DNA of 54,860 bases from Clostridiales bacterium (GTDB taxonomy: Bacteria > Bacillota > Clostridia > Oscillospirales > Oscillospiraceae). Positions within the stretch are counted from its first letter, which is position 1. The number at the start of each line of letters is the position of its first letter. A program made the position numbers and the translations under genes. Below are positions 1 to 54,860 of this stretch, one piece after another. The notes under the pieces are model-generated. The model saw only the letters and a list, made by a program, of their open reading frames with translations, did no database searches and was not told the DNA's origin. The stretch covers positions 1-54,860 of the forward strand of contig JAJQBR010000127.1 in NCBI GenBank assembly GCA_021203185.1, given 5' to 3'.

Positions 1-860
1 GACTTTCCCTCGCCGGGGGAGCAGCTGGTAAAGGCGAACACGTGGTTCTCCGCACCGCAGAACTCGATGTTAGCCCGCAGGGTACGGAAATCCTCCGCGC
101 TGCGGACGGAGCTGCGGGCCGTTCTCCAGGGTACGCTGATACCCTGCTCCTGGTTTTCGTACAGGATGGACCCCAATACGGTCAACCCCAACCGTTCCTC
201 GATGTCGTCAGCGGTGACGATGCGGTCAATGACCACATAGTGGACGCAGACGCCAACCGTCACAAGACAGCAGACCACAAACGCCGCCAGGACAGCGATG
301 AAAAGAGACGAGGTTTCCGGGTCTGTCGGCAGATTGGCCTCCTCGATGACGGTGATGCCCTCCACAGACATACCGTCCTCAATGGCGGAGATGGCGGTGG
401 TACGCAGATAAATGACCAGGTTTCTGGCAGTGATGGGGTCTTTGTCCTCCACAGAGATGCTCAAAATTCGGGTGTCGCTCTGGTTTTCCACAGTCAGCCG
501 CTTGCAAAACGCCTCGTAACTCTCATCCAGGCCGAAAAACGCAATGGTTTGCTCTACTACGGTGCGTCCCTGGATGATTTCAATGTAGTCGTTGGTCAGT
601 TGCTGTCCCACTTCCAGGTCAGAATAGGTGATGGTGTTCTCATCACTCTGGGGCAGGACATAGATCTTGGTTGTGGAGACATAATCGGGGCCGATCACAT
701 TCGCATAGAGCAAAAAGGAGGCCAACCCTGCCAGCACACCACACAACAGGACAAGGGGCAGCTTGTCCAGCAGCTCCATAAACAACGATTTGAAGTTGAT
801 GGAGAGATAGGTGGGGCGGAGCGCGAGATCCTGTCGTTCCGCTTCTTCCATTACGTTCAT
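1..860 (-). CDS. Wzz/YveK-type chain-length determinant fused to (or reading into) a BY-kinase domain; truncated by window edge
   Basis: Minus-strand reading from ATG at 860 (AAAGGAG upstream) gives MNVMEEAERQDLALRPTYLSINFKSLFMELLDKLPLVLLCGVLAGLASFLLYANVIGPDYVSTTKIYVLPQ..., with a second TM segment and a terminal FTSCSPGEGK Walker A-like motif at the window edge. It is open at position 1. Confidence 0.85.
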   Translation of the reverse strand, partial: MNVMEEAERQDLALRPTYLSINFKSLFMELLDKLPLVLLCGVLAGLASFLLYANVIGPDYVSTTKIYVLPQSDENTITYSDLEVGQQLTNDYIEIIQGRTVVEQTIAFFGLDESYEAFCKRLTVENQSDTRILSISVEDKDPITARNLVIYLRTTAISAIEDGMSVEGITVIEEANLPTDPETSSLFIAVLAAFVVCCLVTVGVCVHYVVIDRIVTADDIEERLGLTVLGSILYENQEQGISVPWRTARSSVRSAEDFRTLRANIEFCGAENHVFAFTSCSPGEGK

Positions 861-979
861 TCCAATACTCCTTTGCCGTCAAGCGGTACTTCTGCTGTCA
901 GGCAGCACTTCCGGGGCTTTGCCCCTCCCTGCGAAGCTGCGCTTCTCCCTGCGGGGCTTTGCCCCTTTCTGTGCTTTCC

Positions 980-2401
980 CTATGCGCGCTTGATTTTGCC
1001 GATGGCGGTTTTCTCAAACGGCGTATCCCGGAACTCCAGAAAATGAATCTGTTTGTAGGAGGGAAGGGCGTCGTTCTGTTCCTCCAGGAAGTCCTCCACC
1101 GCTTTCCGTGCGGACGCGGTGTTCTCCGTGGGAAAGATTTCCGCGCAAAGGAAGTTGTTTTTCTCCTTGACAAGGGCCTCTTCCACAAAGGGACATTCCC
1201 GCAGCATCGCTTCCAACCCCTCCGGGCTGACGTTCTCCCCGTTGGACAGGATAATCAGGTTTTTCTTCCTCCCGGTCAGATAATAGTGGCCGTTTTCATT
1301 CACCCGGCTCAGGTCGCCGGTGTGATACCAGCCGTCGGTCAGCACGGCGGCGGTGGCCTCTGGGTCGTTGTAATACCCCATCATAACGGTGTCGCCCCGC
1401 AGGAGCAGCTCGCCATCCTCGATTTTGGCCTCCAGAACCTCGTCAATGGGGCCGAGGCAGGAGGGATCGTCTAAATCCACCGGGTGGATAATGCCGTGTC
1501 CGCCCGTTTCCGAGGCGGAATAGACGTGCCAAAGCTCGATGTTGTGTTCCGCGAAGATTTGCGCCGCATCCTCCGGGAATTTGGCGCCGCCGCAGAATAG
1601 CATCCGCAGCTTCCCCAGTGGGTTTTTTCCCGGCTTCGCCGCACGCAGCCGCTGGGCCAGAAGTTCCATCATCTCCGGCACGACGAACATATATTCCGGC
1701 TCCCCGGCCCGGAGATACCGCATCGTATATTTTGGGCTTTTCCCAATGAAGTTGGTGGAGCCGCGGGGGAGGAAATCCGCCGCCACGCTGAAGCCGGCCA
1801 GATGGTGGTAGGGCATGACGGTCAACCCAGTCTCAAAGGAGCGGTACGGCTTGACCATCGTCCAAAAATCGACCAGCAGCGCCTTGACGGACAGCATGAC
1901 CGCTTTCGCGTCCCCTGTGGTGCCGGAGGTGAACAGGATGCAGCCCAGCGTCTCCGGGTCCCTCGCGGGGATGGGAACCCCGGAGGCCGGGACGGCGGTC
2001 TTGACCATCGGCACTGCGCGGAGGCCCTCCTCTGTCGGCACTTTTCGGAGCGCCGCTTCATCGCCTACCACCGTAAAGGTGTCCGTCTTTTTGCAGTATT
2101 CAGCGACCTCCCGGGGGTTCAAATCCAGGCTGAGCAGGATTGGCACCGCGCCGGCCTCCAGCAGCGCATAAAAGGAGAGCAGCCAGAGGTAAGAGTTTTC
2201 CCCCATCAGGCCGATATGCTGGTTTGCGTAGCCGCTGCGCACAAAGTCCTCAGCCTGGGCCGCCAGGTCGCTGAAAAACGTCTCTGCGGAAACCGATACG
2301 ACCTGGGAATCTTCCATATACTTGAATACGGGCAGCCCGGTCTCGGCATATTTTTCTTTTGAACGTTGAAAAAACTCATGAAACGTGGTTGGAACAGACA
2401 T
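980..2401 (-). CDS. AMP-dependent acyl synthetase/ligase (ANL superfamily)
   Basis: 473 aa; contains LGCILFTSGTTGDAKAVMLS (AMP-binding P-loop), YSASETGGHG, DGWYHTGDLSRVNENGHYYLTGRKKNLIILSNGENVSPE and terminal KTAIGKIKR. Confidence 0.93.
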   Translation of the reverse strand: MSVPTTFHEFFQRSKEKYAETGLPVFKYMEDSQVVSVSAETFFSDLAAQAEDFVRSGYANQHIGLMGENSYLWLLSFYALLEAGAVPILLSLDLNPREVAEYCKKTDTFTVVGDEAALRKVPTEEGLRAVPMVKTAVPASGVPIPARDPETLGCILFTSGTTGDAKAVMLSVKALLVDFWTMVKPYRSFETGLTVMPYHHLAGFSVAADFLPRGSTNFIGKSPKYTMRYLRAGEPEYMFVVPEMMELLAQRLRAAKPGKNPLGKLRMLFCGGAKFPEDAAQIFAEHNIELWHVYSASETGGHGIIHPVDLDDPSCLGPIDEVLEAKIEDGELLLRGDTVMMGYYNDPEATAAVLTDGWYHTGDLSRVNENGHYYLTGRKKNLIILSNGENVSPEGLEAMLRECPFVEEALVKEKNNFLCAEIFPTENTASARKAVEDFLEEQNDALPSYKQIHFLEFRDTPFEKTAIGKIKRA

Positions 2402-2453
2402 TTTTGTTCTCCTTCCTGCTAAAACGAGGGTGGTTTGCCTCTTGCGGTCTGCC

Positions 2454-3380
2454 TTACTTGACGTAAGTGTTCAGAAAAGCGTCGCAGACGGGAATCAGAG
2501 AGCCGTTTTGCACACTGTGGGTCATGCCGACGATTCGTTCGTACTGCACCTCGACACCGGCCTCCAACAGCGCATCGTAAAAAAGATCCGATATGGTCAT
2601 AGGCACTGTGGCATCCTCTGTGCCGTGGACAATCAGGACGGGCATCATGTCGCTGCTGATGTTGTACATCACGTCAAATTTGTGAATCTCCGTGATGATG
2701 TCGGAGTCCTCCGTCCCATCGACCACCTCCGGGTGTTCGATGAAGTAGGTCAGGATTTCCCCTTCGCTATAATAGAGTAGGTGTTCCAGGTTGGTGGGGC
2801 CAAAGATGTCGATGGCCGCAGTGATGGTGAACGCATACTGCTCCGGGTCCGCCGTATACTCCTCCGCGAAGCGCAGAGCCAGCTGCGCCCCCGCCGAATC
2901 GCCCAGGACGACGACGTTGGAGGGGTCGATTTCATAGGTTTCCGCGTTGGCGACCAGGTAGGAGACAGCGTCGCTGACACACTCCACTTCCCCCATCAGC
3001 GTGGTGTCCGGGTACAGGTCGTAGTCGATGGTGGCCACCACATACCCCTCCGCCGAGAAGGTGTAGAGGAAGGAGTTCAGCTCCGAGCGCTGGCCGGAGG
3101 TCCAGCTTCCGCCGTGGACGCAGACCATCAGCGGCTTTGCCTCGCCGGTCTGCTGATACGCCACGTCCATATAGCAGTTGGTATCCTTCTCACCGGGCCG
3201 ATAACAGACATCCTCCGCCGCTGTCACATCGTCCCCGTAGGCAGTGCGAATTTCGATATCCGATGCGTCCGTTTTGGCAGTACGGGGCCAGAGAAGGAAC
3301 ACAGCCGCAACCACACAACAGAGCGCGGCGACCCCTGCCAGGGCGAACAGCCAAACGCGCTTTTGCTTGATACGTTCCAT
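2454..3380 (-). CDS. Membrane-anchored alpha/beta hydrolase/esterase
   Basis: ORF with N-terminal TM anchor (KRVWLFALAGVAALCCVVAAVFLLW), VHGGSWTSGQRSE oxyanion motif and VVLGDSAGAQLALR nucleophile elbow. Confidence 0.88.
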   Translation of the reverse strand: MERIKQKRVWLFALAGVAALCCVVAAVFLLWPRTAKTDASDIEIRTAYGDDVTAAEDVCYRPGEKDTNCYMDVAYQQTGEAKPLMVCVHGGSWTSGQRSELNSFLYTFSAEGYVVATIDYDLYPDTTLMGEVECVSDAVSYLVANAETYEIDPSNVVVLGDSAGAQLALRFAEEYTADPEQYAFTITAAIDIFGPTNLEHLLYYSEGEILTYFIEHPEVVDGTEDSDIITEIHKFDVMYNISSDMMPVLIVHGTEDATVPMTISDLFYDALLEAGVEVQYERIVGMTHSVQNGSLIPVCDAFLNTYVK

Positions 3381-3386
3381 CGGCAA

Positions 3387-3632
3387 TCACACCAGCTTGC
3401 TCAGGATGAACTGCTGCAAGTCCCCCACGGTCACGATTTTGGAGAGCTTCCGGGTGGGGATGCGCACGTCAAATTCCTCCTCCAGGTCGGAGATCAGCGC
3501 CAGAATCGCCAGGGAACTCATGCCCAGATCCTCCAGCAGTTTGGATTCCGGAGTGATTTCGGTTCCCTCGGCGAAATCGAAGGAATCGCGGACGATTTCT
3601 ACTACTTTGTCGTTAAATTCAGCTACAGTCAT
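3387..3632 (-). CDS. Acyl carrier protein
   Basis: 81 aa acidic protein with LLEDLGMSSLAILALISDLEEEFDVRI, a phosphopantetheine-Ser context. Confidence 0.88.
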   Translation of the reverse strand: MTVAEFNDKVVEIVRDSFDFAEGTEITPESKLLEDLGMSSLAILALISDLEEEFDVRIPTRKLSKIVTVGDLQQFILSKLV

Positions 3633-3733
3633 TTTGGATACCTCGTTTCTGCGTACAACTGTGGGAGCGAACGTCGCCCAAAGGCAAAGGGCTGCGGATG
3701 CACCCTTCGCCGGGAAGGGAATCTATAGAGGAT

Positions 3734-4822
3734 CTACAGTTCAATGGTCACTTTTTTCCTGCCGCGTCTGCGGAACTTCCGCAGCAGTTCCCGTCCCGTC
3801 TGGAGACCCGCAAAGACGACTGCGATAAACGCGGTGCGGGCCGCAAACATCAGCACCGTCTGGAGGAAGATGCTGTTGGGGAACCATTCCAGAAATTTGT
3901 AATTGGGCAGGATGACTTTTTCAAAAGCGTGGATGCAGATGATCCAGATGTTGTTCATCCCGATGGCGGCGAAGAAGCGGTTGCCAGCGGTATCAATGGT
4001 TCTGGCGGTGAGCCAGTCAAAGAAGAACAGCAGGAGAACGCTCAGGCAGGAGAGACCGAGGACATCCAGCAGGCCGCCGTTTAACTCGCCCCGAATCAGG
4101 TCGGTATGGCTGCGCAAAAAGGTGTTCAGGCTCAGGGCTGCGAGAATCAGCAGCGGAACCAGCGGCAGCTTTTTGTCCAGCAGGTGTTCTTCCCGGATCA
4201 GGTTGCCCAGGGCCACCCAGCCGGTGGCCATCAGGCCGATGTGGACGACAAAGGGCCACACCGAGGAGAACCGCATCATGCAGTAGCCCAGCAGCGTGCA
4301 GGCCAGGGAGAGGCCATAGGTGAGCCGCCGGTCTTTCAGGTGGGCCAGGCAGTTGAACAGGCAGCGGGCCTCAAAGAGCGCCAACAGGAACCACAAAATG
4401 CTGACGCTCTCAACCGGGATGCCGAACAGCGTACCGCCCCCCTCGACGTTCAGCCCCAAGGCGTAGGTCAGAAGGTATTCTCCCCCGTGTTCCCAAAACG
4501 AACGGCGGCGCACAAAGGAGAGGATCAGCTTTGCCAGCAGCACCGCCGCCGCCGTAATGTAGTAGGGCTTCAGCAGGGTGCGAAAGTGGAAGGAAAGCGC
4601 TTTTCTGGCGGGCGACGGGGTGAACCCGTAGCCGCTGAGCAGGAAAAAGAGTACCATGTAGGCGGAGCCGAGGACAGAAAACCACCCGTAAAACACGAAG
4701 TTGGAATAGAAATAATCGCTGTTAAAGGAAATGGTGTGGACTAAGATCACCATGATCATTCCATACCCGTAAATTGCGTTGAAATAACCCAGACCTCTCT
4801 GTGTCTGACGATGTTCCGACAT
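3734..4822 (-). CDS. Acyltransferase family 3 membrane protein
   Basis: 362 aa multi-TM; YGYGMIMVILVHT and LVHTISFNSDYFYSNFVFYGWFSVLGSAYMVLFFLLSGYGF are typical of the acyltransferase-3 fold. Confidence 0.85.
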   Translation of the reverse strand: MSEHRQTQRGLGYFNAIYGYGMIMVILVHTISFNSDYFYSNFVFYGWFSVLGSAYMVLFFLLSGYGFTPSPARKALSFHFRTLLKPYYITAAAVLLAKLILSFVRRRSFWEHGGEYLLTYALGLNVEGGGTLFGIPVESVSILWFLLALFEARCLFNCLAHLKDRRLTYGLSLACTLLGYCMMRFSSVWPFVVHIGLMATGWVALGNLIREEHLLDKKLPLVPLLILAALSLNTFLRSHTDLIRGELNGGLLDVLGLSCLSVLLLFFFDWLTARTIDTAGNRFFAAIGMNNIWIICIHAFEKVILPNYKFLEWFPNSIFLQTVLMFAARTAFIAVVFAGLQTGRELLRKFRRRGRKKVTIEL

Positions 4823-4825
4823 TGG

Positions 4826-6277
4826 TTATTCCTCCCCAGTTCCGTTTTTGAGCAGGGCCAGCAGCGGCTTTCTTTTCCAAATCCCTACCAGTCCCGCCAG
4901 CAAAAACACCACATACCGCACATATCCCAGCCGGTAGAGGGCCATCATGGCAAAGCAGCCCAAAATCACTGCCGCAGTCAGGACGGCGAGCTTCTTTTCC
5001 GCGAACACGGTTTCCGCTACCTCGTGGCGGCGGCAGGCCCGCTTCATCACAAGAAAGTGGAGCAGGGTCAGCAGCGCATAGCTCACCAGCGTCGTCCACC
5101 CGGCGGCCAGGAAGCCGAACAGGGGAATGAAGATGGCGTTGAGTACCAGATTGGCCCCCGCGCTGATAATAGAAACCGCCGGAATCAGCCGGGTCTCCCC
5201 GTAAAACATCTCTACATTAGCGAAGAGCATATACAGAAACACGAAAAAGACGCTTGCCGCCACCGGCGGGATGACCCAAATGGCGCTCTGGTATTCCCCG
5301 GTGGCCAGCAGCGCCACCAGGTCAGGGGCGAACGCCGTCATCAGGAGAACCACCACGCCCAGCATCAGGCAAATCAACGTGGACTGCTTCCGAATGTCGG
5401 CATAGTCGCTGACCTTGAGCTTTTTGTACATCCACGGGTTGTAGGAGCCGTTGATGGCGGACACCAGCAGCAGGGTCAGCGTGGCGGCGGAGTAGGCCAC
5501 CGAGTAAATGGCGGTGCTGCCCGTCCCCTCGTAGTAGTTAATCATAATGCGGTCCGCCTGGTTCAGCACCGTCTGGGACAGGTAGTAGAAAATGAGCGGC
5601 AGATTGAACCGCAGGGCGAACTTCCAGTAAGTCGCATCAAAGAACTTCCCGCCCTTTTTCAGCAGGTAAACGTACAGCGCCGCCCCCAATACACCCTGCA
5701 CCGCTACGGTGGCGATGATGCGGGCCTCTGCCTTGTAGGGGGTACACAGCACCGCCACAACCGCGATGACAGGCGAGACGATGGTGCTGGCGACGGTGAC
5801 GGCCACCGGCGCACGATAGCGGAAGTCGAACCGCTCCCGGTTGGTCCAGAGGTACAGCGGGGGGTTGAAGAAAATCTCCACGAACATCAGCCCCATCAGC
5901 AGGGAAGAGAGGCCGATGAACTGGTCGATCCACTGCCGGAACAGCAGGTACACCGCCAGCCACCCCAGGGTCATAACCGAAATCAGCCCTGCGATGGAGG
6001 AAACGTACCCGTCCTTGTCCTCCTCGTACCGAATCAGGCCGTTGTTCAGTCCCTCATAGGGCAGCTTCAGCGAGGTGAGTACCACCAGCAGCTCGAACCA
6101 GGTCTGGTAGACGCTGTAGACGCCGTACTCCTGGGTGGTCAGCAGCCGGGTGAAGATGGGAACGGTGATAAACGCGGTACCCCGCTGGAGAAAGTTGCAG
6201 ATGGTAAAATAGATGGAAGTTTTTTTTGCGTCTGACAGCCGCCGGTAGGCGGTTTTCAGGGTGTCAGGCCACTTCAT
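4826..6277 (-). CDS. Polysaccharide biosynthesis flippase (Wzx/MATE-like)
   Basis: About 483 aa multi-TM; KTSIYFTICNFLQRGTAFITVPIFTRLLTTQEYGVYSVYQTW is typical of polysaccharide flippases. ORF extends to 6322; MKWPDTL start preferred. Confidence 0.9.
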   Translation of the reverse strand: MKWPDTLKTAYRRLSDAKKTSIYFTICNFLQRGTAFITVPIFTRLLTTQEYGVYSVYQTWFELLVVLTSLKLPYEGLNNGLIRYEEDKDGYVSSIAGLISVMTLGWLAVYLLFRQWIDQFIGLSSLLMGLMFVEIFFNPPLYLWTNRERFDFRYRAPVAVTVASTIVSPVIAVVAVLCTPYKAEARIIATVAVQGVLGAALYVYLLKKGGKFFDATYWKFALRFNLPLIFYYLSQTVLNQADRIMINYYEGTGSTAIYSVAYSAATLTLLLVSAINGSYNPWMYKKLKVSDYADIRKQSTLICLMLGVVVLLMTAFAPDLVALLATGEYQSAIWVIPPVAASVFFVFLYMLFANVEMFYGETRLIPAVSIISAGANLVLNAIFIPLFGFLAAGWTTLVSYALLTLLHFLVMKRACRRHEVAETVFAEKKLAVLTAAVILGCFAMMALYRLGYVRYVVFLLAGLVGIWKRKPLLALLKNGTGEE

Positions 6278-7498
6278 AGGCAGGCCCCTCTTCCGATAAC
6301 ACAACGCCAATCCAGAAGCCAAAATAGACGCCGAAGGTGTTGGTAAACGCGGATTCGCCCGTGCTGGAGATTATCAGGTAGATAAAGCACACCAGCGCGG
6401 CGGCGTAGGCGAAGGCGTTGACCAGCCGCAGCCGGGAAAGCCGCCAGAAAATAGCGACCAGCGCCGCGCAGTAGAAAACGGCCCCCAAAATACCCGTCTC
6501 GCCCATCAGATAGGGCCAGAAGGAATCGGAAATAAAGGAGTGGTACGCCTCCGAGATGCCCCAGACGTGGTTGATGTGGTAAAGTTCATAGACTCTGGAA
6601 TATGGCTCAGCGGAAAAGGCGGAGCCGAAGGAAGCAAAGCCGGTCCCCAAAGGGAAATAGTCCCGGACGATTTGGAGCGCCGTGCTGCTCAGCGCTGACC
6701 GGGCAGACTCGTTTTGCAGCGTGACATAATAGTACAGGATGGTGCGGATGCCCAGCAGCAGCCCCCCTGCGCCCAGCATCCCCCACGTCAGAGGACCGAA
6801 GGCGCGGCGGCGTTGACAGATGATTAAAAAGGCGAACACCATAAAGAACACGGCGCAAATCGCCTTGAAACGCAGGGTGCAGACCATAATGGCCCACAGC
6901 GGCAGCAGGCGCAGCAGCACCCTGTCCCCCAAAAACTCGTACATACGGAAGTAAATGGCGCAGAGAAAGCACATGACCGCAGCGCAATAGGTATAGGCGG
7001 AGTAAAACAGCTTCACGGCGCGCAGCCCCGAACGGATGTCCCCCGGAAAGATGTGCAACACCAGATCCGCCAGAAACAGCAGCGTCAGGCAGGCCGTCAC
7101 CACATCCATCAGGCGGATGAGCGCGGCATATCGCTCCGCTTTGTTCCGGTGCATGGTCAGCAGGTAGCCCACGGCGATGGCCGCCGGAAATTTCAGCCAC
7201 ACCAGGATGTCGGAGAGGACATTGGACAGGGGCTGCGAACCGTTCAGCAGGGTGGAAACGCCCCCGTCAGCAGGAACAGCAGCAGCAGCAGCAAAATGAC
7301 AAGGGTGTTGGTCTGAAACCGAAAGCTGAACTGGGTCTGGCAGAGTTCCAGAAAAAACAGAACCACCACGCTCAGCGCCACCAGCTCCTCCAAAGCCCGG
7401 AACGGGCCAATCAGGGTTTGCAGGAGATCCTGAACGCAAAACAGGACAATCAGGCCGCAGAGCAGAATGTCTGGATTTTTTGACTTTTGAGGTAACAT
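6264..7498 (-). pseudogene. O-antigen ligase/Wzy-like polymerase, apparent -1 frameshift at a C5/G5 run near 7261-7265
   Basis: N-terminal frame 7244..7498 (MLPQKSKNPDILLCGLIVLFCVQDLL...LLLLLLFLLTG) is hydrophobic and has its own RBS; the continuation STLLNGSQPLSNVLSDILVWLKFPAAIAVGYLL... is in another frame. One extra G in the G5 run restores a continuous multi-TM protein. Confidence 0.75.
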
Positions 7499-7511
7499 TT
7501 CTCACGGTCCT

Positions 7512-8249
7512 TTATGGCTCTCGGAAAATAACGCCCGGATTTTCCACCAACAGCCTCCAGGCGTATTCCTCGGAACAGCGCCGCAGAAGATAGTCCGCGC
7601 ACGCCTGATAGGAGGCGGGACGCTGGGCGGTGTGGTGGCAGTCGGTCCCTAAAATGTCAATCAGTGTCCCCCGCAGCAGCCGCCGGGCGGCGGCGCGCTC
7701 TACCGGCGGCGCAGGCGGCCCGGCGATGCTGCCCGTGTTCACCTGAACCCAGCCGCCTGCCTCCTTCAACTGCCGAACCAGGCCGGGCCGCGCCTGGATG
7801 CAGGCGTATCGCTCCACGTGGGCCACCAGAGGCCGGTAGCGGTTGGCGGTCAGAATGTCCATTGCCCGGAGCATTTTGGGAAAGGGGACGTCGGGCGCAA
7901 ACTCCAACAGCACGAAGCGGTTCCGCAGGGGGCGGCAGAGATCCTCCGCCAGTGCGCGGATCAGTTCTCCGCTATAAAACACTTCGCTGCCGGGCAGAAT
8001 CCGCAAGTCCAGGCCGAGTTGCCTCGTCAGGGCCTGCACCGCCTCCAACTGCTGCCAGTACCGCTCCGGCGGATACTGCCACAGCCGGGGGCGGTAATGG
8101 GAGGTGGCGAAGATGACGCGGATCCCCTCTCCATACGCCTGCCGCAGCAGGGCCTCCGCCTCAGCCATGGTTTGGGGGCCGTCGTCCAGGCCGGGGAGGA
8201 TGTGCGCGTGAAAGTCAATCAGCCCGGACAGCGGCTCTTTACCGCTCAT
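7512..8249 (-). CDS. PHP-family protein-tyrosine phosphatase (CpsB/CapC/YwqE type)
   Basis: IDFHAHILPGLDDGPQT, ATSHYRP, LVAHVERYA, DILGTDCHHTAQR metal-binding motifs. MSGKEPL start preferred. Confidence 0.93.
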   Translation of the reverse strand: MSGKEPLSGLIDFHAHILPGLDDGPQTMAEAEALLRQAYGEGIRVIFATSHYRPRLWQYPPERYWQQLEAVQALTRQLGLDLRILPGSEVFYSGELIRALAEDLCRPLRNRFVLLEFAPDVPFPKMLRAMDILTANRYRPLVAHVERYACIQARPGLVRQLKEAGGWVQVNTGSIAGPPAPPVERAAARRLLRGTLIDILGTDCHHTAQRPASYQACADYLLRRCSEEYAWRLLVENPGVIFREP

Positions 8250-9240
8250 AGCCGCACTTTTTCGGGAGACGCCGGGCAAACAGCGGCGTCAGCCGCGCTT
8301 GAATCCCCCGGAAATCCAGTTCTGTCTGGGAGTCGTTCAGGCAAACCAGCTTGTATTTTTTTGACTGCATCACCGACTGCACCTGAGGGAGAGGATCCTG
8401 TCCCAGCTCGCAGCAGCGGCCCCAGTGGATGCTGCGGGGGATGAAGCTGCCCGTGCAGAGGTTCCAATACTTAAAAATCCAGTGGGAAAGGTCGCTGTTG
8501 CTGCGGAAGCGATTTTCCGCGCAGCGGAGCAGCTGCTTTTCCGCCACGGTCCACACCAAATCAAAGGTGGATTTGCGGTGGGAGGTGGCAAAGTGCAGAT
8601 CCTGAAACCCGGAGAAGTATTGGAAGGGGGTCAGCAGAAGGTTGCTCACAAAATATTTCCCGTAGCAGGGGCGGTAAAACTTCCCGGCATACCGCTTTAA
8701 CACGGCGGATTTTTGGAAGTTCTGGTTGAGAACGGCCATGTTGTTCAGCATGGTGTGGGGAAACACATCCTCCGGGTCCACCCCGTCGATGGTTTTCATG
8801 GCCGCTGTTTCGCAGGGGACCCCGTCCCGGAAAAAGTCGGAGGGCTGAACCGGGGCGAACAAGTACATATCGTCGTTGAACAGGACGAAATGCTCCGACA
8901 GGTTCGGGATGCGGTTCAGAAACAGCTCGATTACATTGGAATTGAACGTGGGCAGATATTCCGCCGGGATGTAGTCGTTGTGCCGGACAAAACGCAGCTT
9001 GGGGTGTTCCAGGTTCAGCCACGGGGGACACTGTCCGTTGGTCACAAAGAACACCCGGTTCACCCAGGGGGCGTATTGCTCCACGCCCCGGAACCAGTAG
9101 CGCAGCCATCCCCAGTCCCGATAGCGGTTGTCCGTGCTGCCGTTGTCCTGGTCGGCGGGGCAGTACGGGGCCTTTTGCGCCAGCCACGCCGGATCCGACC
9201 CGTCCACCCAGGTAATTACAAAGTCGATTTTCTCAGACAA
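8239..9240 (-). CDS. Stealth-family capsular polysaccharide phosphotransferase
   Basis: IDFVITWVDGSDPAW (Stealth CR1), RYRDWGWLRYWFRGVEQYAPWVNRVFFVTNGQCPPWL, EHFVLFNDDMYLF, ATSHRKSTF (later conserved regions). Confidence 0.93.
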   Translation of the reverse strand: MSEKIDFVITWVDGSDPAWLAQKAPYCPADQDNGSTDNRYRDWGWLRYWFRGVEQYAPWVNRVFFVTNGQCPPWLNLEHPKLRFVRHNDYIPAEYLPTFNSNVIELFLNRIPNLSEHFVLFNDDMYLFAPVQPSDFFRDGVPCETAAMKTIDGVDPEDVFPHTMLNNMAVLNQNFQKSAVLKRYAGKFYRPCYGKYFVSNLLLTPFQYFSGFQDLHFATSHRKSTFDLVWTVAEKQLLRCAENRFRSNSDLSHWIFKYWNLCTGSFIPRSIHWGRCCELGQDPLPQVQSVMQSKKYKLVCLNDSQTELDFRGIQARLTPLFARRLPKKCGYER

Positions 9241-9323
9241 GGGATCCCTCCGTTCTCGTCCACGGCGCGGAGCGCTTCTCTTCCGGTTCCGAACGGCGCG
9301 CCAAAAGGGAACCGGAGCCTTGT

Positions 9324-10424
9324 CTACCGGAGGGTTTCCGCAATCGCTGTGTAGTAGTCCTCCAAAACAGAATGGGCGCTCCTGATATTGTATCTGGCGA
9401 AAAGGCCGTCTTTGCCGTCCCGGACCCTCGGCGTTCTCCCACAGGCCAGGATGGTCTCAGCCCACGCCTCCGGCGGCTGCTCCAGCGAGAGAAAAACGGT
9501 TTTCCCGCTGATTTTTGCTTCCTTTGGCACCTTGTCCGAAAAAACGCAGGGCAGGTCGGCAAACTGCGCTTCGATTCCCACCACGGGAACCCCCTCGAAC
9601 AAAGAGGGCAGCGCCAGCACGTCCATAGCCTGGTACAGCCGGTCTGTGTCGTCCCTGCTGCCCAAAAAGCGCACCCGGTCACTGATGCCAAGCTCCGCCG
9701 CCTGTTTCCTGAGGTTCGGTTCCTTTTCCCCTGTCCCAACCAGGAGCAGCAGGGCGGTTGGCCTCTGTTGCAGGACAGCCGCGAAGATTCTCAGTAGAAA
9801 ACGGTGATTCTTCTGGTAGCTCAGCCGCCCCACATGGCCGACTACAAATTCCTCCGGGGAAATCCCCAGCTCCGCCCGCGTTTTTGCACGGGTATTGGCG
9901 CTAAAGAGAAATCGATCCCCCTCGATGGCGTTGGGGATGACGGTAAAATCCGCACCGCCGAACAAAAATTCCCCAGCCGCCTGGCCGCAGGCGCAGCGGT
10001 AGTTTGCCACGGTGGGCAGCTTCCCTTTGAACAGGAGCTTGAGCGGGTATTTATAATCCCGGTCGATGGAGGTGTTGTGGCTGTGAGCGATGCGCGCCGG
10101 AACGTCGGCCTTCTTCGCGGTCAGCAGCGGGAGGTAGCTCATGGCGTCGATGTGGGCGTGGACGATTTGGTATTCCGGGTGGTCGCGCCAAAACCGCTCC
10201 ATATAGCGGAAGTACGCGGGATAATTTTGGGGCAGCAGCCGCGGCGCATAGAACACCCTGCCGCCCAGCGCCAGAATTTCATCGTCATAGTCGCTCTTTT
10301 CCGGCCGATGGGTCAGAAAATCGAACTGGAGACTGGTGCGGTCCACGCTGCGGTAATAGTTCATCAGCATGGTCTCCAGCCCGGCCCGGTGCATATTGTT
10401 GACGCACTGTAACACTCGTATCAT
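9324..10424 (-). CDS. Glycosyltransferase, GT4/EpsF-like
   Basis: MIRVLQCVNNMHRAGLETMLMNYYRSVDR..., VVGHVGRLSYQKNH, ALPSLFEGVPVVGIEAQ. Confidence 0.93.
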   Translation of the reverse strand: MIRVLQCVNNMHRAGLETMLMNYYRSVDRTSLQFDFLTHRPEKSDYDDEILALGGRVFYAPRLLPQNYPAYFRYMERFWRDHPEYQIVHAHIDAMSYLPLLTAKKADVPARIAHSHNTSIDRDYKYPLKLLFKGKLPTVANYRCACGQAAGEFLFGGADFTVIPNAIEGDRFLFSANTRAKTRAELGISPEEFVVGHVGRLSYQKNHRFLLRIFAAVLQQRPTALLLLVGTGEKEPNLRKQAAELGISDRVRFLGSRDDTDRLYQAMDVLALPSLFEGVPVVGIEAQFADLPCVFSDKVPKEAKISGKTVFLSLEQPPEAWAETILACGRTPRVRDGKDGLFARYNIRSAHSVLEDYYTAIAETLR

Positions 10425-11581
10425 TTTTTCATGCTCGCTCTGTAGAGTTCCATGGTTTGGTCCACGACAGAGTCCCATTGATAGGTTTCGCAGACAAATT
10501 CGGAAGCGCCCCTTTTGCAGGTTTGCACCGCGGCTTCGTCGTCACACAGGGCCTGCAAAACCTCCCGCAGGGCCTCCGTGTCGCCCTGGGGGAAGGTCAC
10601 GCCGTGTCCGCCCAGGACGCAGGCGCACTCCGCAATGTCCGACGTGACGCAGCAGCAGTCGTAGCTCAGCGCCTCCAGCAGGGTCAGCGGCATCCCCTCC
10701 ACCTCGCTGGGCAGCACATAGAGGTAGGCGTTGCTGTACAGCTCCGCCAGCAGCTGGTTCTGCACAAACCCTGTAAAGACGATGCGGTCATCGTCGGCGG
10801 CCAGCCAGTGCAGCTCCTCGACGAACTGGTCGGAATCGGAGGACCCGCCTGCGATCACCAGACGCTTGTCGGTCTGTACGCCCCGAAAGGCGTCGATCAG
10901 GGCAGCGGCGCCCTTTTCCGGCACCAGTCTGCCCAGGTAGAGCAGATAGCTGTCCTTTTCCAGCGCGTAGTTCTGCCGGATCAGCTCCGCAGGAGAAAGG
11001 GACGGCTTTGTCACCCCGTTGGGGATGCGCGTTGTCTCCCGGCCATAGGTGTCCCGGAAATAGGTCTGCACACCCTCGCTGAGGACGATGATCTCATCGG
11101 CAAAGCGGACGGCGGCTTTTTCGCCCAGCCTGATGTACTTTTCACCGAGGCCGCCCTTCCACTTGGCCCGCTGCCAGTCCAACCCGTGGATGGTGGCGAC
11201 ACAGCGTTTTCCCCTCAGCTTGGGGAGCCACATCATCGCGCAGGGGCCTTCGGCGTGGAAATGAACCACGTCATAGTCCCCGAAGGCGGCTGCCAGCGCC
11301 GCGAAAAACGAGGAGGTTAACGCGGCAAGTCCTTTGCGGTCGAGGGTGGGTACCTGCCTGACCTTGACCCCGGCCCGAACCAGACGTTCAGAGTGGCCAC
11401 TGTCGTAGGCAGAACCGGCGACATGGTGGCCTTTGCGGTTGTAGCAGGTGACCTGATGCCCTCTTTCGGCCATGCGAACCGCCAGTTCTTCCACAACGAC
11501 TTCGATTCCGCCCTCTCTTGACGGAATACGCTTGTGGCCCAGCATCGCAATGTTCAGTTTTGGGACATCTGCGTCGCTCAT
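10421..11581 (-). CDS. Glycosyltransferase family 4 (DUF1972-like N-terminus)
   Basis: MSDADVPKLNIAMLGHKRIPSREGGIEVVVEELAVRMAERGHQVTCYNRKG..., YLLYLGRLVPEKG, YVLPSEVEGMPLTLLEALSY. Confidence 0.93.
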   Translation of the reverse strand: MSDADVPKLNIAMLGHKRIPSREGGIEVVVEELAVRMAERGHQVTCYNRKGHHVAGSAYDSGHSERLVRAGVKVRQVPTLDRKGLAALTSSFFAALAAAFGDYDVVHFHAEGPCAMMWLPKLRGKRCVATIHGLDWQRAKWKGGLGEKYIRLGEKAAVRFADEIIVLSEGVQTYFRDTYGRETTRIPNGVTKPSLSPAELIRQNYALEKDSYLLYLGRLVPEKGAAALIDAFRGVQTDKRLVIAGGSSDSDQFVEELHWLAADDDRIVFTGFVQNQLLAELYSNAYLYVLPSEVEGMPLTLLEALSYDCCCVTSDIAECACVLGGHGVTFPQGDTEALREVLQALCDDEAAVQTCKRGASEFVCETYQWDSVVDQTMELYRASMKK

Positions 11582-12248
11582 TTGACAGTCATTCAAATCA
11601 TCACCTGAAATTTCCCGAAAATCAGCCCGGCGACCGGCCGGAAACGGTACGTAGGTAAGGGGTTCCCGCCGGAGAGCGGTCTCACGCCCCAGAGGAGATC
11701 TGCATAGAAGGGAAACGCCGCCGGAACGCTGCCGCGCCGGAGCAGCAATTTTTGATAACAAACGGAATTTTCATCAAATAGTCCTGTTTTTCGTTTTTAC
11801 CCGCATTTTCAACTGTGTTTTGTGACGAAAATCGACCGATTGTCGCCCCTTTATGCACGTAATACCTATTTTACACCAGGTCATAAAAATTTACAATAGC
11901 TGTTTGCTGGAAATGGACTGCCCAATATTCCAAAAATTCTGTTGTTTTGCGGCCGGTTTTTGTCGCAGAGGGTATAAAACATGGGAAAATCACTTTCAGA
12001 AAAGAAAGTCTGGGCAAGGCGCTCCTTCCAAACCGGAAAACGCCCCAGACGCCCTTTTCGCCCCAACAGACGATCCTTCATCACCTGTACCCTATCACCG
12101 TGAACACAGTTGATCGCTGTCCCGCTGGGGCTGGCGCTGTGCTTCTCCTCCCTGAATACAAGCGGGAAACCTCCTGTTGCAGCTATGGCACAAAATGGCA
12201 CCTCGTGTACCACGCAAAGTTTTTCTTTCCCCCACAGGGAAAGTGTGC

Positions 12249-12500
12249 TACAATAATGCGTACTGAACAAAGCCGCAAGCATTGAAAGGCGAGGCTTTTC
12301 ATGCCTTTCGGCTTTGTTCAAGTGCAAGATTTTTACGCAAGTAAGCGAAAAAATCTTGCACCCTCCGTTGACACTGCAAGCTGTGTCAACGGAGATACGC
12401 ATTGCAATAATGGCTGCATCTCATGAAACCAGCGTAAAACTGCCGGTTTCATGAGATTGCGCGGCTTTCGCCGCGCAAATAAACTGCATGGCGGTTTATT
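12249..12500 (+). ncRNA. Candidate structured RNA / hairpin-array element upstream of rarA (class not recognised)
   Basis: Six consecutive hairpins (left/right arms): 12264-12275/12309-12320, 12322-12338/12345-12361, 12363-12374/12383-12394, 12418-12430/12445-12457, 12457-12465/12470-12478, 12478-12487/12491-12500. Also a possible enclosing helix 12255-12262/12396-12403 and an extended -10-like TGCTACAAT at 12247-12254. Strand is a guess. Confidence 0.5.
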
Positions 12501-12550
12501 CAGCAGACATTACAATAGAACAAGCATTTCAGTGACAGGTGGTGACTTCT

Positions 12551-13870
12551 ATGAATGGCCGTCCGCTGGCGGATGAGATCCGCCCCCAGACTCTGGACGA
12601 CGTGGTGGGGCAGCAGCATATGCTGGGGCCAAACGGCGTCCTCCGGCGCATCATCGAGGGGGGTGCGGTACCCAATATGGTCTTTTACGGTCCCTCCGGA
12701 ACGGGCAAGACCACTGTGGCCAACATCATCGCCAACCGAACCAACAAGGCCCTCCACCGGCTCAATGCTACCACCGCCACCCTTTCAGATATCCGGGACG
12801 TGATTGCAGACGTGGACACCCTGCTGGCTCCCAACGGAGTGTTGCTCTACCTGGACGAGATCCAATATTTCAACAAAAAGCAGCAGCAGTCCCTGTTGGA
12901 GTTCATGGAAAACGGGAAAATCACCGTCATTGCCTCCACCACCGAGAATCCTTACTTTTGCGTGTTCAACGCGGTGCTGTCCCGGGCTACGGTGTTCGAG
13001 TTCAAGCCCGTGGAGCCGGAGGACGTAGAACCGGCGGTGCGCCGGGCCTTCCGCGCTCTGGAGGAGCAGGCGGGGCAAACCGCCGCTCTGGAGGACGGCG
13101 TGGTGGAGTATCTGGCGACCTCCTGCGGCGGCGACGTGCGCAAGGCCATCAACGGCGCGGAGCTGCTGTTTACCGCCGGGGTGAAGCGGGACGGACAGGT
13201 GCAAATCACTCTGGAGGACGCGGCGCTGCTGGCCCAGAAGTCCGCCATGCGCTACGACAAGGACGGCGACAGCCACTATGACATCCTCTCCGCCCTGCAA
13301 AAGTCCATCCGGGGCAGCGACCCGGACGCGGCGCTGCACTACCTGGCCCGACTGCTGGAGGCGGGGGATCTGGTTTCCGCCTGCCGTCGGCTGATGGTCA
13401 TCGCCTGCGAGGACGTGGGGCTGGCCTACCCCCAGGCGGTGAGCATCGTCAAGTCCTGCATCGACGCGGCCAATATGCTGGGCCTGCCGGAGGCCCGTAT
13501 TCCGTTGGGAGAGGCAGCCATTCTCATGGCAACCGCGCCCAAGTCCAACTCTGCCATCTGCGGCATCGACGCCGCTCTGTCCGACGTGCGCCGGGGCAAC
13601 TACGGCCCCATTCCTGCCCATTTGATGGATTCTCATTATCAAGGCTCCAAGAAGCTGGGCCGGGGCTTGACCTACCAGTACCCCCACGACTTCCCCGACC
13701 ACTACACCCCCCAGCAGTATTTGCCCGACCGCATCAAAGACCGGGTCTATTATGAGTACGGGGACAACAAGACCGAGAACGCCGCCCGCGCCTACTGGGA
13801 GCGGGTCAAGGGGAAGTACGCCGATGGGAGCGTTCCCCAGGCAGATAAGCCGAATAAGAAACATTATTAA
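12551..13870 (+). CDS. rarA: Replication-associated recombination protein A (AAA+ ATPase)
   Basis: LADEIRPQTLDDVVGQQHMLGPNGVLRRII, FYGPSGTGKTTVANIIA, YLDEIQYFNKKQQQSLLEFMENG, and C-terminal YQGSKKLGRGLTYQYPHDFPDHYTPQQYLPD. Confidence 0.96.
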   Translation: MNGRPLADEIRPQTLDDVVGQQHMLGPNGVLRRIIEGGAVPNMVFYGPSGTGKTTVANIIANRTNKALHRLNATTATLSDIRDVIADVDTLLAPNGVLLYLDEIQYFNKKQQQSLLEFMENGKITVIASTTENPYFCVFNAVLSRATVFEFKPVEPEDVEPAVRRAFRALEEQAGQTAALEDGVVEYLATSCGGDVRKAINGAELLFTAGVKRDGQVQITLEDAALLAQKSAMRYDKDGDSHYDILSALQKSIRGSDPDAALHYLARLLEAGDLVSACRRLMVIACEDVGLAYPQAVSIVKSCIDAANMLGLPEARIPLGEAAILMATAPKSNSAICGIDAALSDVRRGNYGPIPAHLMDSHYQGSKKLGRGLTYQYPHDFPDHYTPQQYLPDRIKDRVYYEYGDNKTENAARAYWERVKGKYADGSVPQADKPNKKHY

Positions 13871-13950
13871 GAGCTGTATTAAGAGCTATTAGTTGTTAGC
13901 TTTTAGCTATTAGTAACGAGTTTTCAGCGAATGGCTAATAGCTAAAATAG
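13868..13950. repeat. Short heptad-repeat element (AGCTAAT family), copy E1
   Basis: Left arm ...aagagctattagttgttagcttttagctattag..., right arm ...atggctaatagctaaaatag; near-palindromic. Confidence 0.7.
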
Positions 13951-13967
13951 TGTTTGCTGGAAGGTTA

Positions 13968-14200
13968 GTATTTTTGCCCTAAATAGTATAAGTTTCCCAC
14001 AGAGAACCATCGTTTGGTAACTGACCACCCCTCTCGCCTCCGCCGTCAAGCGGCACTTCTGCCTTCAAGGGACACTTCCGAAGCTGCGCTTCTCCCTGCG
14101 CTGCGTTCCTTGCCCTGAAAGGGGAGGTGGTATGGTGTAAGCCGCCGTGACGGAGGGGGTTCTCTGATGTCACTAGCAAGGCTGAGTAAAAAGGTCAACC
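13968..14200. repeat. GC-rich palindromic intergenic repeat with conserved flank, copy B2
   Basis: tttttgccctaaatagtataagtttcccacagagaaccatcgtttggtaactgaccacccctc is close to the reverse complement of 17900-17970; contains ccgccgtcaagcggcacttc. Confidence 0.75.
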
Positions 14201-14220
14201 GTAAAAGACAGCAGCTCCTG

Positions 14221-14250
14221 GCTAACAGCTAAGAGCTAATAGCTAATAGC
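14221..14250. repeat. Heptad-repeat (AGCTAAT family) half element, copy E2
   Basis: gctaacagctaagagctaatagctaatagc. Confidence 0.7.
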
Positions 14251-14251
14251 T

Positions 14252-14290
14252 GACGAACCGCCCAAACTTGGAAAGTTTGAGCGGTTCGTC
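14252..14290 (-). terminator. Hairpin immediately downstream of the pyrophosphatase gene
   Basis: gacgaaccgc-c-caaactt gga aagtttg-a-gcggttcgtc; long stem directly after the stop codon, but no clear T-run. Confidence 0.5.
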
Positions 14291-14291
14291 A

Positions 14292-15953
14292 TTACATGGT
14301 CTGAATGGCGATTGTCAGGCTGGGCATCATCTGCTTTTTCCGGCTGACAACGCCGGGCAGCTCGGCGCTGTCCGGCCCGGCCTGAACGCCGAAGGCGCTG
14401 GACACCACTTCCGGAAGGTTGATCTTCCGCTGGTCGCTGACATAGAGAACCTCGCTGGATTCCTTCATAATGTCGGTGAGCATCAAAAGCACCATGTCCA
14501 GGTGGGTGCGCTCCAAAATCTGCTGCATATAGGGCAGCATCCGGCCCCGCAGATCCTCCACCATTTCGGCGCCGATGACCGTCACCTGGCCCACGCCCAC
14601 CTGGAAGCCCTCCACCGAGAAGGTCTTGAAATCCTGATAGAAAATTTCCTCCTCTGTCTTGTCGCTGATTTGGCTGCCCGCCCGGAACATATTGGCGGCG
14701 TGTTCCTCCGGGTCGATGCCGGCGATTTTCGCCAGGTCGCGGGCCACGGCCTCGTCCACGGGGGTACAGGTGGGGCTTTTGAAGCAAAGGGTGTCGGACA
14801 AAATCGCAGAACACATAATACCCGCCATTTCGGGGGTGATTTCCACGCCGCTCTCCTGGTACATCTGGGCGATGATGGTGCAGGTGCAGCCCAGGGGCTG
14901 GTTGCGGAAGTAGACCGGAGAGATGGTCTGGATGCCGCCAATGCGGTGGTGATCCACCACCTCCACCACTTCCGCCGCCTCGATGCCGTCCACAGACTGG
15001 GACTGCTCATTGTGGTCCACCAAAATCACCTGCTGCTTGTGCAGGTCCAGCAGGTTCCGCTGGGAGATGAGGCCCATAATCTGGTCGTCCTTGTCCAGCA
15101 CCGGGAAGTACCGCAGCCGCTTTTTGGTCATGGTCTTGCGGGCGTCCTTGACGAAGTCCGACTCGTGGAAGGAGACCACCGGGCCGCTGTACATCACATG
15201 GCGCACCGGCATGGACTGGTTGATGAGCCGGGCGGTGCGGTAGGTGCTGTAAGGGGTGCTGATGATGTTGCAGCCGTTCTCTTTGGCCAGCTTTTTGATG
15301 AGTTCAAAGACTTCGCTGCCCAGGCAGACGATGAGCCAGTCGGCCCCTTGCTCCAGGGCGCTGATTTGGGCGTCGGAGCGGTTGCCCATGATGACCATGG
15401 AGTGGGGCTGGATGTACTGGGTCATCAGCTCCGGGTTGGCCGCGCCGATGGCCACCTTGCCCTCCCGAAAGACGGCGTTGATGTCGCCCACGATGAGGGT
15501 GCCGTCCAGGGTGTCCAAAATATTTTTGCAGCTGACGGCGGAGGAGGACAGGGCGGTGGAGGCGTGTTCCTCCATCATGGAGCGGGCGATGTCCCCCTGG
15601 GTGATGAGACCGATGAATTTTCCGTCCTGGTACACCGGCAGAGTGCGCAGGCTTTCCTCGTTCATCTGCTCCCAGGCGGTTTTCAGCGACGCCTCCAGGT
15701 CGATGCCCGCCGTTTCGCGCATGGTCACTTCCCGGATGCGTGGTTCCAGGGTGTCCACATAGCCGGGCTTCTTCATTTTAAAAAATTTCAGCACATACTT
15801 CGTCTCCCGGTTGGTGTGGCCCGCTCGTTTGGCGATGTACTTCTGCTGCCCGTCCGACAGGATGTTTTTCAGGTTGGCGTAAGCGATGGCCGCGCAGATG
15901 GAATCCGTGTCCGGGTTCTTGTGGCCGATGACATAAATGGGTTTCTGGCTCAA
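14292..15953 (-). CDS. Manganese-dependent inorganic pyrophosphatase, CBS/DRTGG-regulated family II
   Basis: YVIGHKNPDTDSICAAIAYANLK (DHH motif I), VILVDHNEQSQ, VEVVDHHRIG; CBS-like inserts. TTG start with GGGAGGGAAC upstream is preferred. Confidence 0.92.
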   Translation of the reverse strand: MSQKPIYVIGHKNPDTDSICAAIAYANLKNILSDGQQKYIAKRAGHTNRETKYVLKFFKMKKPGYVDTLEPRIREVTMRETAGIDLEASLKTAWEQMNEESLRTLPVYQDGKFIGLITQGDIARSMMEEHASTALSSSAVSCKNILDTLDGTLIVGDINAVFREGKVAIGAANPELMTQYIQPHSMVIMGNRSDAQISALEQGADWLIVCLGSEVFELIKKLAKENGCNIISTPYSTYRTARLINQSMPVRHVMYSGPVVSFHESDFVKDARKTMTKKRLRYFPVLDKDDQIMGLISQRNLLDLHKQQVILVDHNEQSQSVDGIEAAEVVEVVDHHRIGGIQTISPVYFRNQPLGCTCTIIAQMYQESGVEITPEMAGIMCSAILSDTLCFKSPTCTPVDEAVARDLAKIAGIDPEEHAANMFRAGSQISDKTEEEIFYQDFKTFSVEGFQVGVGQVTVIGAEMVEDLRGRMLPYMQQILERTHLDMVLLMLTDIMKESSEVLYVSDQRKINLPEVVSSAFGVQAGPDSAELPGVVSRKKQMMPSLTIAIQTM

Positions 15954-16044
15954 GGTGTTCCCTCCTAATGTTGTTTTTTCTCTCATTACTTGTTTATTTA
16001 GTCGTCCGTTTTGCTTTGCACAGGTTTAAATAAGTTGCATTTCG

Positions 16045-16198
16045 TAATTGACTACCCCTCTTGCCTCCCCTGAAAGGGCAGGGAGGGGCGAAGCCCCGGA
16101 AGTGCCGCTTGACGGCGGAGGGGGGACCATGCGAAGCATGGTGGAGGGGTTTACCGACTGAAATCGCCGATGGGCCGATTCAAAAGGATAACCAGAAT
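16045..16198. repeat. GC-rich palindromic intergenic repeat, copy B3
   Basis: attgactacccctcttgcctcccctgaaagggcagggaggggcgaagccccggaagtgccgcttgacggcggagg..., ending gattcaaaaggataaccagaa. Confidence 0.75.
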
Positions 16199-16200
16199 TA

Positions 16201-16425
16201 TCAATACACCGTCTCCAGCTCCTCTTCCCGGATGCCATAGGTGTTCAGGAACTCCGCCCGGTCCGCCGGAGTGCGCAGCAACATAATTTCCTCCAGCTTT
16301 CCGGTCTCCAGGTTCTGAAAGCAGGCGGTCTGTTCTCCGGTGCAGATGCTGGCCCGGATGACGGGCCGCTTTTTGGTGCGGTCAAAGGTCTTTGGTTCGG
16401 TTTTGGGTTTCCGGTTCCAGAACAT
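16201..16425 (-). CDS. Small hypothetical protein (74 aa)
   Basis: MFWNRKPKTEPKTFDRTKKRPVIRASICTGEQTACFQNLETGKLEEIMLLRTPADRAEFLNTYGIREEELETVY; ORF in line with the neighbouring minus-strand gene, preceded by GGAGGAAC. Confidence 0.6.
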   Translation of the reverse strand: MFWNRKPKTEPKTFDRTKKRPVIRASICTGEQTACFQNLETGKLEEIMLLRTPADRAEFLNTYGIREEELETVY

Positions 16426-16445
16426 GGCAGGTTCCTCCTTTTATA

Positions 16446-17747
16446 TCATGATTCTGCTGCAAAATCTGACAGTTTTGTTCCCGTATACTGAATGGCAATG
16501 CGGTTTTCCGGATTCGCGTCGGTCAGGTACAGCACCGCCAGAAACAGTTCCTCCAGCGGCTTCATCAGCAGATACACCCCGTCCGCCGCGTACCGGGAGC
16601 GGATGAGCCTTGCCACCGGGAAGCCGTATTTGTCGTAAAACCGCCGGACGGCCCGGTGGAACCGGGGCGTTTTTTCCTCCAGCACCTGCTCGAAGGCGTT
16701 GGCGACGCAGAGCTGCCGGTTGACGACGACCGGGTGGCCGTGGCGAACGCCCATGCGCAGGGGCTTCACCACCCTGCGGTGGCCTCCCGCCGCTACGGTG
16801 CAAAGATAATGCTCGTCATAGTAAATGTTTTGCGGCGCGACCTGCTGAGAGAGGTTCCAGTCGCTGGTTTCGGTGAACGCCTTGATGATGGTGTCCGGCT
16901 GCTGCCCCAGCAGCACCAGCAGAGCGATCAAAATCCCCAGCAGCGGCCACATCAGGACCAGCGCCAGCACCGGCCAGCGGGCGGAGTTGGTGAGAAATCC
17001 GTTGATTTTTTGCAGCCAGGGGCGGGAATACTGCCGCCTTCGGTTCGGCTCCAACTGGTTCCACGCCCAGACCTTGTGGAGGACGGTGCGGGCGGTGACG
17101 AGGACGCAGTTCAGCGGCAGGAGCAGCAACGGCAGGTAAAGCGGATTGGGGGAGAAGATCTGCACGGCCCAAACCAGGCTCTCCGCCGTACCCAGGTACA
17201 TCCCGGCGAAGCCCAGCACCAGCGCCAGCGGCGGCGTCCGCTCCAGCGGAAGGAAGTTCACCAGCAGATAGCCCAGACAGGCTGCCAGCGCGATGCACCC
17301 CACCGTGGGCCACGCCTGGGTCCAGAGGGGCGTGTGCTTCTCGGCGTTGGACAGGGTTTCCGGCCAGTCGGTGAACACCACATTTAAAACGCTCAGCAGC
17401 AGGACGCTGTAGACCACCCCCAGCGGGAGGGTCACGATGTCGATGCTTCGCCCTCTGGCGTAGAGGGATTCCCGCTTCCGGGCCACCACCAGCAGATAAA
17501 GCTCCGCAGCGGTTAGCACCAGAGGCAGCGCCACGAACAGGCTGATGGCCGCCGCACTCAGCAGCCACCAGAACAGGCACTCCACCAGGAAATCTCTCAC
17601 CATCAGGAAGGTGCTGTTGGCGGCGTTCCAAATCAGAAAAACCAATCCGCCCACCGTACCCAGCGCCAGGGACAGCAAAACGCAGCCCAGCAGAGGGTGG
17701 GTTTCCCAGCGCTCCCGCAGGGAGAGGGTATGCTTGTTCGGCTCCAT
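16446..17747 (-). CDS. Hypothetical multi-TM membrane protein
   Basis: 433 aa from MEPNKHTLSLRERWETHPLLGCVLLSLALGTVGGLVFLIWNAANS...; several hydrophobic segments, hydrophilic C-terminal third. Confidence 0.75.
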   Translation of the reverse strand: MEPNKHTLSLRERWETHPLLGCVLLSLALGTVGGLVFLIWNAANSTFLMVRDFLVECLFWWLLSAAAISLFVALPLVLTAAELYLLVVARKRESLYARGRSIDIVTLPLGVVYSVLLLSVLNVVFTDWPETLSNAEKHTPLWTQAWPTVGCIALAACLGYLLVNFLPLERTPPLALVLGFAGMYLGTAESLVWAVQIFSPNPLYLPLLLLPLNCVLVTARTVLHKVWAWNQLEPNRRRQYSRPWLQKINGFLTNSARWPVLALVLMWPLLGILIALLVLLGQQPDTIIKAFTETSDWNLSQQVAPQNIYYDEHYLCTVAAGGHRRVVKPLRMGVRHGHPVVVNRQLCVANAFEQVLEEKTPRFHRAVRRFYDKYGFPVARLIRSRYAADGVYLLMKPLEELFLAVLYLTDANPENRIAIQYTGTKLSDFAAES

Positions 17748-17804
17748 AAAAATGCCTTCTTTTAGAGTATAGCGTTCATTGATTCTCTCTTTTACATAGA
17801 CTTG

Positions 17805-17999
17805 ACGTGAAACCCCTCCGCCACCGCCTGAAGGCGGCGGCCCTCCTCCGCCGTCAAGCGGCACTTCCGGGGCGTTGCCCCTCCCTGCCCTTTCAGGGGA
17901 GGCAAGAGGGGGGTCAATTGCCGGACGAAAGTTCTCTGTGGAAAACTGGTGCTATTTGGGGCAAAAATGCGGATGATTCAAAGAGATAACCAGAAAGCA
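17805..17999. repeat. GC-rich palindromic intergenic repeat with conserved flank, copy B4
   Basis: cccctccgccaccgcctgaaggcggcggccctcctccgccgtcaagcggcacttccgggg..., followed by ggtcaattgccggacgaaagttctctgtggaaaactggtgctatttggggc and gattcaaagagataaccagaaa. Confidence 0.75.
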
Positions 18000-18006
18000 C
18001 CTTTCT

Positions 18007-19662
18007 TTACCCATTCTCCATCCGCTGGATGGCGGCCAGAATGGACGGCACCGTCTGCTTTTTGCGGCTCAAAACGCCGGGGAGCCGGGCTATGCCGTCG
18101 GCGCAGTCCACGTGGAACGCCTGCCGGACGATTTCCTCGCCGCCCTCGCCTTCGTAGAGCAGCAGGGTGGACTCGTCCATGATGTCGGTGAGCATCAGGA
18201 ACACCACGTCCAGGCGGCTGCGCGCGCGCACCTGGGCCATCTGGGGCTGCATCCGGCGGCAGAGGGCATCGCGGGCCTCCTCCCCCAGGGTGCTGACCTG
18301 GCCCACACCGATGCGGTAGGGGTCGGCCTGGAAGGTTTTGAAGTCCTGGAAGAAAATCTCTTCCTCGCTTTTCCCGTCCAGGCAGCTCCCCGCCTGAAAC
18401 ATGGCCATCGCCAGCTCATCGATTTCCACGTCGGCCCGTTTCGCCAGCTTTTTGGCGATTTTCCGGTCCTCCGGGGTGCTGGTGGGGGAGCGGAAAGCCA
18501 GCGTGTCGGACAAAATCGCCGCCAGCAGCAGCCCCGCCGTGGTCTTGTCCAGCTTGACATCGTTCTCCTTGTAGAGCATGGCGATGATGGTGGCGGTGCA
18601 GCCCAACGGCTCGTTGCGGAAGTAGACCGGGTGGATGGTCTCGATGGTGGAGCCGATGCGGTGGTGGTCGATGACCTCCGTCACCTCGGCGAAGCCGATG
18701 CCGTCCACCGCTTGGCTCTTTTCGTTGTGGTCTACCAGAATGACCTGGCGCTTTTCCAGGTTCATCAGATCCCGGCGGGAGATAAGGCCCACATAGCCGC
18801 CGTTCCGGTCCGTCACAGGGAACCAGCGGAACCGCCGCCGGGACATGACGCTCTGGATGTCCGCCACGAACTCGTCCTCCCGGAAGGAGACCAGGTTCTC
18901 GGTGCGCATGATATGCCCCACCGGGACGGCCTGGGTCACCAGCCGGGCCGCAGCGTAGCTGTCGCAGGGGGTGGAGAGCAGCACACAGTCCCGCCCCTTT
19001 GCCAGTTCCAGCACATCGGGGGCCACTGCCGCGCCGCCGCACACCACCAGCCAACCGGCCCCGGCCTCCAGCGCGGCTCGCTGGACCTCCGGCCGGTCCC
19101 CAGTGATGACCAGGTCGCCGGGCTGCACCTGCCCGGCCAGCCGTGCCGGGCTGTCGGTGGCAATAATCACCTGCCCCTGGGCGAAGGGCCGTTCCGGCTC
19201 TCCCAGCAGCAGCGTTCCGTTCAGGGTGTCCACGATGCTGCGGCAGCGTGCGCCGGAGGCCGACAGGGCGCGGAGGTTCTGCTCCGCCAGGTAGAAACAG
19301 GCGATGTCCCCAGCGCTGACCATGCCCCGGACGGCGCCGTCCACCACCACGGGCTGAGTGTCGGCCCCCTGGGCCTGCATCTGTTCCCAGGCTTCTTTTA
19401 AGGTCAGCTCCGGGGTCAGACTGCCAGTCTCCTGAATCTGGATCTCTGACACGCGGGGTTCCAGCGTGTCCAGATAGCCGGGTGACTTCACCCCAAAGCG
19501 GCGCAGGACATAACGGGTCTCCCCGTTCAGCTGGCCCGCCCGCTTGGGTACAAACCGCCGCCCCGTCAGAATCTCCTTCAAACGGGCGTAGGCGATGGCG
19601 GAGCAGATGGTGTCGGTGTCCGGGTTCTTGTGTCCGATGACGTAGGTGACGGCGTGGTTCAA
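18007..19662 (-). CDS. Manganese-dependent inorganic pyrophosphatase, CBS/DRTGG-regulated family II (paralog of 14292..15953)
   Basis: TYVIGHKNPDTDTICSAIAYARLKE, VILVDHNEKSQAVDG, VTEVIDHHRIGSTIETIHPVYFRNEPLGCTATI. TTG start preferred. Confidence 0.92.
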   Translation of the reverse strand: MNHAVTYVIGHKNPDTDTICSAIAYARLKEILTGRRFVPKRAGQLNGETRYVLRRFGVKSPGYLDTLEPRVSEIQIQETGSLTPELTLKEAWEQMQAQGADTQPVVVDGAVRGMVSAGDIACFYLAEQNLRALSASGARCRSIVDTLNGTLLLGEPERPFAQGQVIIATDSPARLAGQVQPGDLVITGDRPEVQRAALEAGAGWLVVCGGAAVAPDVLELAKGRDCVLLSTPCDSYAAARLVTQAVPVGHIMRTENLVSFREDEFVADIQSVMSRRRFRWFPVTDRNGGYVGLISRRDLMNLEKRQVILVDHNEKSQAVDGIGFAEVTEVIDHHRIGSTIETIHPVYFRNEPLGCTATIIAMLYKENDVKLDKTTAGLLLAAILSDTLAFRSPTSTPEDRKIAKKLAKRADVEIDELAMAMFQAGSCLDGKSEEEIFFQDFKTFQADPYRIGVGQVSTLGEEARDALCRRMQPQMAQVRARSRLDVVFLMLTDIMDESTLLLYEGEGGEEIVRQAFHVDCADGIARLPGVLSRKKQTVPSILAAIQRMENG

Positions 19663-19859
19663 GGGGGTTCCCTCCATTGGCAAGAATCATTTTAACTATT
19701 GTAACATCTTTACCGAAACAGTGCAAGGCGCCGGAGAGAAATCTCGCCAAAACAAACGACAGCGGAGAGGGAATCGCTCCCCCTCCGCTCATGGATTTTA
19801 TGGGTATCTCTTTGCATCAGCCCCATTGGTGCGCTGCGCGCCATGACTGGTTGTTCGCT

Positions 19860-19946
19860 ATTTGTCAGGCGCTGCAAACCAAAAGCGCAGAACCAAAAAG
19901 GCAGCACAACCAAGCTAATAGCTAAAGGCTAAAAGCTAACAGCTAT
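19860..19946. repeat. Heptad-repeat element (AGCTAAT family), copy E3
   Basis: gcaaaccaaaagcgcagaaccaaaaaggcagcacaaccaagctaatagctaaaggctaaaagctaacagct; core matches the reverse complement of the element at 31210-31325. Confidence 0.7.
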
Positions 19947-19948
19947 TT

Positions 19949-21004
19949 TTACGCCGCCTTCAGCCGAACCCACTGCTGGTCGTAGAGATCCAAAATGGTC
20001 TGAGGCAGGTTGGTATAGATTTCGCACAGCTCCCGCACTGCGTCCGGGGCGTAGACCAGCTCGTTGTCGGACAAGTCGTCCCCCAGCAGCGCGCGGGCAG
20101 CGGAGGAAGGCGGAGCATAGGTGCAGTAGGTGGCGTTGGCCGCCATGACCTCCGTTTGACACATATAGTTGATGAACAGCTCGGCGTTCTCTTTGTTGGA
20201 GGCCCCCTTGGGGATGCACCAGGCGTCGATGTAGTAGTTGGAGCCTTCCTCCGGGTAGATGCAGGCCAGGTCGGGGTTCTCCCGCATCATCACCACCGCG
20301 TCCCCGGCGTAGTAGGGGGCTACGGCGGCCTCTCCGGCCTCCATCTTGTCGAAGATTTGATCCATGACGTAGGCTTGCACCAGGGGTTTCTGCTCGATGA
20401 GCTTATCCACCGCCTCGACAATTTCGTCCTCGCTGGTGGTGTTGTAGCTGTAGCCCAGCAGCTTGAGGGCGATGCCGATGGCGTCCCGGCTGTTGTCGAA
20501 CATCAAAATCTGCCCGCTCAGGCTCTCATCCCACAGCACGTCCCAGCTGGTGGGGGTGTAGTCCACCATGGTGGTGTTGTAGATGATGCCCACCACGCCC
20601 CACAGGTAGGGGACAGAATAAGCTCCCTCCGGATCGTAGTCCAGGGCGCTGAGAAAGTCCTCGTCCAGGTTGGCGGCGTTGGGGACGTTGTCGAAGTCGA
20701 TTTCCTCCAGCATATCCTCCTCGATGAGCCGGGCAATCATGTAATCCGAGGGGACGATGACGTCGTAGTCGGTGGAACCGTTTTTCAGGGTAGAGTACAG
20801 GGATTCGTTGTCGGAGTAAGTGGAGTAGTTGACCTTGATGCCAGTTTCCTCCTCAAAGGCGGAGACGGTGTCCTCGTCGATGTAGTCTCCCCAGTTGGCC
20901 ACATTGACCTCCCCGTTGGGGTAGCTGCTGCCGCAGCCGGTCAGGGCGGCGCAGGCCAGCGCCAGGGTCAGGAACAGAAAAAGGGCGCAAAACGTTTTCT
21001 TCAT
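19949..21004 (-). CDS. potD: Spermidine/putrescine-type ABC transporter substrate-binding protein (copy 1)
   Basis: Lipoprotein signal MKKTFCALFLFLTLALACAALTGCGS; EVNVANWGDYIDEDTVSAFEEETGIKVNYSTYSDNESLYS... PotD/SBP family. Confidence 0.9.
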   Translation of the reverse strand: MKKTFCALFLFLTLALACAALTGCGSSYPNGEVNVANWGDYIDEDTVSAFEEETGIKVNYSTYSDNESLYSTLKNGSTDYDVIVPSDYMIARLIEEDMLEEIDFDNVPNAANLDEDFLSALDYDPEGAYSVPYLWGVVGIIYNTTMVDYTPTSWDVLWDESLSGQILMFDNSRDAIGIALKLLGYSYNTTSEDEIVEAVDKLIEQKPLVQAYVMDQIFDKMEAGEAAVAPYYAGDAVVMMRENPDLACIYPEEGSNYYIDAWCIPKGASNKENAELFINYMCQTEVMAANATYCTYAPPSSAARALLGDDLSDNELVYAPDAVRELCEIYTNLPQTILDLYDQQWVRLKAA

Positions 21005-21057
21005 TTTTACCTCCCCACCGTCCGTCAGGGCGGTCAACAGATTTGCAAAAGGAAATA

Positions 21058-21172
21058 AGCTATTAGCCATTAGCTGTTAGCTGTTAGCCAGGTACTACCA
21101 GCCTAAAGCGAACAGCGGAAAAGAAAGCTGAGAGGTAAACCACTCATAAGGGTGTGTAAAAGGGATATCCAG
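21058..21172. repeat. Heptad-repeat element (AGCTAAT family), copy E4
   Basis: gctattagccattagctgttagctgttagccaggtactaccagcctaaagcgaacagcggaaaagaaagctgagag; core matches the reverse complement of 27440-27520. Confidence 0.7.
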
Positions 21173-21239
21173 TTGAAATTTCACCCAAATGGTGATTTGG
21201 GGCTGAGAACCTGCCGTTTGGCAGGCGCGGCGGCGCGGG

Positions 21240-22283
21240 TTAGGCAGCTTTCAGCCGAATCCACTCCTCGTCGTAAAGGTCCAGCACGGTCTGAGGCAGG
21301 TTGACATAGACCTCGGCCTTGTCCATGACCTCCTGGGCGGGATAGGCGATGTCGCTGTTTTTCAGCTCGTCCTCCAGCAGATCCTTGGCGGCGGAGGAGG
21401 GGGTGGAGTAGTAAATTTCCTCGGCATTAGCGGCCATGACCTCCGGCTCGCACATGAAGTTGATGAACGCCTCGGCGTTCTCCTTGTTGGAGGCTCCCTT
21501 GGGGATGCACATGGCGTCCACATAGTAGTTGGAGCCTTCCTCCGGGAAAACAAAGGCCAGGTCAGGGTTCTCGGAAATCATGGTGATGGCGTCCCCGGCG
21601 TAGTAGGGGCCGACAGCGGCCTCGCCTGCTTCCATCTTGTCAAAAATCTGATCCATGACGTAGGCCTGCACCAGGGGCTTCTGCTCGATGAGCTTATCCA
21701 CTGCCTCGGTGATTTCCGCCTCATCGGTGGTGTTGTAGCTGTAGCCCAGGCTTTTCAGGGCGATGCCGATGGTGTCCCGGCTGTTGTCGAACATCAGAAT
21801 CTGCCCGCTCAGATCCTCATCCCAGAGGATGTCCCAGCTGGTGGGGGTATAGTCCACCATGGTGGTGTTGTAGACGATGCCCACTACGCCCCACATATAG
21901 GGGACGGAGTACTCGTTGGTGGGGTCATAGTCCAGATTTTTGTAATCGTCGTCGATGTTGGCAAAGTTGGGGACGTTGTCAAAGTCGATGGCCTCCAGCA
22001 TATCCTCCTCGATGAGCCGGGAGATCATATAGTCCGAGGGGATGATGACATCGTACTCGGCGGAGCCGTTTTTCAGGGTGGAGTACATGGACTCGTTGTC
22101 GGAATAGGTGGTGTAGTTGACCTTGATGCCGGTCTCCTCCTCAAACTCGTCCAGCAGGTCCTCGTCGATATACTCACCCCAGTTGTAGACGTTGACCTCT
22201 CCGTTGGTGGTCTGGCTGCCGCCGCAGGCGGTCAGGGACAGCAGCAGGGACAGGGACAGGGCGAACAGGAATGCTTTTTTCAT
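21240..22283 (-). CDS. potD: Spermidine/putrescine-type ABC transporter substrate-binding protein (copy 2)
   Basis: MKKAFLFALSLSLLLSLTACGGSQTTNGEVNVYNWGEYIDEDLLDEFEEETGIKVNYTTYSDNESMYS...; clearly homologous to 19949..21004 over full length. Confidence 0.93.
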   Translation of the reverse strand: MKKAFLFALSLSLLLSLTACGGSQTTNGEVNVYNWGEYIDEDLLDEFEEETGIKVNYTTYSDNESMYSTLKNGSAEYDVIIPSDYMISRLIEEDMLEAIDFDNVPNFANIDDDYKNLDYDPTNEYSVPYMWGVVGIVYNTTMVDYTPTSWDILWDEDLSGQILMFDNSRDTIGIALKSLGYSYNTTDEAEITEAVDKLIEQKPLVQAYVMDQIFDKMEAGEAAVGPYYAGDAITMISENPDLAFVFPEEGSNYYVDAMCIPKGASNKENAEAFINFMCEPEVMAANAEEIYYSTPSSAAKDLLEDELKNSDIAYPAQEVMDKAEVYVNLPQTVLDLYDEEWIRLKAA

Positions 22284-22334
22284 AGCGGTTTCCCTCTTTT
22301 CATAAAATGGTCGTTCAGCGGATGGGACAGAGCG

Positions 22335-23192
22335 TCAGCCCTTCCCCTGGAGCTTGGCTTCCCGGGCGGCGGCGGCCTTCTCCTGCCGGGCCGAGCGGAT
22401 GTTCACGATGGCCAGCAGGCTCAGCACCACCACAAACATCAGCGTGGACAGGGCGTTGATTTCCGGGCTGATGCGCTTGCGGGTCATGGAATAGACCTCC
22501 ATCGCCAGGGTAGAGGTGCTGGAACCGGCGGTGAAATAGGAAATCACGAAGTCGTCCACCGACATGGTGAAGGCCATGATTGCCCCGTTCAGCACACCGG
22601 GCTGAATCTCCGGCAGCACCACCTTTAAAAAAGCCTGCCAGGGGGTGGCCCCCAGGTCCTCCGCCGCCTCCTCGATGTTGGGGTCGCACTGGTTCAGCTT
22701 GGGCATCACCGAGAGGATCACATAGGGGATGTCGAAGGTGATGTGGGCCAGCAGCAGGGTGGCGAAGCCCATTTTCAGGGTGATACCCGTCAGCTGCCCC
22801 AGCGTGGAATTGAACGCGCCGATGGCGAACACAAACAGCAGCATCAGGCTGACACCGGTGATAATGTCCGCATTGGTCATGGGGATGTTGTTCACCGCCA
22901 TGCACACCGCTCTTGGGCGCTTGCGCATATTGAAAAAACCGATGGCCGCCGCCGTACCCAGTACGGTGGAGAACACCATGGCCAGCACCGAGACCTCTAG
23001 AGTGGTGGCCAGAGCGCTCAAAATGCGGCTGTCGTCAAACAGCTCCACATACCACTGGAGGGAAAAGCCCGTCCAGATGGTGCGGCTCTTGGAACTGTTG
23101 AAGGAAAAGACAATGAGGACGATGATGGGGGCGTAGAGGAAAATCATCGTCAAAATCAGACCCAGCCGGGCAAAAAAACCGTTCTTTCTCAA
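22335..23192 (-). CDS. potC: Spermidine/putrescine ABC transporter permease
   Basis: Multi-TM permease; IVLIVFSFNSSKSRTIWTGFSLQWYVELFDD and EEAAEDLGATPWQAFLKVVLPEIQPGVLNG (EAA loop). Confidence 0.93.
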   Translation of the reverse strand: MRKNGFFARLGLILTMIFLYAPIIVLIVFSFNSSKSRTIWTGFSLQWYVELFDDSRILSALATTLEVSVLAMVFSTVLGTAAAIGFFNMRKRPRAVCMAVNNIPMTNADIITGVSLMLLFVFAIGAFNSTLGQLTGITLKMGFATLLLAHITFDIPYVILSVMPKLNQCDPNIEEAAEDLGATPWQAFLKVVLPEIQPGVLNGAIMAFTMSVDDFVISYFTAGSSTSTLAMEVYSMTRKRISPEINALSTLMFVVVLSLLAIVNIRSARQEKAAAAREAKLQGKG

Positions 23193-24037
23193 AAGTACAC
23201 AGCCCCCTCTTCTCCCTCACCGAAGTGATTCATAACCGCCATGCAAATCAGGACAATGACCATCATCACCAGGGAGATGGCGCTGCCCAGATAGGGGTTG
23301 TAGGCGTTGCCGTAGAACTGCATCTCAATCAGGTCGCCCAGCAGCAGCGTCATACCGCCGCCCAGCAGCTTGGAGATGGCGAAGGTGGACACCGAGGGGA
23401 TGAACACCATGGTGATGCCGGAGAGTACCCCCGGCAGGCTCAGGGGGAAGATAATCTTTCGGAACACCTGCACGCCGTTAGCCCCCAGGTCCTCCGCCGC
23501 CTCGACGACCCGCGTGTCGATTTTGTCAATGACGGTGTAGATGGGCAAAATCATAAAGGGCAGGTAGTTGTACACCATGCCCAGCACCACCGCGCCGGGG
23601 GTGTTTATCATGGGGAAATAGGTCAGTTCGGTGCCGAAAACGGCATTGATGAGCTTGAACACGCCTAAATTCGCCAGAATGGTGTTGATGATGCCGGTGT
23701 TTTCCAACAGGCTCATCCAGGCGTAAGTCCGCAGGAGGAAGTTCATCCACATGGGCAGCATCATGGCGATCATGGCGATGCGCTTGACGCCCGGCCCCTC
23801 CCGGGAGATCCAGTAGGCGATGGGGTAGCCGATGAGCAGGCACACCGCCGTGGCGATAATCGCCAGCCGGAAGGAGGTGGCGAACACCGCCCAGTACTGG
23901 GTCAGGGTCTTGAAGTTCTCCAGAGTGAGCTGCCCTTCCCGGTTGATGAGAGAGTAGCCCACCACCAGGCACAGGGGGGCGATGACAAAAATCGCCATCC
24001 AAACCACATAGGGAATGGCCAGATATTTCTTTCTCAT
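23189..24037 (-). CDS. potB: Spermidine/putrescine ABC transporter permease
   Basis: Multi-TM; VEAAEDLGANGVQVFRKIIFPLSLPGVLSGITMVFIPSVSTFAI (EAA loop). Confidence 0.93.
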   Translation of the reverse strand: MRKKYLAIPYVVWMAIFVIAPLCLVVGYSLINREGQLTLENFKTLTQYWAVFATSFRLAIIATAVCLLIGYPIAYWISREGPGVKRIAMIAMMLPMWMNFLLRTYAWMSLLENTGIINTILANLGVFKLINAVFGTELTYFPMINTPGAVVLGMVYNYLPFMILPIYTVIDKIDTRVVEAAEDLGANGVQVFRKIIFPLSLPGVLSGITMVFIPSVSTFAISKLLGGGMTLLLGDLIEMQFYGNAYNPYLGSAISLVMMVIVLICMAVMNHFGEGEEGAVYF

Positions 24038-24047
24038 TGGCGCGCCC

Positions 24048-25088
24048 TCAGCTCTTGTGCATGACCTGAATGTTGTCAGGCTCCACGCTCAGGCCCACCA
24101 GCTGGCCCACCTGGGGGGCGCGGGTGGTCTGGACCTTCCAGGTGAAGGTCTCCCCGGCCACCATAATTTCGTAAAAAATGCCCTTAAACACGACGCTTTC
24201 CACCCGGCCCATGAGCTGGCCGGTCTCCGGGGCGGAAATGACCAAATCTTCGGGGCGGACGACCACGTCCACCGGTTCCCGGAGGGCGAAGCCTTTGTCC
24301 ACGCAGTCGAAGGTGCGCCCGGCGAAGGAGACCAGACAGTCCCGCTCCATGACGCCCTCCACAATGTTAGACTCCCCGATGAAGTTGGCAACGAAAGCGT
24401 TCTTTGGTTCGTTATAGATGTCGATAGGGGTGCCGATCTGCTGGATTCGGCCCTCGTTCATCACCACGACAGTGTCGGACATAGTCAGCGCCTCCTCCTG
24501 GTCGTGGGTGACGTAGACAAAGGTGATGCCCACCTGCTGCTGGATTTTTTTCAGCTCGGTCTGCATTCCCTTGCGCAGTTTCAGGTCCAGCGCGCCCAGC
24601 GGCTCGTCCAGCAGGAGAACCTTGGGCCGGTTGATGATGGCTCGCGCAATGGCCACCCGCTGCTGCTGACCGCCGGACAGGGAGTTGACGCTGCGCTGTT
24701 CATACCCGGCCAGGTTGACCATGTTCAGCGATTCGTCCACCCGCCTGCGAATTTCGTCCTCCGGTACCTTGGAGATGCGCAGGCCGAAAGCCACGTTCTC
24801 GTAGATGTTCATGTGGGTGAACAGGGCGTACTTTTGGAACACCGTGTTGATCTGCCGCTTGTAGGGGGGCAGGTCGTTGATGCGCATCCCATCGAAAAAC
24901 ACGTCTCCCGTGGTGGGCTTCTGGAAGCCGCCGATGATGCGCAGGGTGGTGGTTTTGCCACATCCAGAGGGACCCAACAGTGTCAAAAACTCTGCATCAT
25001 TGAAATACAGGTTGATGTTGTCGAGAACGGTCGTGTTGCCGTCGAACACCATAGACACATCGGTCAAACGAATCAGTTCCTTGGACAT
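24048..25088 (-). CDS. potA: Spermidine/putrescine ABC transporter ATP-binding protein
   Basis: [68 protein letters not shown]-like C-terminus. Confidence 0.95.
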
Positions 25089-25268
25089 TTATCCTCCTCC
25101 TCACGAGGCTGCCGGACGCTCTCCCGCCGGTCCGCCTTCCCGTTTCGGCTGCTGTGGATGTATCACCCCATATTACAGCAACCAAAAAAACTATATCTTG
25201 TTAAGGAGGCAAAGTCAAGTTTTCGACGGAAAAATTCCCGCAGGAATTTTGAAAGAACATCTGCTGCC

Positions 25269-25299
25269 AAAAATCCCCTCCCGCCGGAGCGGGAGGGGA
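25269..25299 (-). terminator. Rho-independent terminator for araA
   Basis: On the minus strand: tcccctcccgctccggcgggaggggATTTTT, 11-bp GC stem followed by a T-run. Confidence 0.8.
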
Positions 25300-25352
25300 C
25301 GGACAGGGAAGAAAGAAAAATGTAAATGCGGATAATGAAAGCGGTCAGAGGA

Positions 25353-26834
25353 TTATTTCAGCTTCCACGCCAGGTCGTTGAGGAACAGCTCCTGCTTGAG
25401 ACCCTCCACGGTGGTTTCGGCGGTGATGTGGACGCACTCGATCTGCATCATTTCGGCCCAGTCGATCATCATCTGGGCGGTGACGGCGGTGGAGAGGACG
25501 GTGTGGTGAGCGCCGCCGCAGGTGATCCAGCACTTGAGGCCGGTCAGCAGGTCGGGCATGGCCTTCCACATGACGCGGGCCACAGGCAGGTTGGGCATTT
25601 CATAGATGGGCTTGATACACTCGATGTCCTGGATAATCATGCGCAGGCGGCCGCCCATGTCGATGAGGCTGACCACGATGCCGGGGCCGGGCTTGCCCTC
25701 GAACACCAGACGGGCAGGGTCCTCCCGGTCGCCGATGCCCAGGGGATGGACTTCGATGCGGGGCTTGGCGGCGGCCACACTGGGGCAGACCTCCAGCATA
25801 TGCGCGCCCAGAGAGACCTCCTTGCCCGGCTCCAGGTCGTAGGTGTAGTCCTCCATAAAGGCCACGCCGGTGTCGTCCATGCCCTCGGCCATGGCCTTCA
25901 TAATGGCGGTCATGGCGGAGACCTTCCAGTCGCCCTCGCCGCCGTAGCCGTAGCCATCAGCCATCATATTTTGGGAGGCCAGACCGGGCAGCTGCCTCAT
26001 GCCGTACAGATCCTGGAAGGTGTTGATGAACGCCTTTGCGCCCTCCCGGTCCAGAATCTTCCGCATGGCGACCTCCTCCAGCGCCTGATAGCGAACAGCG
26101 GCGATGTTGTCGGTGGCCATGTCGTAGCGGGCCTGGTATTCCGCCATCTTTGCGTCCACTTCTTCGTCGGTGACAGCGTCCATGACCTCCACCAGGTGGC
26201 CCACCGGCCAGTAGTCCACCTGCCAGCCCAGCTTGATTTCGGTCTCCACCTTGTCGCCCTCAGTGACGGCCACGTCCCGCATATTGTCGCCAAAGCGGAC
26301 GACAATGAGTTTCTGAGAGAAAGCGTAGCCCACGGCGGAACGCATCCAGTCCCCCAGTTCCTTCTGAACCGGGGCGTCCTCCCAGTAACCGGCGACGATC
26401 TTCCGGGGCAGACGCATCCGCGCCCCGATGAAGCCGTGTTCCCGGTCGCCGTGGGCGGCCTGGTTCAGGTTCATAAAGTCCATGTCGATCTCTTCGTTGG
26501 GGATGTTGCGGTTGTACTGGGTGGCGAAGTGGCAATAGGGCTTCTGGAGCAGGTTGAAGCCGTGAATCCACATCTTGGAGGGGCTGAAGGTGTGGCACCA
26601 GGTGATGACGCCGGCGCAGGCGTCGTCGTTATTGGCCTCTTTCATCAGTTTGGCGATGCCGTCCGAGGTGACGCCCATCCCTTTGTAGACGATTTTGCAG
26701 GGCAGGTTGCCGGAAGCGTTCATCTTCTCGCACATCTCGGCGGCGCGGCCATTGATGGTCTCCACCACTTCGGGGCCATAGAGGAACTGGGAGCCAACCA
26801 CAAACCAGAACTCGTACTTGGACATAATAGACAT
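25353..26834 (-). CDS. araA: L-arabinose isomerase
   Basis: YEFWFVVGSQFLYGPEVVETINGRAAEMCEKMN..., CAGVITWCHTFSPSKMWI, LNQAAHGDREHGFIGARMRLPRKIVAGYW. Confidence 0.97.
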   Translation of the reverse strand: MSIMSKYEFWFVVGSQFLYGPEVVETINGRAAEMCEKMNASGNLPCKIVYKGMGVTSDGIAKLMKEANNDDACAGVITWCHTFSPSKMWIHGFNLLQKPYCHFATQYNRNIPNEEIDMDFMNLNQAAHGDREHGFIGARMRLPRKIVAGYWEDAPVQKELGDWMRSAVGYAFSQKLIVVRFGDNMRDVAVTEGDKVETEIKLGWQVDYWPVGHLVEVMDAVTDEEVDAKMAEYQARYDMATDNIAAVRYQALEEVAMRKILDREGAKAFINTFQDLYGMRQLPGLASQNMMADGYGYGGEGDWKVSAMTAIMKAMAEGMDDTGVAFMEDYTYDLEPGKEVSLGAHMLEVCPSVAAAKPRIEVHPLGIGDREDPARLVFEGKPGPGIVVSLIDMGGRLRMIIQDIECIKPIYEMPNLPVARVMWKAMPDLLTGLKCWITCGGAHHTVLSTAVTAQMMIDWAEMMQIECVHITAETTVEGLKQELFLNDLAWKLK

Positions 26835-26927
26835 AAAACAATTGCCTCCTGTAAAAAATAAGTGTGAAAGGTGCTTAGGGGAGCCGGTTCGTGACCGGCG
26901 GAACGCTTGTCAATGCTTGTTGTCCTT

Positions 26928-26957
26928 ATCCTAACACGTCTTTCCGCAAAGTGTCAA
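26928..26957 (-). promoter_or_regulatory. Candidate sigmaA promoter of araA
   Basis: Minus strand TTGACA (26957-26952), 18-bp spacer, TAGGAT (26933-26928). Confidence 0.6.
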
Positions 26958-26996
26958 TAGGTTCTTGACGATACCGACAAAAGTTTGTCACCATGA

Positions 26997-27038
26997 ACAA
27001 TACAAATAAATGATATGTTCAAAATTTACAATACAAAT
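26997..27038 (-). promoter_or_regulatory. Candidate AraR operator pair upstream of araA
   Basis: acaatacaaat at 26997-27007 and again at 27028-27038, a direct repeat with 31-bp phasing; resembles the ATTTGTAC half-site known for Bacillus AraR. Confidence 0.45.
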
Positions 27039-27262
27039 TATGATTGACCAGATAATTTCCGCGTTAATTCAAGATAAATGCGGAATTTCCCCTGATATTT
27101 TATGAATTATTCGTTTAAAAAACACATTTTTTGCTCTTTCTTCTGTTTCTGGCTGAGTGGAAAATTTGGCATGAAACTGAAAAATACAATTTCAGGAAAC
27201 GAAATTTTTCTCTATTGTACGGACAGGATAGAAAAATTTTTTAAATTTGTATCAAAAAATAC

Positions 27263-27291
27263 TTGCAAAAGTCGGCGTGATATTTTATGAT
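27263..27291 (+). promoter_or_regulatory. Candidate sigmaA promoter toward araR
   Basis: TTGCAA (27263-27268), 17-bp spacer, TATGAT (27286-27291); aaatttgtat just upstream at 27243. Confidence 0.5.
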
Positions 27292-27339
27292 AGAGTTAAA
27301 GAATTTACTGGTTATCCCTTTTACTCAGCCTTATGAGTA

Positions 27340-27520
27340 TTTTAGCTATTAGCTCTTAGCTATTAGCCATTAGCTCTGTGGTTCTTGGCATTACGTGCTG
27401 CGCTTACCGTTTGTATGACTTTACAAACGGGTGGTTTCGCTCTCAGCTTTCTTTTTAGCTGTTTGCTTTAAACTGGCAGCACCTAACTAACAGCTAACAG
27501 CTAACGGCTAACAGCTTTCA
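27340..27520. repeat. Heptad-repeat element (AGCTAAT family), complete copy E5
   Basis: Left ...tagctattagctcttagctattagccattagctc..., right ...ctttaaactggcagcacctaactaacagctaacagctaacggctaacagc; inverted heptad arms around a roughly 110-bp core. Confidence 0.8.
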
Positions 27521-27584
27521 CAACGCGGCTGATTCAAAGGGATAGTCAGAAAGAATTTTAAATGCGGTAGAAGGAGAGATCGTC

Positions 27585-28652
27585 ATGCCGCCCAAATATA
27601 TGCAGATCGCCAACCAACTCAGCGCTGAGATCCACGATGGGGTCTATCGCCGCAGCCAGATGCTCCCGACGGAGCGGGAGATTATGGAACGGTTTTCCGT
27701 CAGCCGCCAGACGGTGCGCCAGGCCCTCTCCATCCTGGTCACCGACGGCCTGATTGAAAAGCGGCAGGGCAGCGGTTCTCACATCCTGGAGCCGCAGACT
27801 GCCCGGCAGAACAAGGGCGTGGCCATCGTCACCACCTACATCAACGACTATATCTTCCCAACCATCCTCCGGGACGTGGAGAACGTCCTCTCCCGCAAAA
27901 ACTACGCCACCATGATTTTCTCCACGGAGAACAAGGTGGGGGTGGAGCGGGACGTGCTGACCGACCTGCTCCGGCGGCCACTGGACGGCCTGCTGGTGGA
28001 GGGGAGCAAAACCGCCCTGCCCAATCCCAATCTGGATCTGTACCGGCGATTCCAGGACCAGGGGATTCCCATCGTGTTTATCCACGGCTGTTACGCTGAA
28101 CTGCCCAACCAAGTGCTGGTGGCGGACGACAACTTCGGCGGCGGCTACCAACTGACCAGCTACCTCATTGAAAAGGGCCACACCCACATCGGCAGCATTT
28201 TCAAGAGCGACGACATCCAGGGCCAGCAGCGGTACGCCGGGTTCCTGGCCGCCCTGCGGGACAGCGGTCTGCCCATCCCCGACGACCGAACCCTGTGGTA
28301 CTCCACTGAGGTGCGGGATCTGATGCTGCTGGGAGACGATGCGATGCTGAACTTCTATATCGACTGCCTGTTGAAAGACTGCACCGCCGTGGTGTGCTAC
28401 AACGACGAGGTGGCTTACCGGCTCATCAACGTGCTGACCCGGCGGGGTATCCGGGTGCCTCAGGACATGGCGGTGGTCAGCTTCGACAACTCCAGTTTCA
28501 GCGAAATGCCGCCGGTGCGCATCACCTCCCTGGCCCACGGCTCCAAGCAGCTGGGGCGGGCTGCTGCGGAGCGGCTCATCGCCCTGATGGACGGCAAGAG
28601 CGCCGAGTCGGAGGTGATCCCCTGGGTGCTGGTGGAAAAGGACAGCTGCTAG
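27585..28652 (+). CDS. araR: Arabinose-type transcriptional repressor (GntR HTH plus LacI-type effector domain)
   Basis: MPPKYMQIANQLSAEIHDGVYRRSQMLPTEREIMERFSVSRQTVRQALSILVTDGLIEKRQGSGSHI plus a periplasmic-binding-like C-terminal domain; divergent from araA. Confidence 0.92.
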   Translation: MPPKYMQIANQLSAEIHDGVYRRSQMLPTEREIMERFSVSRQTVRQALSILVTDGLIEKRQGSGSHILEPQTARQNKGVAIVTTYINDYIFPTILRDVENVLSRKNYATMIFSTENKVGVERDVLTDLLRRPLDGLLVEGSKTALPNPNLDLYRRFQDQGIPIVFIHGCYAELPNQVLVADDNFGGGYQLTSYLIEKGHTHIGSIFKSDDIQGQQRYAGFLAALRDSGLPIPDDRTLWYSTEVRDLMLLGDDAMLNFYIDCLLKDCTAVVCYNDEVAYRLINVLTRRGIRVPQDMAVVSFDNSSFSEMPPVRITSLAHGSKQLGRAAAERLIALMDGKSAESEVIPWVLVEKDSC

Positions 28653-28654
28653 AA

Positions 28655-28822
28655 TTAGCCATTAGCCGTTAGCTGTTAGCCGGGTGCTGCAAGTTTAAAG
28701 CGAGCAGCGCGAAACATCGGTTGGTCGTCAGCGGTTTGTTTCGCGTGGCGAACCAAAAGCACAGAGCGAATCGTTAAGCACCGCAAAGCCAATAGCTAAA
28801 AGTTAAGAGCTAATAGCTATCT
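28655..28822. repeat. Heptad-repeat element (AGCTAAT family), complete copy E6
   Basis: tagccattagccgttagctgttagccgggtgctgcaagtttaaagcgagcagc ... gaaccaaaagcacagagcgaatcgttaagcaccgcaaagccaatagctaaaagttaagagctaatagc. Confidence 0.8.
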
Positions 28823-28965
28823 ATCATAGGATGTTCCCCCGGTCCCGTGTCCACATCAGGACAGCATTTTGCGACATTAGCCTATGGTTCAACGGGGGAT
28901 GAACTGCTATTATGCACCCAACAACCGGACGTACCGCCGGGATTTCTGCCAAGGAGGAACAGGCC

Positions 28966-31218
28966 ATGCCTATTATTTATCACGAGCAAGCCAGAGAGTT
29001 CCATCTCTGTAACAACACGCTCAGCTACATCCTCTATGCGCTTCCCAACGGCCATTTGGGACAGCTCTACTATGGGAAACGTCTGCGCGACCGGGAGAGC
29101 TTCGCCCATCTGATGGGGAACGGCTGCCGCCCTGTGGCGTCCACTCCCATCAAGGAATACCCCTATTTTTCCCTGGAATTTTCCATGCAGGAGTACCCCT
29201 GCTTTGGCTCCACGGACTACCGTCAGCCTGCCTTTGAGCTGATCCAGGAGAACGGCAGCCACATCAACGATTTCCAGCTGACCGGCCACAAAATTTACGG
29301 CGGTAAGCCGGAGATGGAGGGCCTGCCCCACTCCTACACCGAGGACGACAGCGAGGCTGCCACTCTGGAGCTGACGCTCCGGGATCCGCTGACCCAGGTG
29401 GAGCTGACCCTGTATTACACCGTCTTTGAGGGCGTGGGCGTCATCGCCCGCAGCGCCCGGTTCAGCAACAGCGGCAGCCAGACCCTGCGGCTGGAGCGGG
29501 CCATGTCTCTCAGCGTGGACTTCCCCAACCACGACTTTGAGTGGGTGCAGTTCTCCGGCGCGTGGGGCCGGGAGCGCGCCCCCAAGGTCCGGCCTCTGGA
29601 GATGGGGGTCACGGCGGTGGAGTCCATGCGGGGCCACTCCAGCCCCCACCAGAACCCCTTTGTCATTTTAAAACGGCCCAACGCCGATGAAAACAACGGC
29701 GAGGTCTACGGCTTCTCGCTGGTCTACTCCGGCAACTTCCTGGCCCAGGCCGAGGTGGACACCTACGACGTGACTCGGTTCAGCATGGGCATCAACCCCC
29801 GCCAGTTCTGCTGGAAGCTGACCCCCGGCGAGACCTTCCAGACCCCGGAGGCGCTGATGACCTACAGCGGGGCGGGCCTGAACGGGATGTCCCAGTCCCT
29901 CCACAAAATCCTCCAGACCCGCGTGGCCCGGGGCTACTGGCGGGACCGCCCCCGTCCGGTGCTGCTGAACAACTGGGAGGCCACCGGCATGGAGTTCACC
30001 GAGGAGAGTGTGCTGAACATCGCCAAAAAGGGCGCGGAGGTCGGCGTGGAGCTGTTTGTGCTGGACGACGGCTGGTTTGGCAAGCGCACCGAGTATTCCG
30101 GCCTGGGGGACTGGTTCGCGGACAAGTCCAAGCTGCCCAACGGCGTCAAGGGCCTGGCCGACAAGGTCAACGCCCTGGGGATGGAGTTCGGCATCTGGAT
30201 CGAGCCGGAGATGGTCAACGAGGACTCCGACCTGTACCGGACGCACCCGGAGTACGTCCTCTGCACCCCCGACCGGCGGAAGAGCCTGGGCCGGAACCAG
30301 CTGGTGCTGGATTTTTCCAACCCGGAGGTCGTGGATTACATTTATAATATGTTGGTGAAAGCCTTCGACGGGGCCAATATCGCCTACATCAAGTGGGATA
30401 TGAACCGCTCCATCACCGAATGTTACTCCGCCCACTGGTCTGCCGACCAGCAGGGCGAGGTCTACCACCGGTACATTCTGGGCGTGTACAGCCTCTATGA
30501 GAAGCTCATCGCCAAATATCCTAAGCTGCTCTTTGAGTCCTGCGCCAGCGGCGGCGCCCGGTTCGACGCCGGGATGCTCTATTATGCGCCCCAGGCATGG
30601 TGCAGCGACGACACTGATGCCATCGAGCGAGTGAAAATTCAGTATGGTTCCTCCTACGGCTACCCTATCTCCTCCTGGGGGTCCCACGTCTCCGAGTGTC
30701 CCAACCAGCAGACGGGCCGCACCACCCCTTTGTCTACCCGAGCGAACGTGGCCTACTTCGGGGCCTTTGGCTACGAGATGGACCTGAACACGCTGGATGA
30801 GGAGGAAATCGCCCTGGTGAAAGAGCAGGTGGCCTTTATGAAGGCCAACCGCCAGCTGATTCAGTTTGGCGCTTTCTACCGGCTGGAGGACCCCTACAAG
30901 GGCAACCGGGGGGCCTGGATGGTGGTCAGCCCGGACAAGCGGGAGGCCATCGTGGGGGTGTACAAGCTGCTCAATGGGGTCAACACCACCGATTTCCCCT
31001 GCGTCCGGCTCCAGGGCCTGGACGAGGGTTTGGATTACCGCATCGACGGCGGCAAGACCGCCCACGGCGGCGACGAGCTGATGAGCATCGGCCTGCTGCC
31101 CCAGGACGCCTCCACCCAGCCCATGGCTGCCGTCTACGGTTCCGAGCAGAAGCCGGACCTGGCCGGGGACTTCGCCTCCTGCCTGTTCCACCTGACAGCG
31201 GCTTCGCCGAGCTGTTAG
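28966..31218 (+). CDS. Alpha-galactosidase, GH36
   Basis: MPIIYHEQAREFHLCNNTLSYI..., LNNWEATGMEFTEE, LFVLDDGWFGKR, YIKWDMNRSITE, LFESCASGGARFD. AAGGAGGAAC precedes the 28966 start. Confidence 0.95.
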   Translation: MPIIYHEQAREFHLCNNTLSYILYALPNGHLGQLYYGKRLRDRESFAHLMGNGCRPVASTPIKEYPYFSLEFSMQEYPCFGSTDYRQPAFELIQENGSHINDFQLTGHKIYGGKPEMEGLPHSYTEDDSEAATLELTLRDPLTQVELTLYYTVFEGVGVIARSARFSNSGSQTLRLERAMSLSVDFPNHDFEWVQFSGAWGRERAPKVRPLEMGVTAVESMRGHSSPHQNPFVILKRPNADENNGEVYGFSLVYSGNFLAQAEVDTYDVTRFSMGINPRQFCWKLTPGETFQTPEALMTYSGAGLNGMSQSLHKILQTRVARGYWRDRPRPVLLNNWEATGMEFTEESVLNIAKKGAEVGVELFVLDDGWFGKRTEYSGLGDWFADKSKLPNGVKGLADKVNALGMEFGIWIEPEMVNEDSDLYRTHPEYVLCTPDRRKSLGRNQLVLDFSNPEVVDYIYNMLVKAFDGANIAYIKWDMNRSITECYSAHWSADQQGEVYHRYILGVYSLYEKLIAKYPKLLFESCASGGARFDAGMLYYAPQAWCSDDTDAIERVKIQYGSSYGYPISSWGSHVSECPNQQTGRTTPLSTRANVAYFGAFGYEMDLNTLDEEEIALVKEQVAFMKANRQLIQFGAFYRLEDPYKGNRGAWMVVSPDKREAIVGVYKLLNGVNTTDFPCVRLQGLDEGLDYRIDGGKTAHGGDELMSIGLLPQDASTQPMAAVYGSEQKPDLAGDFASCLFHLTAASPSC

Positions 31219-31325
31219 CTATTAGCTCTAAGCTTTTAGTTTGGCGGTGCTTCTCTTTTAAGTTCTGCGCTTTCGGTCTGCATTTCGTAACTAACAGCTA
31301 ATAGCTAACGGCTAACAGCTAAATC
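31210..31325. repeat. Heptad-repeat element (AGCTAAT family), copy E7
   Basis: agctgttagctattagctctaagcttttagtttggcggtgcttctcttttaagttctgcgctttcggtctgcatttcgtaactaacagctaatagctaacggctaacagct. Confidence 0.8.
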
Positions 31326-31330
31326 ACCCC

Positions 31331-31372
31331 TGCCAGCGGTTCCGACGTATGCCGGGCCGCTGGCTATTTTTT
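31331..31372 (+). terminator. Rho-independent terminator
   Basis: gccagcgg...ccgctggc followed by tattttttc. Confidence 0.75.
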
Positions 31373-31876
31373 CAGGAAGGAAAAAAGAGGGGAAACCCCG
31401 ATTGGACAGGGTGAAAATGAATAAAAACGGGCGTTTTTCAAAAAAGAACTATGCAGATAGAAAATAATAACGATAAAAAACTAGTAAAAATGACGAAAGA
31501 AGAATCACGCAAGAAAGTTTTTTGAAAAAGGAAAGAAAGAAGCGAAAACATAGAAAAATGGGAGCAAAAAGTAAAAAAACAGCTAAAAAATATAGCCTAA
31601 AAGAAGCAACTAACGTGACCAACTTTGTTAAAAATGACAAAAATCTGACAAAAGGATGAACCATTTTTTTCGGATTTCGAGCGCATTGTCTAAGGTGTAC
31701 AAAATTCGCCCCTCAAATTTGTGAAAAAAGTCAAACGACAGAAAATTACTAACATCAAGTTATCTAAAACTCACATTTTGCCATACAACAAAATTCTATG
31801 TCGCGGTAAAATCAAATCACCCTCAAAGGGTGGGAAAGCCCACCGATTCAGTGTAATCATGCAAGGAGGAAAACAC

Positions 31877-33235
31877 ATGAAACTGAAAAAGCTCGCAGCC
31901 CTGATCCTGGCGCTGGCAATGGCCCTGTCTCTGGTGGCCTGCGGCGGCTCCAGCTCCAGCGACACCACCACCGGCGACAGCTCCACTGCCACCACCGCTT
32001 CCAGCGACGGCAGCTACAGCGTCACCGAACTGACGGTCAACATCTGGGATAACAACCAGCTGGCTGGCCTGCAGCAGATCGCCGACGAGTGGACCGAGAC
32101 CTCTGGCGTCTCCGTCAACATCAACGTGGTTGACTGGGACAACTACTGGACCCTGCTGGAAGCCGGCGCTTCCGGCGGCGACATGCCCGACGTGTTCTGG
32201 ATGCACTCCAACACCTCCCAGATGTACATGGAGAACGACCTGCTCCTGAACCTGGACGACTACATCGCGGCGGACGACGCCATCGACCTGGACAACTACT
32301 ATGAAGGCATCGTCGCCCTGTACAACTCCGACGGCGTGCAGTATGCAGTGCCCAAGGACCATGACACCATCGCCCTGCTTTACAACAAGGCCATCTTCGA
32401 CGAGTACGGCATCGACTATCCCACCGACGACTGGAGCTGGGACGACGTTTATGAAGCCGCTGCCGCCATCACCGAGGCCGGCGCTGCTGACGGCGTCTAT
32501 GGCTTCGCTATGAACACCTCCAACAACCAGGACGGCTGGTACAACCTGATCCAGGGTTACGGCGGAGAGGTCATCACTGAGGACCACACCGACACCACCA
32601 TCGACAGCGATGAGGCCAAGGCCGGCATGGAAATGATGCGCCAGATCCTGACCGTCTCTGTTGACCAGACCACCGTGGCCGAGACCGGCACCGACTCCCT
32701 GTTCATGTCCGGCAAGGTCGCCATGATCACCCAGGGTTCCTGGATGGTTTACAGCTTCTACACCGCTGAGAACTCCGCCGACTACTACTGGGTCGAGATC
32801 CCCTACTGCGACGCCAACGGCAACGGCGAGTGCGACGAGGGCGAGCGCGTCTCCTCCTACAACGGCCTCGGCTGGGCTGCCGCTTACAGCGTCGCCGATC
32901 CTCAGGCCGCTTACGACCTGATCTCCTGGTTCTGCGCTTATGAACAGCAGGTCGAGCAGGCCGAGTTGGGCGTGACCATGGCCGGTTACATTGGCGCTGA
33001 CGAGGCGTTCTCCGAAGCGTTCGGCGACATGGACGTTTCCGCCTTCCTGAAGGTCGAGGAAGATGGCACCCTGTACTTCCGTCCCTACACCCGTAACACC
33101 ACTGTTTGGGAGGACGCCCTCCAGCAGACCGGCTGCTTCCTGGACGCCTGGCTGGATCCCTCCGATCCTGACCTGATGAGCCAGGCCTGCGACAACGCGG
33201 CCACCATCATCAGGAACGCCATTGCCGAAGAATAA
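31877..33235 (+). CDS. Carbohydrate ABC transporter substrate-binding lipoprotein
   Basis: MKLKKLAALILALAMALSLVACGGSSSSDTTT lipobox; family 1 SBP architecture. AAGGAGGAAA RBS before 31877. Confidence 0.93.
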   Translation: MKLKKLAALILALAMALSLVACGGSSSSDTTTGDSSTATTASSDGSYSVTELTVNIWDNNQLAGLQQIADEWTETSGVSVNINVVDWDNYWTLLEAGASGGDMPDVFWMHSNTSQMYMENDLLLNLDDYIAADDAIDLDNYYEGIVALYNSDGVQYAVPKDHDTIALLYNKAIFDEYGIDYPTDDWSWDDVYEAAAAITEAGAADGVYGFAMNTSNNQDGWYNLIQGYGGEVITEDHTDTTIDSDEAKAGMEMMRQILTVSVDQTTVAETGTDSLFMSGKVAMITQGSWMVYSFYTAENSADYYWVEIPYCDANGNGECDEGERVSSYNGLGWAAAYSVADPQAAYDLISWFCAYEQQVEQAELGVTMAGYIGADEAFSEAFGDMDVSAFLKVEEDGTLYFRPYTRNTTVWEDALQQTGCFLDAWLDPSDPDLMSQACDNAATIIRNAIAEE

Positions 33236-33290
33236 TACCCGGCAGGCTTTCTCCGACGTTCCTACAGCCCTAACTGTTGAATGAACGCAG

Positions 33291-33326
33291 GCGGGCCAAA
33301 CCCCACCGTTTGGCCCGCTTGTTTTA
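33291..33326 (+). terminator. Intercistronic hairpin/attenuator between SBP and permease genes
   Basis: gcgggccaaa ccccaccg tttggcccgc ttgtttta. Confidence 0.7.
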
Positions 33327-33411
33327 TACAAAATTGTCCAAATAACAGTAAAATAGCACTACACACCCCCGCAACATCCTTTTTTCATCACAAAATCCAA
33401 GGAGGGAGAGT

Positions 33412-34317
33412 ATGAAAGAAAAAAAGGGTATGACAAAGGCGGAGAAAAACACCGCCATGTGGGCCTATCTGTTCGTAGCGCCCACGATGATCGGCCTGAT
33501 CGTCTTGAACTTCTACCCCATCTTCAACACCATCTACCAGGCTTTCTGCAAAACCGGCGACTTCGGCAAGGGCAACACTTTCGTCGGTTTTGCCAACTTC
33601 CAGTCCCTGATGGTGGGCAACAACTCCAGCGAGTTCTGGCAGTCCTTGCTGAACACCGTCAAGTATGCTATCATTGAGGTGCCGTTCTCCATCGTCATCG
33701 CGCTGGTGCTGGCCGTTTTCCTGAACCGGAAAAAGATGCACGGCGTCACCGTCTACCGCACCATCTTCTTCCTGCCTATGGTCTGCGCCCCCGCAGCTGT
33801 GGCTATGGTTTGGAAGTGGCTGTACAACCAGCAGTTCGGCCTCATCAACAACCTGTTTGGCACCAGCGTCGCCTGGATCTCCAACCCCAGCATCGCCTGG
33901 ATCTCCGTTGGTATCATCGGCGTGTGGTCCATCATCGGTTACAACATGGTCCTGTTCATCTCCGGTTTGCAGGAGATCCCCGGCGACTACTATGAGGCCG
34001 CCGAGATCGACGGCGCCACCGGCATCCGTCAGTTCTTCAGCATCACCATTCCTCTGCTCAGCCCCACCACCTTCTTCATCGTCCAGACCCGTATCATCGG
34101 CGCTCTGACTGTGTTCGACCTGATGTTCATGGTTATGGACAAGACCAACCAGGCTCTGCCCAAGGTCCAGTCCGTGGTTTACGTGTTCTACACCTACGCT
34201 TTCACCAACGGCAATAAGGGCATGGGCGCCGCAGTTGTCTGCTTGCTGCTGATCTTCATCCTGATCATTACGGCCATCTTGCAGTCCTGCGAGAAGAAGT
34301 TCGTCTTCTACAACTGA
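33412..34317 (+). CDS. Carbohydrate ABC transporter permease (MalF-like)
   Basis: MWAYLFVAPTMIGLIVLNFYPIFNTIYQAF, EIPGDYYEAAEIDGATGIRQFFSITIPLLSPT. Confidence 0.95.
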   Translation: MKEKKGMTKAEKNTAMWAYLFVAPTMIGLIVLNFYPIFNTIYQAFCKTGDFGKGNTFVGFANFQSLMVGNNSSEFWQSLLNTVKYAIIEVPFSIVIALVLAVFLNRKKMHGVTVYRTIFFLPMVCAPAAVAMVWKWLYNQQFGLINNLFGTSVAWISNPSIAWISVGIIGVWSIIGYNMVLFISGLQEIPGDYYEAAEIDGATGIRQFFSITIPLLSPTTFFIVQTRIIGALTVFDLMFMVMDKTNQALPKVQSVVYVFYTYAFTNGNKGMGAAVVCLLLIFILIITAILQSCEKKFVFYN

Positions 34318-34334
34318 GAAAGGGGGAGCAATTA

Positions 34335-35177
34335 ATGGAAAGCGCAAAAGCAAGAGATCGCCTGAACAGCGTCATTATCCACGCGATTCTGGTCATCTTC
34401 TCCATCATCATGATCGTCCCCTTCGCCTGGATGATCCTGACCGCACTGAAAACCAACCAGGAAGCCATCTCCGTCAGCCCCTTCTACATCTTCCCGCAGA
34501 GCGGCTGGCACTGGTCCAACTTCGCCACGGTTTGGAAGTCCTATAACTTCCTGATTCTCTACCAAAACACCCTGCTGATGATCTTCTTCCGTGTGGTCTG
34601 CGCCTGCCTGACCGCCACCATGGCCGGTTACGCCTTTGGCCGCCTGAAGTTCCCCGGCAAGAACATCCTGTTCTCCCTGGTTCTGATTCAGATGATGGTT
34701 CCCTCTCAGATCTTCATCATCCCTCAGTACCTGATGGTTTCCAGTCTGGGGATGCTGAACACCATGTTCGGCCTGGTGTTCCCCGGCATCGTCACCGCGT
34801 TTGGCACCTATCTGTTGAAAACCGGCTATCAGGGCTTGCCCCGCGACCTGGAGGAAGCCGCCGCAATTGACGGCTGTAACATCGGACAGCAGTTCCTGCG
34901 GATCATGATGCCGCTGACCCGCTCTTCGATGGTTTCCCTGGGCATCTTCACCGCCGTGTTCGCGTTCAAGGACCTGATGTGGCCCATGATTGTCTGCTCT
35001 CAGGCGACCACCACCACCCTGTCCGCTGCTCTGGCGAAGATGCAGGGCCAGTATTCCAGCGACTACCCCGCTATGATGGCGGCTGCCGCTCTGGCTGTTT
35101 TGCCGATGGTCATCATCTACATCATCTTCCAGAAGCAGTTCGTCGAGGGCATTGCGACCTCCGGCGGCAAGCTGTAA
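34335..35177 (+). CDS. Carbohydrate ABC transporter permease (MalG-like)
   Basis: Multi-TM; GLPRDLEEAAAIDGCNIGQQFLRIMMPLTRSSMVSLGIFTAVFAFKDLMWPM. Confidence 0.95.
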   Translation: MESAKARDRLNSVIIHAILVIFSIIMIVPFAWMILTALKTNQEAISVSPFYIFPQSGWHWSNFATVWKSYNFLILYQNTLLMIFFRVVCACLTATMAGYAFGRLKFPGKNILFSLVLIQMMVPSQIFIIPQYLMVSSLGMLNTMFGLVFPGIVTAFGTYLLKTGYQGLPRDLEEAAAIDGCNIGQQFLRIMMPLTRSSMVSLGIFTAVFAFKDLMWPMIVCSQATTTTLSAALAKMQGQYSSDYPAMMAAAALAVLPMVIIYIIFQKQFVEGIATSGGKL

Positions 35178-35387
35178 GATAAACATCGTTTTGTTTTCGG
35201 TGTTTGCACCTGAATCAGGGGAGCCTCCCCGCGGAGGCTCCCGAGGGTGACTCTGTGCCGGAGTCGTCGCGTTTGTGATGGCTCCGGCCTCTTTATTTGT
35301 CACTGTCTCACATTGCACCCATGTAAAATGTGAGAAAAACGACATAATAACATTTTGCACGATTCGGAAGGAAGGACCGGTGATAAC

Positions 35388-36350
35388 TTGGACAACGCAT
35401 CTACTTTCCATGAAGGCAAACGCTTCCGCTGTCTGGAATATCACCAGAAGCAGACAGAGGACTTATATCTGACCCTGTGCGGCGTGGAACACTGCTTACC
35501 GGACAGCATCTTTTACCCGGAGGGTCGGGCAGGGTATCACCTGCACGTGATCCTCTCCGGCAAGGGTACCATCTGTATTGACGGACGGGAGCAGCGGCTG
35601 CACTTCGGGCAGATGTTCATGACCAAGCCCAACGAGGACGGCTGGTACAAGTCGGACGACAGCGACCCCTGGACCTATTGTTGGATGACCTTCGACGGCG
35701 CCAACGCCGCCTACTACGCTGAGAGCGCTGGGTTCCGGGAGGGGGTCAACACCATGGACTGCTACGTGGACCCACAGGAGTTCCACCACCTGACCCAGCG
35801 GATTCTGGACAGGCCGGAGCTGACCCTGGCCAACGACCTGCTCCGGCTGGGCGTCCTGTTTGAGTACCTGTCTCTGGCGGTGGAGTCCAACTACAAGTCG
35901 TCTCAGGTGGTGCGCCGCCACCACGAGTACGCGCCGGACGTGTACGTCAACCACGCACTGGACTTTATCCGCTACAACTACGCCAGCATCAAGGTCAACG
36001 ACGTGGCCAAGTACATTGGCATCAACCGCAGCTACCTGACCAACATTTTCAAGAAAAAGATGGGGATTTCTCCCCAGGAGTACCTGTTGCAGTACCGGCT
36101 CAGCCGGGGCTGCGAGCTGCTGCTGGAGACCCGGTATTCCATCCAGGAGATTGCCCAGAAAATCGGCTATGAGAACCCGCTGACCTTTTCCAAAACGTTC
36201 AAAAACGTCTACGGCGTCAGCCCCCGGAACTACCGGATGCAGGGCGGGGTGGTTTCCGCCCCCGCTGGGGACAAAAAGGAGACCCCCGCCGAGGACAAGA
36301 AGGTAAGCGACAGCGAGGAAGAAACGCCCCGAAAGGAGCCAACGGAATGA
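35388..36350 (+). CDS. AraC-family transcriptional regulator with cupin N-terminal domain
   Basis: GYHLHVILSGKGTICIDGREQRLHFGQMFMTKPNE; C-terminal VNDVAKYIGINRSYLTNIFKKKMGISPQEYLLQYRLSRGCELLLETRYSIQEIAQKIGYENPLTFSKTFKNVYGVSPRNYR. TTG start at 35388 after GGAAGGA. Confidence 0.94.
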   Translation: MDNASTFHEGKRFRCLEYHQKQTEDLYLTLCGVEHCLPDSIFYPEGRAGYHLHVILSGKGTICIDGREQRLHFGQMFMTKPNEDGWYKSDDSDPWTYCWMTFDGANAAYYAESAGFREGVNTMDCYVDPQEFHHLTQRILDRPELTLANDLLRLGVLFEYLSLAVESNYKSSQVVRRHHEYAPDVYVNHALDFIRYNYASIKVNDVAKYIGINRSYLTNIFKKKMGISPQEYLLQYRLSRGCELLLETRYSIQEIAQKIGYENPLTFSKTFKNVYGVSPRNYRMQGGVVSAPAGDKKETPAEDKKVSDSEEETPRKEPTE

Positions 36351-38560
36351 GCATCCGCTATGACGAGGAGCAGCGGCTCCTGACCCTGGAGACCCGCAGC
36401 TCCACCTACCAGATGCAGGTGGACAAGTATGGGTTTCTGCACCACCTGTACTACGGACGGCAGGTGGACGGGGCCAATATGGCCTATCTCAACAGCAGCT
36501 ATGACCGGGGCTTTTCCGGCAACCCTTACGACGTGAAGTTTGACCGCACCTTCTCCCTGGACACGCTTCCCCAGGAGTACACCAGCTTTGGCGTAGGCGA
36601 CTTCCGCATCAACGGCCTGTCCGTGGTCAACGGAGACGGCAGCTACGGGGCGGATTTCCGTTACACCGGCCACAAGATCCTGCCGGGGAAATACAGCATC
36701 CCCGCCATGCCCGCCGTCTACGACAACGGCGGCGAGGCAGACACCCTGGAAATCAGTCTGATGGACCCTGTGACCCGGCTGATGGTCAAGCTGCGCTATG
36801 GCGTCTTTGAGGACAAGGATATCATCACCCGCTGCGCGGAGATCGTCAACTGGGGCCAGGAGAACGTGCGGCTGGAGAAGGTGGCCTCCCTCTGCCTGGA
36901 TATGCCCTTTGGCAAGTGGGATCTGGTGCATTTTCATGGCCGCCACTGTATGGAGCGGCAGGTGGAGCGCACCCCGCTGATCCACTCCATCCAGACCATC
37001 GCCTCCAAGCGGGGCATGACCAGCCACCACCACAATCCCTTCGTCATCCTCTGCGACCACGAGGCCACCGAGGACAGCGGCGACTGCTACGGCCTGATGT
37101 TTATGTACTCCGGCAACCACAAGACGGAAATCGAGGTGGACCAGCTGGAGAACACCCGGGTGGTCATGGGCATCCATGACGCGCAGTTCCTGTGGACGCT
37201 GGCCCCCGGCGAGAGCTTCCATACGCCGGAGGTGCTGCTGACCTACAGCTCCAGCGGGTTCACTCAGCTTTCCCACAACTACCACACCATCATTCGCCAC
37301 AACGTCTGCCGGGGCAAGTACAAGCTCGCCCGCCGTCCCCTCCTGCTGAACAACTGGGAGGCCACTTATTTCAACTTCACCAGAGAGAAGCTGCTGCACA
37401 TCGCGGAGCAGGCGGCGGAGCTGGGGGTGGAGATGTTCGTACTGGACGACGGCTGGTTTGGCCACCGGGACAGCGACAACTCCGGCCTGGGTGACTGGTT
37501 CGTCAATGAGGAGAAGCTGCCCGGCGGACTGCACCCACTGATTGAAAAAGTCAATGAGCTGGGGCTGAAATTCGGCTTGTGGATTGAGCCGGAGATGGTC
37601 AACGAGGACTCCGACCTCTACCGCGCCCACCCGGACTGGGCCTTTTCCCTGCCCAACCGCCACCCCATGATGGGCCGGAACCAGCTGGTGCTGGATCTGT
37701 CCCGGCAGGACGTGCGGGATTACCTCTACGAGAGCATCGCCCGCCTGCTGCGGGAAAACCGCATCGAATACATCAAGTGGGACATGAACCGCTCCCTCTC
37801 CGACGTGTACTCCCGCCAGCTGCCCAGAGAGCGGCAGGGGGAGGTCAGCCACCGGTATGTGCTGGGGGTCTACGAGCTGATGGATCGGCTGACGACGGAC
37901 TTCCCCGATGTGCTGTTTGAGGGCTGCGCCGGGGGCGGAGGCCGGTTTGACCCGGGTATCCTCTACTACTCCCCCCAAATCTGGTGCAGCGACGACACAG
38001 ACCCCATCGAGCGCATCAAAATTCAGTACGGCACCTCCTTCGGGTTCCCCGTCTCCAGCATGGGCGCTCACGTCTCAGCCTCTCCCAACCACCAGACGGG
38101 CCGCACCACCCCCCTGAAAACCAGAGGCGTGGTGGCTATGTCCGGCAGCTTTGGCTACGAGCTGGACCCCAACAAGCTCAGCGATGAGGACAAAGAAGAA
38201 GTTCGCCGCCAAATCGCGGATTTCAAGAAATATTACTGGCTGATTCAGGACGGGCTTTACTACCGGCTGACCAAGCCCCAGGACGACGGATTTTACAGCG
38301 CCTGGCAGTTCGTGGCCCGGGACGGCAGCGAGAGCCTCATCAATATGGTGGTCAGCAGCCCCCAGCCCAACTCCGCCCTGGTTCACGTCCGCCTGAAAGG
38401 GCTTGACCCCGACGGCGTTTATATCGACGAGGGACAGGAGCAGCGGCGGTATCGGGGCAGCGCCCTGATGTACGGCGGCTATACCTTCCCGGTACTCAAC
38501 GGCGACTATCCCAGTATGCAGGTCCACCTGGTTCGGGTGGGCGAGGCGGTCAAAGACTGA
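36347..38560 (+). CDS. Alpha-galactosidase, GH36 (second paralog)
   Basis: LNNWEATYFNFTREKLL, MFVLDDGWFGHRDSDNSGLGDWF, IEYIKWDMNRSLSDVYS, LFEGCAGGGGRFDPGILYYSPQIWCSDDTD; ATG overlaps the AraC stop. Confidence 0.95.
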   Translation: MSIRYDEEQRLLTLETRSSTYQMQVDKYGFLHHLYYGRQVDGANMAYLNSSYDRGFSGNPYDVKFDRTFSLDTLPQEYTSFGVGDFRINGLSVVNGDGSYGADFRYTGHKILPGKYSIPAMPAVYDNGGEADTLEISLMDPVTRLMVKLRYGVFEDKDIITRCAEIVNWGQENVRLEKVASLCLDMPFGKWDLVHFHGRHCMERQVERTPLIHSIQTIASKRGMTSHHHNPFVILCDHEATEDSGDCYGLMFMYSGNHKTEIEVDQLENTRVVMGIHDAQFLWTLAPGESFHTPEVLLTYSSSGFTQLSHNYHTIIRHNVCRGKYKLARRPLLLNNWEATYFNFTREKLLHIAEQAAELGVEMFVLDDGWFGHRDSDNSGLGDWFVNEEKLPGGLHPLIEKVNELGLKFGLWIEPEMVNEDSDLYRAHPDWAFSLPNRHPMMGRNQLVLDLSRQDVRDYLYESIARLLRENRIEYIKWDMNRSLSDVYSRQLPRERQGEVSHRYVLGVYELMDRLTTDFPDVLFEGCAGGGGRFDPGILYYSPQIWCSDDTDPIERIKIQYGTSFGFPVSSMGAHVSASPNHQTGRTTPLKTRGVVAMSGSFGYELDPNKLSDEDKEEVRRQIADFKKYYWLIQDGLYYRLTKPQDDGFYSAWQFVARDGSESLINMVVSSPQPNSALVHVRLKGLDPDGVYIDEGQEQRRYRGSALMYGGYTFPVLNGDYPSMQVHLVRVGEAVKD

Positions 38561-38585
38561 GTTTTACGCCGTTTTCCACACACTG

Positions 38586-38611
38586 AGCCTGCCGGAACCC
38601 CGGCAGGCTTA
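38586..38611 (+). terminator. Hairpin after the GH36 gene
   Basis: gcctgccgg aacc ccggcaggc; weak T-run. Confidence 0.5.
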
Positions 38612-38623
38612 CGCCCTATCTGC

Positions 38624-38783
38624 GGAAGCTCTGGTTAAATGGACTTGGATGGCTGGGCGAGCAGATTTTGCGCAAATCGAGGCGTAAAATCGCAGGAATC
38701 CTTTGTGGATTTCAAGATTTTACAACGAAGAGTTGCACGAAATATGCCGTCCAGACGCCGGGAGTTATTTAATCAGAGGTTCC
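38624..38783 (+). mobile_element. 160-bp TIR-bounded MITE-like repeat, copy A
   Basis: Termini GGAAGCTCTGGTTAAAT ... ATTTAATCAGAGGTTCC; near-identical same-orientation copy at 41651-41810. Confidence 0.8.
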
Positions 38784-38808
38784 CTAAACAAAAAGGAGCT
38801 TTCCCCGC

Positions 38809-39501
38809 ATGAAATGGTTACTTTCCTATCTGTCCGCTGAAAAAGAGAAAATCGCCGGGCTGCCTGACCGCAGGGCCAAGGCCGAGTACATCTGGCAGTA
38901 TTACAAGCTGTGGATCATCGGCGTTGTCTGCGGCGTCACCCTGCTGGGGTATGTCATTTACCAGGTGAATACCGCCCTTTCTGAGAACTGGCTCTATGTC
39001 ACCTTTACCAACACCTACGAAGAGGTGGGTACCGGCTCCGACCTGTGGGAGGACTTTGTGGAGTACGCAGGCTTCGACCTTTCGGAGAAGAACGTGATTT
39101 TCAACAACAGCTCTTATTTTGACTACGCCAGCAACCAGGGGTCGGGCAACACCTACTATCAGGTCTTTGTGTCGTATGTGGATGCCGGAACCCTGGACTG
39201 CGTAACCATGGAGGAGGATTCTCTGGTGGCGCTGGGCGCAACCGGACGATTGTTGGACCTGAACAGCGAGGGATGTGCCTCCATCGTGGAGAAGTATGGG
39301 GACCGGCTGGTCTACTGTGAGCCTTATGACGAGGAGTACAGCGACGACCTGGTGCCGGTGGGCATCGATGTCAGCGACACCTGCCTGATGACGGAATACC
39401 ATCTCTACGAGGACAGCTGCGTCATCGGCATTGGCGCGTACAGCCAGAACCTGGACGCGGTGGAACTCTTTTTGGACTATCTGATTGGGGAGGCTTCGTA
39501 A
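38809..39501 (+). CDS. Hypothetical membrane-tethered protein (one N-terminal TM plus large extracellular domain)
   Basis: MKWLLSYLSAEKEKIAGLPDRRAKAEYIWQYYKLWIIGVVCGVTLLGYVIYQVNTAL...; immediately upstream of the YesL-like gene. Confidence 0.8.
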   Translation: MKWLLSYLSAEKEKIAGLPDRRAKAEYIWQYYKLWIIGVVCGVTLLGYVIYQVNTALSENWLYVTFTNTYEEVGTGSDLWEDFVEYAGFDLSEKNVIFNNSSYFDYASNQGSGNTYYQVFVSYVDAGTLDCVTMEEDSLVALGATGRLLDLNSEGCASIVEKYGDRLVYCEPYDEEYSDDLVPVGIDVSDTCLMTEYHLYEDSCVIGIGAYSQNLDAVELFLDYLIGEAS

Positions 39502-39502
39502 C

Positions 39503-40291
39503 ATGGCGGAAATGTTCCGGGGATTTTTGAGCAACGACAGCGCCTTTGGTCGGCTGATGACCCGGCTGGGCATTATCATCGCCGCCAACATCATGTTTAT
39601 GATTTTCAGTCTGCCGCTGGTCACGGCAGGGGCGGCTTATGCAGCATTGTACCATGTGATGTTCAAAACGCTGCGGGGCGACGGGGTCATCAACCCCTTT
39701 AAACAGTTCTGGATTGGCTTCAAAACCAACTTCAAGCAGGCCACCCTTTACTGGGTAATCCTGCTGGCGCTGGTGGCCTTCGGCGCGCTGGATGTGTTCT
39801 GGTGCCGCCAGTTTGGCGGAATCTTTCAGTATTTCATCTACCTGATTTTTGCCTTCGGCCTCATCGCCCTGATTTTGACCCTGTACCTGTTCCCCACCAT
39901 GGCAGCTTTTCAGGACACCATCCCCAATCTGCTGCGCAACGCCTGGTACTTTGCCATCCACAGGCCGCTGAATCTGATCGTCATTTTGTTCTTCAACGTA
40001 TTCCCCCTGTACCTGACTTACACGGACGCGCAGATGATGCCCCTCTACGGCTTCATCTGGGTCACCTGCGGCTTCGGGCTGGTGGCCCTGCTGGGGGCTA
40101 CACTGCTGCTAAAAGAATTTGAGCCTTATTTGCCAAAAGTAGACGCCTGCGGAGACTTTATCCTGGACGAGGAGGACGAGGCGGCCTGGGCGGACAGCCC
40201 GGACGAGCCGGAGCGCCTGAGTGCAGACGGCGGCGCGCCGGAGAAGTCCGAGGCGGAGATACTGGAAGAAATGAAGAAGCTGGGTATGTAA
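39503..40291 (+). CDS. YesL-like (DUF624) membrane protein
   Basis: MAEMFRGFLSNDSAFGRLMTRLGIIIAANIMFMIFSLPLVTAGAAYAALYHVMFKTLRGDGVINPFKQFWIGFKTNFKQAT. Confidence 0.88.
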   Translation: MAEMFRGFLSNDSAFGRLMTRLGIIIAANIMFMIFSLPLVTAGAAYAALYHVMFKTLRGDGVINPFKQFWIGFKTNFKQATLYWVILLALVAFGALDVFWCRQFGGIFQYFIYLIFAFGLIALILTLYLFPTMAAFQDTIPNLLRNAWYFAIHRPLNLIVILFFNVFPLYLTYTDAQMMPLYGFIWVTCGFGLVALLGATLLLKEFEPYLPKVDACGDFILDEEDEAAWADSPDEPERLSADGGAPEKSEAEILEEMKKLGM

Positions 40292-40322
40292 AACGTTCCC
40301 TTTCACCCGGAAAACCCCAAAG

Positions 40323-40369
40323 AAAGCGGCCCTTTCCGCCGGTCAGACGGAGAGAGGCCGCTTTTTTGC
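40323..40369 (+). terminator. Rho-independent terminator
   Basis: aaagcggcc...ggccgcttttttgcg. Confidence 0.75.
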
Positions 40370-40505
40370 GTGTGAGACGCTTGCATTTCTTCGGAGAAAG
40401 AGGTATCATTTGTTAGGAAAAATGAACAACATACGCTGTTTATTAACGATGTTTTGGGTAAAAAGGGCGCATAATAGACAAAAACGAAGAAAGAAGGGTG
40501 TACCC

Positions 40506-40742
40506 TTGCACTACTATCCTCGTCTGCGCGACCTGAGAGAGGATCACGATCTCACTCAGGGCAAACTGGTCGAGATGCTGGGAATGCACAAAACGACCTA
40601 CGCGAATTATGAACAGGGAAAGCGTGAACCCCCTTTTGAGCTGATCGTCCAGTTGGCAGAGTTTTATAACGTGTCCATTGATTACATAGCAGGCTTCACA
40701 AACACGCCCCGTCCACTGCGAAAAACCAACACAAAAAAATAA
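40506..40742 (+). CDS. XRE-family HTH regulator
   Basis: TTG start: LHYYPRLRDLREDHDLTQGKLVEMLGMHKTTYANYEQGKREPPFELIVQLAEFYNVSIDYIAGFT. Confidence 0.88.
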   Translation: MHYYPRLRDLREDHDLTQGKLVEMLGMHKTTYANYEQGKREPPFELIVQLAEFYNVSIDYIAGFTNTPRPLRKTNTKK

Positions 40743-40746
40743 AAAG

Positions 40747-40784
40747 GAACCCCGCCGCTTTTGCAAAAGACGGCAGGGTTCTCT
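40747..40784. terminator. Hairpin terminator between convergent genes
   Basis: gaaccccgccgcttttgcaaaagacggcagggttctctt. Confidence 0.65.
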
Positions 40785-40799
40785 TATGCTCTGACAGCG

Positions 40800-41627
40800 T
40801 TACCGCACCCGAATGATGACCTCGGCGGTCTGGCCATCGCCGCTGGTGCAGGTGACGGTAGTGGTGCCGGAGGCCACGGCTGTGACCGTGCCGCCGGTGG
40901 GGGAGACGATGGCGATGGCGCGGTCGGCGCTCTCCCAGGTGTACGTTCCGTCGCCGCCGGTGGGGGAGAAGGTGTAGCTGTCGCCCACGCTGGCCAGGGT
41001 GATGTCGTAATAGTCCAGTGCGAGATGCTCCACTGTGCCGGAGGCCGCTGTGTCTTCCTCCTGGGTTTCCTCGTCCTCCTCCGGGACAAAGTCGGGGTTC
41101 ACCGCGTAAACGAAGCTGGGGACGTCCTCCAGGTTGTAGAGCTGGTTGACGTAGTCGATGAGCAGGGCGGAGAAATTTTCAAAGTCGGTCTTTGTCTCCG
41201 CCAGGGAGAGATAGCAGGTGCAGCCGTTGTTGGTGAAGGAGAACTCGCAGTAGTAGATGCTCTCCCCTATGACAGAGACCTCCAGGGCGCTGAACACCTC
41301 AGTGGGGGCTTCGACGCCGCCGGCCATGCCCGCGTTCTCGTACCCGGCCAGGCCCTCCAGCAAATCTTCCTCCAGCGTCATGCGCAGGGTGACGGCGGAG
41401 TCCCCGTCCCGGTACTCCGCCTGTCCAATGACCTCATCCACCACGGCGGCGGCGGTGAAGGTCAGGCCGTCGGCCTCTGGCTCCAACAGGTCGTAGCCCA
41501 GGGCCTCGGACACCTCAGCGGCGGAGCTTTTTTCCTCCACCGTGGGGGACTCGTCCCTGCCGCCGCAGGCGGTGAGGGAGCAGAGCAGGGAAAGAGCCAA
41601 AATAAGAGAGAGTAGTTTTTCCATCAT
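40800..41627 (-). CDS. Lipoprotein with C-terminal Ig-like (BIG2-type) domain
   Basis: MMEKLLSLILALSLLCSLTACGG signal/lipobox; C-terminal YTFSPTGGDGTYTWESADRAIAIVSPTGGTVTAVASGTTTVTCTSGDGQTAEVIIRV. Confidence 0.85.
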   Translation of the reverse strand: MMEKLLSLILALSLLCSLTACGGRDESPTVEEKSSAAEVSEALGYDLLEPEADGLTFTAAAVVDEVIGQAEYRDGDSAVTLRMTLEEDLLEGLAGYENAGMAGGVEAPTEVFSALEVSVIGESIYYCEFSFTNNGCTCYLSLAETKTDFENFSALLIDYVNQLYNLEDVPSFVYAVNPDFVPEEDEETQEEDTAASGTVEHLALDYYDITLASVGDSYTFSPTGGDGTYTWESADRAIAIVSPTGGTVTAVASGTTTVTCTSGDGQTAEVIIRVR

Positions 41628-41650
41628 ACAATCTACCTGATTTCAGAATG

Positions 41651-41810
41651 GGAATCTCTGATTAAATGGCCTTGGATGGCTGGGCGAGCAGATTTTGCGC
41701 AAATCGAGGCGCAGAATCGCAGGAATCCTTTGTGGATTTCAAGATTCTGCAACAAAGAGTTGCACGAAATATGCCGTCCAGACGCCGGGAGTTATTTAAT
41801 CAGAGGTTCC
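41651..41810 (+). mobile_element. 160-bp TIR-bounded MITE-like repeat, copy B
   Basis: Termini GGAATCTCTGATTAAAT ... ATTTAATCAGAGGTTCC (16 of 17 complementary); second copy of 38624-38783. Confidence 0.82.
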
Positions 41811-41813
41811 AAA

Positions 41814-41852
41814 ATAAATGGTACTTCACGAAAACTGTGAAGTACCATTTAT
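41814..41852 (-). terminator. Perfect 16-bp stem hairpin downstream of galT
   Basis: ataaatggtacttcac gaaaact gtgaagtaccatttat; on the minus strand followed by TTTTGG. Confidence 0.65.
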
Positions 41853-41897
41853 CTTACCGGTTGAAAGGCATTTTGTCAATCTTTTGGCAGCAGAGAA

Positions 41898-43391
41898 TCA
41901 CAGTGTTTCCACGAACCGCAGGAAGGCGGCCCTGCCCTCCGGCGTGCGTTTGTAAACGCCTGCGTCCTCCAACACGCCCCGGAACACCTGGCCCACCTCC
42001 TGTTGGAGGATGGACATGATGTTGTAATCGGTCATCTCCGGGTGGCGGGCCTGAACCTCGTTGGCCCAGACCGCGTGAGGCGCGGTTTTGGGGTCGGCCA
42101 TCAGGTCCCTGCCCTCGCTGATGGCGTCCTCCAGGGCGGCCAGTTCGTCTTTCAGACGGGCGGGGAGGACCGCCAGACCCATGACCTCAATGAGACCGAT
42201 GTTCTCCTTTTTGATGTGGTGCTTTTCCGCGTGGGGGTGGAACACACCCAGAGGGCAGTCCTCGGTGGTGATGTTGTTGCGCAGCACCAGATCCAGCTCG
42301 TAGTCCTCTCCCCGCCGCCGGGCGATGGGGGTGATGGTGGAGTGGGCTTCGCCCTCCGTCTCGTGGAAGATAAAAGCGGCGGGGTCGTCGTAGCCTCTCC
42401 ACTTGTCCAGGATGTGGGCAGCCAGGGCGATGACCCGCTGGCGGTCCGGGGACTTGACCCGAATGACGGACATGGGCCACCGGACGATGCCCGCCTCCAC
42501 GTCCTCGTAGCCCGGGATGGTGAGAGAGGTCTCCACCTCCGCCCGAGCCATGGGGAAGGTGTAGTTGCCGCCCTGGTAGTGGTCGTGGCTCAGCACGGAG
42601 CCGCCCACGATGGGCAGGTCGGCGTTGGAGCCGATGAAGTAGTGGGGGAACAGGGTGACGAAGTCCAGCAGGTTGCCAAACGCCTGCTCGTCGATGTGCA
42701 TGGGGGTGTGCTCTTTGTTCAGCACAATGCAGTGCTCGTTGTAGTAGACGTAGGGGCTGTATTGCAGGAAGAACTCCGTCCCGTTGAGGGTGATGGGGAT
42801 GATGCGGTGGTTCTGCCGGGCGGGGTGGCTCAGATGGCCCGCATAGCCCTCATTTTCCGCGCACAGCTGGCACTTGGGGTAGCCGGTGCTCTTGGCTTTC
42901 CCGGCGGCGGCGATGGCCTTGGGGTCCTTCTCCGGCTTGGAGAGGTTGATGGTGATGTCCAGCGTACCGTACTCCGTGTCCACCGTCCACTTTTTGTCCT
43001 TGGCGATGCGGTCCCGGCGGATATAGTTGGTGTCGCCGGAAAAGGCGTAATACCAGTCGGTTGCTGCCTTGGGGCTTTGCTGGTACAGCGTGTTAAACCG
43101 CCCGATGACCTCGGAGGGGCGGGGGGTCAGCAGACCCATCAGCTCCGTGTCGAAGAGGTCGTAGTAGGCGGCGGAGTTGCCGTCAATGACGCCCCGCTGG
43201 TAGGCATCGTCACACAGGGCGTCTAAAATCTCCTGAATGGGGGGCAGTTGGCCGTCCACAGGCACCAGCCCCTCAAAGCCGCCCCGGTGCAGGGCCTCCA
43301 AAATGCGGTTGGCGGCCCAGAGCCGGTCCGCTTCGGTGATCCAGCCCTTGCGCACGGCGTATTCAATCAGCTGAGAAATTCTTTCTTCCAT
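41898..43391 (-). CDS. galT: UTP--hexose-1-phosphate uridylyltransferase (GalT, Firmicutes type)
   Basis: MEERISQLIEYAVRKGWITEADRLWAANRILE..., TGYPKCQLCAENEGYAGHLSHPARQNHRIIPI, VGGSVLSHDHYQGGNY. Confidence 0.95.
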   Translation of the reverse strand: MEERISQLIEYAVRKGWITEADRLWAANRILEALHRGGFEGLVPVDGQLPPIQEILDALCDDAYQRGVIDGNSAAYYDLFDTELMGLLTPRPSEVIGRFNTLYQQSPKAATDWYYAFSGDTNYIRRDRIAKDKKWTVDTEYGTLDITINLSKPEKDPKAIAAAGKAKSTGYPKCQLCAENEGYAGHLSHPARQNHRIIPITLNGTEFFLQYSPYVYYNEHCIVLNKEHTPMHIDEQAFGNLLDFVTLFPHYFIGSNADLPIVGGSVLSHDHYQGGNYTFPMARAEVETSLTIPGYEDVEAGIVRWPMSVIRVKSPDRQRVIALAAHILDKWRGYDDPAAFIFHETEGEAHSTITPIARRRGEDYELDLVLRNNITTEDCPLGVFHPHAEKHHIKKENIGLIEVMGLAVLPARLKDELAALEDAISEGRDLMADPKTAPHAVWANEVQARHPEMTDYNIMSILQQEVGQVFRGVLEDAGVYKRTPEGRAAFLRFVETL

Positions 43392-43472
43392 AAGAAACCG
43401 CTCCTCTCTGTATGTGGGCAGCACCGAACGATGTGCAAGGCGTTCGGTGCTGTTTTATGTTCATATTATGTG

Positions 43473-44768
43473 TTAGTCCATCAGTACGCAGCCGCCCACG
43501 GGACGGATGGAGGTGATGCGGCAGGCCCCCTCGCCCAGCAGGGCGTCCATACCCGCCTGGAACGCGGGGACCTGCGCCAGGGGGACGTAAGCCTGAATGG
43601 TCCCGGCGAAGCCGCCGCCGTGGACCCGGCAGGCGCCCTGTCCCGCCAACAGATGCTCCGCCACGGCCAGGGCCACGCCCACAGGCTGTTCGACCGGGTC
43701 CCGATAGGTGGCGGCGTTCTGGAGGTACATAAAGGAGGAGCGGCCGGAGGCGTTCACCAGGGACAGGAAGGTGGCGAAGTCGCCCCGCTCCAGGGCGGCC
43801 ACCTGCTCGGTCACGCGGGCGCAGTCGCCGTAGTAGTGGACGGCCCGGAGGATGGCCCGGTCGCCCACTTGGGCCTTGATGGCGGGGATGGCGGCGTAGA
43901 AGTCCGCCTCCTCCACCTGGGAGAGGACTTCCTTGCCCAGGGCGGCGGCCACAGAGCGCATTTCCGCGGGGACGGCGGCGTAGTCGCCGGTCAGGTCGGC
44001 GTGGTCCGCGCCGGTGTCGATGATGCACAGGGCGTAGCCCGCCGTGGCGAAGTCGAAGTCTACCGCGTGATAGACGGGGTTGGCCTTGTCCTTGAAGTCG
44101 ATGGTGACGATGCCGCCCAGGGCGCAGCCCATCTGGTCCAGCAGGCCGGAGGGCTTGCCGAAGTAAACGTTTTCAGCGTACTGGCCGATTTTTGCCACTT
44201 CGTCCAAGGGGAGCGCGCCGCCGCAGAAGAGGCCGTTGACCGCCACGCCTACCAGCACCTCGAAGCAGGCGGAGGAGGACAGGCCGGAGCCGCCGGGCAC
44301 GTCGGAGATCACATAGGCGTCGAAGCCGGAGACCGGGTAGCCCAGCTCATTGACCCGGGCCAGGATGCCCCGGATGAGGGAGGCGGTGGTGTTTTCCTCG
44401 CTGGGAACGGGGGCGAGCTGGGCGCAGTCCACGGAGATCATGCCGTATCCCTCGGAGAAGATGTTCACCGCAGTGGTGCCGTTGGGGGCGGCGCAGGCCA
44501 GCGCGTCCAGGTCCACCGAACCGGTCAGAACCTTGCCCTGCTGGTGGTCAGTGTGGTTGCCGCCGATTTCCGTGCGGCCAGGGGCGGAGTAGATGGCCAC
44601 CTGGGCGCTGTCGTCCTTGCCGAAGGTCTTGGCGTAGCCCTGAGCCACGTGAGCCACCCGGTCGCGGAAGGGGGCGGCCTGCTCCGGCTTGCGGCAATAG
44701 ATATAAGCCAGCCGGTCGTCATAAACGCCGTCGTTCAGGTTTTGTGTCAGCTGTCGAATTGTCAACAT
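43473..44768 (-). CDS. galK: Galactokinase
   Basis: VAIYSAPGRTEIGGNHTDHQQGKVL, SDVPGGSGLSSSACFEVLVG, CRVHGGGFAGTIQAYVP. True start MLTIRQL at 44768; the longer ORF upstream is spurious. Confidence 0.95.
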   Translation of the reverse strand: MLTIRQLTQNLNDGVYDDRLAYIYCRKPEQAAPFRDRVAHVAQGYAKTFGKDDSAQVAIYSAPGRTEIGGNHTDHQQGKVLTGSVDLDALACAAPNGTTAVNIFSEGYGMISVDCAQLAPVPSEENTTASLIRGILARVNELGYPVSGFDAYVISDVPGGSGLSSSACFEVLVGVAVNGLFCGGALPLDEVAKIGQYAENVYFGKPSGLLDQMGCALGGIVTIDFKDKANPVYHAVDFDFATAGYALCIIDTGADHADLTGDYAAVPAEMRSVAAALGKEVLSQVEEADFYAAIPAIKAQVGDRAILRAVHYYGDCARVTEQVAALERGDFATFLSLVNASGRSSFMYLQNAATYRDPVEQPVGVALAVAEHLLAGQGACRVHGGGFAGTIQAYVPLAQVPAFQAGMDALLGEGACRITSIRPVGGCVLMD

Positions 44769-44926
44769 AGAGAAAACCACTTCCTGTTCTGTTAAGAGGT
44801 TGGCCGGGCGGAACCGCCGACCCTTATTATCGCCATTATAGCGTGAAGAAATGAAAAAGGATATAGCAGAATGTGAATAAAAGATGTAAAAAATGAAGAT
44901 TCCCAGCGGGGCGGACAACGGCGGGG

Positions 44927-48280
<3,354 letters not shown>

Positions 48281-48380
48281 TCACGGTGCGGCAGTGTGGA
48301 GACCTGTCGTAATGCGGATCGCTCTATACGGGCGGACGTGAGGCGGCCGTAGCGGAGGCTGGGTCGTTAGAGCCGGTACT

Positions 48381-49535
48381 ATGTCTGAAGTTTTATTGAA
48401 GGATCTGAAGAAAGTCTATGACAACAAGGTGACTGCTGTTCACGATGTCAACCTGCACATCGCGGACAAGGAGTTCATCGTCCTGGTCGGCCCGTCCGGC
48501 TGCGGCAAGTCCACCACCCTGCGTATGGTCGCCGGTCTGGAAGATATCTCCGGCGGCGAGCTGTACATCGACGGCAAGCTGTGCAACGACATCGCTCCCA
48601 AGGACCGCGATATCGCCATGGTTTTCCAGAACTACGCGCTGTATCCCCATATGTCCGTTTACGACAACATGGCTTTCGCCCTGAAGCTGAAAAAGACCCC
48701 CAAGGACGAGATCGATAAGAAGGTCCGCGAGGTCGCCGAGATTCTGGACATCACCCAGTACCTGGAGCGCAAGCCCAAGGCTCTGTCCGGTGGTCAGCGT
48801 CAGCGTGTCGCCATCGGCCGCGCCATGGTTCGTGACCCCAAGGTCTTCCTGATGGACGAGCCGCTGTCCAACCTGGATGCCAAGCTGCGTAACCAGATGC
48901 GGGCGGAGATCATCAAGCTGCGTAAGCGCATCAACACCACCTTTATGTATGTTACCCATGACCAGACCGAGGCCATGACCCTGGGCGACCGGATCGTCAT
49001 TATGAAGGACGGTTTCGTCAACCAGATCGGCGAACCTCAGGATCTGTTCAACAAGCCGGTGAACCTGTTTGTGGCTGGTTTCATCGGTATGCCCGTGATG
49101 AACTTCTTCGACAACTGCAAGCTGGAGCTGAAGAACGGCGTTTACTATGCCAACATGAAGGGTGTCTCCTTCAAGCTGGACGACTTCCAGCAGAAGGCTC
49201 TGAAGCAGAACAACCAGCAGCCCTGCGACATCATCTGCGGCGTCCGTCCCTGCCATGTCACCATCGGCGAGGGCGACCTGAAGGCCAAGATTGAGGTTTC
49301 CGAGATGCTCGGCTCCGAGGTCAACCTCCACGCCGACTGCGAGGGCGACGAGGTCGTCATGGTTATCCCCACCGTCGACCTGACTGTGGACGTGTCCATG
49401 GGCGCCACCGTCAACTTCACCACCCAGCCCCGGCTGATTCAGCTGTTCGACAAGGCCACCAGCAACAACCTGATCTGGTACGATGCTGAGTCCGCCGCTG
49501 CCAACGCTCCTGTCAGCAAGACCTACGATTTCTAA
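48381..49535 (+). CDS. ABC transporter ATP-binding protein, MsmX/UgpC type
   Basis: [78 protein letters not shown] domain. Confidence 0.95.
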
Positions 49536-49571
49536 TCACCTGCGCATAGACTCCTTATAGCATAAATTTTT

Positions 49572-49603
49572 CTCCCGCTCCGGTTCACCGGAGCGGGATT
49601 TTT
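49572..49603 (+). terminator. Rho-independent terminator
   Basis: tcccgctccggttcaccggagcgggattttt. Confidence 0.85.
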
Positions 49604-49705
49604 GCGCGTAACGTCTTGCAAAACCTGCGCTTTCTCTGTTATAATTTCCTCCGTTGCACAACTCCAGCAGAATCGTGAAAAACAGAGAAAAAGGCGGAAC
49701 GTACC

Positions 49706-50899
49706 ATGAGACGACTGAGAGCCAGCTACGACCACACCATCTACGCCTGCTATTTGGGTTACATCACCCAGGCCATCGTCAACAACTTCGCCCCGCTGCT
49801 GTTCCTGACCTTCCGCAGCAGCTACGGCATCCCACTGGAGCAAATCACGCTGCTGGTGACGCTGAACTTTGGTGTGCAGCTGACGGTGGACTTTCTCTCC
49901 GCCCGGTTTGTGGACAGGATCGGCTACCGGGTGTGCGTGGTGGCGGCCCACGTCTGCGCCGCCCTGGGCCTGGTGTGCATGGGGACGCTGCCCCAGGTGC
50001 TGAGCCGCCCCTTTGTGGGGCTGTGCCTGTCCGTTGTACTCTACGCCATTGGCGGCGGCCTCATCGAGGTGCTGGTCAGCCCCATCGTGGAGGCCTGCCC
50101 CACGGAACACAAAGAAGCGGCTATGAGTCTGCTCCACTCCTTCTACTGCTGGGGCCATGTGTTCGTGGTGCTGCTCTCCACTCTGTATTTCACGCTGTTT
50201 GGGGTGGAAAACTGGCGCTATCTGGCGTATTTCTGGGCCATTCTCCCGGCGGTGAACGCGGTGTACTTCTCCCAGGTACCCATCCAGACGCTGGTGGAGG
50301 AGGGGGAGGGCCTCTCAATCGGGCAGTTGGTGCGGAGCAGGCTGTTTTGGGTGCTGTTCCTGCTGATGGTCTGCTCCGGCGCGGCGGAACAGTCCATGAG
50401 CCAGTGGGCCTCCACCTTCGCGGAGGACGGCTTGCAGGTCTCCAAGACCGTCGGCGACCTGGCCGGACCCTGCCTGTTCGCCCTGCTGATGGGCAGTTCC
50501 CGCGCCATTTACGGCAAGCTGGGGGAGCGGCTGCGGCTGGAGCCGTTTATGGCGGGCAGCGCCGTCCTTTGCGTGATCAGCTACCTGCTGGCCTGTTTCA
50601 GCGCAAATCCGGCGCTGGGGCTGCTGGGCTGCGGCCTGTGCGGGTTTTCCGTGGGTATCCTATGGCCCGGCACCTTCTCCATCGCCGCCAAGCGCTGCCC
50701 GGCGGGGGGTACCGCCCTGTTTGCGCTGCTGGCCCTGGGCGGCGACGTGGGCTGCGGCGGCGGCCCCACGCTGGTGGGGCTGATGACCGGCGTACTGGAC
50801 GGCAATTTGAAGCGGGGGCTGCTATTTGGCATCCTCTTCCCGGTGCTGCTGCTGATCTGCCTGTGGCTGGTGGGACGGCTGGCCCAGGAGGATCAATAA
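49706..50899 (+). CDS. Major facilitator superfamily transporter
   Basis: 397 aa, about 12 hydrophobic segments; SARFVDRIGYRVCVVAAHVCAALGLVCMG, LHSFYCWGHVFVVLLSTLYFTLFG. Confidence 0.88.
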   Translation: MRRLRASYDHTIYACYLGYITQAIVNNFAPLLFLTFRSSYGIPLEQITLLVTLNFGVQLTVDFLSARFVDRIGYRVCVVAAHVCAALGLVCMGTLPQVLSRPFVGLCLSVVLYAIGGGLIEVLVSPIVEACPTEHKEAAMSLLHSFYCWGHVFVVLLSTLYFTLFGVENWRYLAYFWAILPAVNAVYFSQVPIQTLVEEGEGLSIGQLVRSRLFWVLFLLMVCSGAAEQSMSQWASTFAEDGLQVSKTVGDLAGPCLFALLMGSSRAIYGKLGERLRLEPFMAGSAVLCVISYLLACFSANPALGLLGCGLCGFSVGILWPGTFSIAAKRCPAGGTALFALLALGGDVGCGGGPTLVGLMTGVLDGNLKRGLLFGILFPVLLLICLWLVGRLAQEDQ

Positions 50900-50974
50900 T
50901 AGGGTCTGTCGAAAAGCCAGAAACCACTGTTTAACGACTGCCCCCTCTCTAACCACGAAACCGAGGTGATCCCT

Positions 50975-51628
50975 ATGAAAACAGAACAGGAGGTTTGGAG
51001 CATCGTAAACGCACTCAAGGAGCTTTACCCGGACTCCCTCTGCTCCCTGCAATACGAAAAAGACTATGAGCTGCTGTTCGCCGTGCGGCTCTCCGCCCAG
51101 TGTACCGACGAGCGGGTGAACAAGGTCACGCCCGCCCTGTTCGAGCGTTTCCCTACGCTGGAAGCCTTCGCGGAGGCCGACCCCGCCGAGGTGGGGGAGT
51201 ACATTCACTCCTGCGGGTTCTACAACAGCAAGAGCAAGGATTTGGTCAACTGTGCCAAACTGCTGCTTTCCGACTACGGCGGCAAGGTCCCCTATGAGAT
51301 GGAGGAACTGCTGCGGCTGCCCGGCATTGGGCGCAAGACTGCCAACCTCATCCGGGGCGACATCTACCACGAGCCGGGCAGTGTCGTCACCGACACCCAC
51401 TGCATCCGCATTACGGGCCGCCTGGGGCTGACCGACGGCAGCAAGGACCCCGCCAAGGTGGAGAAGCAGCTCCGCGCCGCGCTGCCGCCGGAGGAGTCTA
51501 ACAACTTCTGCCACCGGATGGTACTCCACGGGCGGGCGGTCTGCACTGCTCGGCGGGCCAGATGCGAAATCTGCCCCCTGTGTGAGTGGTGCAGCCATTT
51601 TCAGGCCCAGCAGACGGGGGAGGTTTAA
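50975..51628 (+). CDS. nth: Endonuclease III
   Basis: LLFAVRLSAQCTDERVNKVTPALF, LLRLPGIGRKTANLIRGD, C-terminal 4Fe-4S cysteines CTARRARCEICPLCEWC. Confidence 0.95.
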   Translation: MKTEQEVWSIVNALKELYPDSLCSLQYEKDYELLFAVRLSAQCTDERVNKVTPALFERFPTLEAFAEADPAEVGEYIHSCGFYNSKSKDLVNCAKLLLSDYGGKVPYEMEELLRLPGIGRKTANLIRGDIYHEPGSVVTDTHCIRITGRLGLTDGSKDPAKVEKQLRAALPPEESNNFCHRMVLHGRAVCTARRARCEICPLCEWCSHFQAQQTGEV

Positions 51629-51720
51629 CCGGACGGGAACTTCTCCCCCCACACAGTACAGTCCCGCCGCACACGATGAATTTTTGCACAATTTCCCGGG
51701 CAAAGTGGGAAAAACGGCCC

Positions 51721-51749
51721 TTGACAGCGGAAACGAAAACAGGTATAAT
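51721..51749 (+). promoter_or_regulatory. Consensus sigmaA promoter for the valS leader
   Basis: TTGACA (51721-51726), 17-bp spacer, TATAAT (51744-51749). Confidence 0.85.
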
Positions 51750-51755
51750 GACCGC

Positions 51756-52004
51756 TGTAATGGCTTTGATGGGAAGGAGTACGCGCCCTCCCCTGTTTTG
51801 CAGAGAGCGGCCGACTGGTGAAAGGCCGCAGACAGGCGGCGCGGAAAGTCGTCCCGGAGTTCTGTCTCTGAACCGTGCAGTAGGAGACGGCGGCGCCCAC
51901 CGTTATCGGGTTTGAGTGCGGGGCAAGGTCGCCCCGAATTCAGGTGGTACCGCGGAAAAGCGCCCTTTTCGCCCTGAACAATTTGTTGTTCAGGGCGTTT
52001 TTTG
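51756..52004 (+). promoter_or_regulatory. T-box leader (tRNA-Val responsive)
   Basis: AGAGAGCGG...GGTGAAAGGCCGC, T-box motif AGGTGGTACCGCG at 51942-51954, terminator cgccctgaacaatttgttgttcagggcgtttttt at 51970-52003, valS directly downstream. Candidate specifier GTC at 51848-51850. Confidence 0.92.
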
Positions 52005-52035
52005 TTGGATTTTGATAGAGGAGTGGAAAACCGAA

Positions 52036-54735
52036 ATGGCAAAAGAACTTTCCAAGGTCTACGATCCCAAAGAGGTGGAGACCCGCATTTACAACCAGTG
52101 GGAGAGCAGCGGATGCTTCCGGGGCGTGGCGGACCCGGACAAAAAGCCCTATACCATCGTCATGCCGCCCCCCAACGTCACCGGCCAGCTCCACATGGGC
52201 CACGCCATGGACAACACCATGCAGGACATTCTCATTCGCTTCAAGCGGATGCAGGGCTACGCCGCCCTGTGGGTTCCCGGCACCGACCACGCCTCCATCG
52301 CCACCGAAGCCAAGGTGGTGGAGGAGATGAAGAAGGAGGGGCTGACCAAAGAGTCCCTGGGCCGGGAAAAGTTCCTGGAACGGGCCTGGGCCTGGAAAAA
52401 CGAGTACGGCGGACGCATCGTCAAGCAGCTGCGCACCCTGGGTTCCTCCTGCGACTGGGAGCGGGAGCGCTTCACCATGGACGAGGGGTGCAGCGACGCG
52501 GTGAAGGAGGTCTTTGTCCGGCTGTATAACGAGGGCAAAATCTACCAGGGCAACCGCATGGTCAACTGGTGTCCCCACTGCGACACCTCCATCTCCGACG
52601 CGGAGGTGGAATACGAGGAGCAGGACGGCAACTTCTGGCACCTGCTCTATCCGGTGAAGGAGACCGGCGAATATCTGGAGCTGGCCACCACCCGTCCGGA
52701 AACCATGCTGGGCGACACCGCCGTGGCCATCAACGCCGAGGACCCCCGGTATGCCCATCTCCACGGCTGCCACGCCATTCTGCCCCTGCTGAACAAAGAA
52801 ATTCCCATCGTCTGCGACGAACACGCCGACATGACCAAGGGTACCGGCGTGGTGAAGATCACCCCCGCCCACGACCCCAACGACTTCGAGGTGGGCAAGC
52901 GCCACGACCTGCCCATCGTCCGCTGCTTCACCTACGACGGCCGCATGACCGGCAAGGCCGACGTGGAGGCGTATCAGGCGCTGCTGGCCAGCGGCCACGT
53001 TCCCGCCGACGAGCCGGAGGTGCTGGACTGCGGCAAATACGCGGGCCTGACCACCATGGAGGCCCGGAAGGTCATGCTGGCCGACCTGGAAGCCTGCGGC
53101 GCGCTGAAATCCGTAGAGCCGCTGAAACACGATGTAGGCACCTGCTACCGCTGTCACACCAACATCGAGCCGATGGTGTCCAAGCAGTGGTTCGTGCGGA
53201 TGCAGTCCCTGGCGGAGCCGGCCATCGAAGCGGTGCAAAAGGGCGAAATCAAGTTCGTACCGGAACGTTTCACCAAGAACTACCTGAACTGGATGAACAA
53301 CACCCGTGACTGGTGCATTTCCCGGCAGCTGTGGTGGGGTCACCAAATCCCCGCCTGGTACTGCGACGACTGCGGCGAGACTGTCGTGGCGAAAGAGGCC
53401 CCCTCTGTCTGCCCCAAGTGTGGCTGCACCCACCTGACCCAGGACCCGGACACCCTGGACACCTGGTTCTCCTCCGCCCTGTGGCCCTTCTCCACCCTGG
53501 GCTGGCCCGATGAGGATTCCCCCGACCTGAAATACTTCTACCCCACCAACACTCTGGTCACCGGCTACGACATCATCGGTTTCTGGGTGTCCCGTATGAT
53601 TTTCTCCGGCCTGGCCTACACCGGCAAGGCCCCCTTCGACACGGTCTGTGTCCACGGCATCGTCCGGGACAGCCAGGGCCGCAAGATGTCCAAGAGCCTG
53701 GGCAACGGCATCGACCCGCTGGTGGTTATCGACCAGTACGGCGCGGACGCCCTGCGGCTGATGCTGGTCATGGGCAGCACCCCCGGCAACGACATGCGGT
53801 ACAGCGAGGAAAAGGTCAAGGCCATGCGGAACTTCTGCAACAAGATCTGGAACGCCAGCCGCTTCCTGCTGATGAACCTGACCATCACCGAGAACAAGCT
53901 GCCCGACACCCTGGCCCTGGAGGACAAGTGGATCCTCTCCAAGCTGAACAACCTCATCCGGGAGGCCACCGCCAACCTGGAGAAGTTCGAGATGGGCGTG
54001 GCCGCTCAGAAGGTCTATGACTTCCTGTGGGATTCCTACTGCGACTGGTATATCGAGCTGACCAAGTCCCGCCTGACCGGAGACGACGAGGCCGCCAAGG
54101 TTCAGGCTCAGCAGGTGCTGTGCTATGTGCTGACCGACATCCTCAAACTGCTGCACCCCTTCATGCCCTTCATCACCGAGGAGATTTGGCAGGCTCTACC
54201 CCACGAGGGCGACTTCCTGATGCTCCAGAGCTGGCCGGTTGCCAACGACGCCTTCGACTATCTCCAGGACGAGGCCGCTATGGAGAAGGTCATGGACGCC
54301 ATCAAAGCCATCCGCGCCCGCCGCGCGGAGATGGGCGTGGTCCCCTCCCGGAAGGCGGAGCTGACTGTGGTCACGTCTCAGCCCGAGGTGTTCCAGCAGG
54401 GTATCCCCTTCTTCCAGCGGCTGGCCGCCACCACTCAGGTAGAAATCACCGGCGAGGCCCCCGCCTCTCTGGACGGGCTGGTGTCTCTGGTCACGGCGGA
54501 CGCCAAGCTGTATATCCCCCTGGCGGAGCTGGTGGACCTGGCCGCCGAGCGCAAGCGACTGACGAAGGAGCTGGAGAAGAAGGAAAAGTACCGGGCCGGG
54601 CTAGAAAAGAAGCTGGCCAACGAGAAATTCGTCTCTAAGGCTCCCGCCAACGTCATCCAGCAGCAGCGGGACAACCTGGAAAAGACCAACCGGGAAATCA
54701 CCCAGATCCGGGAATCCCTGGCCGCGCTAGGGTAA
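52036..54735 (+). CDS. valS: Valyl-tRNA synthetase
   Basis: YTIVMPPPNVTGQLHMGHAMDNTMQDILIRFKRMQGYAALWVPGTDHASIATEAKV, GRKMSKSLGNGIDPL; coiled-coil C-terminus. Confidence 0.98.
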   Translation: MAKELSKVYDPKEVETRIYNQWESSGCFRGVADPDKKPYTIVMPPPNVTGQLHMGHAMDNTMQDILIRFKRMQGYAALWVPGTDHASIATEAKVVEEMKKEGLTKESLGREKFLERAWAWKNEYGGRIVKQLRTLGSSCDWERERFTMDEGCSDAVKEVFVRLYNEGKIYQGNRMVNWCPHCDTSISDAEVEYEEQDGNFWHLLYPVKETGEYLELATTRPETMLGDTAVAINAEDPRYAHLHGCHAILPLLNKEIPIVCDEHADMTKGTGVVKITPAHDPNDFEVGKRHDLPIVRCFTYDGRMTGKADVEAYQALLASGHVPADEPEVLDCGKYAGLTTMEARKVMLADLEACGALKSVEPLKHDVGTCYRCHTNIEPMVSKQWFVRMQSLAEPAIEAVQKGEIKFVPERFTKNYLNWMNNTRDWCISRQLWWGHQIPAWYCDDCGETVVAKEAPSVCPKCGCTHLTQDPDTLDTWFSSALWPFSTLGWPDEDSPDLKYFYPTNTLVTGYDIIGFWVSRMIFSGLAYTGKAPFDTVCVHGIVRDSQGRKMSKSLGNGIDPLVVIDQYGADALRLMLVMGSTPGNDMRYSEEKVKAMRNFCNKIWNASRFLLMNLTITENKLPDTLALEDKWILSKLNNLIREATANLEKFEMGVAAQKVYDFLWDSYCDWYIELTKSRLTGDDEAAKVQAQQVLCYVLTDILKLLHPFMPFITEEIWQALPHEGDFLMLQSWPVANDAFDYLQDEAAMEKVMDAIKAIRARRAEMGVVPSRKAELTVVTSQPEVFQQGIPFFQRLAATTQVEITGEAPASLDGLVSLVTADAKLYIPLAELVDLAAERKRLTKELEKKEKYRAGLEKKLANEKFVSKAPANVIQQQRDNLEKTNREITQIRESLAALG

Positions 54736-54784
54736 AATTGCTACCTGGTTATCTCTTTAAATCGTCTTAAGCAATGATTGCAGC

Positions 54785-54822
54785 GGAAACCCCTCCGCCA
54801 CCGCCTACGGCGGCGGCCCTCG
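54785..54822. repeat. GC-rich palindromic intergenic repeat, partial copy B5
   Basis: gaaacccctccgccaccgcctacggcggcggccctcggcag; matches 17805-17850. Confidence 0.65.
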
Positions 54823-54860
54823 GCAGGTTGTCAATCAAGTGCAACACTATTTTCTTGGAA

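Follow-up and report, generated by a model that had tools for sequence, protein, structure and literature searches.

Two schemes have been described for the acylation of bacterial polymers. One pairs an MBOAT protein with an SGNH protein (the Dlt system, which uses a carrier, and others supplied with acyl-CoA), and the other relies on AT3-SGNH proteins and acyl-CoA (PMC12148441). A review of AT3 enzymes argues that acyl-CoA, and not acyl carrier protein (ACP), is their donor (PMC9558356). A full-text search of the open-licence literature found no described AT3 module linked to, or fed by, a carrier. If such modules do exist, they would complete the fourth of the possible combinations, i.e. AT3 with a carrier, in addition to MBOAT with CoA, MBOAT with a carrier and AT3 with CoA. 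Here we analyse a locus of this kind.

Organization and genetic context of the locus

The window, i.e. the whole stretch of 54,860 nucleotides analysed in this study, is contig 161 of a draft genome of 2.48 Mb. It carries four intact co-directional genes, transcribed from the minus strand in the order AT3, carrier, hydrolase, ligase. These genes and their immediate neighbours are as follows:

4826..6322, minus strand: Wzx-type polysaccharide flippase, immediately upstream of the AT3 gene (PF01943, Polysacc_synt)
3734..4822, minus strand: AT3 (acyltransferase-3/TmAT) membrane protein, 362 aa (Pfam PF01757)
3387..3632, minus strand: dedicated acyl carrier protein, 81 aa (PF00550; NCBIfam acyl carrier protein models; ACP matches in PDB)
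2454..3380, minus strand: membrane-anchored alpha/beta hydrolase of the BD-FAE/HSL type, 308 aa (PF20434/PF07859; esterase structures)
980..2401, minus strand: ANL adenylate-forming ligase of the fatty/aryl-acid type, 473 aa (PF00501)
3..860, minus strand: Wzz chain-length determinant, downstream of the ligase gene and cut by the window end (PF02706)

The initial annotation had placed four contiguous, co-oriented genes for a ligase, a carrier, a hydrolase and an AT3 protein between a flippase gene and a Wzz gene. This arrangement was confirmed: all of the ORFs are present and matched by Pfam, with the Polysacc_synt gene (6322-4826) upstream and the Wzz gene, starting at position 860, downstream. 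The last Wzz residues inside the window form a P-loop-like motif (CSPGEGK); the corresponding ORF of a sister locus (L023) encodes 479 aa. A CpsB phosphatase, a Stealth-type protein and two GT4 glycosyltransferases are encoded further upstream, which, together with Wzx and Wzz, identifies the region as an exopolysaccharide or capsule locus. Comparison with the locus of a sister species (L049) gave dN/dS values of 0.13-0.23 for each of the four genes, which indicates that they are under purifying selection and are functional genes rather than chance ORFs.

The carrier, ligase and hydrolase

The carrier (PP-binding match of 40.3 bits in Pfam) is an acidic protein, with 16 D/E and 8 K/R residues. 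The serine available for phosphopantetheinylation that the initial annotation had called for is present at position 40, within the motif DLGMSSL, and it is kept in all of the carriers checked. The same genome encodes one phosphopantetheinyl transferase (PPTase). The ligase is a complete ANL enzyme (AMP-binding, 134 bits, plus AMP-binding_C_3 in Pfam), with the SGTTG, YHTGD and C-terminal GKIKR catalytic motifs. The hydrolase (BD-FAE, 116 bits in Pfam) has an N-terminal TM helix followed by a predicted extracytoplasmic domain, which contains the HGG oxyanion motif, the GDSAG nucleophile motif and the Asp and His of the catalytic triad. Its conserved start is the ATG at position 3380, while the ORF itself opens with a TTG at 3386.

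These proteins had been likened to components of the Dlt system. Profile and structure comparisons did not uphold a Dlt origin of the parts, since the similarities of the ligase are to fatty/aryl-acid ligases and those of the carrier to fatty-acid-type ACPs. The nearest structures to the ligase are 4-chlorobenzoate and feruloyl/fatty-acyl-CoA ligases (92 bits, vs 58 bits for DltA), and no DltA model occurs among the best 25 of its 95 matches. The carrier, which shares the phosphopantetheine serine (Ser40) with DltC, was not matched by the DltC model, and its best NCBIfam models are fatty-acid-type ACPs. The transferase belongs to PF01757 and is not a DltB-type MBOAT (in this genome, MBOAT genes are located on other contigs); the anchored hydrolase is of the BD-FAE/HSL alpha/beta type and not an SGNH protein like DltD, and no DltD was found in the scanned neighbourhood. 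The Dlt-like system of this cell is encoded elsewhere, by an operon of contig 192 that comprises genes for a ligase, a small carrier, a DltB-like MBOAT (158 bits against TIGR04091, which is below the cut-off of this model) and two further anchored proteins.

Two attempts to name the activated acid were abandoned. The pocket positions of the ligase were uninformative, as its acid-binding segments are unlike those of the aryl-CoA ligase template and differ between paralogues. Butyryl was considered on the grounds that the taxa concerned are butyrate producers; no supporting paper was found in the open literature.

The AT3 protein

By profile comparison, the AT3 protein is a weak but over-threshold member of PF01757 (Acyl_transf_3, 35.2 bits with a cut-off of 31; profile positions 9-322 of 326). 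It has no fused SGNH domain and ends in a basic C-terminal tail. His29 corresponds to the essential TM1 histidine of AT3 proteins. An AlphaFold model built from 29 homologues (pLDDT 83.7) is predicted to adopt a TmAT fold, with HGSNAT entries constituting 7 of the 8 best PDB matches (probability 0.82-0.97), though with E-values of only 0.04-0.3. The best-ranked PDB match is titled only "membrane proteins".

The arginine of the RX10H/DxxR motif, typical of the usual acyl-CoA-binding type, is replaced by tyrosine in the window protein and its closest relatives (Asn/Tyr in place of Asp/Arg) and by lysine elsewhere among the carrier-linked AT3 proteins described below. Lysine is also found at this position in several ordinary AT3s; we therefore regard the change as a deviation, at the level of residues, from the usual CoA-binding motif, with membership of PF01757 retained.

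Conservation of the AT3-carrier-ligase linkage

We scanned 84,980 species genomes with five AT3 queries and no carrier criterion, which yielded 38 loci. A carrier gene was located within 3.7 kb of the AT3 gene in 36 of them, the exceptions being L069, which is cut by a contig end, and L085. In 33 of the 38 loci a ligase gene is found no more than 6 kb away; it is out of reach in L064 and L075, so this gene is not always local. The linked loci were found in Faecalibacterium, Butyrivibrio, Pseudobutyrivibrio and unnamed Oscillospirales and Lachnospiraceae. Among approximately 300 genomes sampled from the family of the window organism, the AT3 is rare. The search within this family led to genome G157, where a carrier-AT3 pair adjoins a divergent ligase gene, and an order-level search led to two genomes, later assigned to Faecalibacterium, where the AT3 gene lies beside a ligase-ligase-carrier group. 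All three genomes had been picked by AT3 similarity only, regardless of any carrier.

The order of the genes varies considerably: AT3-carrier-hydrolase-ligase in the relatives of the window, AT3 divergent from ligase(s)-carrier in Faecalibacterium (in the context of GT4 and LPG_synthase_TM genes), AT3-carrier-ligase in Pseudobutyrivibrio (outside EPS/polysaccharide loci), and AT3-carrier amid glycosyltransferase (GT2), aminotransferase (DegT), ABC exporter and WbqC genes in Butyrivibrio. Outside Faecalibacterium the carrier gene is mostly the next gene to AT3, often overlapping it. The linkage has thus been held while the gene order changed, and this points to a functional connection. As a control set, we examined 33 other AT3 genes from 18 genomes: none had a PP-binding gene within 4.5 kb, and two had one at 5-7 kb. 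Fisher's test of carrier linkage against this control gave a value of ~4e-17, a number which should not be taken literally, since the loci are mutually related; many clade members come from closely related Faecalibacterium, and the 36 loci are therefore not independent.

The four-gene order, whose conservation the initial annotation had proposed to test, is not the conserved unit. The hydrolase is confined to L048-L051 among the related loci, and is an accessory, lineage-specific component, while AT3, carrier and ligase recur in several genera in varied arrangements. Judging from these comparisons, the conserved core consists of these three genes, with the exact four-gene set present in close relatives only.

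Variation of the ligase paralogues

Sister loci differ in the number and type of their ligases. Two genes are arranged in tandem in L048 and L050, and a single one is present in L049 and in the window; they fall into three paralogue groups (A+B in L048, B in L049, A+C in L050 and C in the window). AT3, carrier and hydrolase are single-copy in all four. The simplest reading, inferred from this distribution, is that the activating ligase may be the exchangeable, specificity-setting part of the module. Such swapping in sister species hints that close relatives differ in the acid used and hence in their surface chemistry.

A distinct clade of AT3 proteins

In a tree of 43 linked and 19 ordinary AT3s, the linked proteins form a single clade (support 0.994). 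L085, the carrier-less locus that is not at a contig edge, falls among the ordinary AT3s. The TM1 histidine is invariant in both sets (43/43 and 19/19), whereas a CxHxxE signature near the end of the protein (C296-x-H298-x-x-E301 in the window) distinguishes the clade: its Cys and Glu are each present in 42 of the 43 clade members, vs 2 and 0, respectively, of the 19 ordinary AT3s.

Phosphopantetheine borne by a carrier lacks the 3'-phosphate of CoA. In simulations of OafB, Arg14 was proposed to hold this phosphate (PMC9833829). The loss of DxxR in the clade of the window would fit a phosphopantetheine donor; this is not valid for the linked AT3s as a whole, most of which keep Asp and Lys at the DxxR positions, with Asn/Tyr in the window subclade only. 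We accordingly dropped the argument from lost CoA-binding residues for the clade as a whole, given that Lys is common to most members and to ordinary AT3s. The basic C-terminal tail as a putative dock for ACP is suggestive only (mean charge +5.5 vs +3.0 in ordinary AT3s, with overlapping ranges).

Proposed function and alternative explanations

We consider it probable that the module serves in surface-glycan acylation, with the carrier, and not coenzyme A, most likely feeding the AT3 protein. This proposal builds on the identity of the genes, their intact catalytic motifs, the TmAT-like model fold, the AT3-carrier-ligase linkage and the glycan context; from these we infer the direct donor (acyl-ACP), the kind of acid, the acceptor and the role of the hydrolase. 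The ligase would adenylate a carboxylic acid, probably fatty, hydroxy or aryl and not D-alanine, and load it onto the phosphopantetheine arm of the dedicated ACP. The AT3 protein, fed by acyl-ACP, would then O-acylate a surface glycan outside the membrane, transferring the acyl group to a flipped or polymerising exopolysaccharide unit; the context of the locus points to exopolysaccharide as the probable acceptor. For the anchored hydrolase, located outside the membrane, the most likely role is to edit or remove such esters, like Ape1 of the Pat system; a role as the final transferase, in the manner of DltD, is less likely. The initial idea of activation, loading and transfer across the membrane, with AT3 in the slot of the MBOAT, is thus well supported by the conserved AT3-carrier-ligase linkage, while the parts are not derived from Dlt.

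The linkage could also be compatible with an ACP that passes the acyl group to CoA or to another enzyme. The AT3 protein might then be an ordinary acyl-CoA-dependent O-acyltransferase, with the carrier placed upstream in the pathway (for instance from the ligase via ACP to CoA, or in a short synthesis on the ACP). In its favour, acyl-CoA is the donor of those AT3 enzymes whose donor is known (PMC9558356), most of the clade has Lys at the position of Arg14, and CoA thioesters are common products of such ANL ligases. We nevertheless regard this explanation as unlikely, since no dedicated carrier would be required for a route by CoA, the carrier is linked to AT3 more constantly than the ligase is, and neither a ketosynthase nor a reductase was seen among the neighbours scanned. 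Somewhat more room must be left for a different acceptor, a lipid-linked or free glycolipid instead of the exopolysaccharide of the locus, which would be compatible with feeding by the carrier. The Faecalibacterium modules, which lie by GT4 and LPG_synthase_TM flippase-like genes and not in a Wzx/Wzy locus, and those of Pseudobutyrivibrio, outside polysaccharide loci, speak for such an acceptor; we still think it rather doubtful, given the position between flippase and Wzz genes in the window and its relatives and the capsule-type surroundings in Butyrivibrio.

It is very unlikely that the ligase and the carrier are part of an NRPS-like small-molecule pathway and lie beside AT3 by chance. Varied ligase-carrier pairs are indeed common in this bacterial family, several of them by proteins of other kinds, but the linkage is kept, with varied gene orders, across a deep clade of AT3s, and other AT3s lack it. 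These other pairs were also considered as examples of the same system and rejected, as most have other partner genes and no AT3 of the clade. Least probable of all, to the point of being nearly negligible, is a true Dlt-type system of teichoic acid D-alanylation with divergent parts. The same functional slots are filled (ligase, carrier, multi-pass membrane transferase and anchored Ser hydrolase), but no DltA, DltB, DltC or DltD model is among the matches listed (for the ligase, the best 25 of 95), the ligase is nearer to fatty/aryl ligases than to DltA, the transferase is TmAT-like and not an MBOAT, and the genome has its separate MBOAT Dlt-like operon.

Concerning carrier feeding of the AT3 protein in general, we lean slightly towards the view that one AT3 clade takes the acyl group directly from a dedicated carrier, and that exchangeable ligases set the acid which decorates the surface glycan. 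With a clade tied to a carrier and a ligase, the acyl-CoA assumption for AT3s can be tested directly. Such a clade further points to an uncharacterised cell-surface decoration in Faecalibacterium, Butyrivibrio and Pseudobutyrivibrio, genera common in the gut and the rumen, where their surface glycans are exposed to the host or the fibre.

Comparison with known acylation systems

The module shares with Dlt (DltA, DltC, the MBOAT DltB, DltX and the SGNH protein DltD) adenylation, a dedicated phosphopantetheine carrier, a multi-pass acyltransferase and an extracytoplasmic polymer as the presumed target. It differs in having an AT3/TmAT protein instead of an MBOAT, a ligase of the fatty/aryl type and a fatty-acid-type ACP, and in its alpha/beta hydrolase, which is an accessory of one lineage only. 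In the PatA/PatB/Ape1 operon of peptidoglycan O-acetylation, a membrane acyltransferase is likewise encoded together with an extracytoplasmic esterase (PMC12148441), but this system consists of MBOAT and SGNH proteins, with an acyl-CoA donor and no carrier.

HGSNAT, a member of the TmAT superfamily, has the closest fold to the predicted AT3 structure; however, it is a lysosomal acetyl-CoA enzyme, with a sequence identity of ~12%. The AT3 and AT3-SGNH O-acyltransferases (OatA, OafB, ExoH/ExoZ, IcaC) have in common with the window protein the AT3 domain and the essential TM1 His; they modify surface glycans, as proposed here, and their genes are often found in polysaccharide loci. As far as is known, those enzymes are fed by acyl-CoA (PMC9558356, PMC12148441), whereas the clade described here has a linked carrier and ligase of its own and bears the CxHxxE signature, with the window protein lacking a fused SGNH domain.

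Ligase-carrier systems within and beyond the module

In two of the sister loci, the single acyltransferase-3 (AT3) and carrier genes are adjoined by tandem ligase paralogues (L048, 11383-14344; L050, 11452-14385). We found that the ligase paralogues form three groups, which are differently retained between the sister species. Modules of Faecalibacterium carry, after the carrier gene, a gene for a protein of 404-412 aa (locus L076, 5640-6854; also L046 and L047), and the L076 copy had no Pfam match.

Two nearly identical GC-rich palindromes (GGGGCTTTGCCCC) are located between the ligase gene and wzz of the window (912-931 and 952-971), and one of the two has a T-rich tail after it on the plus strand. 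One further ORF of the window was without a Pfam match:

18416-19792, minus strand: 458-aa ORF, flanked on one side by the gene for a DUF6688 protein and on the other by that for a solute-binding protein

Apart from the AT3 module, the same genome (G000) contains a Dlt-like operon, in locus L109 (contig C192, 1-9000):

1406-8152: ligase (best model TIGR03098), 74-aa carrier, DltB-like MBOAT protein and two anchored proteins

The anchored proteins are encoded in tandem and resemble one another; the one scanned against NCBIfam gave no match.

In locus L024 (12473-15566), a second ligase-carrier pair precedes a very hydrophobic 381-aa protein without a Pfam match, which may be another carrier-fed membrane transferase. 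Another cluster recurs across several genera (L028, L032, L033 and L035), in most cases comprising a ligase-like protein of ~640 aa, short proteins of ~215 aa, a ~500-aa ligase, a ~84-aa carrier and a ~345-aa protein; this is apparently a distinct carrier system.

Follow-up and report, generated by a model that had tools for sequence, protein, structure and literature searches.

A probable MITE of the IS5 type with an elaborate conserved fold upstream of rarA in a Clostridiales genome

Short mobile elements with stable folds

Among the bacterial MITEs, Correia/NEMIS, ERIC, RUP, BOX and QMITE are described as having structured transcripts (PMC10969869, PMC2229807). Such elements resemble the one analyzed here in being short, non-autonomous and intergenic, with end repeats, stable folds and a possible effect on the expression of neighboring genes, and differ from it in sequence, ends and target. 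REP/REPIN sequences are dispersed extragenic palindromes of 20–40 bp with tags such as GTAG (PMC3733652, PMC3116915). The present element also consists of dispersed extragenic palindromes but forms a 256-bp unit of six hairpins with target duplications, and its ends (AATG...CAT) set it apart from a class defined by a single 20–40 bp palindrome with a GTAG or CGTC tag. IStrons (PMC4227781) are similar in that they are mobile and that their RNA could lessen the damage of insertion, and differ in their group I intron, none of which is detected in the element with Rfam.

Insertion sequences (IS) of the IS5 family, NF033578 group, share with the element the ends TAATGNNTRCTGAAYAA (TAGGGTCTACTGAAAAA in one branch), a 6-bp TANNNT duplication and one arm of hairpin 2. 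They encode, however, a transposase of 477–518 amino acids, whereas the MITE has no transposase and carries five other hairpins; given that it encodes no ORF, the element is a derivative of such an IS at most. In the open-access library searched, no description was found of an element that combines two tandem three-hairpin domains with covariation throughout the order and with TA-N2/3-T duplications at promoters; what it offers on MITEs, structured repeats and IS5-derived MITEs (including PMC10969869 and PMC2267715) are general reviews and other families, none of them a match.

The copy at rarA and its dispersed relatives

The window, a contig of 54,860 nucleotides from a Clostridiales bacterium, contains between a minus-strand glycosyltransferase gene and rarA (12249–12517) a hairpin array that represents a single, complete copy of a mobile DNA element, about 256 bp long and apparently not described before. 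The boundaries of this copy (AATGCG...GACAT; 12255–12510, on the plus strand like all features below unless stated otherwise) follow from the end-to-end alignment of copies from other sites and from empty sites; as the initial annotation had it, no ORF belongs to the element. The left terminal inverted repeat, AATGCGTACTGAACAA with a T before it (12255–12270), agrees both with the reversed right end and with the termini of an IS5-type transposon, and the right one (12494–12510, minus strand; ATGTCTGCTGAATAAAC when read in reverse) likewise matches IS5-type transposon ends. The copy is bracketed by the target duplication TACAAT, at 12249–12254 on the left and, as supported by the empty sites and by direct-repeat scoring, at 12511–12516 on the right. 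The gene whose promoter was invaded is rarA (12551–13870), which encodes an AAA+ ATPase and starts with an ATG at 12551 after AGGTGG; the left TACAAT is also the −10 hexamer of its presumed promoter (TG-C-TACAAT). The extended −10 motif noted initially, TGCTACAAT, is real, and the TACAAT within it belongs to the pair of direct repeats that flank the element. The sequence CAATAATG, which had been seen twice, represents the target duplication plus the left end in one case and an internal domain junction in the other.

When congeners were searched with the joined flanks, this locus was found empty in five of them (GTGTGCTACAATAGAACA), with a single TACAATA at the point of insertion, and empty sites with one target copy were found for about 20 further loci. 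Across the family, the ends of the copies are inverted repeats (left, TAATGCGTACTGAACAAA; right, reversed, TAATGTCTGCTGAATAAA), and the direct repeats are perfect at 68 of the 91 scorable independent sites (6 bp at 55 sites, 5 bp at 13), comprising 24 different sequences, all of the form TA-N2/3-T; as T and A are common to ends and targets, the transition from repeat to end can be placed only to within one or two bases. The duplications and the empty sites are established observations; the transposase, for its part, would recognize inverted ends (TAATGNNTRCTGAAYAA) some 17 bp in length and insert at TA-N2/3-T(A), duplicating 5–6 bp. The initial suggestion of a mobile-element end was correct as to mobility but too narrow, the array being a whole element.

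With 256 bp, the element lies below the 500-bp limit for prokaryotic MITEs and has neither an ORF nor a transposase gene of its own; its terminal inverted repeats (ATGCGTACTGAACAAA / ATGTCTGCTGAATAAA) are within the usual range of about 4–30 bp, perfect target repeats and empty alleles are observed, and it is dispersed and multicopy. The new family is a MITE of the IS5 type with an unusually elaborate and conserved fold that has often entered −10 boxes, and the copy at rarA is, with high probability, a full-length member that an IS5-type DDE transposase of the NF033578 group would have mobilized in trans. Neither target duplications nor terminal inverted repeats are expected of IS200/IS605 elements. 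Mobilization through single-stranded DNA by an HUH system of the IS200/IS605 or REP/RAYT kind, for which the hairpins would serve as recognition sites, would account for an element dominated by hairpins and without strand bias but is very improbable in view of the clear target duplications, the terminal inverted repeats and the match of the ends to a DDE transposon. An IS200/IS605-type MITE, a class without target duplication, is likewise at odds with the 5–6 bp duplications.

The genome that harbors the window contains two full copies, the second at 97% identity, and several partial ones, and nearly complete copies with 74–91% identity reside at unrelated places in related genomes; several other genomes contain 10 or more copies, so that homologues away from rarA, a check proposed at the outset, turned out to be numerous. 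Covariance model searches detect copies in 12 of the 32 genomes of the genus, in 29 of 151 genomes of the family (23 of the 106 sampled genera) and, patchily, in 23 of 394 genomes of the order, from several families. In the class outside the order, copies are rare; those in two genomes (G771 and G828) again fold as a hairpin array with the GTGCAAGGTTTTT hairpin. A pattern scan places the named hosts in the Oscillospiraceae and related groups (Flavonifractor, Pseudoflavonifractor, Intestinimonas and Oscillibacter, along with many MAGs); the element was not seen in viral contigs with the exact pattern or in phage and plasmid records with blastn. Nearly all full copies are 255–271 nt long, target repeats included, and short derivatives exist as well, namely 75–77-bp forms that consist of one hairpin and both ends (L074, L408:2490–2575) and forms of 120–175 bp. 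Solo element ends are found in front of genes; in two unrelated genomes, they precede Rrf2/IscR-like genes (L040, G000:C52:23838–23941; L420:8207). Two other repeats are apparent in the vicinity of rarA. Several copies of a TTAGCTATTAG-like motif follow the gene (13880–13950 and 14220–14250) and seem to form a separate small repeat family, and a GC-rich stretch at 14030–14140 (GTCAAGCGGCACTTCTGCC, reverse AAGTGCCGCTTGACGGC), with similar sequences in the flanks of L039, L062, L063 and L065, recurs at other loci in the genus and is another dispersed repeat.

This distribution contradicts a role at stalled replication forks, which had been suggested on account of RarA. The domains resemble four-way junctions and rarA is adjacent in the window, as would suit a DNA structure that acts together with this protein in replication or recombination; yet only one of the 93 independent sites, together with its orthologue in one congener (G027), adjoins rarA, the remaining sites lie at unrelated genes, and rarA of five congeners lacks the element, which makes such a link extremely unlikely.

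Fold and covariation

The predicted RNA fold of 12230–12520 has an energy of −144.6 kcal/mol, compared with −78.4 ± 4.9 kcal/mol in 200 dinucleotide shuffles, none of which is as good (z = −13.4); for the opposite strand, z = −12.5. All six hairpins of the initial annotation are present where it placed them, and its 8-bp closing helix, P1 (AATGCGTA, 12255–12262, with TACGCATT, 12396–12403), is part of the minimum-energy fold. A second closing helix, P2 (AATGGCTG, 12409–12416, with CAGACATT, 12504–12511), which had been missed, encloses hairpins 4–6, so that the architecture is one of two tandem domains, each consisting of a closing stem and three hairpins. Domain 1 (12255–12403) contains H1 (12265–12319) with a nested stem inside, H2 (12322–12361; GTGCAAG...CTTGCAC), an arm of which is, in many copies, common to the leader of the IS transposase gene, and H3 (12364–12393); domain 2 (12409–12511) contains H4 (12419–12456), H5 (12458–12477) and H6 (12478–12500). 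The junction between the domains (12404–12408; family consensus including the borders, CATTGTAACAATG) resembles two abutting element ends (CATTG-TAA-CAATG), as if two units of three hairpins each had given rise to the full element.

In the 90 copies aligned to covariance model R2 (the genome surveys employed model R1), standard pairs account for 94.7% of the 8140 cells, and two-sided changes occur in 76 of the 92 pairs, compared with 43.8 in shuffled alignments and 34–44 with the partners slid (894 cells against 223), with the caveat that this alignment was fitted to the structure and is biased towards it. Two-sided changes are already seen in 36 of 93 pairs in a sequence-only MAFFT alignment of 21 copies. 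The long-range helices are kept as well: in P1, the arms of which are 133 nt apart, 96% of the cells are paired family-wide and seven of the eight pairs show two-sided changes, and in the outer part of P2, with arms 87 nt apart, three of the four pairs do. These alignments show that compensatory change has preserved the fold, with its two domains and six hairpins, in different genera while the sequence of the stems shifts. The outcomes named in advance as speaking against the initial proposal were not encountered: homologues are many, their stems are maintained, and an Rfam match is absent. Specifically, cmscan against Rfam gave no hit to the element at gathering score and no credible one below it, which disposes of 6S RNA, one of the identities considered initially. 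Elsewhere in the window, Rfam identifies a T-box leader (RF00230, 133 bits; 51757–51970, plus strand) and a malK-I RNA (RF03069, 126.6 bits; 48209–48386, plus strand).

The covariation could, in principle, be a by-product of template-switching correction of palindromes in a mobile element, with the fold itself lacking a function, and the many symmetric changes within near-perfect hairpins, as well as the absence of strand bias, are what such a process would yield. However, template switching at palindromes is not a ready explanation for the long-range helices, which covary too, and the length and the number of hairpins are constant across families, so that this origin of the pattern appears rather unlikely. 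G-T and A-C mispairs are about equally frequent (223:212, among mostly Watson-Crick pairs), a ratio that suggests that neither strand is favored, with no sign of selection on one RNA strand. The proposal of a new structured RNA is borne out in part: the structure is strongly conserved by covariation, but a strand preference was not found. Most likely, the fold is kept because folded DNA, or a fold available on either strand, would aid movement or the tolerance of insertions.

Probable transposase partner and promoter context

Sequence comparison identifies an IS5-type transposase (NF033578) as the likely mobilizing enzyme. By way of a partial transposase sequence next to a solo element end in one genome (G105), an intact IS was located in a sister genus (G561; L445:1453–3013). 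It is about 1.56 kb long and has a 477-aa transposase that scores 415 bits against NF033578 (cut-off 275). The ends of this IS, TAATGATTACTGAACAATG and TAATGTATCCTGAATAATA, flanked by the duplication TACGTT, each match the corresponding left or right end of the MITE at 15 of 17 positions and share with it the C/T difference between left and right (CTGAACAA/CTGAATAA), and a stretch of 18 nt, CAAGTGCAAGGTTTTTGC, is common to the leader hairpin of its transposase gene and the H2 arm of several MITE copies. In this leader (L445:2892–2960), the −10 box of the transposase gene is directly followed by the hairpin, which adjoins the Shine-Dalgarno site; this hairpin is a homologue of MITE hairpin 2 and may restrict translation of the transposase. 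Another IS of the same NF033578 group (G133) has TAGGG-type ends, with TATCTT on both sides if two contigs represent one copy. An NF033578 gene was not found in the genome that harbors the window (98.5% complete) or in most of the MITE-rich genomes; movement in trans is therefore deduced from the shared ends, and the copies in these genomes may be relics or may have been moved by an undetected relative. Two other candidate partners were rejected: a DUF772-type transposase in the left end of one copy (L417) has ends of its own (AAAAGGGGYTGTCTCA) and belongs to a different IS, which either entered hairpin 1 of that copy or took its place (L417:1232–2130), and the STAS-like (DUF4325) gene that separates two copies in G105 does not encode a transposase.

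A subset of the direct repeats are −10 hexamers. The triplet TTG is located exactly 17 bp upstream of TANNNT at 23 of the 93 independent sites (16 on the right, read inwards, and 9 on the left, against about 2 at other spacings), that is, in 25 of 186 flanks, compared with 2–3% of background TANNNT sites (5-fold; Fisher 4e-9). Gene starts within 150 nt that read away from the element, scored by a Shine-Dalgarno test given that ORF-based orientation is unreliable with overlapping frames in GC-rich DNA, are present on the left at 40 and on the right at 27 of the 93 sites, versus 10% in controls. At some sites, the element-free reading is a textbook promoter, such as TTGACG-17-TATAAT-SD-ATG (L050) or TTGTCA-17-TATGAT (L147), both conserved in element-free congeners. 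Many copies have thus entered promoters. Active targeting is unsupported, as insertion sites are no more often promoter-like than TANNNT sites just upstream of genes (13.4% vs 11.7%, p = 0.35), and promoter entry may follow from an intergenic TA-N3-TA preference or from later selection. Because the duplication rebuilds the −10 hexamer at both sides, the host promoter would survive, and its transcripts should extend into the element. In the case of rarA, TG-C-TACAAT, the presumed extended −10, is preserved by the left repeat; in the empty allele, it lies about 36 nt from the ATG. A transcript that starts from this retained −10 would add a folded leader of about 262 nt to the rarA mRNA.

In an alternative reading, the family is first of all a non-coding or cis-regulatory RNA with structure, a leader riboregulator under selection as RNA, which happens to spread. 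The strong covariation, the −10 box and the Shine-Dalgarno site that often bracket the copies, and the opposite placement of the −35-like match and the gene start in 14 of the 18 cases where each is confined to one flank (p = 0.047) are in its favor. However, promoter-like flanks occur on either side (18 left and 25 right of 93), so that RNA would come from either strand, a single RNA strand should favor G-U over the A-C mispairs that are equally common here, and the neighboring genes have no evident common function; selection primarily on an RNA is thus improbable. For the MITE, a more specific proposal is advanced tentatively: the six-hairpin, two-domain fold, as DNA of either strand or as RNA, might be a working part that is read by the transposase or the host machinery, and insertion into −10 boxes, preserving the host promoter and turning the element into a folded mRNA leader, might have allowed spread through promoters without gene silencing.

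In many bacterial MITEs, little is conserved apart from the ends. In this element, by contrast, the stem sequences change freely, yet the elaborate fold is kept, and the length hardly varies, in gut Clostridia of different genera and families. Such a pattern would be difficult to account for if the fold were of no consequence for movement or tolerance. The analysis also yields a repeat family and a covariance model for the annotation of Oscillospiraceae genomes. Landing in −10 hexamers and rebuilding them is a simple, testable route to the low-harm occupancy of promoters and the rewiring of 5′ leaders.

Follow-up and report, generated by a model that had tools for sequence, protein, structure and literature searches.

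The window analysed here, a stretch of 54,860 nucleotides from an Oscillospiraceae genome (GCA_021203185.1, contig JAJQBR010000127.1), contains two very similar stretches of DNA, referred to as copies A and B. A preliminary description had noted that base changes between the copies preserve an internal stem, and that one strand of this stem could instead pair with a sequence further upstream. This raises the question of whether a folded RNA or DNA is under selection at this locus and whether the fold can switch between two states. The strings on which the description was built are indeed present: the middle strand reads gcgTaAaatc in copy A (38682-38691) and gcgCaGaatc in copy B (41709-41718), the distal strand reads gattTtAc (38716-38723) and gattCtGc (41743-41750), respectively, and the upstream strand gattttgcgc begins at 38664 and 41691. 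By reading, the copies differ at 8 of 160 positions, and four of these eight differences make up two compensatory pairs. According to our own rough estimate, this would occur by chance in about 1 in 1000 cases.

The two copies and their genetic context

Copy A (38624..38783, plus strand, 160 bp) is located between a gene for a GH36 (melibiase-like) protein and an ORF at 38809. It is oriented sense to both and lies inside an apparent operon, 25 bp before a start codon. Its left terminal inverted repeat GGAAGCTCTGGTTAAAT covers 38624..38640 on the plus strand and its right repeat GGAACCTCTGATTAAAT, read on the minus strand, covers 38767..38783. Copy B (41651..41810, plus strand, 160 bp), with the left repeat at 41651..41667 (plus) and the right repeat at 41794..41810 (minus), is antisense to the minus-strand gene of a Big_2 protein (40800-41627) and ends 23 bp upstream of its start. 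The gap from the end of the element to a start codon is 23-25 bp for both the sense copy A (38784-38808) and the antisense copy B (41628-41650). Copy B occupies most of the upstream region of the Big_2 protein gene and effects on its promoter are therefore possible. A strong stem-loop at 41811-41855, which adjoins copy B, is probably the terminator of a minus-strand galactose-1-phosphate uridylyltransferase-like gene.

Both copies are full-length members of a family of miniature inverted-repeat transposable elements (MITEs). The family element is about 160 bp long, has 17-bp inverted ends (GGAAnCTCTGATTAAAT), lacks a transposase gene and is present in multiple copies. Since the element is nearly palindromic, the family profile was built from one strand. 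At least 15 copies are present in the genome of the window (2.48 Mb), and a DNA search of 40 sampled genomes uncovered relatives in 15, which all belong to the same genus.

The likely source of mobility

Insertion by an IS5-type transposase is expected to generate 4-bp target duplications, mostly of the form YTAR. Perfect 4-bp repeats flank 58 of 164 copies of the family, and 39 of the 58 are YTAR; inspection of the flanks of copies A and B revealed no clear target duplication of their own. Moreover, other sites with these ends in the genome of the window are found at contig edges, where the sequence continues into the beginning of a transposase gene, and the sequence GGAATCTCTGATTTAAT is located beside a transposase N-terminus at contig ends. 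Five contigs (C20, C46, C59, C60 and C130, corresponding to loci L112, L111, L114, L115 and L116) break off inside copies of IS5-family elements. Complete IS5-family copies are absent from the assembly because the contigs stop inside them. A complete relative is present in another species of the genus (L120, 386-1595). It has the ends GGAACCGCTGATTAAT and GGAACCACTGATTTAA and the target duplication TTAG, and its 327-aa protein scores 308 bits against the NCBIfam IS5 model NF033581 (cut-off 140). The ends of a further element (L247) are identical to those of L120. A search of the window's genome with PF01609 gave no match, despite the presence of an IS5-family transposase. Thus, based on the YTAR duplications and on the transposase elements with shared ends, the MITE is most likely moved by an IS5-family transposase.

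A hairpin on one strand, maintained by compensatory changes

Structure prediction for the plus strand gave a single unbranched hairpin that spans each copy from end to end, with free energies of -74.6 kcal/mol for copy A (z -8.4) and -85.3 kcal/mol for copy B (z -12.3). The minus strand of copy B is much weaker (-58.2 kcal/mol, z -5.9). For every one of the 73 distinct full copies of the genus, the plus strand is more stable than the minus strand. The same holds for 32 of the 33 sequence clusters; the exception is a partial copy, in which both strands are equal.

The stem recognised earlier is the inner helix of this hairpin and is designated P2. In copy A, its 5' arm GTAAAATC (38684..38691, plus), which belongs to the middle strand, pairs with the 3' arm GATTTTAC (38716..38723, plus), the distal strand; the corresponding arms of copy B are GCAGAATC (41711..41718, plus) and GATTCTGC (41743..41750, plus). 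Between the arms lies a conserved tip (38692..38715 in copy A and 41719..41742 in copy B, both plus), which in copy A consists of an internal loop (GCA at 38692-38694 and AA at 38714-38715), the stem GGAATCC/GGATTTC and the loop TTTGT. Two internal loops are nearly constant and are the most conserved parts of the element, although many relatives were collected by their tip sequence, so that conservation of the tip is partly built into that set. In the tip loop, 5'-C GCA G-3' faces 5'-C AA G-3', and in the loop below P2, 5'-C AA G-3' faces 5'-C GCA G-3'; a part of the clusters has GA facing GAA at the latter position. The two loops present one motif in mirror-image arrangement, at a distance of about 11 steps.

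The covariation of the internal stem is real. Within the subfamily of the window copies, P2 occurs as TAAAATC/GATTTTA, CAAAATC/GATTTTG, CAGAATC/GATTCTG, CGAAATC/GATTTCG, CGGAATC/GATTCCG, TGAAATC/GATTTCA and CAAAAAC/GTTTTTG. In these 20 distinct copies of the subfamily, 98.8% of the P2 cells are Watson-Crick. Across 58 diverse relatives, 89% of the P2 pairs are canonical, and without the own subfamily the value is 88%, compared with 53 +/- 3% when the arms are shuffled between sequences. Furthermore, 6 of 29 consensus pairs, including 38685-38722 in P2, are significant under a tree-based null (E<0.05), and no column pair outside the structure reaches significance at this threshold. In an alignment of 50 sequences, 23 of 30 pairs have changed on both sides, and most P2 pairs show three or four pair types.

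The changes that lead away from Watson-Crick pairs bear on the question of which strand is selected. Without selection on one strand, drift to G-U and to A-C is expected to be equal. In the family trees, 66 changes led to G-U and 30 to A-C (p=3e-4). Unpaired columns lack this bias, with 20 changes of the first class and 29 of the second (Fisher p=0.002), which indicates selection on one strand. The numbers are 20 and 2 (p=1e-4) for internal branches, the ones that stand for copies with descendants, compared with 47 and 28 for terminal branches, which represent individual insertions. The fold is thus kept mainly in propagating lineages. The selected molecule is most likely the RNA of one strand, mainly in propagating copies. 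The earlier proposal of selection on a folded RNA or DNA therefore stands and can be narrowed to the plus strand; between the two molecules, RNA is favoured, which falls short of proof.

The proposed alternative stem

The idea of a switch, in which the middle strand would take part in either of two mutually exclusive stems, did not hold up. The upstream strand gattttgcgc is complementary to the middle strand in both copies, as had been stated, and in most of their subfamily (96% canonical pairs, wobble counted). In other subfamilies, however, 47% of the pairs are canonical, which equals the shuffled expectation of 47%. Moreover, the alternative stem is absent from the predicted RNA ensemble, with pairing probabilities of 0 in copy A and at most 0.005 in copy B, compared with at least 0.993 for P2. 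In copy A, the upstream strand (38664..38673, plus) has its partner in the 3' strand of the long hairpin instead of in the middle strand. The strand in copy B (41691..41700, plus) has the same outer-stem role, and the alternative stem is found here only in the fold with DNA parameters, in which the middle of copy B refolds. The alternative pairing is a by-product of similar sequence within one subfamily. A two-state RNA switch was rejected because the alternative stem is neither conserved nor significantly populated, and we give this reading hardly any credence.

The same interior with different ends

At least 118 stretches of GTDB genomes contain the tip sequence GCAGGAATCC-N-GGATTTCAAG; their titles include Flavonifractor, Intestinimonas, Lawsonibacter, Oscillibacter, Pseudoflavonifractor, Faecalibacterium and others, and the tip also occurs in two viral contigs. 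The 168 core segments fall into 33 sequence clusters, in nearly all of which the long hairpin recurs on the same strand, formed from different helix sequences. The terminal repeats of the clusters include GGAAnCnCTGAwTAAA, GGsCTTGTTTGAAA, GAGCCTGTTTAAAAT, GAAGCTGTACCAATAGG, GAACCTGTATTCATAA, GGTGTATCTGAAAA, CACCGCACAAT, GGCACCTCTAAAAAC and others, and the same fold is thereby combined with at least eight unrelated types of terminal repeat. At similar core identity, the ends are alike to 0.82 in pairs of the same type and to 0.58 in pairs across types; as permissive gaps inflate these identities, only the contrast between the two values is meaningful.

Of 147 genomes sampled from the order, 57 gave matches to a covariance model, corresponding to 34 of 86 genera. 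The model also matched a few genomes from other families within a phylum-wide sample of 299 genomes. Members outside the order have a shorter or different tip and retain the inner loop ACAAGG/CAACGCAG. Two of them (L262 and L271) are minimal 116-bp versions that lack P2 and the tip and have kept the loop GCAAGACAACGCAG.

Composite forms of the element have been found as well. Four double elements among the distant members (L278 603-840, L281 685-919, L282 630-867 and L291 762-997) contain two family hairpins in opposite orientation within one longer inverted-repeat element. Their fold resembles a three-way junction, and both strands are nearly equally stable because the two hairpins are oppositely oriented, a point against the overall explanation preferred below. 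In addition, several subfamilies have inserted modules in common, each at a particular position of the hairpin: a module of 35 nt in L014, L017, L039, L054, L057, L058 and L101, one of 32 nt in L013, L017 and L153, and one of 70 nt in L097 and L101. The shared modules look as if small pieces get added to the stem.

MITEs are usually viewed as passive leftovers that are defined by their ends. In this family it is the folded interior that persists through the exchange of ends. The interior is thus the constant part, and the question arises which cellular factor reads it. It is conceivable, if somewhat doubtful, that we are dealing with an undescribed superfamily of structured RNAs inside MITEs of many gut-bacterial families, whose ends have been changed several times and whose two mirror loops would bind a conserved cellular protein, a contact needed for the elements to spread.

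Which molecule is selected and what reads it?

On balance, we consider it probable, with room left for doubt, that the copies belong to a MITE mobilised by IS5, with a conserved and strand-specific hairpin as its body, that RNA is the selected molecule and that a cellular factor recognises it. Once transcribed, the plus-strand RNA would fold into the hairpin, and a conserved cellular factor might recognise the folded RNA via the two 2x3 internal loops (5'-CAAG-3'/5'-CGCAG-3'). Mirror-oriented loops about 11 steps apart would suit a homodimeric double-strand-RNA-binding protein, for which RNase III is the plainest candidate that we can infer. Binding or processing might help those copies that go on to propagate, and single insertions would then decay almost neutrally. 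The naming of the factor and of its benefit is tentative, and we would not be surprised if both were wrong.

The main rival to the RNA reading is that the selected molecule is single-stranded DNA; the role as a transposition intermediate suggested in the preliminary description falls under this rival. The plus strand would fold during replication-coupled or strand-specific transposition and a protein would read the hairpin, as at the ends of IS200/IS605 elements or at integron attC sites. The insertions without preferred orientation to genes, the strongest selection on propagating lineages and the retention of the fold while the ends change all suit this explanation. DNA parameters, too, favour the plus strand in 72 of 73 copies, and G-T is the best-tolerated mismatch in single-stranded DNA as well. 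However, G-U pairs are frequent, and internal branches tolerate them nearly as well as Watson-Crick pairs. The conserved hairpin is also the best fold less often for DNA than for RNA: one unbranched hairpin is predicted for 134 of 139 plus strands and 101 of 139 minus strands as RNA, compared with 113 and 67 of 139, respectively, as DNA. Likewise, copy B does not keep the middle of its hairpin as DNA, and both the ends and the target duplications match the IS5 type, which has a DDE transposase. In favour of the DNA reading, a published motif, the abundant mobile single-stem MRSC-65-2, has been suggested to act possibly as DNA (PMC11109978). Altogether, single-stranded DNA is an unlikely explanation that nevertheless deserves serious consideration.

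Alternatively, the hairpin could act at the level of the host, in the mRNA of flanking genes, by affecting stability, processing by RNase III or RNase E, or insulation, as for Correia and ERIC. The position of copy A in its apparent operon would fit such a role, and effects of RNase III and RNase E have been described for Correia and ERIC transcripts (PMC10969869). A sense excess would then be expected, and no orientation bias that might support an mRNA role was found among the insertions, of which 33 are sense, 28 antisense, 11 convergent and 8 divergent to genes called with a simple in-house codon model. The neutral orientation argues against a simple host-mRNA role and in favour of a contribution to the success of the element itself. 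As selection is also weak on the terminal branches, that is, on individual insertions, we regard regulation of the host as improbable, slightly more so than the DNA explanation. Neutral correction of quasipalindromes, by which template switching copies mutations from arm to arm and mimics compensatory change, has in its favour that the element is a near-palindrome and that double changes on the same branch are common (33). However, this process should remove internal loops, and here it is specific asymmetric loops that are conserved best; the equal drift to G-U and A-C that it predicts was also rejected. It is thus very improbable. The family is abundant in common gut bacteria and is well suited to structure probing and pull-down. 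With it, one can ask directly whether a mobile element relies on the folding of one of its own strands.

Comparison with known systems

A search of Rfam 15 at loose thresholds with the window region and nine loci gave no relevant match, and no description of this MITE or hairpin family was found in the papers searched, which included few subscription papers. Like IS5-family MITEs, the elements are short, carry no gene, and share terminal inverted repeats and 4-bp YTAR duplications with IS5-family elements of the same and related genomes. In contrast to ordinary MITEs, which are usually described by their ends, they have a conserved strand-specific hairpin body that is combined with various types of terminal repeat. 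In a survey of 50 bacterial genomes, 250 mobile or repeat structured candidates have been reported, among which MRSC-65-2 is a single long covarying stem (PMC11109978). These candidates resemble the present family in being multi-copy and orientation-free, in having a single long covarying stem and in a possible link to a transposase (PMC11109978). MRSC-65-2 is described by a repeated UYCCGG, whereas the present family has constant CAAG/CGCAG loops; no repeated UYCCGG was seen by eye in the plus strands of copies A and B.

Correia/NEMIS and ERIC elements are also MITE-like repeats; the RNAs made from them fold and can undergo processing, by RNase III or RNase E in the case of Correia and ERIC (PMC10969869). 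They have been described in Neisseria and Enterobacteria/Yersinia, and they were compared with the present family by description. We know of no internal-loop core in these elements that is conserved across different ends. The subterminal hairpins of IS200/IS605, REP/REPIN and integron attC sites are strand-specific folded hairpins in mobile DNA, like this family; however, the systems to which they belong, single-strand transposition or integrons, lack inverted ends of the IS5 type and YTAR duplications. The stepwise exchange of stem pairs in dozens of related elements whose ends differ points to an apparently unreported structured RNA, or less likely a single-stranded DNA, which the elements would need.
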